Assembly (NCBI GenBank): GCA_001873635.1
Contig: MNZK01000051.1
Location: 1 to 36,269, forward strand
Length of the DNA stretch: 36,269 nucleotides
Source of the DNA: Porphyromonadaceae bacterium CG2_30_38_12
GTDB lineage: Bacteria > Bacteroidota > Bacteroidia > Bacteroidales > Paludibacteraceae
Direction of reading: 5' to 3'
In this document: one piece after another, positions 1 through 36,269 of the stretch
How positions within the stretch are numbered: position 1 is the stretch's first letter
Layout of the letters: each line of letters opens with the position of its first letter
Position numbers and translations under genes: made by a program
Notes under the pieces: generated by a model
Seen by the model: the letters and a program-made list of their open reading frames with translations, nothing else
Told to the model about the DNA's origin: nothing
The model's database searches: none

Positions 1-764
1 TATTTTGCGACCAACCTTTGGAGGCGTTATCTAAAATTTTTTCCCATTGCGTATCCGATTTCACTATGTAATTGGCAATAATCTCCACAAAATCTTCACG
101 CGTTTGCGAACCACCATACGAGCTTGTAAAGCCGAGCGAAGCGGCTACGCGTTCATCTCTATCCTGCCAGCTAAAAGGTTCGTAGTTTTTGTACGAAATG
201 AGATTAAACTCTTTGGGATAGGTTTTGGTTTGATGCAAAATGTGAGCAAATTCGTGATGCATCGTTTTGAAATAAAACTCATTAAGCATATCAACATCGC
301 CAGAGTTTATGGAGTTTACTCGAAAAAGACTAATTTTAATACCTCCTTCGGCAAGCCCCAAAATCATAGTGCCATTGGCTGGGTTATAAGCTGGCGAACC
401 GACCAAATGTATAACACGCGGTCCAATTTTTTTCAGAAAATCAGGTGATACGATTTTTGAATACACATCAAACCAAAGATACTTTGTAAGCACAGCAATT
501 TTTTTTGAATTTTCGTAGGTAGCAGGCACTAAATTGTAACTCATGTCGGTGCCTACATCCTGCATTTTATACAAAAAACGCATATTGTAGGGCTTTAAAA
601 AGTTATCTGACAAATACTTATCTAAATTATAGGATGCAGCAGTTGGTTCTAAATCTGCTGTGGAGGTATCGAAAATTGTTGGTTGTAACTTTTCTTCGGT
701 GCAGGTAGTAAAGATAGCTAAAACAACAATTACGAGGCATAAAGTAACTAATATTTTTTTCATG
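1..764 (-). CDS. Partial zinc metallohydrolase lipoprotein linked to SusC/SusD (C-terminus beyond window)
   Basis: The gene reads leftward from an ATG at 764-762 and stays open for 254 codons to the window edge, so its C-terminus is missing. It starts with MKK and a hydrophobic stretch ending in FTTC, so Cys21 is the likely lipidation site of a type II signal peptide. An HEFAHILH motif at residues 170-177 gives the HExxHxxH zinc site (His170, Glu171, His174, His177). The position directly after susC and susD, with a 40-bp gap, fits the family of substrate-import-associated zinc metallohydrolase lipoproteins (TIGR04549-like, Peptidase_Mx1-like). I infer a surface-exposed, outer-membrane-anchored hydrolase that trims a peptide or protein-linked substrate for the transporter. 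The substrate is unknown, and peptidase activity is assumed from the motif only. Confidence 0.85.
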
Positions 765-804
765 TTTCAAAAATTTAATAAAAATTGAATTGTCATCGTA
801 GTAA

Positions 805-2442
805 TTATTTTTCTATGTTTTCAATAGTAGGTGATAATTTTAGCAGCGTATTGTTGGGAGCGCTGCCATCTGTCAGTCGTGTATTTGCTTCCATTCCGGC
901 AGCAATTACTTCTTGGGGTATTTGCAAAGCGCGTCTCTCATCGTTCCAAGTAAGAATTTCTTCGCGGCTTTTGCCTACATGGTGTGTAATTTCAATGCCA
1001 TATCTTTTCAAATCGAACCAACGCAAACCATCAAACACAGTTTCAATTCTTCTGTAATGCAATATGCAGTCAATCAATGCTTTTTGATTTGTACTTACCA
1101 CAAAGTCGGGCGAAATGTTTTCCGTGTTGAAGGTGTTCACATAAGGTGTTCTGCCTGGCGTGTAAAAATTGCGGATTAATGTTTCGGTCAAGCTTGGCAT
1201 GCTAACACCGTTCATGTGTCTGGCGTCATCAAAGGTTTTTAAATCGGCAATGGCTTCGGTTGTTCGGTTGAGATAAACCAATGCTTCTGCCCGACACAGA
1301 ATCGTTTCGTCGCCCGTAAATTCAGCCCGCACAATATGTGCAAAACCAATACGCGCTACTTTGTCGGTATATTCAAAAAGTTCTCCACTTTTAGGAAAGA
1401 AAAGTCCATAATCTTGTGCGCCACGCAAATATAACTTGCCGTTGTAGCATGGATGATAGCTAAAGCCAGTCCATGTAGGTCCACTTCCAAATATTGTTGC
1501 TGTGGCAGCCTCCCTGTTGCAACCATAACGTGTACCGAAAATTCGATTCACCCACGATTGCGTTTGCACCAACAGAAAGTTGTTTTCGTTCGAAGCATTT
1601 ATCCAACCATACACAAAGGCATCATAGGTTGGATAATTGGCGTTCCAATTACGCATTTTTTTCGATGGTATCTCGCCTAACGCAGCAGATGCATATTTAA
1701 CAACATCGGCGTACTTGCGTTTGAAAAGGAAAAACCTTGCTGCAAAAGCATTTGCCGCTCGCTTATTGAAATGATATTTAGGCACATCATATAGTACGTC
1801 ATCTACAAGCACCAACCCTTCTATCAAGTCTTTTTCTATCAGATTATATACATCGCTTACGCTCTCTCGTTCGTAATTCACCAACACTTTCGTTTCGGGT
1901 TCGGTAACGTAGGGTATGCCTTTATCTTGTGCACTAAGCAAGTCATTTTTGTAAGTCTTTGCGAATATGTTTACCAATATAAAATGATTGTATGCCCGAA
2001 TGAGCAGCGCTTCTCCTTTTTGAGCTTTCACCTCATTGCCTTTGCCTTGTGCTTCGATGGTTTCAATGGCTTTCAACGCATGATTAGCCACAGCTATGGC
2101 TTTGTAGCAGCCACTCCACACTGCCGATGGCGAATCTTGTTCGTCGGACGAAACAGCTGCTTCGAAAGCAAATATCTCGTCGTGCATACGGTCGAAAGAA
2201 CTTAGGTTGTAATATATGCCATTCTTGTCAGGCGAATTATTATCAATAAAATTGTCGCTGCTCAATTCGCACATCACAGCATAATTGCCATCGGAATAAC
2301 CGCTTGACAAAAATTTTGAAATTTGTTTTGAAGTAACAAGTTCAGCTCTGTTATCGGGCACTTTGTCTAAAAAATCAGAGCAACTGCTCCATAGCGTTGC
2401 AAGTACGAGTATCGTGAGTGTGTGTATTTGTTTAATTTTCAT
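805..2442 (-). CDS. SusD/RagB family outer-membrane substrate-binding lipoprotein
   Basis: A 545-residue protein with a lipoprotein signal peptide ending LWSSC (Cys21), followed by SDFLDKVPDN, the usual start of mature SusD/RagB proteins. The length fits the family (about 500-600 residues). The N-terminal part carries the TPR-like helical region (for example the stretch around GEALLIRAYNHF), and the C-terminal part has the SusD_RagB signature with an R-R-E-T-V-F-D-G-L-R-W-F-D-L-K-R-type segment near residue 470. SusD proteins sit as a lid over a SusC barrel and capture oligosaccharides or peptides at the cell surface. The start lies 38 bp after susC, so the two are almost certainly co-transcribed. 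No glycoside hydrolase, sigma factor or sensor is visible beside the pair, so the substrate cannot be read from context. Confidence 0.95.
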   Translation of the reverse strand: MKIKQIHTLTILVLATLWSSCSDFLDKVPDNRAELVTSKQISKFLSSGYSDGNYAVMCELSSDNFIDNNSPDKNGIYYNLSSFDRMHDEIFAFEAAVSSDEQDSPSAVWSGCYKAIAVANHALKAIETIEAQGKGNEVKAQKGEALLIRAYNHFILVNIFAKTYKNDLLSAQDKGIPYVTEPETKVLVNYERESVSDVYNLIEKDLIEGLVLVDDVLYDVPKYHFNKRAANAFAARFFLFKRKYADVVKYASAALGEIPSKKMRNWNANYPTYDAFVYGWINASNENNFLLVQTQSWVNRIFGTRYGCNREAATATIFGSGPTWTGFSYHPCYNGKLYLRGAQDYGLFFPKSGELFEYTDKVARIGFAHIVRAEFTGDETILCRAEALVYLNRTTEAIADLKTFDDARHMNGVSMPSLTETLIRNFYTPGRTPYVNTFNTENISPDFVVSTNQKALIDCILHYRRIETVFDGLRWFDLKRYGIEITHHVGKSREEILTWNDERRALQIPQEVIAAGMEANTRLTDGSAPNNTLLKLSPTIENIEK

Positions 2443-2480
2443 AATTTTATATCATTTCATTTTTTTTTTTTGAAAATAAA

Positions 2481-5400
2481 TTAAATGCCTACCCGCAGCG
2501 TTAATGTAAATTGCTTGGGCATGGGAGTTGCCACCCCTCCGGTATTCATAAACTCAGGGTCTTGCCCGTTTAATTTTTTATCGGAGTAAAGTAAAAATAA
2601 ATTGGTAGCTTGAATTTTTAGTTGCAAATCGCTTAACTTTAAGTTTTCGATAAGCGATTTTGGAAAATCATAAGCCAACGAAACCTCTTTCAGACGAGCA
2701 AATCCCCCATCGGCAATGCGTGAAGTGGAATAATTGTAGGCATTGTAGGCGTAGGCTATTTGTGTGTCGTTGTAGAACTGACGAGCACTTGCTATTGTTG
2801 GGATGTTTGTTTTCAGCTCATCGCCAGGCAATACCCATCTGTTTTTGAATTCTTTAGGCAATGACGTTAAGTCGGTGTAAACTGCACTAAATACGGGGTC
2901 GAGACGTACTTTGTTTCCAAACGAATAGGTTATAAATGCATTCAATCTGAAATTTTTATATTTGAATAAATTTCCAAAACCACCCGTGATGGTGGGATCG
3001 GTAGGACCTTCATATTTCAAAAAATCCAATTTATTAAACTCCTGAAAATTAATATTGGTAACTGTTTCTTCGCCATTTTGATTGGTGAATTTTGGTAAAC
3101 CCTCATCGTTTAAGCCTAAAAAAGGGATAGAAAATAAAGCTCTTACTGGGTAACCTTCGAGCGCATAGCCCGAGCCTGTAACAAGCTGAACCACATTGCT
3201 TCGCGATTTTAAGCTTGTTATTTTATTGTCAATCCAAGCAAATGTAAGGTCTGTTGTCCAGTTAAAATTTTTGGTACTGATGTTTTTTGTCGAAAGCGTA
3301 AATTCTGCCCCTTGCGATTTCATGGAGGCTACGTTGGCATATTTCCCAATCACACCACCTACACCTTGCGTATAAATTCGCCCTATCAAATCGTAATTAT
3401 TACGCGTATAGTAGTCAATGGCAACGTTTACCTTGTTTTCCACAAAACCTATGTCTGCACCTATATTCAGTTCATGTTTTTTTTCGTAAGTTAGCTCACT
3501 GTTTTCAATATCTTCGAGCATGGTTGCATTTTCACTTACTGTCGATAGTGGTCGCCAGGGCGAATAAGAACGAAATATCGGCTGCGCATTTGTAACATAC
3601 GAAGGTCCTCTATCTGCCGTAAGGCTATACGAAGTTTTCAATGTGAAATGGGATAAGGCAGGTTTCAATGCGCTGAAAAAACTTTCTTCGTGCATGTTCC
3701 AGGCTAAAGCCACATTCCAAGTAGGGAGCCATCTCGATTGGGTCGATTTCCCCAACTTATTTGTCCCTTCGTAGCGCCCTGTGAGGTTCAGTATGTATTT
3801 CCCGTCGTACGAAAATGTGGAAGACGCAAAGGCAGCAAGGCTTCGGGTATATGTCCAGGCATTGCCGTAATAAGTGCCATTTTCTTCTTTTTGTTGTTTG
3901 AATAAATGGTAATCAACAAAAGGTACACCGCCGTCATTGTACAGATATCCCCAACCTTGAAAAAACACCGAGTTGCGATCGGTCAAATTAGATTCGACAC
4001 CTGCAAACAAATTTAATAGATGCTGTTCATTTGTGCCAAATGCTTTATTGAATGTTGTTGTTCCTCTAAAGTCGAGCTGCATAATGCTGTAATCGTCGCG
4101 CAAATATATACCTCCTTCGGGCAAAACTGTTTCGGGTAAAGCATTTTCATTGTCGGGGTCGGTGTAAAGGTATGGGTTGGAACTACGAATGGTCTCGTCC
4201 TCTGGTTCGATACCTGCGCGATAAGCCATAGCTTGATTTGAATTGTCCTTAATGAAATGTTCTTTGGCAGTGCCTTGATAACGGATTGATGCTAAGCCAT
4301 TAAATTCAAGCCCTTTCAATGCTTTCCAATTCAATTCCCCTTGAAACTTTACATCTGAAATTTTCAAATCGATATAATTGTTGTTTAGCTCATTGAAAAT
4401 ATTAAACGATGCATAATTTCTTTTGTAATACGTGTTGGGGTCGAGTGTGCGCGAAGTGTTTAAGGCAAAACTGTATGGGTTTATGTCGAAATTTCGTTTC
4501 ACTTCACCTCGTACCACGTCTGTTTCCTGCCCCAGCGTGCCAGGTGCTGATTGCGAACGGTGCGAGGCGTTGGTTAGAAAGTTTAAACTCAATTTCTTTG
4601 ATAAATTGAAGGCAGCGTTTACGTTGGCAGTGTAGCGCTCCACATCGCTTACGAGCGTCCAGCCCGGATCGTTCATGGCTGATACAGAGGCATAAAGTTT
4701 TGCCTTTTCGTTGCCCGAACTGATACTCACCGCATGGTTTTGTACCAAGGAATTTTGAAACAATAAATCGAACCAATTGGTATTTCTAAATTCAGCATCA
4801 CGCAAATAGGCATTCATAGCACTTGTGGTGTGAGCCAAAGCGTAGGTGTCGGTTATGGGGTCGTAGGTGTCCAACAGTTGATACATTTTGCCATACACGC
4901 CCGAATTAGGACTGTTGGCAATGGCTGCTAATTCCAACCATCCTTTCTGTTCCATCTCTTTGTAAATTCCCATTTGCTCCTGCGAGTTAGAGATATTGAA
5001 ATTGTTGTAGCTTGGCTTTAAGCGGTTGGACAATTCCATGCTGTAGTTTATTTTGCTTTGTCCCACTTTGCCTCGTTTGGTGGTGATAACAATAACTCCT
5101 GCCATAGCTCTGGCGCCGTAAATTGATGTGGCAGAACCATCTTTAAGTATTTGAAAATTCTCAATGTCATCGGCATTTAACCCAGCAATAGCCGACGAAA
5201 TGAGCGTTACAGCATCTCCCGACGAAAGTTGGTCGGACGAAACATCAACGGCATCTTCCATCACGACACCATCTACCACCCACAAGGGCTTGGAATTTCC
5301 ATAAATAGAAGTGGCACCACGCACACGAATTTTGGGTGCAGTGCCGAAAGTGCCCGATACATTTTGCACAGAAACACCTGCTGCCTTGCCTTCCAAGGCA

Positions 5401-5828
5401 CGACTAATATCTGCTACGCCATCGAGTTTCGTTTTTTCTGCATCGAGCTTAGTAGCAGCACCTGTAAATAAGCGCTTGTCCATTTTTTGCATGCCAGTAA
5501 CTACAAGTTCTTCCAATTGCTTGCTATCCGACTCCATGACTATACGTAAATTTGGCTTTGCTGCTATCTCTACCATTTTCATGCCTACGTAGGACACAAT
5601 TAGTTTTTTGTACTGTGCTGGTATCTCAAGTTCGAACCTTCCATTCAAATCTGTCACAGTTCCTCGTTGGCTATTTGCTAAGGGATACACAGCAGCGCCA
5701 ATAATTGTTTCTCCGGCTTCGTCCATCACGACTCCTTGGATTTTTATTGTTTGAGCAAAACTTATGCTTACATACAAAACAAAAATAATTAGCGTAATAT
5801 AGCGGTTTTTGGTAAATAAAAAATTCAT
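2481..5828 (-). CDS. SusC/RagA family TonB-dependent outer-membrane transporter
   Basis: A 1115-residue protein in the normal SusC size range. A signal peptide ends near SISFAQ (residue 26). Residues about 28-98 form the carboxypeptidase-regulatory-like domain (GVVMDEAGETIIGAAV, then TVTDLNGRFEL). A TonB-box-like LEELVVTG lies near residues 105-112. The plug domain follows, with RALEGKAAGVSVQ, IRVRGATSIYG, LWVVDGV and a GARAMAGVIVITTKRG end. The rest is the 22-strand barrel, ending with the aromatic/hydrophobic QFTLTLRVGI typical of outer-membrane proteins. It should import a bulky substrate using TonB energy together with the downstream SusD. It is the first gene of the unit and is preceded by a long AT-rich leader with hairpins. 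No N-terminal STN domain is present, so coupling to an anti-sigma factor is unlikely. Confidence 0.96.
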   Translation of the reverse strand: MNFLFTKNRYITLIIFVLYVSISFAQTIKIQGVVMDEAGETIIGAAVYPLANSQRGTVTDLNGRFELEIPAQYKKLIVSYVGMKMVEIAAKPNLRIVMESDSKQLEELVVTGMQKMDKRLFTGAATKLDAEKTKLDGVADISRALEGKAAGVSVQNVSGTFGTAPKIRVRGATSIYGNSKPLWVVDGVVMEDAVDVSSDQLSSGDAVTLISSAIAGLNADDIENFQILKDGSATSIYGARAMAGVIVITTKRGKVGQSKINYSMELSNRLKPSYNNFNISNSQEQMGIYKEMEQKGWLELAAIANSPNSGVYGKMYQLLDTYDPITDTYALAHTTSAMNAYLRDAEFRNTNWFDLLFQNSLVQNHAVSISSGNEKAKLYASVSAMNDPGWTLVSDVERYTANVNAAFNLSKKLSLNFLTNASHRSQSAPGTLGQETDVVRGEVKRNFDINPYSFALNTSRTLDPNTYYKRNYASFNIFNELNNNYIDLKISDVKFQGELNWKALKGLEFNGLASIRYQGTAKEHFIKDNSNQAMAYRAGIEPEDETIRSSNPYLYTDPDNENALPETVLPEGGIYLRDDYSIMQLDFRGTTTFNKAFGTNEQHLLNLFAGVESNLTDRNSVFFQGWGYLYNDGGVPFVDYHLFKQQKEENGTYYGNAWTYTRSLAAFASSTFSYDGKYILNLTGRYEGTNKLGKSTQSRWLPTWNVALAWNMHEESFFSALKPALSHFTLKTSYSLTADRGPSYVTNAQPIFRSYSPWRPLSTVSENATMLEDIENSELTYEKKHELNIGADIGFVENKVNVAIDYYTRNNYDLIGRIYTQGVGGVIGKYANVASMKSQGAEFTLSTKNISTKNFNWTTDLTFAWIDNKITSLKSRSNVVQLVTGSGYALEGYPVRALFSIPFLGLNDEGLPKFTNQNGEETVTNINFQEFNKLDFLKYEGPTDPTITGGFGNLFKYKNFRLNAFITYSFGNKVRLDPVFSAVYTDLTSLPKEFKNRWVLPGDELKTNIPTIASARQFYNDTQIAYAYNAYNYSTSRIADGGFARLKEVSLAYDFPKSLIENLKLSDLQLKIQATNLFLLYSDKKLNGQDPEFMNTGGVATPMPKQFTLTLRVGI

Positions 5829-5892
5829 CGGCTCTTTTTTTTTATGTTGAAATTTCTTAATTTAAATATTATTTGAAATAATAATGTATGTG

Positions 5893-5942
5893 GACGAATT
5901 ATTGATTCGTCTTCAAATAAAAATCGTCCTTTCAACGGACGA
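5893..5942 (-). promoter_or_regulatory. Two hairpins in the susC leader with competing pairings
   Basis: Read on the minus strand, the first hairpin is TCGTCC-GTTGAAA-GGACGA (5942-5924), followed directly by TTTTTATTT, which resembles a small intrinsic terminator. The second is GACGAAT-CAATA-ATTCGTC (5911-5893). The 3' arm of the first (GGACGA) can also pair with TCGTCC at the 3' end of the second, so the terminator-like and alternative folds exclude each other. The element lies 64-114 bp upstream of the susC start. An attenuator or sRNA/protein target in the leader is my inference; only the pairings are seen. Confidence 0.5.
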
Positions 5943-6098
5943 GATGACACATTTTTGTATTTTAGATTATAAAGTTAAGGTTTTTATCCAGAATAAGTAT
6001 TGTTGCTGAGTGTGTAGTCAAACTTTATTTTTGGATTAAACACGAATGCGTGTCATTTTGTTTAAACATCATGCTATTTAGTTTCAAATTGACAAGTG

Positions 6099-6106
6099 CA
6101 AAAGTA
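6099..6106 (-). promoter_or_regulatory. Candidate -7 element (TACTTTTG) for the susC unit
   Basis: An exact match to the Bacteroidota TAnnTTTG -7 consensus on the minus strand, and the only one I found between susC and pckA. No clear TTTG lies at the expected -33 position, so it may be weak or activator-dependent. Transcription from here would give an untranslated leader of about 260 nt that includes the hairpins at 5893-5942. The rest of 5829-6326 is AT-rich DNA with no convincing reading frame. Confidence 0.35.
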
Positions 6107-6326
6107 TGGTTTTTATTTGAATTTCTATGCATAATAACATCATTTTTTTTGAACATCGTATTTTTTAATCGTATATTATTGTTTCTAATCTCGTTTTGAC
6201 ACATACTTATTGGTTTGATTTACAAATACAAACCCATTTTTTTTTGTCGTTTTAATGTTGATGTTATGCAGCTTGCTATCGTGCGTAATTAGAGTTTAGC
6301 TGAAAACTTACAGGGTGTTGTTGTAC

Positions 6327-6366
6327 AAAAAAAAGAGCTGCTCGATGGATTATCGAACAGCTCTTT
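6327..6366 (-). terminator. Intrinsic terminator of pckA
   Basis: On the minus strand a 15-bp stem (arms 6352-6366 and 6332-6346, one G-U wobble, 5-nt loop) is followed by a run of eight T (complement of the A run at 6327-6334). It lies 40 bp after the pckA stop and should isolate pckA from the susC leader. Confidence 0.9.
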
Positions 6367-6405
6367 GATTATAAATCCCCTTTTGCGCGATTTAGGGGGG
6401 TATTT

Positions 6406-8001
6406 TTACAATTGTGGTCCTGAAGGAATCAATGCCTTGGCATCGTCGTTGTCGCAGTATTGTTCAAAATTCTTGATGTACTTAGCAGCAAGCGATTTTG
6501 CTTTTGTTTCCCATGCAGTAACATCAGCGTAGGTATCGCGTGGGTCAAGAATTTCAGTATCTACATTGTTCAATACAGTAGGAGCTACCAAATTCAAAAT
6601 TGGAATGTGTTTTTTTTGAGCATTCTCAATAGAACCATCGATAATGGCATCGATAATAGCACGCGTGTTTTTCAATGAAATACGTTTTCCTGTTCCGTTC
6701 CATCCGGTGTTTACCAAGTAAACTTTTGCATTGTGTTCTTTGGCTTTGCCAATCAATGTTTTTGCATACACGGTTGGGTGCAAAGTTAAGAATGCTTCAC
6801 CAAATGCAGGCGAGAATGAAGGAACGGGCTCTGTGATACCACGTTCAGTTCCGGCTAATTTGGAGGTAAAGCCCGATAGGAAGTGATATTGTGCTGAGTT
6901 TTCGTCCAAAATGGATACGGGAGGCAACACGCCAAATGCATCAGCCGAAAGGTAGATGATTTTAGATGCATGTCCTGCACGTGAGGGAGAAACGATTTTG
7001 TTGATGTGGTAGATTGGATACGAAACGCGTGTGTTTTCAGTTTTTGAACCACCTGATGTATAGTCAGCAACGCCATCAGTGCCTACTGTAACGTTTTCCA
7101 GCAAAGCATCACGGCGAATAGCTCTCCAAATGTCAGGTTCTTTGTCTTTCTCCAAATCAATAACTTTTGCATAGCAACCACCTTCATAGTTAAATACGCC
7201 ATTGTTATCCCAACCGTGCTCATCGTCACCAATCAAATAACGTTTTGGGTCAGCTGATAAAGTTGTTTTTCCGGTTCCCGAAAGTCCGAAGAAAATAGCG
7301 ACATCGCCTGCTTCGCCTACGTTGGCTGAACAGTGCATAGAGGCAATACCTCTTAATGGCATGTAGAAATTCATCAACGAGAAAATACCTTTTTTCATTT
7401 CGCCGCCATACCAAGTACCACCGCAAATTGCCATTTTTTCGCTTAAGTTAAACAGCACAAATACCTCTGAATGCAAACCGTGTTCTTTCCAGTTGGAATC
7501 AACTGCTTTCGAACCATTTAAGAAAGTAAAGTCAGGTTCACCAAAGTTTGCCAATTCGTAATGCGAAGGACGAAGAAACATATTGGTAACAAAATGTGCC
7601 TGCCATGCTACTTCCATTACAAAACGCACTTTCATGCGTGTGTCATTGTTTGTACCAGCATAACAATCAACTACATAAAGTTTTTTTGAAGAACCAAGTT
7701 GGTTAGTTACCAAAGTTTTACAGTCAGCAAATGATTCTTTGCTTACTGGTTTGTTGATATTACCATCCCACCACATGTTGTTTTCAGTGATTTCATCTTT
7801 CACAAAAAACTTATCCTTAGGAGATCGTCCTGTGAAAATACCAGTATCAACCGATACAGCTCCAGTTGTTGTTAAAACACCTTTTTCAAAACCTTCGTTT
7901 GCAGGATCAATTTCTGCCTGAAACAATTCTTCGTAAGTGGGATTGTAACTGATTTCAAAGTTACCCGAAATACCATACTTGCTTAAATCCAAATTTGCCA
8001 T
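6406..8001 (-). CDS. pckA: Phosphoenolpyruvate carboxykinase (ATP)
   Basis: A 531-residue ATP-type PEP carboxykinase of standard family length. It converts oxaloacetate and ATP to PEP, CO2 and ADP in the cytosol; in Bacteroidales the reverse, CO2-fixing direction during fermentation to succinate is also well established. Visible signatures are TGRSPKDKF (substrate-binding Arg59), GGEMKKG (Lys203/204, metal site), SMHCSANVG (metal-site His223), the kinase P-loop [11 protein letters not shown] (residues 239-249, Lys245) and LIGDDEHGW (Asp259/260, kinase-2). The gene is monocistronic, with a promoter candidate about 70 bp upstream and a strong terminator downstream. The start chosen is the ATG giving [10 protein letters not shown], as in homologues. 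Nothing is missing or truncated. Confidence 0.98.
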
Positions 8002-8068
8002 TGTTTTAATTTAAAAAATTTATTACTTGATTTTATTCTTCTCTCTTTTTATTCCTTTTTTAGCGCTA

Positions 8069-8095
8069 CAAAAGTACGAAAATTTTTATTATCAA
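8069..8095 (-). promoter_or_regulatory. Probable pckA promoter
   Basis: The minus strand has TACTTTTG (8076-8069), an exact TAnnTTTG -7 element, with TTG upstream (8095-8093) at a spacing of 16-17 bp, slightly short for the usual 17-23. Transcription would start near 8065, giving a leader of about 60 nt before the pckA ATG. Confidence 0.6.
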
Positions 8096-8244
8096 AAAAC
8101 TAATTACGGAAATTTTTCCTTAATTAATCAAAAAAACAGGTTTTTAGATGAATTTATTCCAAAACAGTGAAATAACTTCTACAATTACGAAAAAGTTTTT
8201 CTGTATATCTTTCACGCAAAGGATAGACATTTAGGGTGTTACTC

Positions 8245-8275
8245 AAAAAAAAAACTTCTAAACTTTTTAAAGTTT
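8245..8275 (-). terminator. Possible weak terminator downstream of the rlmB region
   Basis: On the minus strand an A/T-rich hairpin AAACTTT-AA-AAAGTTT (8275-8260) is followed by AGAAG and a run of ten T. The stem is weak. It could end transcripts coming from rlmB and the small frame at 8406-8624. Apart from this and the pckA promoter, the stretch 8002-8405 shows no gene, RNA or repeat that I recognise. Confidence 0.35.
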
Positions 8276-8405
8276 CAACTCCAAAATCTTACAGAAATTG
8301 AGCGTGGTCAACAGCTTTCAACAAAAAAGCAAATCTCGCCATCTAAAATACTTATTTGGGAGGAGTTTCGTTGCTTTAAGGTTAATTAATAAAAGAAAAA
8401 ATGAA

Positions 8406-8624
8406 TTAATTTGCAATAGATTTGGAACCCGATTTTTTCTTTAACTTACACAAATAGAAAGTTTTATATTTAGATAGAAGAACGTATTCCGTTAATAAAT
8501 TGTAGTTTTTGAAAATGCCCCAACTTGACAAACTGCTACATGCACACAGAACGAAAACAATCGAAAAAACAAACAGTGCGGAAACTCGCCACGTATGTAA
8601 TATCATGGTGCCCAAAAGTTGCAA
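8406..8624 (-). CDS. Doubtful small membrane or lipoprotein-like hypothetical protein
   Basis: A 72-codon frame (66 codons if the ATG at 8606 is used) starts 40 bp after rlmB on the same strand. It has a hydrophobic stretch (SALFVFSIVFVL) followed by CACSS, which could be a membrane anchor or a lipobox-like site, and then a Lys-rich tail. I do not recognise any family. Its support is only its position downstream of rlmB and its hydrophobic start; chance occurrence in AT-rich DNA is quite possible. Confidence 0.2.
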   Translation of the reverse strand: MQLLGTMILHTWRVSALFVFSIVFVLCACSSLSSWGIFKNYNLLTEYVLLSKYKTFYLCKLKKKSGSKSIAN

Positions 8625-8664
8625 GGGTTTGGAATTTCATTTGCTTTCGGTATTGCTGCAAAAT

Positions 8665-9438
8665 TTAAAGCTTGTCTGCTAAGCCACGCTGACGGACTGT
8701 TTCGTACAGAAGTACACCGGCAGCTACGGATACATTGAGCGAGTCGATACTTCCTAATAACGGAATGCGAATTGTTTCGTTGCACAGTTTGAGATGGTCT
8801 GGATTAACGCCATCATCTTCGGAGCCCATAATTAGTGCTGTAGGAACGGTAAAATTTGCTTCGGTGTAATCTCTGGTAGCCTTTTCGCTTGCTGCTACTA
8901 CTTTTAATCCCGAGTTGGCTAAATATTTAAGGGTATTTCCTAAATTTTCGGTTCGGCATACAGGGATAGAAAGCAGTGCTCCGGCAGAGGTTTTCACGGC
9001 ATCAGCATTCATTGATGCGCCCCCTTTGGTAGGTATAACCATAGCATGAACTCCTGCGCACTCACACGTACGAGCTATTGCACCAAAATTGCGAACATCC
9101 GTAATGCCATCGAGAACAACTACAAAAGGATTTTTGCCTTCTTCGTAAAGTGTAGGAATGATATCTTCTATGCGCTGATAGCTTACAGGTGATATAAAAG
9201 CAATAGCTCCTTGATGATTTTTTACAGTCATTTTGTTGAGCTTTTCAAGCGGAACATACTGAACCGGAATTTGAAGTCCATCGATAGCTGCAAATAATTC
9301 ACGCGATAATTCGCTGGTCATATCTCTACGCATCAATACTTTATCAATATCTTTTCCCGCTTGTATCGCTTCAATAACTGTTCGTATCCCAAAAATCATA
9401 TCTTTTTCGGGACGCTGTTTGTTTTTATAATTTATCAT
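8665..9438 (-). CDS. rlmB: 23S rRNA (guanosine-2'-O-)-methyltransferase RlmB (TrmH/SpoU family)
   Basis: A 257-residue SpoU-class (SPOUT) methyltransferase. The N-terminal part has the substrate-binding domain start MIFGIRTVIEAI (from residue 14), and the catalytic domain carries motif 1 DVRNFGAIARTCECAG (Asn and Arg of NxGxxxR), motif 2 LIMGSEDDGV and motif 3 IPLLGSIDSLNVSVAAG, whose deep trefoil knot binds S-adenosylmethionine. It is expected to methylate the 2'-OH of G2251 (E. coli numbering) in the P-loop of 23S rRNA. The start is either the ATG at 9438 or the internal ATG 13 codons later; both leave the domain whole. It diverges from the S41 peptidase gene. A tRNA-modifying TrmH paralogue is the only alternative. 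Confidence 0.9.
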   Translation of the reverse strand: MINYKNKQRPEKDMIFGIRTVIEAIQAGKDIDKVLMRRDMTSELSRELFAAIDGLQIPVQYVPLEKLNKMTVKNHQGAIAFISPVSYQRIEDIIPTLYEEGKNPFVVVLDGITDVRNFGAIARTCECAGVHAMVIPTKGGASMNADAVKTSAGALLSIPVCRTENLGNTLKYLANSGLKVVAASEKATRDYTEANFTVPTALIMGSEDDGVNPDHLKLCNETIRIPLLGSIDSLNVSVAAGVLLYETVRQRGLADKL

Positions 9439-9500
9439 TTGTTTGTATCAAAAGTTGTGTGTTAATTGTTTTATAAAATAATATCATGGCAGCGAAGTTA

Positions 9501-9508
9501 CAAAGGTA
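9501..9508 (-). promoter_or_regulatory. -7 element of the rlmB promoter (TACCTTTG)
   Basis: An exact TAnnTTTG match on the minus strand, 63 bp upstream of the rlmB ATG. No clear -33 TTG is seen. It sits back-to-back with the promoter of the divergent peptidase gene, 12 bp away. Confidence 0.5.
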
Positions 9509-9520
9509 GAAAAAAATACT

Positions 9521-9528
9521 TAACTTTG
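9521..9528 (+). promoter_or_regulatory. -7 element of the S41 peptidase promoter (TAACTTTG)
   Basis: An exact TAnnTTTG match 23 bp upstream of the ATG at 9552, predicting a start near 9532 and a leader of about 20 nt. The -33 region of this promoter would overlap the rlmB -7 element. Confidence 0.5.
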
Positions 9529-9551
9529 CGATTCACTCATCATTTGTAGAT

Positions 9552-10562
9552 ATGAAAAAAATTGTTCTTAGTCTTTTATTTATTTCATTTGTTGTGCAAT
9601 CCTGTATCAATGAGCCAACTATGGAAAAGAATGATCCGAAAGGAAATTTCGAAGCACTTTGGAAAATTATCGATACAAAATACTGTTATTTAGACTATAA
9701 GCATATTCGATGGGATTCTATTCATAGTGTGTATGCTGCACGTGTGGATAATGACATGTCAAACATGGCTTTGTTCGATTTGCTTGGCTCAATGTTGGCT
9801 GAATTGCAGGATGGGCATGTCAATTTATATTCAAATTTCAACACGAGTCGCAATTGGAAATGGTTTACCGAATATCCATCGAATTTTGATACCGATTTAA
9901 TTTACAATGAAAGATACTTAGGCGCAAATTATTTTTCGGTGAGTGGCTTAAAATATGCTAAAATAGCCAACGGAAAGGTTGGTTATATCTATTTTGGCGA
10001 CTTCTCTAACAGATTTTCGGATACAAATATGTATAATATTTTTAGTTATTTTATTAATTGTGAGGCGCTTATTATTGATGTTCGCAACAATGGTGGTGGT
10101 TACCTTGACCTTGCTGAGCAATTTGCATCTTATTTTTTTAAAGAAAAAACCCTTACGGCATACATTCAACATAAAGAAGGAAACGGGCACAGCGATTTCT
10201 CAAAACCAGTGGCAATTTACACGCCCGGACACAAAACGTTACAGTGGCAACGGCCTGTTGCAGTATTAACAAACCGCATGTCGTATAGCGCTACAAATGC
10301 TTTTGTTGTACGCATGAAGATGGCTAATCATGCCATTATTGTGGGCGACCAAACGGGCGGTGGCGGTGGTTTACCTATGTCGAGCGAGCTCCCTAATGGT
10401 TGGATGGTTCGCCTCTCGCAAAGCCCTATGTTCGATGCCGACATGCAACAAACTGAATGGGGTATTACCCCTGATGTACCCGTAGTATTAAATATAGCAT
10501 TACGAGCTAATGGTATGGATAGTATTATCGAAAGTGCTATAAGTTTGATTACCAAAAACTAA
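9552..10562 (+). CDS. S41 family (tricorn/CtpA-type) peptidase, lipoprotein
   Basis: A 336-residue protein with a type II signal peptide ending VVQSC (Cys18), so it is probably attached to the outer or inner membrane and faces the periplasm or surface. The S41 core is clear: LQDGHVNL (His89), ALIIDVRNNGGG (residues 172-183), VLTNRMSYSATNAF with Ser246 as the likely nucleophile, GDQTGGGGG and WGITPDVPV. No obvious PDZ domain lies between the N-terminal helical region and the core, so it resembles the short retinol-binding-protein-like/tricorn-core S41 proteins common in Bacteroidota and not classical CtpA. The catalytic Lys of CtpA is not evident. It is a single gene with its own promoter and a shared terminator. 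The physiological substrate is unknown. Confidence 0.88.
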   Translation: MKKIVLSLLFISFVVQSCINEPTMEKNDPKGNFEALWKIIDTKYCYLDYKHIRWDSIHSVYAARVDNDMSNMALFDLLGSMLAELQDGHVNLYSNFNTSRNWKWFTEYPSNFDTDLIYNERYLGANYFSVSGLKYAKIANGKVGYIYFGDFSNRFSDTNMYNIFSYFINCEALIIDVRNNGGGYLDLAEQFASYFFKEKTLTAYIQHKEGNGHSDFSKPVAIYTPGHKTLQWQRPVAVLTNRMSYSATNAFVVRMKMANHAIIVGDQTGGGGGLPMSSELPNGWMVRLSQSPMFDADMQQTEWGITPDVPVVLNIALRANGMDSIIESAISLITKN

Positions 10563-10610
10563 AATTATGTTTTTTGTGTCTGATTATGATTTATATTCTT
10601 TTAAGCAATA

Positions 10611-10643
10611 AAAAAAGGATAACCAAAATTGGCTATCCTTTTC
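10611..10643. terminator. Bidirectional terminator between the S41 gene and rpoC
   Basis: The arms AGGATAACCA and TGGCTATCCT are separated by AAAT and flanked by A-rich and T-rich sides. On the minus strand the single mismatch becomes a G-U wobble and seven T follow, so it works best for rpoC; on the plus strand TTTTC follows. The two convergent genes share it. Confidence 0.88.
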
Positions 10644-10673
10644 TATTTATAGTTGAGAAAGATATTATAAAAA

Positions 10674-13600
10674 TTAATTTCTATCTTCCATGTCAATCAC
10701 ATTGCGGCGGGCATCTTCTTTTTTGTTGTATTCGTCGCGAGAATAAACAACAATTTTATCAAAATCGCGCTGACCAGTTCCGGCAGGGATAAGGTGTCCG
10801 CAAATCACGTTTTCTTTCATACCTTCCAAGCGGTCTGTTTTGCCATTGATAGCTGCATCGTTCAGAACTTTGGTTGTTTCTTGGAACGAAGCTGCCGACA
10901 TAAAGCTTTGAGTTTGCAATGCAGCACGCGTAATTCCTTGTAAAATCTGGTTTGAAGTGGCAGCAACGGCTTCGCGCGTTTCAACCAATTTCATATCACG
11001 GCGCTTCAAAGCACTATTCTCGTCACGCAATTTGCGCGCTGTAATAATTTGACCTTTCTTTAAAGTTTCAGAATCACCTGCATCCAAGATAACACGTTTG
11101 CCCCAGATACGATCGTTTTCCTCCATGAATTCATTTTTATCTACAATTTGCTTTTCAAGGAATCGTGTGTCGCCTTGTTCCAGTATGTCAACTTTACGCA
11201 TCATTTGGCGTACAATAACTTCAAAATGTTTGTCATTGATTTTAACGCCCTGCAAGCGATATACATCCTGCACCTCATTCACAATGTAATCTTGAACGGC
11301 AGTAGGACCTTTAATCATCAGAATATCCGATGGGGTAGTAGCACCATCTGACAAAGGTGTGCCAGCACGTACAAAATCGTTTTCCTGAACCAATATTTGT
11401 TTCGAGAGTGCAATCATGTATTTCTTGACTTCACCAGTTTTCGATGTAACGCTCAATTCTCTATTACCACGTTTTATCTTCCCGAAGTTCACTTCGCCAT
11501 CAATTTCAGCCACAACAGCCGGATTGGAAGGATTACGTGCCTCGAAGAGTTCAGTTACACGTGGAAGTCCACCGGTGATATCACCCGCTTTACCTACTGC
11601 ACGAGGAATTTTAACAAGCATTTGTCCTGCTTTAATCATTTCACTATCCGTTACTGCTAAGTGAGCACCTACTGGTAAGTTATAGGTTCGAATAATGCCA
11701 CCATCTTTGTCCATTATGTGCGCACTTGGCACACGGTTACGGTCTTTCGACTCGATAATAATGATTTCACTTAGACCTGTTGCATCATCAGTTTCGGTTT
11801 TAAATGTTACATTTTCAACAACATCTTCAAACTCGATTTTCCCATCGGTTTCCGAAATAATAACGGCGTTAAAAGGATCCCATTCACAAATCACCTTCCC
11901 TTTTGTTCCTAATTCACCTGGTTTTACAAATAATTTAGAACCATAAGGTATGTTTTGATTGGTTAATATTATTTCTGTATTTACGTCAATAACACGCATT
12001 TCGGCTAAACGACTTACCACAACCTGATATGCACCAGTGTCGTCGGAGGCATTAACCGTACGAAGTTCATCGAATTCGAGGCGTCCATCATAACGTAAAA
12101 TGATTTTATTTTCGGCACCTACGTTCGAGGCAACACCACCAACGTGGAATGTACGAAGCGTTAGCTGCGTACCAGGCTCACCAATGGATTGCGCTGCAAT
12201 TACCCCTACAGCTTCGCCAATGTGTACCATTTTATTGGTAGCAAGATTGCGACCATAGCATTTTGCACAAACTCCTTTTTTCGATTCGCAAGTTAAAACT
12301 GAGCGTATTTCAACACGTTCGATGGGCGAGTCTTCAATTTTTTTGGCTAACGATTCCGTAATTTCCGATCCTGAGGCAACAATCAATTCGCCATTCAGCG
12401 GGTGATATATATCGTGAACCGATACACGTCCTAAAATGCGTTCATATAGTGAGGAAACAACTTCTTCGTTGTTTTTCATTTCAGTAGCAATCAATCCGCG
12501 TAGCGTTCCGCAATCGTCCTCGTTGATAATTACATCGTGCGATACATCTACCAATCGTCGGGTAAGATAACCAGCATCGGCTGTTTTCAAAGCCGTATCA
12601 GCTAAACCTTTACGAGCACCATGTGTTGAAATAAAATACTCTAATACTGAAAGTCCTTCTTTAAAGTTTGATAAAATTGGATTTTCGATAATCTGACCAC
12701 CTTCAGCACCCGATTTTTGAGGTTTAGCCATCAAACCACGCATACCAGAAAGCTGACGAATCTGCTCTTTCGAACCACGAGCTCCCGAATCTAACATCAT
12801 GTAAACAGAATTAAATCCTTGATTGTCAGTAGAGAGTTGTTTCATCAAAATATTTGACAATTTTGAATTGACGTGTGTCCATGTATCAATAATCTGATTA
12901 TAACGTTCGTTGAAGGTAATGAAACCGTTGTTATAATTGTTCAAAATTTCTTCTACTTCAGCATTACCTTCCTTTACTAAAATTTCTTTTTCAGCAGGAA
13001 TAATCACATCTCCCAAGTTGAACGACAATCCGCCCTTGAATGCCATCGAATATCCTAAATCTTTGATATCATCTAAAAAATGAGCTGTACGTGCTACTCC
13101 ACACGAAGCTATGACATTACCAATGATTTCACGCAATGATTTTTTTGACAAAAGCTCATTAATATAACCCATTTTTGTAGGCACACATTTGTTAAATAAG
13201 ATGCGTCCTACCGTAGTTTCAATTAATTTGAGTACACGTTTACCTTGTTCATCTAAGTCGTAAGTGCGCACTTTAATCCAAGCATGCAAATCAACTTTTT
13301 TCTCGTTGTAAGCAATTTCGGCTTCCTCGGGCGAATAAAATACTAAGCCTTCACCCGTAGCACCCGGACGTGGTTTTGTAATATAATAAAGTCCAAGAAC
13401 CATGTCCTGTGAAGGTACTGTGATTGGAGCACCATTTGCCGGATTCAAAATGTTATGTGATGCTAACATCAACATTTGTGCTTCTAAAATTGCCTCATTA
13501 CCAAGTGGTAAATGCACAGCCATTTGGTCGCCATCAAAGTCGGCATTGAAAGCCGTACACGAAAGTGGATGAAGCTGAATAGCTTTTCCTTCAATCATTT

Positions 13601-14957
13601 TAGGCTGAAATGCTTGAATACCAAGACGGTGAAGAGTTGGGGCGCGGTTAAGCATTACGGGATGACCTTTCATCACAAACTCCAAAATATCCCAGATTAC
13701 GGGGTCTTTGCGGTCCACTATTTTCTTAGCAGATTTTACTGTTTTTACAATGCCACGCTCAATAAGTTTCCGTATTACAAAAGGTTTGTAAAGCTCAGCA
13801 GCCATATCTTTTGGGATACCACACTCGTGCATTTTAAGCTCAGGACCTACCACAATTACCGAACGTGCTGAATAATCGACACGTTTACCTAATAAGTTTT
13901 GACGGAAACGTCCTTGCTTTCCTTTTAACGAATCGGAAAGTGATTTTAATGGACGATTGGCATCTGTTTTAACGGCACTTGATTTTCTTGAATTGTCAAA
14001 TAACGAATCGACAGATTCTTGAAGCATGCGTTTTTCATTTCGCAAAATCACTTCAGGAGCTTTAATTTCGATCAAGCGTTTCAAACGGTTGTTACGAATA
14101 ATAACACGACGATACAAATCATTCAAATCGGAGGTTGCAAAACGACCGCCATCCAATGGAACCAAAGGACGTAATTCAGGTGGAATTACAGGTACAATTT
14201 TTACAATCATCCATTCGGGCTTGTTTCGGAGGCGTGATGCACGAAACGATTCAACAATCTGAAGCCGTTTCAAAGCATCGTTTTTACGTTGTTGCGATGT
14301 GTCTGTATTTGCTCGGTTGCGTAATTCGTAGGAGAGAGCATCCAAATCTAAACGCACTAATAAGTCGTAAACGGCTTCAGCGCCCATTTTAGCGATAAAT
14401 TTGTTAGGGTCTGTATCTTCTAACAACTGATTTTCGCGAGGAAGCGATTCCAACAAATCTAAATACTCTTCTTCGGTAATTAGTTCATTATCAATAATAT
14501 TTTCGCCATTGTGAAGTACGCCAGCTTGTATGATGACATATTTTTCGTAATAAATAATGGCATCCATCTTCTTGGTAGGCATTCCCAATAAATACCCAAT
14601 TTTGTTGGGTAATGAGCGGAAATACCAGATGTGAGCTACCGGAACAACTAATTGAATATGTCCCATACGTTCACGACGAACTTTTTTCTCGGTAACTTCT
14701 ACACCGCAACGATCACACACAATTCCCTTGTAACGAATACGTTTGTATTTACCGCAATGACATTCATAATCTTTCGTAGGACCAAAAATGCGCTCACAGA
14801 ACAAACCATCTCGTTCGGGTTTATATGTACGGTAGTTGATGGTTTCTGGTTTCAGAACTTCACCGCTCGATAATTTTAAAATTTCTTCGGGCGATGCAAG
14901 TCCAATCGTAATTTTACTAAAATTACTTTTTACCTTATTATCATTTTTAAAAGCCAT
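10674..14957 (-). CDS. rpoC: DNA-directed RNA polymerase subunit beta'
   Basis: A 1427-residue beta' subunit, full length for Bacteroidota. It has the N-terminal zinc site [20 protein letters not shown], the catalytic [12 protein letters not shown] loop whose three Asp bind the active-site Mg2+, the trigger-loop/bridge-helix region ([20 protein letters not shown]) and the second zinc site ([17 protein letters not shown]). It follows rpoB by 13 bp and ends at the bidirectional terminator, so it is the last gene of the ribosomal protein-polymerase operon. No frameshift or unusual insertion was noticed. Confidence 0.99.
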
Positions 14958-14970
14958 AATCTTTTTTTCC

Positions 14971-17900
14971 TTATTCTAAATTGATACTCAAACCTAAACC
15001 TTTTAGTTCGTGTAATAATACATTCAACGACTCTGGAATACCTGGTGTGGGCATTGGGTCGCCTTTTACTATAGCTTCGTACGTACGAGCACGTCCCATC
15101 ACATCATCGGATTTTACTGTCAGAATTTCCTGTAGAATATGTGCAGCACCAAATGCCTCTAATGCCCATACTTCCATTTCTCCAAAACGCTGACCACCGA
15201 ATTGTGCTTTACCGCCAAGAGGTTGCTGTGTAATAAGCGAATAAGGTCCTATCGAACGAGCATGCATTTTATCTTCAACCATGTGCCCTAATTTCAACAT
15301 ATAAATGACACCAACCGTTGCTGTTTGGTCAAATTGGTCGCCCGTTCCCCCATCTATTAAGTAGGTTTTACCATAGCGTGGTACACCAGCTTTATCAGTC
15401 CATTCGTCCAACTGATCCAAGCTTGCGCCATCAAAAATGGGAGTTGCAAAAGTTACTCCAAGTTCTTTGCCCGCCCAGCCAAGTACAGTCTCAAAAATTT
15501 GCCCTAAGTTCATACGCGAAGGTACGCCAAGGGGATTTAAAACAATATCAACCGGAGTGCCGTCGGCAAGGAAAGGCATATCTTCCTGGCGAACAATACG
15601 CGAAACAATACCTTTGTTACCATGACGACCAGCCATCTTATCACCAACGCGAATTTTACGCTTTTTGGCTATGTAAACTTTTGCAATTTGAACTATACCG
15701 TTTGGTAATTCATCGCCAATGGTAATGTTGAATTTTTGACGTTTTATTTGAGCATCAAGTTCTTTGTATTTTCTCAAATAATTCATAATCAATTGTTTTA
15801 CCAAAAGATTTTTATGGTTATCAGTTGTCCACTTTGATAGTTGAACTGCCGAAAAATCTACCTCGCGAAGTCTTTCAATAGTGAATTTGCTGTTTCGTGA
15901 GATAATATCAGACCCAATAAAATCCTTAACACCTGCCGAAGTTTTATCACCCAATAGGGTTAATAATTTTTCAATAAGTGTTTCTTTTAAGATGCTTGCT
16001 TGAGCCTCAAATTCTTCATCCAATCGAGGTAAAACAGCTTTGTCAGCTAACTTCGATTTACGATTCTTCAATGCTTTAGAGTATAGCTTTTTACCTACAA
16101 CAACGCCAGACAATGAAGGAGTTGCTTTTAGAGATGCATCTTTTACATCGCCCGCTTTGTCGCCAAAAATTGCACGTAATAATTTTTCTTCAGGCGATGG
16201 ATCTGATTCTCCTTTTGGTGTTATTTTACCTATAATTATATCACCCGGCTCTATGCGTGCACCGATACGTATGATACCATTTTCGTCCAAATCTTTGGTT
16301 GCTTCTTCGCTTACGTTTGGTATATCTGATGTAAATTCTTCTACTCCACGCTTTGTTTCGCGAACTTCGAGAAGTTGCTCTACAACATGAATAGATGTGA
16401 AAATATCTTCGCGAACAACACGTTCGTTGATAACAATTGCATCCTCAAAATTATAACCTTTCCAAGGCATAAAAGCTACTTTCAGGTTTTTCCCAATAGC
16501 AAGCTCACCGCGTTGGGTAGAATAGCCTTCGGTTAGTATCATCCCTGATTCTACTTTATCTCCTCTTCGCACTAAGGGGCGTAAATCGATGGTCGTGTTT
16601 TGGTTCGTCTTTTGGAACTTTGGAATTTTATATTCTTTGGTTGCGCTGTCGAAACTTACAAAATCCTCTTCTTCCGAGCGTTCATAACGAATTTTTATAA
16701 ATTCGGCATCAACATATTCAACAACACCATTGCCCTCAGCCATAATTTGGGTGCGGGAGTCTTTAATTAATTGTCCTTCAATTCCCGTACCTACAATTGG
16801 AGCCTCGCAACGTAATAAGGGAACCGCTTGACGCATCATGTTAGAACCCATTAAAGCACGGTTTGCATCATCGTGTTCCAAAAATGGAATAAGCGCAGCA
16901 GCTATGGAGGCTATCTGCGATGGAGCCACATCCATTAAGTTTACCTCTTCGGGTAATACTACAGGAAAGTCAGCACCCAATCGCGATTTTACTTTCGAAC
17001 GTATAAACGAACCATCTTCGCGCAATGGAGCATTACCCTGTGCTATGATTAAACTTTCCTCTTCTTCGGCAGTAAAATACTCAATTCCATCTTCGGCAGT
17101 ATTTACTATTGAGTTTTCAACATGGCGATAGGGGGTTTCAATAAAGCCAAGTTTATTAATTTTTGCATAGATACACAACGAAGAAATCAAACCAATGTTT
17201 GGTCCTTCAGGTGTTTCGATGGGACATAAGCGTCCATAATGCGTGTAGTGTACGTCACGAACCTCAAAACCAGCACGTTCACGTGACAAACCACCCGGAC
17301 CGAGAGCCGACAATCGACGTTTGTGTGTAATTTCAGCTAATGGATTTTGTTGGTCCATAAACTGCGAAAGTGCATTCGTTCCAAAGAATGAATTGATGAC
17401 CGAAGAAATACTCTTGGCGTTAATCAAATCAATGGGCGTAAATACTTCGTTGTCGCGTACATTCATTCGTTCGCGAATGGTACGAGCCATACGAGAAAGA
17501 CCTACACCAAATTGATTGAATAATTGTTCGCCAACAGTACGTACACGTCGGTTGCTCAAGTGGTCAATATCATCAACATCTGCCTTTGAATTAATCAATT
17601 CAATCAGATATTTAATGATCTCAATAATGTCTTCTTTTGTGAGAACTTTGATTTCAGGATCAATCAACAGATTTAGCTTGCGATTAATTCTGAATCGTCC
17701 CACATCACCTAAATCGTAACGTTTTTCGGAAAAGAAAAGGTTGTTGATAACCTCGCGTGCTGTGGAATCATCGGCTGGCACTGCATTACGCAATTGTCGA
17801 TAAATATACAATACAGCTTCTTTTTCGGAGTTGCTGGGGTCTTTTTGTAATGTGTTATAAATGATGGCATAATCATTTTGATTCGCTTCCGGATTATGCA

Positions 17901-18783
17901 ATAATATGGTTTGTGAGCCTGACTCTATAATTTCGTCAATATGCTTAGCTTCAATAATAGTTTCGCGATCGATGATAACCTCATTACGTTCAATACTTAC
18001 AACTTCGCCGGTATCCTCATCAACAAAATCTTCTATCCATGTTTTCAGAACGCGAGCAGCTAATTTCTGTCCAAGTGCCTTTTTTAAACTTGCCTTGCTC
18101 ACTTTTACTTCTTCGGCTAAATTGAAAATTTCAAGAATATCCTTATCGCTTTCAAATCCTATGGCACGAAGCAATGTGGTCACAGGTAATTTCTTTTTGC
18201 GATCAATATAAGCATACATCACATTGTTGATGTCTGTTGCAAATTCAATCCATGAACCGCGAAATGGTATTATACGTGCCGAATAAAGTTTGGTTCCATT
18301 AGCATGCATGCTCTGACCAAAAAACACACCCGGAGAACGGTGTAATTGTGATACAATAACACGTTCAGCACCATTAATTACAAAAGTGCCTTTGGGAGTC
18401 ATGTATGGTATCGGACCTAAATATACATCCTGAATGACCGTATCGAAGTCTTCGTGATCGGGGTCGGTACAATACAGTTTAAGTTTTGCTTTTAAGGGTA
18501 CATTATATGTCAAGCCACGTTCTACGCATTCCTCAATTGAATAGCGAGGTGGATCTACATAATAATCCAAAAATTCTAATATGAAATTATTGCGAGTATC
18601 AGCAATAGGGAAGTTTTCAGTAAATACTTTGTATAATCCTTCAGCTTTTCTTTGTTCTGGAGAGGTATCCATCTGAAAAAATTCGTGAAAAGATTTTAAT
18701 TGCACTTCCAAAAAATCAGGATATTGTAACTGATTTTTTATGGTTGCGAAATTGATTCTTTGTTGGGATTGATTTGAAGACAT
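14971..18783 (-). CDS. rpoB: DNA-directed RNA polymerase subunit beta
   Basis: A 1270-residue beta subunit. The rifampicin-pocket segment reads [18 protein letters not shown] and then LSALGPGGL, keeping the Ser, Gln, Asp, His and Ser residues whose changes usually cause resistance, so the protein looks rifampicin-sensitive by sequence. The Mg-proximal and nucleotide-path motifs are present ([50 protein letters not shown]). It is preceded by a 113-bp spacer with two hairpins after rplL, the classic place for attenuation or processing, and runs into rpoC after 13 bp. Confidence 0.99.
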
Positions 18784-18837
18784 TTCAAAGAGGGTTAAAT
18801 TGATACAGCGAACTCAATTATTTTATAGACAAGAAAA

Positions 18838-18892
18838 GGTTTAGAATCCCCTAATGATAGGGGAATCTAAACCAAATACCTGATAATCAGGT
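18838..18892 (-). promoter_or_regulatory. Attenuator or processing hairpins between rplL and rpoB
   Basis: On the minus strand the first, small hairpin is ACCTGA-TTA-TCAGGT (18892-18878), just after the rplL stop. The second is much stronger: arms of 8 and 7 bp with one T-T mismatch and a 4-nt loop (18873-18838), then TTTTCTTGT. This matches the position of the partial terminator that lowers rpoBC relative to rplJL in other bacteria. Function here is inferred. Confidence 0.75.
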
Positions 18893-18896
18893 TATT

Positions 18897-19271
18897 TTAT
18901 TTAAGTTCAACGTCAGCGCCGCCTTCTGTCAATGATTTTTTCAATGCTTCGGCTTCGTCTTTTGTTACACCTTCTTTGATTGCTGAAGGTGCAGCATCTA
19001 CTAAATCTTTAGCTTCTTTCAAGCCAAGACCTGTAAGTTCTTTTACTAATTTTACGATAGCTAATTTATTTGCACCGGCTGCTTTCAAAATTACATCGAA
19101 AGAAGTTTTTTCTTCTACTACTTCAACGGCTGCTGCAGGACCTGCTGCTACTGCTACTGCTGCTGCTGCTGGTTCGATACCATATTCGTCTTTCAAAATT
19201 TGTGCTAACTCATTTACTTCTTTAACTGTTAAGTTAACCAATTGTTCTGCAAAAGCTTTCAAATCTGCCAT
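18897..19271 (-). CDS. rplL: 50S ribosomal protein L7/L12
   Basis: A 124-residue stalk protein. The N-terminal dimerisation helices ([19 protein letters not shown]), the Ala-rich hinge (residues about 35-50, [14 protein letters not shown]) and the C-terminal factor-binding domain ([31 protein letters not shown]) are complete. It recruits EF-Tu, EF-G and other GTPases to the ribosome. It is separated from rplJ by 46 bp and followed by the rpoB attenuator hairpins. Confidence 0.98.
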
Positions 19272-19317
19272 TTTTCTTTTTATTTTAAAAATTATTTTTT
19301 TATTTATTTTAATGATA

Positions 19318-19839
19318 TTATCTCTCGGACAATGTTTTCAACACGCCGTGGATAGTTGTTCCTCCTGATTGGAGTGCGGATATAACATTCTTAGCTGGCG
19401 ATTGCAATAAGCCAATAAGTTCGCCAATAAGTTCGTTTTTACTCTTCACAGTGATCAGAGCGTCAAGTTGGTTTTCACCAACATAAATACTTTGCTCTAC
19501 ATAAGCTGCTTTCAAGATAGGTTTTTTGCTCTTACTACTTTTGCTAAAATCTTTTATTAACTTAGCTGGGGCATTTCCTGTATTAGATAGCAAAACGGAT
19601 GTTGCACCTTTCAGCGAACTGTAAATTTCACTAAAATCTACATCAGTGTTGTCAAGAGCTTTGCGTAGCAATGTGTTTTTAACAACTAAGAGTTTAATAT
19701 CTTGCTTGTAGCAGACACGTCGTAATTCGCTTGTTTCGGCAGCGTTTAAGCCAGCGATATCAGCTAAATAGAAGTGTGCATACGAGTTGATAGTTGTCTC
19801 GAGTTGATTTATAATCGTGCTTTTATCTTCCTTTTTCAT
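19318..19839 (-). CDS. rplJ: 50S ribosomal protein L10
   Basis: A 173-residue L10, which anchors the L7/L12 dimers to the 23S rRNA stalk base. Typical segments are the N-terminal YFADITGL-like [22 protein letters not shown] and the C-terminal helix that binds L12. It follows rplA by only 12 bp, so there is no room for the long L10-binding leader found in E. coli; any autogenous control must act elsewhere. Confidence 0.97.
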
Positions 19840-19851
19840 AAACTTTTAATT

Positions 19852-20547
19852 TTATTCTTCAACTGATTTTGGGTCTATTTTAATACCCGCACTCATTGTG
19901 CTCGAAAGATAAATGCTCTTCACATAAGTACCTTTAGCCGATGTTGGTTTAAGTTTCATCAATGTAGCTACAAACTCTTTGGCATTGCCTATAAGCTGCT
20001 CTACTGTGAACGATACTTTACCAACAGAAGTATGAACAATACCAAATTTATCAACTTTAAAGTCAATTTTTCCTTGTTTTACTTCTTTTACAGCTTTTGC
20101 CACATCGTTGGTAACGGTTCCACTTTTGGGGTTTGGCATTAATCCACGAGGACCAAGCACACGCCCTAAAGCACCTAATTTACCCATAATAGCAGGCATT
20201 GTGATGATAACATCAACATCGGTCCAGCCGCCTTTTATTTTTTCGATATATTCATCGAGTCCTACAAAGTCAGCGCCTGCTTCTTTTGCAGCTGCTTCCT
20301 GATCGGGAGTACATAATGCAAGAACCTTAACTTGTTTGCCAGTTCCATTTGGCAACGACACTACGCCGCGCACCATTTGGTTAGCTTTACGTGGGTCAAC
20401 ACCTAAGCGTACATCAATATCAACGGAAGCATCAAACTTAGTAGTAGATATTTCTTTTACTAACGCAGCAGCTTCCTTCATTGTATAGGTTTTTCCTGCT
20501 TCAATTTTTTCTAAAGCTAACCTCTGATTTTTTGTCAGTTTACTCAT
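19852..20547 (-). CDS. rplA: 50S ribosomal protein L1
   Basis: A 231-residue L1 of standard length. The L1 signature [18 protein letters not shown] is present, as are the N-terminal [15 protein letters not shown] and the C-terminal [18 protein letters not shown]-like end. L1 forms the mobile stalk at the E site and in other bacteria represses the L11 operon by binding its leader. It is 18 bp downstream of rplK. Confidence 0.98.
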
Positions 20548-20565
20548 TTTCTAATTGAAGATTAA

Positions 20566-21009
20566 TTAATTATTAATAGAAAAACTACCTTTAACGGTAA
20601 TACCCATACTTCTTGCTGTACCAGCTACCATTTTCATGGCTGCCTCTAACTCAAAGCAATTCAAATCGACCATCTTATCTTGTGCAATTTGTTGAACGTT
20701 CATCCAAGTGATTTCGGACACTTTTTTGCGATTTGGTTCAGCAGAGCCACTTTTAAGCTTAGTTGCTTCCAATAACTGTATCGCTACTGGAGGCGTTTTT
20801 ACTACAAAGTCGAATGATTTGTCTGTGTAATAGGTGATAACAACGGGTAAAATTTTACCGGGTTTATCCTGGGTTCTGGCATTAAATTGTTTGCAAAACT
20901 CCATAATGTTGATCCCTTTGGAACCCAATGCAGGTCCAACTGGTGGAGAAGGATTTGCAGCCCCTCCTTTAATCTGTAATTTAATAAGTCCAGCAATTTC
21001 TTTAGCCAT
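20566..21009 (-). CDS. rplK: 50S ribosomal protein L11
   Basis: A 147-residue L11 with the N-terminal [19 protein letters not shown] segment, the target of thiostrepton-type antibiotics together with 23S rRNA, and the C-terminal RNA-binding domain ([23 protein letters not shown]). It binds the GTPase-associated centre. The gap to nusG upstream is 52 bp, with no clear promoter motif. Confidence 0.98.
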
Positions 21010-21061
21010 AATAATCTTTTTTTTTGTTGTTTAAGAGGAATTTCTAAGGATGTAACAAATC

Positions 21062-21613
21062 TTATTGTTCCTTTTCTACTTGCGTAAACGATAATTCAAG
21101 CGGTGTTTTCCGCCCAAATATACTAACCATAACCTTAAGCTTTTTCTTATCTTCATGGATTTCTTCTATAACGCCCGTAAGTCCCGAAAATGGTCCGAAA
21201 ATAACTTTCACACTTTCATTTACAATAAAAGGTGTTATCATTTCTTCACCGGTTTCTTGCAAATCGTCCACACTACCTAAGATTCTATTCACCTCTGCTT
21301 GGCGAACAGGAATAGGATGATGGCTTTTTTCTTCAAGAAATCCAATCACATTCGGTGTATTACGAAGTCGATGTGGAATTTCACCTATCAGATTTGCCTC
21401 AATTAGAATATACCCTGGCATACAACTACGTTCTTTTGTAATTTTTTTGCCATTGCGAATTTGGTAAACTTTTTCGGTAGGAATAAGTACCTGTGAAACG
21501 AACTGACCAAGATCAGAGTTGTTGATTTCTGCTTCAATATACTCTTTTACTTTGCTTTCTTTTCCACTTATGGCACGCATAACGTACCATTTAAAACTTG
21601 ATGTTTCTGACAC
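21062..21613 (-). CDS. nusG: Transcription elongation/antitermination factor NusG
   Basis: A 183-residue NusG. The NGN domain begins with KWYVMRAISGKESKVKEYI and continues through MPGYILIEANL and TPNVIGFL; the C-terminal KOW domain includes VKVIFGPFSGLTGVIEEI. It binds RNA polymerase and couples it to ribosomal protein S10 or Rho. It lies 27 bp after secE, the common secE-nusG pairing. Confidence 0.97.
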   Translation of the reverse strand: MSETSSFKWYVMRAISGKESKVKEYIEAEINNSDLGQFVSQVLIPTEKVYQIRNGKKITKERSCMPGYILIEANLIGEIPHRLRNTPNVIGFLEEKSHHPIPVRQAEVNRILGSVDDLQETGEEMITPFIVNESVKVIFGPFSGLTGVIEEIHEDKKKLKVMVSIFGRKTPLELSFTQVEKEQ

Positions 21614-21640
21614 TTTAAATTCTCCTATTTTTTTAAAAAT

Positions 21641-21832
21641 TTACGACAATTTCTCATAGATAAATGTCATAATTGATTCAAAACTTAAGTCCATAACCCA
21701 AACTAACAATGCAAGTATGATGGAAGCTATCAATACTACTACGGCACTATTAGTCAATTCGGCACGTGTAGGCCACGATACCTTATGAACAAGCTCTGAA
21801 TAAGCCTCTTTGATATAGTTAATTATCTTCAT
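21641..21832 (-). CDS. secE: Preprotein translocase subunit SecE
   Basis: A 63-residue single-span SecE. The amphipathic region YIKEAYSELVHKVSWPTRAEL (here split as two short motifs, KEAYSEL and KVSWPTRAEL) precedes one transmembrane helix at about residues 28-50. It clamps SecY in the inner membrane. The gene starts 16 bp after tRNA-Trp and precedes nusG. Confidence 0.95.
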   Translation of the reverse strand: MKIINYIKEAYSELVHKVSWPTRAELTNSAVVVLIASIILALLVWVMDLSFESIMTFIYEKLS

Positions 21833-21848
21833 TTTTTTATAATATGTG

Positions 21849-21921
21849 CACGGGCAGAGAGGCTCGAACTCCCGACACCTGGTTTTGGAGACCAGTGCTC
21901 TACCAACTGAGCTACGCCCGT
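21849..21921 (-). tRNA. trnW: tRNA-Trp (anticodon CCA)
   Basis: A 73-nt cloverleaf on the minus strand: acceptor ACGGGCG/TGCCCGT (one G-U), D stem GCTC/GAGC, anticodon stem CTGGT/ACCAG with loop CTCCAAA (anticodon CCA), T loop TTCGAGC, discriminator G. No CCA tail is encoded. It sits between tuf and secE, as in many Bacteroidota. Confidence 0.97.
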
Positions 21922-21939
21922 GTGTGAATTACAATTCTA

Positions 21940-21998
21940 AAATTACGAATTACGGTTTGAGAAGCAATTTCTCATTCGTAATTCGTAATTCGTAATTT
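21940..21998 (-). repeat. Long hairpin with heptamer repeats after tuf
   Basis: Perfect 15-nt inverted arms (21940-21954 and 21984-21998) enclose a second small stem (GAGAA/TTCTC). The right arm is part of three tandem copies of ATTCGTA (21974-21994); the left arm carries two inverted copies. It starts 6 bp beyond the tuf stop and ends 18 bp before tRNA-Trp. It could act as a terminator or as a processing hairpin separating tuf mRNA from the tRNA; no long T run follows, which favours processing. Confidence 0.7.
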
Positions 21999-22003
21999 GA
22001 TTA

Positions 22004-23191
22004 TTAGTCTAACAATTCAGTAATCTGACCAGAACCTACTGTACGTCCACCTTCGCGGATAGCGAAACGTAAACCTACGTTACAAGCTACTGGATAAATC
22101 AACGTTACTGTTAATTCCAAGTTATCGCCTGGCATAACCATTTCTGTTCCTTCTGGCAAGGTGATTTCACCAGTTACATCCAACGTACGAATATAGAATT
22201 GTGGACGGTAACGGTTGTGGAATGGTGTGTGACGACCACCTTCTTCTTTTTTCAAAATATAAGCAGCAGCTTTGAAAGTAGTGTGAGGAGTTACTTTTCC
22301 GGGGTGTGTTATAACCATACCACGTTTAATTTCCTCTTTGTCGATACCACGTAACAACAAACCTACATTATCGCCAGCCTGACCTTCGTCCAAAATTTTG
22401 CGGAACATTTCAACACCAGTTACAACTGATTTCTTTGCACCTTGACCAAGACCAATGATTTGAACTTCTTCACCTGTTTTGATAACACCAGTTTCGATAC
22501 GTCCAGTTGCAACAGTACCACGACCAGTAATCGAGAATACATCTTCAACAGGCATCAAGAATGGTTTGTCAATAGCACGTGGAGGTAATTCAATCCAAGT
22601 ATCAACAGCATCCATCAATTCCATTACTTTATCTTCCCATTCTGGCACACCATTCAATGCTCCCAAAGCAGAACCTTGGATAACAGGAGTGTTGTCGCCA
22701 TCGAAATCATAGAATGAAAGCAATTCGCGCATTTCCATTTCTACTAATTCCAACATTTCAGGGTCATCAACCATATCACATTTGTTCATGAAAATAACCA
22801 AACGAGGTACGTTTACCTGACGAGCCAACAGGATGTGTTCGCGTGTTTGAGGCATAGGACCGTCTGTGGCAGCTACTACAATTATTGCACCGTCCATTTG
22901 AGCAGCACCAGTAACCATGTTTTTCACGTAATCGGCGTGTCCCGGGCAATCTACGTGTGCATAGTGACGCAATGCTGTTTGATATTCAACGTGCGCAGTA
23001 TTAATTGTTATACCACGTTCTTTTTCTTCAGGTGCATTGTCGATTGAATCGAATGAACGCAATTCAGAAAGTCCTTTTTTTGCTAAAACCGTAGTGATAG
23101 CGGCAGTTAATGTCGTTTTACCATGGTCAACGTGTCCAATGGTACCTACGTTTACGTGAGGTTTCGACCTGTCAAATTTTTCTTTTGCCAT
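22004..23191 (-). CDS. tuf: Translation elongation factor Tu
   Basis: A 395-residue EF-Tu with GHVDHGKT (P-loop, residues 19-26), the switch [18 protein letters not shown] (G3), NKCD (G4) and domains 2 and 3 complete, including [12 protein letters not shown]. It brings aminoacyl-tRNA to the ribosome using GTP. Its place directly downstream of four tRNA genes and upstream of tRNA-Trp-secE-nusG matches the tufB-type locus of other bacteria; transcription most likely comes from the tRNA promoter near 23940. Confidence 0.99.
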
Positions 23192-23246
23192 AACTCAAAG
23201 ATTATTTAAAAATTAATTATATGTTTTATAAAAGCTTACAAATTAG

Positions 23247-23318
<72 letters not shown>

Positions 23319-23381
23319 AAAAAAAAAGAAAGAGTAGAATTTTTTAAATTCTCTAATTTATAGTATCTACTCTTCCGATTG

Positions 23382-23454
23382 AGCGAAAGACGGGGCTCAA
23401 ACCCGCGACCCTCAGCTTGGAAGGCTAATGCTCTATCAACTGAGCTACTTTCGC
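23382..23454 (-). tRNA. trnG: tRNA-Gly (anticodon TCC)
   Basis: A 73-nt cloverleaf: acceptor GCGAAAG/CTTTCGC, D stem GCTC/GAGC, anticodon stem TTAGC/GCTGA with loop CTTCCAA (anticodon TCC), T loop TTTGAGC, discriminator T. It is the third tRNA of the tuf cluster. Confidence 0.96.
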
Positions 23455-23461
23455 AATATTT

Positions 23462-23551
23462 CAATGTGCCAATTCTTTCATGTGCCAATATGCCAATTTA
23501 TGATATTGGCGGAATTAATATTGGCACATTGGCATATTAATTCATTGGCAA
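23462..23551. repeat. Inverted array of GCCAAT/ATTGGC words in a tRNA spacer
   Basis: The spacer between tRNA-Tyr and tRNA-Gly holds nested perfect inverted repeats: ATGTGCCAATAT (23480-23491) against ATATTGGCACAT (23518-23529), with GCCAAT (23492-23497) against ATTGGC (23505-23510) inside. Extra copies of GCCAAT to the left and ATTGGC to the right extend the array. It would fold into a long hairpin in the tRNA precursor. No coding potential is seen. Confidence 0.75.
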
Positions 23552-23560
23552 ATTAATTTG

Positions 23561-23643
23561 TGGGCAGTGAAGGATTCGAACCTCCGAAGTCGAAAGACAG
23601 CTGAGTTACAGTCAGCCCCAGTTGGCCACTTTGGTAACTGCCC
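23561..23643 (-). tRNA. trnY: tRNA-Tyr (anticodon GTA)
   Basis: An 83-nt class II cloverleaf: acceptor GGGCAGT/ACTGCCC, anticodon stem GCTGA/TCAGC with loop CTGTAAC (anticodon GTA), a long variable arm and T loop TTCGAAT, discriminator A. The long arm fits tRNA-Tyr. Confidence 0.97.
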
Positions 23644-23676
23644 AAAAAATCAACTCCCAACCTCTAAAGGGGAGTT
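23644..23676 (-). terminator. Terminator-like hairpin directly before tRNA-Tyr
   Basis: On the minus strand AACTCCC and GGGAGTT (7 bp, 11-nt loop) are followed by GATTTTTT, ending at the first base of tRNA-Tyr. It looks like an intrinsic terminator for tRNA-Thr(TGT), but there is no space for a new promoter before tRNA-Tyr, so partial termination or a processing role is more likely. The remaining spacer to 23797 shows nothing else recognisable. Confidence 0.5.
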
Positions 23677-23797
23677 TGATTCCGATTAATTTTTTTTTAA
23701 AATTTAAAAATAGCATTTGAAATATACGCTTATACTTAAATTTACCTGATTTTTCATTCCTCTTTAGGTGGTCAGGGTGCTAATTTTTACGCTTTTG

Positions 23798-23871
23798 AGC
23801 CTCTTGTCGGATTCGAACCAACGACCCCGAGATTACAAATCACGTGCTCTGGCCAACTGAGCTAAAGAGGC
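23798..23871 (-). tRNA. trnT: tRNA-Thr (anticodon TGT)
   Basis: A 74-nt cloverleaf: acceptor GCCTCTT/AAGAGGC, D stem GCTC/GAGC, anticodon loop TTTGTAA (anticodon TGT), T stem GTTGG/CCGAC with loop TTCGAAT, discriminator T. The anticodon stem CGTGA/TCTCG contains a T-T mismatch at the third pair. It is the first gene of the tRNA-tuf unit. Confidence 0.95.
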
Positions 23872-23894
23872 ATTTGGTTGTCTAATAGAGACTT

Positions 23895-23938
23895 AAGCCG
23901 TTTAAAAAGCCGTTTAAATATTGCTATTCAAACGGCTT
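23895..23938 (-). terminator. Inverted repeat with duplicated arm at the hpf end and tRNA leader
   Basis: On the minus strand AAGCCGTTT (23938-23930) can pair with either of two tandem copies of AAACGGCTT (23915-23907 and 23903-23895); the first copy is followed by TTT. It lies just after the hpf gene and exactly at the predicted start of the tRNA transcript, so it may end xerC-hpf transcription. Confidence 0.55.
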
Positions 23939-23939
23939 G

Positions 23940-23969
23940 CAAATGTACGATATTTTTTTGTACTACAAA
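23940..23969 (-). promoter_or_regulatory. Promoter of the tRNA-tuf operon
   Basis: The minus strand has TTTG (23969-23966), an 18-bp spacer and TACATTTG (23947-23940), a good match to the Bacteroidota -33/-7 promoter. Start is predicted near 23936, about 65 nt before tRNA-Thr(TGT). Confidence 0.75.
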
Positions 23970-23987
23970 ACAATTAATTCTTTTTTT

Positions 23988-24287
23988 TTACTTATTCGTC
24001 GTTTTTTCTTTGTATTTCTTGATTTGTTTTTCTAAAGCATCAACCGTTAGGTCAATTGCTTCTTCAAAACTGTTACAGGTTTTGGAGGCAAAAAACTCAA
24101 CATTAGGTATCGAAATCTTTATTTCGGCTTCTTTATTGGAAGATGTTTCGGGCTTCACAACTTTTAAATACACTTCTACATTTATAATTTCATCAAAAAA
24201 CTTACTCAACTTCGCAATTTTCTTGTTAATGTACGATTCAAGTGTTGTTGTTGCATCAAAATTGATGGACTGAATTCTTAGTTTCAT
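23988..24287 (-). CDS. hpf: Ribosome hibernation promoting factor (short HPF/RaiA family)
   Basis: A 99-residue protein matching the short S30AE/HPF domain: MKLRIQSINFDATTTLESYI at the start, KLSKFFDEI, a Lys-rich beta region and EEAIDLTVDALEKQIKKYK near the end. It lacks the C-terminal dimerisation domain of long HPF. The family binds the 30S decoding site in stationary phase and blocks translation or supports 100S dimers. It follows the xerC-like gene by 14 bp and precedes the tRNA-tuf operon, so dormancy control sits beside the core translation cluster. Confidence 0.92.
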   Translation of the reverse strand: MKLRIQSINFDATTTLESYINKKIAKLSKFFDEIINVEVYLKVVKPETSSNKEAEIKISIPNVEFFASKTCNSFEEAIDLTVDALEKQIKKYKEKTTNK

Positions 24288-24301
24288 AGATACCTCCTTT
24301 T

Positions 24302-25183
24302 TTATTTTGCCCTTGGATGGGCATGTTTATATATATTGTATAACTGTTCAAAACTCGTATGTGTATATACTTGTGTCGATGCTAAGCTACTATGGCCTAA
24401 TAATTCCTTTACGGAATTAATATCGGCTCCTTCGTTGAGTAATGTTGTTGCAAAAGAATGCCTAAGTACGTGCGGACTTTTTTTGTGAATCGTACTTATG
24501 CCAGACATGGTATTGTGTACTAAATTATATATATACTTAGGATACAATTGCTTTCCATTGTTCAAAACAAATAAATAAGCATTGTCCGATTGAATTGTTG
24601 TATCTCTTTGATTCATATAATTCCGCAGCTCTATACAAAAATCCATGCTCAATGGAATAATACGTTGTTTGTTGCGCTTGCCTAATACTTTAATACTCAA
24701 TGCTGAGAAATCAACATCTTTATCTTTTATGTTTATTAACTCGGATAAACGAACTCCCGTTAAATAAAATAATTTTAGAATTATATGATTCCGAATGGAT
24801 TCAAAATCTGGCGTTAAAAAAGTTTCATCAAGTGCTTTTTCCATTTCGCTGTTTTTGAAAAACGCTGGAAGTGGTTTTTTTGTTTTAGGTAAGGTTATTT
24901 TTAACGTTGGATTCTGTTGTGTGTATTTTCGGACTAATAGAAAACGCCAAAAGGAACGTAAAGTAGAAATCTTTCGGGCAATAGTACGAGCAGTATCGTT
25001 GGCTTCCATAAGATTTAATATCCATTGCTGAATATGGGTGGAAGTAATTGTCTCAAAATGAAATTTTTCAAAGGTATTGTTGGTGAATAAAGCAAATTGA
25101 TTCAGGTCGTTATGATAGGACAGTACGGTGTGGGCTGAATAGTTTTTCTCGTACTGTAAGTATTGTATAAATTCATTTATCAT
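24302..25183 (-). CDS. xerC: Tyrosine recombinase XerC/XerD family
   Basis: A 293-residue protein with an N-terminal SAM-like core-binding domain (residues 1-90) and a catalytic domain carrying all expected residues: Arg145 (LTGVRLSELI), Lys169 (VLGKRNKQR), His238 and Arg241 (SPHVLRHSFATTLL), His264 (LLGHSSLAST) and the nucleophile Tyr273 (QVYTHTS). Xer recombinases resolve chromosome dimers at dif. The steady neighbourhood with hpf, tRNAs and tuf suggests a housekeeping Xer protein and not a phage or conjugative-element integrase, although XerC and XerD cannot be told apart from this alone. No dif-like site was recognised in the window. Confidence 0.9.
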   Translation of the reverse strand: MINEFIQYLQYEKNYSAHTVLSYHNDLNQFALFTNNTFEKFHFETITSTHIQQWILNLMEANDTARTIARKISTLRSFWRFLLVRKYTQQNPTLKITLPKTKKPLPAFFKNSEMEKALDETFLTPDFESIRNHIILKLFYLTGVRLSELINIKDKDVDFSALSIKVLGKRNKQRIIPLSMDFCIELRNYMNQRDTTIQSDNAYLFVLNNGKQLYPKYIYNLVHNTMSGISTIHKKSPHVLRHSFATTLLNEGADINSVKELLGHSSLASTQVYTHTSFEQLYNIYKHAHPRAK

Positions 25184-25391
25184 AATTCTGAGGCAGTTCC
25201 GATTCTTAATTGTGCAACGAAAATAGCGGAAATTTAGTGAAGTTGTAACTGAACAGTGCTTTTTTTTATTGAAAATTAATGTTTTTTGCTTTGATTGCTT
25301 TAGCTGTTTTCTACTTTCATTTGCTTTTTGAATTTATAGTGCGCAACTACTCAGCCTGATTTATATTGAAATTTTATTACAAATGAATTGT

Positions 25392-25422
25392 TTTGTTATC
25401 ACTAAAAAATAAGTTATCTTTG
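25392..25422 (+). promoter_or_regulatory. Strong promoter of the zinc-ribbon/CrtW-like operon
   Basis: TTTG (25392-25395), exactly 19 bp, then TATCTTTG (25415-25422): a near-ideal Bacteroidota -33/-7 promoter. The predicted start near 25426 leaves a leader of about 36 nt to the ATG at 25462. The remainder of 25184-25391 is AT-rich with no other signal seen. Confidence 0.8.
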
Positions 25423-25461
25423 CAAACTGTATTTTTTTAATTTATTGTAAGTGTTGTAGAT

Positions 25462-25917
25462 ATGTTATTTAAAGAAGATATTTCTCCCGAATTTGCTCAA
25501 GAACTATTTCAGGACGCTAATAAAGTGATGCAATTTGTTGCTGATATTAAATGGGCTGCTGGGTTTGTATGTCGCAACTGTGGTCACACAAATTATTGCG
25601 AGGGCAAAACGATGGCTTCGAGACGTTGCACGCGCTGCAAAAAAGAAGAATCGGCTGCTGCTAATACTATTTTTCACAACATAAAATTTCCAATAAACAA
25701 AGCTTTTTATATTGCCCACAGTGTTTGTGTTGAAGGGAAAGATTTTTCTTCGTATAATTATTCCGATCAGTTAGGGCTGAACCAAATGACATGTTGGAAA
25801 TTTAGAAAACGCATACAGGATTGTATGATGAAAATAGGCAGCAATCATTCGTTAAATTCTAAACAAAATGAAAGGCAACCAATTAAGATTGAAACAATCA
25901 TGATGTCACTTAAATAG
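25462..25917 (+). CDS. IS1595-like transposase zinc-ribbon/helix protein without the nuclease domain
   Basis: A 151-residue protein. Cys37, Cys40, Cys56 and Cys59 form a zinc ribbon (VCRNCGHTNYCEG, then RRCTRCKKE), followed by ANTIFHNIKFPINKAFYIA and a helical GLNQMTCWKFRKRIQDCM. This order matches the N-terminal part of IS1595/ISXO2-type transposases: zinc ribbon, then the helix-turn-helix that binds DNA. The DDE/DDN catalytic domain that should follow is absent, and the gene ends in its own stop with no decayed remainder, no terminal inverted repeats and a clean promoter. The next gene starts 8 bp later. I infer a domesticated DNA-binding protein, perhaps a regulator of its own operon; the function is untested. 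A 3'-truncated insertion-sequence relic is the main alternative. Confidence 0.75.
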   Translation: MLFKEDISPEFAQELFQDANKVMQFVADIKWAAGFVCRNCGHTNYCEGKTMASRRCTRCKKEESAAANTIFHNIKFPINKAFYIAHSVCVEGKDFSSYNYSDQLGLNQMTCWKFRKRIQDCMMKIGSNHSLNSKQNERQPIKIETIMMSLK

Positions 25918-25925
25918 GAACAATT

Positions 25926-26597
25926 ATGGGCTTAATCATTGCATTTCTCATTGTCATTTTATGGTTTCTAAATTTGCTTTATGCGCTTTTTTACCAAACG
26001 CTTGCCTTTGACAATGGTTGGGTTTATGTGCAAATTTTGTTGCAAACTTGGCTTTTTACAGGCTTGTTTATCACCGCTCACGATGCGATGCATGGTACTG
26101 TTAGTAAACGTAAATCGCTAAATTTTGTGGTAGGATTTGTAGCCACTTTTTTATTTGCTGCCATGAATTACCGCATGCTATTGGCAAAACATAAATATCA
26201 CCACGATTATGTAGGCACAGCCTCTGACCCCGACTATAAAACAGGAAATCAAAACTTCTTTTTGTGGTGGTTTTCATTTCTTAAACAGTATGTTACTATT
26301 CTTCAAGTAGTTATTATGGCTGTTTTATTTAATGTCCTCCTGTTGCGATTTGATCAGTTTCGGTTGCTCGCTTTTTGGATTTTGCCATCTGTGTTGGCTA
26401 CTTTTCAGTTGTTCTATTTTGGAACATACACCACACACAAACTTCCTCACACGCCTTCTATGGAGCCATATAAATCACGTACTTTGAAACGGAATCATTT
26501 TGTGGCTCTCATTACCTGCTACTTTTTTGGCTACCACTACGAACATCATCAGTTTCCCGGCACGCCATGGTGGAAGTTGTACCAACTAAAAAAATAA
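25926..26597 (+). CDS. CrtW-like beta-carotene ketolase/fatty acid desaturase superfamily membrane protein
   Basis: A 223-residue integral membrane protein with three or four hydrophobic spans. The histidine boxes of the di-iron desaturase/hydroxylase superfamily are intact: HDAMH (52-56), HKYHH (89-93) and HYEHH (204-208). Surrounding words such as LFITAHDAMHGT, VGTASDPDY, FGTYTTHKLPH and FGYHYEHHQFPGTPWWKL are those of CrtW-type carotenoid 4-ketolases. No carotenoid synthesis genes (crtE, crtB, crtI, crtY) are in the window, so the substrate may be a carotenoid made elsewhere or another lipid. It starts 8 bp after the zinc-ribbon gene and is almost certainly co-transcribed with it. It is a little shorter than most CrtW proteins (about 240-260 residues). 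Confidence 0.82.
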   Translation: MGLIIAFLIVILWFLNLLYALFYQTLAFDNGWVYVQILLQTWLFTGLFITAHDAMHGTVSKRKSLNFVVGFVATFLFAAMNYRMLLAKHKYHHDYVGTASDPDYKTGNQNFFLWWFSFLKQYVTILQVVIMAVLFNVLLLRFDQFRLLAFWILPSVLATFQLFYFGTYTTHKLPHTPSMEPYKSRTLKRNHFVALITCYFFGYHYEHHQFPGTPWWKLYQLKK

Positions 26598-26634
26598 CTG
26601 TTTTCAAAGGGAATTAATGTTGAAAAAAAAATGT

Positions 26635-26642
26635 TACCTTTG
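26635..26642 (+). promoter_or_regulatory. -7 element (TACCTTTG) of the DUF4290-murA unit
   Basis: An exact TAnnTTTG match 27 bp before the ATG at 26670. A -33 element is not clear. It overlaps the first codons of the longer possible reading (ATG at 26631), which is therefore rejected as the start. Confidence 0.5.
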
Positions 26643-26669
26643 CAAACAATCAAATTTTTTATAAAAAAA

Positions 26670-27260
26670 ATGGAATATCCTACGCTTGAGGGCAATTTAA
26701 TCATGCCCGAATATGGTCGCAACATACAACAAATGGTGGAACATGCGCTTGCCATCGAAGATCGGGAAGAACGAACCCGCTGTGTGCAAACCATCATTAA
26801 TATTATGGGAAATATGTTTCCTTACCTACGTGATGTCAATGATTTTAAACATAAATTGTGGGATCATGTGGCTATCATGTCTAATTTTAAATTGGACATA
26901 GATTTTCCGTACGAAATTGTAGAAGAAGCTAATTTATACACGCGTCCTGAAACAATTCCGTATAAAAAATCGCGTATTCGTTACATGCACTATGGTCGTA
27001 CGTTGGAGGAAATGATAGAAAAAACTGGCGACTATCCCGATGGTGAGGAGCGTAACGAACTTATTCGTCTCATTGCCAATCAAATGAAAAAATGCTTTTT
27101 GACTTGGAATAAAGAAGTGGTGGACGACCGAAAAATCTTTGATGATTTAAGGGAGCTTTCGCACGATAAAATTGATGTTCCTCAGGATTTTTTGAAATTA
27201 GTGGAATCACGCGATGTGCTCTACAATCATAGCCGCAAAAACAAACCTCGAAGAAAATAA
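26670..27260 (+). CDS. DUF4290 family protein
   Basis: A 196-residue protein beginning MEYPTLEGNLIMPEYGRNIQQMVEHAL. I recognise the DUF4290 family, which is conserved in Bacteroidota and very often lies directly upstream of murA; its biochemical role is unknown. The protein is soluble, mainly helical and charged, with no signal peptide, membrane span or catalytic motif that I can name, and has a basic tail (NHSRKNKPRRK). The start at 26670 is preferred over an ATG at 26631 because a -7 promoter element covers the earlier one. murA starts 8 bp downstream, so the two are likely translated from one mRNA, hinting at a role in cell-wall growth. Confidence 0.85.
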   Translation: MEYPTLEGNLIMPEYGRNIQQMVEHALAIEDREERTRCVQTIINIMGNMFPYLRDVNDFKHKLWDHVAIMSNFKLDIDFPYEIVEEANLYTRPETIPYKKSRIRYMHYGRTLEEMIEKTGDYPDGEERNELIRLIANQMKKCFLTWNKEVVDDRKIFDDLRELSHDKIDVPQDFLKLVESRDVLYNHSRKNKPRRK

Positions 27261-27268
27261 CACGTACT

Positions 27269-28576
27269 ATGGCATCATTTATCATCGAAGGTGGTCATAA
27301 GCTTAATGGTGAAATAACACCACAAGGTGCTAAAAATGAAGCGCTTCAGGTTCTTTGTGCCGTGCTGTTAAGCCCTCAAAAAATTACTATTAATAATATT
27401 CCTGATATTGTTGATGTTAACAACCTCATAAAGTTACTTCAAAAAATGGGCGTGGAGGTGGAGCGATTAGCCCCAAATTCATATCGTTTTTGTGCACAGT
27501 ATCTTGATTTAGATTATTTGGAAACAGTAGAGTTCTACCAGCAAAGTGCTTCCCTTCGCGGCTCAGTGATGATTGTCGGACCGTTGGTTGCTCGTTTTGG
27601 AAAAGCTTTGATACCTAAGCCCGGAGGTGATAAAATAGGTAGGAGGCGTTTGGATACGCACTTTTTAGGAATTCAGAAGTTGGGTGCGCACTTCCACTAT
27701 GATGCTGACAAAAAACAATACGAAATTACCGCTCAACAATTGAGGGGCTGCTATATGTTGCTGGATGAAGCATCGGTTACGGGAACAGCAAATATAATTA
27801 TGACGGCTGTATTGGCTGAGGGAACAACTACTATTTACAATGCTGCTTGTGAACCTTACGTACAGCAACTTTGTAAAATGCTGAACAGCATGGGTGCACG
27901 TATTTCGGGAGTTGGTTCTAACTTACTGACTATTGAGGGTGTGCATTTACTAAATGGATGTTCGCACACAATTTTGCCAGACATGATTGAGGTTGGCAGT
28001 TTTATTGGTATGGCTGCCATGACAGGTTCTCAAATTACCATAAAAAATGTTTCTTACCACGAGTTAGGTCTTATTCCGGATAGTTTTCGCCGATTAGGCA
28101 TACAGTTAGAACAACAAGGCGACGATATTTTTATTCCTGAGCAGAATGGCTATACCATCGAATCATTTATTGATGGTTCGATTATGAATATTGCCGATGC
28201 ACCATGGCCTGGGCTTACGCCCGATTTGTTGAGTGTGTTTTTAGTGATAGCTACCAAAGCAAAAGGCAGCATTCTCATCCACCAAAAGATGTTTGAAAGC
28301 CGCCTTTTCTTTGTCGATAAACTGATTGATATGGGTGCACAGATTATTCTTTGCGATCCGCATCGCGCTACTGTGATTGGGCTTGGCGAGCATTTCCGCT
28401 TGCGCGCAGCCGTTATGAGTTCGCCTGATATTCGCGCCGGAATTGCCTTACTTATTGCTGCTATGGCTGCTGATGGTACGAGTACCATTCACAATATTGA
28501 ACAAATTGATCGAGGCTATCAGAATATCGAGCAGCGTTTGAATGCACTTGGTGCTAAAATAATTCGTGTAAACTAA
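27269..28576 (+). CDS. murA: UDP-N-acetylglucosamine 1-carboxyvinyltransferase MurA with Asp in place of the active-site Cys
   Basis: A 435-residue MurA, which transfers enolpyruvate from PEP to UDP-GlcNAc in the first committed step of peptidoglycan synthesis. Lys22 (GAKNEALQ), Arg126 and Asp129 (IGRRRLD) and the Asp of LTPDLL match catalytic or binding residues. In the active-site loop the sequence is PKPGGDKIGRRRLD: Asp121 stands where E. coli has Cys115, the residue alkylated by fosfomycin. An Asp here keeps activity but confers fosfomycin insensitivity in other species, for example Mycobacterium and Chlamydia. It is the second gene of the DUF4290-murA unit. No terminator was recognised in the 32-bp convergent gap to yebC. 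Confidence 0.97.
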   Translation: MASFIIEGGHKLNGEITPQGAKNEALQVLCAVLLSPQKITINNIPDIVDVNNLIKLLQKMGVEVERLAPNSYRFCAQYLDLDYLETVEFYQQSASLRGSVMIVGPLVARFGKALIPKPGGDKIGRRRLDTHFLGIQKLGAHFHYDADKKQYEITAQQLRGCYMLLDEASVTGTANIIMTAVLAEGTTTIYNAACEPYVQQLCKMLNSMGARISGVGSNLLTIEGVHLLNGCSHTILPDMIEVGSFIGMAAMTGSQITIKNVSYHELGLIPDSFRRLGIQLEQQGDDIFIPEQNGYTIESFIDGSIMNIADAPWPGLTPDLLSVFLVIATKAKGSILIHQKMFESRLFFVDKLIDMGAQIILCDPHRATVIGLGEHFRLRAAVMSSPDIRAGIALLIAAMAADGTSTIHNIEQIDRGYQNIEQRLNALGAKIIRVN

Positions 28577-28608
28577 CTCTCTGTACTCAATCAATTTGTT
28601 GGTTTGCT

Positions 28609-29322
28609 TTATTCAACCATATTGTGAAATACGTTTTGAACGTCTTCATCATCTTCAATCTTGTCGATAAGCTTCATTACTGCAGCTTTTTGCTCTTCGT
28701 TTAGCTCTTTCATGTCGTTGGGGATTCGCTCAAATTCGGCGCTGAAAATCTCGAAATTGTTTTCTTCTAAGTATTTTTGAATGGAAGAATAATACTGAAA
28801 ATCACCATAAATAATTATGTTGCCCTCGTCTTCGCCCAGTTCATCAACGCCAAAATCGATAAGTTCTAATTCTAAATCTTCTAACGACACATTGTCTTTT
28901 GGGGCAATTTTGAAAACGCATTTGTGATCGAATAAAAATTGCAAAGAACCTGTGGTGCCTAACGAGCCACCATGGCGATTAAAGTAGCTGCGAATGTTGG
29001 CTACGGTTCGTGTTGGATTGTCGGTAGCTGTTTCTACAAAAATAGCTATGCCATGGGGTGCATAGCCCTCATAAACCATTTCTTTGTAGTCTGCCTCGTC
29101 TTTCGATATGGCTTTTTTTATTGCCCTTTCAACATTTTCTTTGGGCATGTTTTCTTTTTTCGATTGCTGAATTAATACACGCAAACGTGGATTTGTGTCT
29201 GGTTCGGGACCGCTTTCGCGAACAGCAATGGTAATTTGCTTTCCTAATTTTGTAAATACACGTGCCATGTTGCCCCAACGTTTCATTTTGGTGGCTTTGC
29301 GATATTCAAACGCTCTTCCCAT
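28609..29322 (-). CDS. yebC: YebC/PmpR family protein
   Basis: A 237-residue member of the YebC/TACO1 family. The start MGRAFEYRKATKMKRWGNMARVF is the typical Bacteroidota form, followed by KENMPKENVERAIKKA, the conserved YEGYAPHGIAIFVE and NIRSYFNRHGGSLG. The family was annotated as a transcriptional regulator; more recent work on homologues links it to translation of proline-rich stretches on the ribosome. It is convergent with murA and transcribed from its own promoter at 29453-29483. Confidence 0.95.
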   Translation of the reverse strand: MGRAFEYRKATKMKRWGNMARVFTKLGKQITIAVRESGPEPDTNPRLRVLIQQSKKENMPKENVERAIKKAISKDEADYKEMVYEGYAPHGIAIFVETATDNPTRTVANIRSYFNRHGGSLGTTGSLQFLFDHKCVFKIAPKDNVSLEDLELELIDFGVDELGEDEGNIIIYGDFQYYSSIQKYLEENNFEIFSAEFERIPNDMKELNEEQKAAVMKLIDKIEDDEDVQNVFHNMVE

Positions 29323-29452
29323 GTTTCTTAATATATTGCTTGTTAGTAATTTGTAAATACGAAAAATAATTATCTGAAATTAGCTATCTCAAAAAAAAAA
29401 CAAGATGGCTAATTCAAAAATGAATGTAAAAATTAATTTTTGTTTCGGAGCA

Positions 29453-29483
29453 CAAAAGTATTAAAATAGAGCCATACTACCAA
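29453..29483 (-). promoter_or_regulatory. Promoter of yebC
   Basis: The minus strand has TTG (29483-29481), a 20-bp spacer and TACTTTTG (29460-29453). The predicted start near 29449 leaves a leader of about 125 nt, longer than usual here. No promoter was recognised on the plus strand for the divergent gene at 29554. Confidence 0.65.
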
Positions 29484-29553
29484 CCTTTTGCATCTTTTTT
29501 TTCAAAAAAACAATTCACCGCTGTTTTTCGTTTAGTTTTAAATTTAGAAATGC

Positions 29554-30348
29554 ATGACTGACGACCTTTTGGAAACAAAGTTTTTTTTGGATGAACGCGT
29601 AAGGCGTTACAATACAATTGATTATATTGAAACTGATCCTATTCAAATTCCACACCGTTTTGTGCGCAAAGAGGATGTGGAAATCGCTGCTTTTCTGACA
29701 GCCTCCATTACTTGGGGGCAACGAAAAGCTGTTATTAACAATGCTTCTACCCTTATGAATTTGATGGACAATGCTCCTTATGATTTTGTTATGGAAAGCA
29801 CGGATGTTGAGAGAAGTAGGTTGTTGAAGTTTGTGCATCGCACTTTTAATGGTGCCGATTGTAGCTTTTTTGTGCTGGCGCTCAAAAATATTTATCTGAA
29901 TCATGGTGGTCTCGAACAAGTTTTTAAGCTTGGTTTTGAACGCAATGTAAGTGTTTTTGGTGCGTTGCTTTATTTCAGATCTGTTTTTTTTGAGTTGGAA
30001 CATCCGCTTCATGTGACAAAACATGTGTCGGACGTAAAAGCTAATTCAGCTGCCAAAAGGCTTAATATGCTTTTGCGATGGTTGGTCAGAAAAGACGAGC
30101 AAGGTGTCGATTTTGGAATTTGGAATAGTATTCCTATGTCTGCCTTGCTTATTCCGTTAGATGTGCATGTGGGTGATGTGGCACGTGGGCTAAATATTCT
30201 ACAACGCAAGCAAAATGATTGGAAAGCGTTGGAAGAATTAATGAACATCCTATGCACTTTCGATGCAGTGGATCCTGTTAAATACGATTATGCCCTTTTT
30301 GGAATGGGCGTTTTTGAAGATAAAAAGGCTTTATTAGCAAGTTTCTGA
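29554..30348 (+). CDS. TIGR02757/DUF2400 family protein
   Basis: A 264-residue soluble protein with the family's hallmarks: IPHRFVRKEDVEIAAFLTAS, SITWGQRKAVINNA, FVHRTFNG, IPLDVHVGDVARGL and the end DPVKYDYALFGMGV. The family is widespread in Bacteroidota and some other phyla. Its helical pattern and the late DVHV motif recall helix-hairpin-helix DNA glycosylases, but I regard that as a suspicion only; no activity is established from this sequence. It is a single gene, and its last 15 bp overlap the end of rlmN on the other strand. Confidence 0.85.
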   Translation: MTDDLLETKFFLDERVRRYNTIDYIETDPIQIPHRFVRKEDVEIAAFLTASITWGQRKAVINNASTLMNLMDNAPYDFVMESTDVERSRLLKFVHRTFNGADCSFFVLALKNIYLNHGGLEQVFKLGFERNVSVFGALLYFRSVFFELEHPLHVTKHVSDVKANSAAKRLNMLLRWLVRKDEQGVDFGIWNSIPMSALLIPLDVHVGDVARGLNILQRKQNDWKALEELMNILCTFDAVDPVKYDYALFGMGVFEDKKALLASF

Positions 30349-31395
30349 AGTTGTTGCTTCTTTTGCTTTTTGCTTTTCCATGGTCGATAGCATGCCGCAT
30401 GCTGCAAAAATATCTTCACCTCGTGATTTGCGTATGGTGGTTGTGATGCCGTTGTTTGTCAAATAATCCCGAAAGAAGATCATTTTCTCTTCGTTGGAAG
30501 TGCGCAAATCAATACCAGGTATGGCGTGGAAACGAATTAAGTTTACGCGGCAATCAATGCCCCGAAGTAGGCGTACCATTTCCACGGCATGACGCATGGT
30601 GTCGTTGAATTCATTAAACATAATATATTCGAACGACACGCGGCGCTGATGGCTGAAATCGTATTTTTTTAGTTCCTCAATTACTTCATGAATCGGGTAA
30701 GGCTTCTGCACAGGCATTATTTTTAGTCGCTCCTCGGCAAAAGGCGAGTGCATACTTACGGCTAAATGGCATTTGGAACTTTCTAAAAATATTTTCATTT
30801 TGGGTATCACGCCTATGGTGGAAACTGTAACGCGGCGTGGACTCCACGCATAGCCATAATCGGCGGTGAGAATTTCTAATGCACGCAGTAAGTTTGGCAG
30901 ATTATCCATGGGCTCGCCCATTCCCATAAACACTAAATTGGAAAGTTTATCGGCTTCGGGTACTGATAATATCTGATTTAATATCTCGGTGGCTGTCAGG
31001 TTGGCTGTAAATCCTTGTTTACCAGTCATACAAAACAAACAGTTCATCTTGCAGCCTACTTGCGATGACACACAAAGCGTATGCCGGTCATCATCCGGAA
31101 TATACACTGTTTCGATAAAATTTGAGCTTTCAGTTTTGAAAAGGTATTTTTTTGTCCCATCAACGGAAGCATTTTCTTGTGCTGGTAATTGGCGCCCAAC
31201 GGTATATTTTTCGGATAGTATCGATCTGTTTTTTACTGAAATATTAGTCATTTCACTTATCGAACTGGCTCTTTTTGTGTAAATCCATTCGGTAATTTGT
31301 TTGGCTGTGAAAGCAGGCATGCCAAGTTCCGAAACGATGGTTTTAATTTCTTCGACCGTTTTTCCCAAGAGGGGTATTAATATGTTTTCAGCCAT
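30334..31395 (-). CDS. rlmN: 23S rRNA (adenine(2503)-C(2))-methyltransferase RlmN (radical SAM)
   Basis: A 353-residue radical SAM enzyme. The cluster motif CxxxCxxC is at Cys115, Cys119 and Cys122 (VGCKMNCLFCMTGKQGF). Cys333 in the FAACGML segment matches the methyl-carrying Cys of the ping-pong mechanism. MGMGEPMDNLPN, VTVSTIGV, LAVSMHSP and IRFHAIPG are also family signatures. It methylates A2503 of 23S rRNA and, in many species, A37 of some tRNAs. It follows ppiD after an 84-bp gap that contains a terminator, so its expression must come from read-through or a promoter I cannot see. Confidence 0.96.
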   Translation of the reverse strand: MAENILIPLLGKTVEEIKTIVSELGMPAFTAKQITEWIYTKRASSISEMTNISVKNRSILSEKYTVGRQLPAQENASVDGTKKYLFKTESSNFIETVYIPDDDRHTLCVSSQVGCKMNCLFCMTGKQGFTANLTATEILNQILSVPEADKLSNLVFMGMGEPMDNLPNLLRALEILTADYGYAWSPRRVTVSTIGVIPKMKIFLESSKCHLAVSMHSPFAEERLKIMPVQKPYPIHEVIEELKKYDFSHQRRVSFEYIMFNEFNDTMRHAVEMVRLLRGIDCRVNLIRFHAIPGIDLRTSNEEKMIFFRDYLTNNGITTTIRKSRGEDIFAACGMLSTMEKQKAKEATTSETC

Positions 31396-31416
31396 TATTT
31401 TTCATTTTCTGTTTGT

Positions 31417-31448
31417 AAAAAAACGGAATGAAGAGATTCATTCCGTTT
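31417..31448 (-). terminator. Intrinsic terminator of ppiD
   Basis: Perfect 12-bp arms (31421-31432 and 31437-31448) around the loop GAGA (TCTC on the minus strand); on the minus strand a run of seven T begins in the last stem bases (complement of 31417-31423). The opposite side carries ten A, so the plus-strand reading is also T-rich on its complement. It sits between ppiD and rlmN. Confidence 0.88.
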
Positions 31449-31479
31449 GTAAAAAAAAAAGTTTTTACCAAGATTTGGT

Positions 31480-33594
31480 TCAAAAAAAGTTCATACGATT
31501 GTCTTTGATGTCTGCCTTGTCGCGAATATCCTGAATAATGGCATAGGGCAACGAATAACTCATGCGTGAGTTCAACATACTAATTTGCATTTTTTTATCG
31601 AACGTTGTGTTATTAACGGTCGGATTTGATGTTTGAATCACATATACACCAGCATTTCCCTTGATGGGTGCCGAAATTTTATTTGCTCCAAGTGTCGTTG
31701 CTTTGCCAATTACTGCTGGTTCGAAGCCAGCAGCGCCAAATTGGTATGCCGAAAAATTAACAGCAGGTGCTACTTTTAATTCACTATTTATAGTTGCTCC
31801 CAACGAATTTAAGGAAGGAGTTTTAGCTAATTGTGCCGTTAGTTTTTCAATCATTAGGGCTGCTTTCTTTTCGCGTATAAGCTCTGCTTTTAACTGGTCG
31901 GTTACTTTTTCAATCGGGCGGATACCTTTTTCAGCTTTGTCAGTTATAGTAGCTACCACAAATTGATTGTCGCAATCATATACGTCCGAAACTTCACCTT
32001 TTTTGTTTTCAAAAGCCCAACGAACAATTTGCCGTGATTGTGCTATGTCAGCAATCTTATCGGTTGCAGCTTGTAATTCATTGGCTGTTCGCACAACATA
32101 TTTTTTTTCTTGTGCTTTGTTTGCAAAGTCTTCACCTTTGAGTTCGGCTGCAAATTGCTTGGCTTCGTTAAAAATTTTGCTGACCGTCATGTTACTGGGA
32201 GAAACTTTCATTTGTAGAATGGCTAATTTTACTTTGCTTTTAGGAGCTGTTTTAGCTGTAACCTGAAAAAGTTGTGTTCCCTGGTCGTTTTTAACGGTAA
32301 AGATTCCGTTGACGGCACTTGCAAACGATTTTGTCAGAACTTCTTTGTCCAGACCTTGTACGTCAGCTACTATCCAACCTATTTCACCACCATTGGCTGC
32401 GGTTTGTTCTACTGCAGAGTATTTGCGTGCCAATGCAGCAAAATCGCCACCAGTGGCTATTGCTTTCCAGATACTGTCAGTTTTTGATTCATCGGCTTTT
32501 TTCAAAAATATATGACGAATTTTTACAGAATCGGCTTGCATGATACCGTTTTCCATAACACGAGCCATGGTGTAGGTATCGTTTTCGAAAAGAGGACCGA
32601 TTGTGGCACCTGCTGGGCTACCAAATGCAAATACTTTTAAATTGGCAGGAACAGTTTGCACGGAGTAGGGTTTTCCGTCGTAGCGGATATCTGAATTGGT
32701 ATTCACAACGGCTGCTACATCGGCTGTTGTTTTAAATTCGCTGCTTAAATTATTAATCGTAGTTTCAACTTTCTTGTAATCTTCGGCAGAGGGTTTTACC
32801 GAAAAAACAACATAGTTTAAGGAGCTATTAGCCTCTTGTTTGAACAGATTTTTACGCTTCGAGTAAAGATCCTTAATGTCGCTTTTTGATATTTCGATGG
32901 TAGAATCGGAAATTGTAAAATAGGGCTGTACAACATAACTTACATCGAAGGTTTTTTTTGCTGCCTCGTATTCACTTTGAGCATCTAAGCTATTTGCAGT
33001 TACAGCTTTAGTCATCAATGCGTTGTATTTTTCTTGCAGTAAGGTAATTTTTACATTTTTTTCCCAAAATTTCCAGTAGCTTTTGGCTTTTTCAATTTGA
33101 GTTCGCATTTCATCGTTTTCGGGAGTCGTTTCTAAACTGTTCAGAAATTGAACCAATGCTGGGCGACTAAATTTACCATCTTGTCCGGCAAAAGCTCTAC
33201 GTTGAACTATCAATGGGTGAATGTTGTTACCTATTAAACGATCCGAAAGTTCATCTGTACCAATAGCTAAACCTAATTTCTTTGCTTCGGCAAATAGCAA
33301 TTTTTCGTTCAACATACTTTCCCACACCGAAGTGCGTAGTTGATTTGTAATGTCTTCGTTCAATTCATTCTGACCTGTTTCAATTTTGTAAACCTCTGTC
33401 ATTTGGTCAATATTTGCTGTGTAATCTTTGATGTTTACATCTTCTCCAGCAAGTTGAGCTACCGTTTCACGCGATTTGTTGAAGTAAGTGGAGCCTTGTG
33501 TTAATGCATCGCCAATAATGAAAGCAAATAAAGCAAACCCAACGATAAGCATTAGTAGAACGCCTCTGCTTCTGATTTTTCCTAAAATAGCCAT
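31480..33594 (-). CDS. ppiD: PpiD/SurA-type periplasmic peptidylprolyl isomerase chaperone
   Basis: A 704-residue protein with one N-terminal transmembrane helix (residues about 13-30, LLMLIVGFALFAFIIGD) that anchors it to the inner membrane facing the periplasm. A SurA-like N-terminal chaperone region follows (NEKLLFAEAKKLGLAI), then a parvulin-type rotamase domain from about residue 350 (KIRHIFLKK; GDFAALARKYS; NGGEIGWI), and a long helical C-terminal part. It probably assists folding of outer-membrane proteins. It lies 107 bp downstream of the CNNM-type gene, with no promoter match in the gap, so the two may be co-transcribed. Confidence 0.92.
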   Translation of the reverse strand: MAILGKIRSRGVLLMLIVGFALFAFIIGDALTQGSTYFNKSRETVAQLAGEDVNIKDYTANIDQMTEVYKIETGQNELNEDITNQLRTSVWESMLNEKLLFAEAKKLGLAIGTDELSDRLIGNNIHPLIVQRRAFAGQDGKFSRPALVQFLNSLETTPENDEMRTQIEKAKSYWKFWEKNVKITLLQEKYNALMTKAVTANSLDAQSEYEAAKKTFDVSYVVQPYFTISDSTIEISKSDIKDLYSKRKNLFKQEANSSLNYVVFSVKPSAEDYKKVETTINNLSSEFKTTADVAAVVNTNSDIRYDGKPYSVQTVPANLKVFAFGSPAGATIGPLFENDTYTMARVMENGIMQADSVKIRHIFLKKADESKTDSIWKAIATGGDFAALARKYSAVEQTAANGGEIGWIVADVQGLDKEVLTKSFASAVNGIFTVKNDQGTQLFQVTAKTAPKSKVKLAILQMKVSPSNMTVSKIFNEAKQFAAELKGEDFANKAQEKKYVVRTANELQAATDKIADIAQSRQIVRWAFENKKGEVSDVYDCDNQFVVATITDKAEKGIRPIEKVTDQLKAELIREKKAALMIEKLTAQLAKTPSLNSLGATINSELKVAPAVNFSAYQFGAAGFEPAVIGKATTLGANKISAPIKGNAGVYVIQTSNPTVNNTTFDKKMQISMLNSRMSYSLPYAIIQDIRDKADIKDNRMNFF

Positions 33595-33701
33595 TTTTAA
33601 ATAAGTTGTATTGTTAATTTTATAATTCTTTTTTTTTCTAAGAGGGCACGAATATACAAAAAAACCCTTATTAGCGCAAATAATTAAAATTAATTATCAT
33701 T

Positions 33702-34949
33702 CTAAACGCTTAGCTTTACTGTTTCCACGCGGTTATTGTTTACTTTAATACATTTAAAATTAAAGTCTTCAATGTTTATTTGTTCGTTTAGTTTTGGAAA
33801 ATTTTGGTGGTAGTAAAGTATTAATCCGGCAATGGTTTCATACTCATCCGACTCCGGAATATTTAAGCCAAACTTTGTATTTGCAGTTTCTACCTCGAGA
33901 CGCCCCGACAGGATATATTCATTGTCCGAAATTTTATCAGCTTGATAATCTTTGTTGTCATGCTCATCCTCTATTTCGCCAAAAATCTCCTCAATAATAT
34001 CTTCGAGGGTAATAATTCCTGCTGTTCCGCCAAACTCATCCACTACCACGGCAATACTTTTCTTTTGTTGCATAAACACTTTCATTAATTTTTGAGCTGC
34101 CATGCTTTCGGGAACGATGGGTATTTGATTGATTTGTTTTTTCCAATCGGTTTTGTGTTCAAACATTTCTGACGAATGAATGTAACCAATAATGTTGTCT
34201 ATGTCATGTTTATATATCGGAATTTTTGAAAATCCGGTTTCAATAAACGTTGCTTTGAGTACCTCCACACTCACTTCGTAATCTAAGGCTATGATTTCAG
34301 TGCGAGGCACACTGCAATCGCGAAGACGAACCTTTGAAAAATCCAAGGCATTTTGAAATATTTTTACTTCATTTTGAATATCAATTTCTTTATTAGGGCT
34401 GTCAATGCTTTCTTGTACCAAATAATTTAAGTCTATGCGTGAAAAAACATTTTCACTTTTGTTTTTTTCAATCTTGATACCAAAAATCCGCATAAAAAAA
34501 TACGACATCCAAGCGCTAAACTTCGAAATGGGATATAACACAATGTAAAAGAACAACAAAACCCACGAGAATATTTTTAACCAAAAGTTTGGATTTATTC
34601 TGAAAATGGTTTTGGGCAGAAATTCACCAGTAAAAAGAACGATAATGGTAGCAACTATGGTTTGTAATGTGGTTACAACAAATTGGTTGTCTATGACTTG
34701 AAAAATTGGAGTGAGTAGCTTTGCCATGAGCAATCCATACACGACCAAGGCAACATTATTACCTACCAACATGGTAGAAATGAATTGTTGAGGATGGTGA
34801 AAAAAAATGCCAAGTATGCTTGCAGAGAGGTTTTTTTGTTTTTTGTCCAGCTCAAAACGTAACTTATTTGCACTTACAAAAGCTATTTCCATGCCCGAGA
34901 AAAAGGCTGATAGAATAAGCGACCAAAAAATGTAAATTAAATTATCCAA
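33702..34949 (-). CDS. CNNM/CBS/CorC-domain membrane protein (hemolysin C family)
   Basis: A 415-residue protein of the UPF0053/CorC family. Residues 1 to about 170 form the CNNM transmembrane domain with the characteristic SAFFSGMEIAFVSANKLR, LVGNNVALVVYG and FTGEFLPKTIFR. A CBS-domain pair follows (about 200-325: VPRTEIIALD; VVVDEFGGTAGIITLEDIIEEIFGEIEDEHD), then a CorC_HlyC domain to the end. Proteins of this type act in Mg2+ export or homeostasis; the hemolysin name is historical. A GldE-like role in gliding is possible by similarity but cannot be judged here. It has its own promoter and leads the unit with ppiD. Confidence 0.93.
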   Translation of the reverse strand: MDNLIYIFWSLILSAFFSGMEIAFVSANKLRFELDKKQKNLSASILGIFFHHPQQFISTMLVGNNVALVVYGLLMAKLLTPIFQVIDNQFVVTTLQTIVATIIVLFTGEFLPKTIFRINPNFWLKIFSWVLLFFYIVLYPISKFSAWMSYFFMRIFGIKIEKNKSENVFSRIDLNYLVQESIDSPNKEIDIQNEVKIFQNALDFSKVRLRDCSVPRTEIIALDYEVSVEVLKATFIETGFSKIPIYKHDIDNIIGYIHSSEMFEHKTDWKKQINQIPIVPESMAAQKLMKVFMQQKKSIAVVVDEFGGTAGIITLEDIIEEIFGEIEDEHDNKDYQADKISDNEYILSGRLEVETANTKFGLNIPESDEYETIAGLILYYHQNFPKLNEQINIEDFNFKCIKVNNNRVETVKLSV

Positions 34950-34975
34950 GTATTTTTTATTGATAAAACGTGCTG

Positions 34976-35004
34976 CAAAGATACAATGTTTTTTTTGTAT
35001 TCAA
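34976..35004 (-). promoter_or_regulatory. Promoter of the CNNM-ppiD unit
   Basis: The minus strand has TTG (35004-35002), an 18-bp spacer and TATCTTTG (34983-34976), a good Bacteroidota promoter. Start is predicted near 34972, leaving about 23 nt of leader before the ATG at 34949. Confidence 0.72.
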
Positions 35005-35115
35005 CATAGAATTTGGTAGTTAGGTTATTACTTTTTTTAGCTGCTGTTCTTTTTTGGAGTAGCTTTGGATAATTACTCGGAAACGAAAACCGATAACTGC
35101 TACGTATGAGATGCA

Positions 35116-35500
35116 TCATCTGGTGCCAGTTTTTATTTGCCAGTCGGAATTTGCATGTATGTTGCTTCCAAAAAAAACTTCTGATACAAAATTGAAGTGA
35201 AAAAGATCTGCTCCAGAGTCTGTTATCTTATCCACCACATTCGTTGTGTCTGGAACGTTTTGCGACAGCAATGATAGTTTCTGGCTTATCTGATTGTAGA
35301 ATCCTGTCAGTCGGGATTGTTGTAGCAAGGAATTTGAAAGCTCTCGCTGGCTTTGCTGCATAGCCATTTTGTAATACTTCACAAAACCTAAAATGGACTT
35401 CACGCGCGCTATCAATTCGATTTTTTTTTTCGATTGGTTTTTTGACAAAATCAATAGCTCCTTCGCCGAAATTTTCAATGTAGATATGATGAATTTGTCC
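35116..35500 (-). pseudogene. Frameshifted relic of a response-regulator receiver end plus coiled coil
   Basis: In one minus-strand frame 35500-35425 reads GEGAIDFVKKPIE, the usual end of a CheY-like receiver domain (the conserved Lys-Pro). The match then continues in another frame after a run of ten A (complement of T at 35421-35430) as KIELIARVKSILGFVKYYKM and a Gln/Ser-rich coiled coil (QQSQRELSNSLLQQSRL). Joined, the two frames give one sensible receiver-helix sequence, so a slip in the homopolymer broke the gene. The phosphorylated Asp and the start of the domain are missing. The last 40 residues match nothing I know. Confidence 0.55.
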
Positions 35501-35716
35501 GTTATGGGTGAAAAAATGGCTTATGATGGCGATTGGAAACTATTTTTTAACTTCTTTACGGAACAGATTTACAAGCAAACTTCGGTGCGCGACTTTATGG
35601 ATTGTGAAAAAACGGTGAAAATGTTCCACTTGGTATATCTGAATTTGGTAAATTATTTTACCATTCATTCCGAAGCCGAATCGCAACTCCATCGCTATGC
35701 TGCCGACCACGCATAG
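35480..35716 (+). pseudogene. Fragment of a DUF1703/PD-(D/E)XK nuclease-type protein
   Basis: The plus strand reads FFNFFTEQIYKQTSVRDFMD, then CEKTVKMFHLVYLNLVNYF and TIHSEAESQLHRYAADH. This resembles the region just before the nuclease core in the AAA-ATPase/DUF1703 (PDDEXK_9) proteins found in many copies in Bacteroidota, where RDF, GEK, the F-xx-xYL-L and a G-Y-AD block are typical. The AAA part, the catalytic core and a start codon in context are absent, and the frame stops at once, so this is a relic of about 75 residues. Confidence 0.5.
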
Positions 35717-35990
35717 TGGCGTCGGTGGGCAATAAATAGGTTCGGGCTCGATACCTAAGCCGCTATCTGTAATAACAAATACCAGCTCGGCATTGTTGGT
35801 ATATGTCTGAATTTGAATAGTTTAGTGTGGAGGATGTGATGCGGTTGATAGAATAATCGAAATATGCCTGTTTTTATTTTCTCCCGCTTATACTTATGAT
35901 GAGCTACTGCATTATCTATCAACTTTAAATGCCTTGTTTGTACAAGGTCAAATACCTGATATGATAAGTCAAAAGCCCACGCCATTATGA
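35700..35990 (-). pseudogene. Decayed histidine-kinase ATPase fragment
   Basis: On the minus strand 35800-35735 reads NNAELVFVITDSGLGIEPEP, a clear G1 box (DxGxG) of a HATPase_c domain. Upstream, in another frame, LKLIDNAVAHHK could be the N box, and pieces in a third frame link the two, so several frameshifts are present. The sequence stops at the junction with the nuclease-like fragment near 35715. Together with the receiver relic downstream on the same strand it could come from one hybrid two-component gene that was interrupted. Confidence 0.42.
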
Positions 35991-36269
35991 CGCGAGCATT
36001 GTGCCAGTTAGTTTTTGTGTGTTCGTGTTTGTGAAATTTCTCAGGTTTCGAATGCGCGAACTACGGCAGAATGCTATTTATTAATATGTTTGAAAAAGTT
36101 AGTTTAATACTATAAAATAAAGATGTTTATTGGTGAACAATTTTCGTCTGCCAATAAAAAAATATTGATAAGATTGTAAATAAAAATGAAAAGAGGCATA
36201 AGTTCATCCTTTTTCTTTGCCAAAAAACACAATTAATATTATTTAACACACCTAAAATCCACTCTCTAA
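35991..36269. other. Non-coding AT-rich right end
   Basis: No convincing reading frame, RNA gene, repeat or promoter is seen. It may be further decayed sequence upstream of the histidine-kinase relic or part of an intergenic region that continues past the window. Confidence 0.4.

Follow-up and report, generated by a model that had tools for sequence, protein, structure and literature searches.

A stand-alone IS1595-type zinc-ribbon/HTH protein as predicted regulator of sulfur/thiol genes in Bacteroidales, here upstream of a CrtW-like gene

What does a transposase head do without its nuclease, and why does it stand in front of a gene for a membrane enzyme? The window analysed here, a stretch of 36,269 nucleotides that forms contig C87 of a 2.63 Mb assembly (82.6% complete), holds two neighbouring reading frames on the plus strand that are separated by 8 bp. 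They encode a 151-residue protein with the zinc ribbon and helix-turn-helix (HTH) of IS1595 transposases and a 223-residue CrtW-like enzyme (Table 1). In a preliminary description, the pair was read as a domesticated transposase head that serves the enzyme. We call the small protein znR and consider it probable (roughly 0.8) that it is a transposase-type head turned autoregulator of a sulfur/thiol-redox regulon, probably a repressor, which now stands before crtW in this genome. The computed support for this reading consists of the protein family, its conservation and selection, the operator motif, the promoter geometry, the genes of the regulon and the co-occurrence of operator and regulator across genomes.

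Table 1. Positions of the window's features (first nine rows) and of related elements elsewhere
Feature	Position	Strand	Remark
Intergenic region, xerC to regulator gene	25184..25461	.	junction not seen in the relatives' xerC loci listed
Single 20-bp operator motif copy GAATTGTTTTGTTATCACTA	25385..25404	+	20.9 bits; second best in window 8.9 bits
-33 element TTTG	25392..25395	+	within operator copy
-7 element TATCTTTG	25415..25422	+	30 bp from operator start, as most often in relatives
znR (name used here), zinc-ribbon/HTH protein, 151 aa, IS1595-type, no DDE	25462..25917	+	predicted regulator
Zinc ribbon, residues 22-61; Cys 37, 40, 56, 59	25525..25644	+	Pfam match, alignment
Helical part with HTH; model helices 78-90, 97-104, 108-129	25693..25848	+	AlphaFold model
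CrtW-like di-iron membrane enzyme, 223 aa	25926..26597	+	second gene of predicted unit
TACCTTTG ahead of DUF4290-murA unit	26635..26642	+	unit counted outside the finding
Single operator sites within reading frames	this genome C70, C27, C34, C93; G003, G009, G031, G033		
Single intergenic operator sites (5 of 13)	this genome C67, C86; G014; G028; G042		G028 beside DUF1847-like gene; G042 beside ArsM-like gene
7TM-DISM proteins with zinc-ribbon/HTH end	L104 2564-4426; L105 2615-4408		Flammeovirga, Persicobacter plasmids

A transposase-type head without nuclease

znR matches the Pfam model Zn_ribbon_IS1595 (PF12760) with an E value of 3e-7 and 30.7 bits (cut-off 25.4). The NCBIfam model transpos_IS1595 aligns at positions 3-60 of its 215 alone (25.7 bits, cut-off 75), and hence znR has no DDE part. 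As the preliminary description had stated, there is no DDE catalytic domain, for which neither Pfam nor NCBIfam gave a match; beyond the HTH, the protein has just a short tail. With E values up to 1, the scans returned, apart from one weak zinc-ribbon match, only models of the IS1595 type, and no homology to the CsoR, ArsR or FisR families. The AlphaFold model has a mean pLDDT of 78.7 and places helices at the expected position of the HTH. A Foldseek search against the PDB gave no match with E <=0.001 (top rank the KorA HTH, E 1.0), and a sequence search of the PDB returned none.

znR is an old gene under purifying selection and not an accident. Among 48 genomes of the genus, 37 have a znR match, and for 34 of the 48 the best match lies in a frame of 142-195 residues and is 67% identical or more. 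The match in genome G045, a fragment, spans 37 residues at the edge of a contig, and G004 and G046 have transposase-like matches only; the tally used here accordingly counts 35 genomes with znR, including the fragment, and 13 without. One relative, G032, carries two copies of the regulator gene (L158 and L137, on contigs C8 and C15). In a sample of the order, 43 of 148 genomes have a match of 1e-30 or better, two of them solely in frames of 641 and 308 residues. In a collection of named genomes, the best 80 of 120 znR loci are all titled Bacteroidota or taxa inside it, many being Paludibacter or Bacteroidales. The 15 pattern matches on viral contigs include no relative; 40 plasmid records match, and the 20 listed are transposases, 7TM proteins and unannotated stretches. 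Identity to the znR of the window is 60-77% in 29 aligned orthologues and at least 70% in 21, and the orthologues share a conserved C-terminal tail. The dN/dS ratio, which the preliminary description had singled out as a check, is 0.02-0.23 in all 21 pairs with dS <1 (of 45 listed; the pairs are non-independent).

Over about 100-115 residues of the head, znR is 34-43% identical to the nearest IS1595 transposases of the genus, with which it shares the four-cysteine zinc ribbon and the HTH. It differs from them in having no DDE domain and no IS ends, in Cys46 and Cys89, in its conserved tail and in an operator unlike the terminal inverted repeat (TIR). Cys46 is present in 80/80 regulators versus 5/10 near transposases and Cys89 in 79/80 versus 2/10, while Cys111 is common to both (80/80 and 7/10); this comparison was made without L318, which gave no match, and without the weak matches L002 and L003 of the own genome. 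The TIR GGTATAGGCGnTTAGACC is found at both ends in five of ten near IS1595 copies and at one end in a sixth. Its pattern has 0 matches in the window at up to three mismatches, and neither of the two inverted-repeat pairs found in 25100-26100 brackets znR as IS ends would, so that the reported lack of transposon ends held up. A near-identical full IS1595 copy, which would mark a recent insertion, was not found in the 82.6% complete assembly. The search for IS1595 DDE domains returned one split remnant of a distant element on another contig (G000:C70:12737-13203).

In a tree of the heads, the 80 regulators are grouped apart from the IS and 7TM heads. As support for this grouping is weak (0.47), the direction from transposase to regulator is plausible in what is an unrooted tree. 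Two 7TM-DISM proteins also end, at the C-terminus, in the same zinc-ribbon/HTH head; they are encoded on plasmids of Flammeovirga and Persicobacter, where it is the apparent output domain and shares 41% and 33% identity with znR. In contrast to znR, which stands alone, these heads are fused to a membrane sensor and the two examined are without Cys46 and Cys89. The fusions provide an independent hint that such a head can act as an output domain, and it may do so generally in Cytophagales.

A predicted tandem operator over divergent promoters

In relatives, tandem 22-bp direct repeats AAATTAnnnTAGTATCACTA lie between the divergent promoters of znR and its upstream neighbour and overlap the -33 elements. 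The dyad AAAT-N10-TCAC occurs in 60 of 79 upstream regions versus 0.4 expected from shuffles (gapped-word count), and a 20-bp matrix finds 154 sites in 75 of 80 upstream regions but 0.55 sites in shuffles. The matrix was trained on the regions in which it is counted; the dyad count, a control with the reversed pattern and a comparison at CoADR genes are more independent tests. Two copies are present in 49 of the 75 site-bearing regions. Since successive copies are spaced 20-24 bp in 72 of 79 pairs and only 2 of the 154 sites lie on the opposite strand, the predicted operator is a tandem direct repeat. An origin of this operator from an IS terminal repeat was also considered and discarded: by eye, the TIR has no clear likeness to it, and motif scans of five IS copies gave two weak overlapping matches (10.1 and 8.1 bits) behind one copy (L308).

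The operator has a near-fixed relation to the promoters, whose elements TTTG and TAnnTTTG we take to be the Bacteroidota consensus. Where TAnnTTTG of the regulator was found (65 loci), the distance between its start and that of the proximal copy is 27-33 bp in 60 cases; on the other side, 61 of 63 loci have the divergent CAAAnnTA 32-36 bp away from the distal copy's end. With these near-fixed -7 distances, each outer operator copy therefore covers a -33 region. CAA, the TTG of the opposite promoter, is contained in 40/59 distal copies versus 6/65 proximal ones, and TTG in 23/65 proximal copies versus 2/59 distal ones, the overlap with the -33 element being less regular on the proximal side. 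Locus L130 with its 51 upstream bases was left out of the dyad test and of the promoter distances. One clade has TCG in place of TTA in the operator, and HTH residues 102, 107 and 113 differ there as well; the switch amounts to one clade split, and alignment columns outside the HTH score equally high.

The promoter of znR in the window (TTTG-N19-TATCTTTG, spacer 19 bp) had been described as near-ideal, and the match at 25392 is the single one of the pattern TTTG-N18-21-TAnnTTTG on the plus strand of the 36-kb window; the minus strand has two. A sigma-70 scan of the region yielded 12 matches against 11.4 expected and thus no excess. One operator copy and not two is present in the window, at the usual distance from the promoter. 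The region 25392-25461, suggested earlier as the binding target of the small protein, was nearly right, the predicted site being 25385-25404 (Table 1).

A predicted sulfur/thiol regulon

The conserved neighbours of znR are sulfur/thiol genes rather than carotenoid genes. The gene upstream of znR is divergent in 70 of the 77 loci that have one, the window with xerC being counted among the 70. It most commonly encodes an ArsM-like methyltransferase (22), a rhodanese (15), a small membrane protein (13) which we take to be DUF6132-like, CoADR (6) or thioredoxin (4); locus L165, which has no usable regulator frame, was left out of these and later counts. The cluster names SGNH hydrolase, Rieske, DUF2892 and OsmC are presumed assignments of ours. 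A radical SAM/SPASM protein encoded between ArsM-like methyltransferase and thioredoxin reductase (L276:4668-5969) is present in 34 of 81 clustered loci and passed no curated NCBIfam cut-off among the matches listed.

The exact operator pattern has 98 matches in 34 of the 48 genus genomes, the reversed pattern 0 in all 48. In the own genome, a site pair precedes a unit of ArsM-like methyltransferase, radical SAM protein and thioredoxin reductase on contig C85 at 3639-3680, another precedes rhodanese, DUF1847, thioredoxin and an SQR-like protein on C96, one exact copy with a weaker one lies before CoADR on C3, and the single exact site on C87 is that before znR. Rhodanese and thioredoxin of this genome score above their cut-offs. 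The ArsM-like methyltransferase (189 bits, cut-off 263), a thioredoxin-thioredoxin reductase fusion (300 bits, cut-off 343) and the CoADR-like protein (426 bits, cut-off 579; three rhodanese stretches) score below theirs and the SQR-like flavoproteins far below; the library scan also places a radical SAM/SPASM protein and DUF1847 among the members. In the extracted stretches, all 19 of 19 site pairs away from znR adjoin a gene of the sulfur/thiol set; the site pairs of G005, G008 and G019 were read in a different set of stretches. Eight of 13 single sites fall inside reading frames and were treated as chance; the single exact sites G023:C13 and G035:C137 are excluded from these counts. Matches with two mismatches number 85 in the own genome against 44 for the reversed control and are mostly noise, which is why only exact or clearly placed sites were used. 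A single good operator of 25.2 bits was seen between the genes for an SQR-like protein of 485 residues and a glycine C-acetyltransferase (L279:2106-5104). In three relatives, a frame that equals the L279 protein in length (485 residues) also lies opposite the ArsM-like gene in divergent orientation.

Operator and regulator tend to occur together. A site pair is found in 24 of 35 genomes with znR versus 1 of 13 without (hand count; Fisher 2e-4, uncorrected for relatedness). An operator precedes CoADR in 18 of 25 genomes with znR versus 0 of 7 without (Fisher 0.001, uncorrected for relatedness); in 12 of the 18 it is a site separate from the regulator's own, and 7 of the 25 have no operator at CoADR. 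This comparison covers 25 of the 29 znR-bearing genomes with a CoADR match, G001, G012, G039 and G045 with partial or distant CoADR being omitted; two of the seven regions from genomes without znR are short (356 bases in G047, 437 in G034), and the genomes without znR carry more distant versions of CoADR. A site pair without a znR match is seen in G046 (76% complete), and G011, G021, G041 and G045 have znR, a fragment in the case of G045, but no exact operator site.

Taken together, the conservation, the dN/dS ratios, the operator and the regulon suggest that the nuclease-less head has been kept by selection as a transcription regulator, in line with that part of the preliminary description. 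In the mechanism that we propose, znR, which shares the zinc ribbon and HTH head of IS1595 transposases without their nuclease domain, regulates transcription, and its protomers would occupy tandem direct repeats, spaced about 22 bp, in a head-to-tail arrangement. With these repeats lying over the -33 elements at both the znR promoter and the divergent promoters, znR would control itself and a sulfur/thiol-redox regulon. The latter is predicted to comprise rhodanese, CoADR-like proteins with rhodanese domains, SQR-like flavoproteins, thioredoxin, thioredoxin-thioredoxin reductase, ArsM-like methyltransferase, radical SAM/SPASM proteins and DUF1847. Most likely, znR would repress at rest and release the repeats once a sulfur or thiol stressor has reacted with its cysteines or its zinc site. 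We infer that znR itself binds the repeats, that it represses, that the signal is sulfur- or thiol-related and that crtW is co-transcribed; the repeats could instead be bound by another protein whose distribution follows that of znR.

The CrtW-like enzyme and the rival readings

The downstream enzyme belongs to the Pfam family FA_desaturase (72.9 bits) and scores 213.9 bits with the NCBIfam model CrtW (NF045690), below the curated cut-off of 350. Its histidines 52, 56, 89, 92, 93, 204, 207 and 208 are invariant in nine aligned homologues, and the three histidine boxes noted earlier are borne out. Only 10 of the 48 genus genomes, one of them with a broken gene, have a crtW match. Of the nine other than ours, five have crtW next to a lycopene cyclase gene and three, including one with a broken copy, have it ahead of DUF4290-murA; in the ninth, G009, it stands alone and adjoins neither. 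The order crtW-DUF4290-murA is common to the window, G045, G017 and (broken crtW) G019, the latter three having a different gene in front. A lycopene cyclase match is present in each of the nine genomes whose crtW is intact, and the own genome has, in addition to its cyclase gene on contig C7, a phytoene-synthase-type gene on C109 (SQS_PSY match; cut by the contig end). A carotenoid ketolase-type role of the enzyme is therefore likely. It shares family, histidine boxes and co-occurrence with lycopene cyclase genes with the beta-carotene ketolase CrtW, and differs from it in the lower score and in lying in a regulator's unit in this genome only. Operator sites of at least 11 bits were not found near the phytoene-synthase-type or the cyclase gene of the own genome in the extracted stretches (L285, L286). 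In G019 (89% complete), crtW is broken (L032/L033, G019:C149) and neither PF00494 nor lycopene cyclase gave a match; the carotenoid branch looks as if it were being lost there.

The pairing of znR and crtW is private to this genome. Within four reading frames of znR, crtW was found in 0 of 79 other loci, some of whose contigs end nearby, and five other genomes that have both genes, one with a broken crtW and one with a znR fragment, carry them on different contigs. The preliminary description had named the absence of homologues beside the enzyme in all relatives as a refutation, and for the pairing this absence is what was found. The left edge of the unit is an uncommon junction: in the xerC loci of 29 relatives (29 of the 39 with a match, among the matches listed), the regulator is adjacent in none, and the ribosomal protein S21 gene, found in 23 of the 29, is missing from the window. 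Six xerC loci are without S21, those of the near relatives G017, G019 and G045 included, G019 with just 350 bases upstream. There is also a small chance of a misassembly at this junction.

Several other readings of the locus have to be weighed. A functionless recent truncated IS1595 insertion upstream of crtW would explain the clear homology to near transposase heads and is extremely improbable, given intact orthologues across much of the order, purifying selection, the lack of IS ends and the retained operator. The 8-bp gap, the one promoter and an enzyme gene without a TTTG-N18-21-TAnnTTTG promoter of its own would suit a conserved two-gene system, in which a transposase-derived targeting factor or dedicated regulator serves the CrtW-like enzyme. 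We regard such a system as very unlikely since crtW lies within four reading frames of znR in none of the 79 other loci (some with contigs that end nearby), crtW occurs in 10 genus genomes and znR in 35, and the two lie on separate contigs in the five genomes with both. The earlier idea of a domesticated head serving the enzyme hence survives in its first half, the regulator, and not in its second, the pair as a system, because the recurrent neighbours are sulfur/thiol genes. More serious is the question of the sign. znR could be an activator of the sulfur/thiol regulon, similar to class II type factors on the -33 region; operator copies that overlap the -33 elements at a near-fixed distance are compatible with it, positions overlapping -33 are used by activators and repressors alike, and the autogenous divergent layout fits both signs. 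Repeats that cover both -33 regions are, however, most simply a steric block, so activation is possible but doubtful, and we favour repression about two to one.

In this genome znR stands away from its usual partners, just upstream of crtW-DUF4290-murA, with one operator copy, and the oxygen-type di-iron, carotenoid-like enzyme falls into its predicted transcription unit, as had been proposed. As znR stands upstream of crtW and one operator copy is kept, crtW is probably under the same control. There is an even chance that this position is neutral, znR acting in trans on the sulfur regulon with crtW merely downstream: the other operators of the regulon in this genome are intact, the pairing was seen once, and the order crtW-DUF4290-murA exists, without znR in front, in G045, G017 and G019 (broken crtW). 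Against this, the 8-bp gap and the absence of another promoter of the usual type for crtW on the plus strand of the window make some read-through control hard to avoid. A bolder version of the autoregulator reading is tentative at best: the zinc ribbon and the extra cysteines might sense reactive sulfur and release the operators, the head might have founded an order-wide sulfur-stress regulon, and the ketolase might be its new recruit. If true, an oxygen-dependent carotenoid ketolase in the regulon would tie membrane pigment chemistry to a sulfide/oxygen switch.

CstR, SqrR/BigR and FisR control sulfide- and persulfide-handling genes, and znR is likened to them by its predicted targets. They are without a zinc-ribbon/HTH head of the znR kind, and znR is without the domains of their families. 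We take these proteins to be of the CsoR, ArsR and sigma-54 types. Among the top matches listed from the open-licence literature, in the portions available, a described regulator of the znR kind was not found. To our knowledge, domesticated transposase heads that act as transcription factors have been described mainly in eukaryotes. A family annotated as transposase by its head appears to have a precise predicted operator, promoters of near-fixed geometry and a regulon found again in relatives, and its function is therefore directly testable. If the reading is true, Bacteroidales gain a sulfur/thiol regulator of a kind that is not among the literature matches listed, and regulators may hide behind some of the short "transposase zinc-ribbon" annotations, which calls for caution. 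As a minor observation on the same contig, five tRNA genes (Trp, Thr, Gly, Tyr, Thr) surround an EF-Tu gene at 21848-23871, all on the minus strand.
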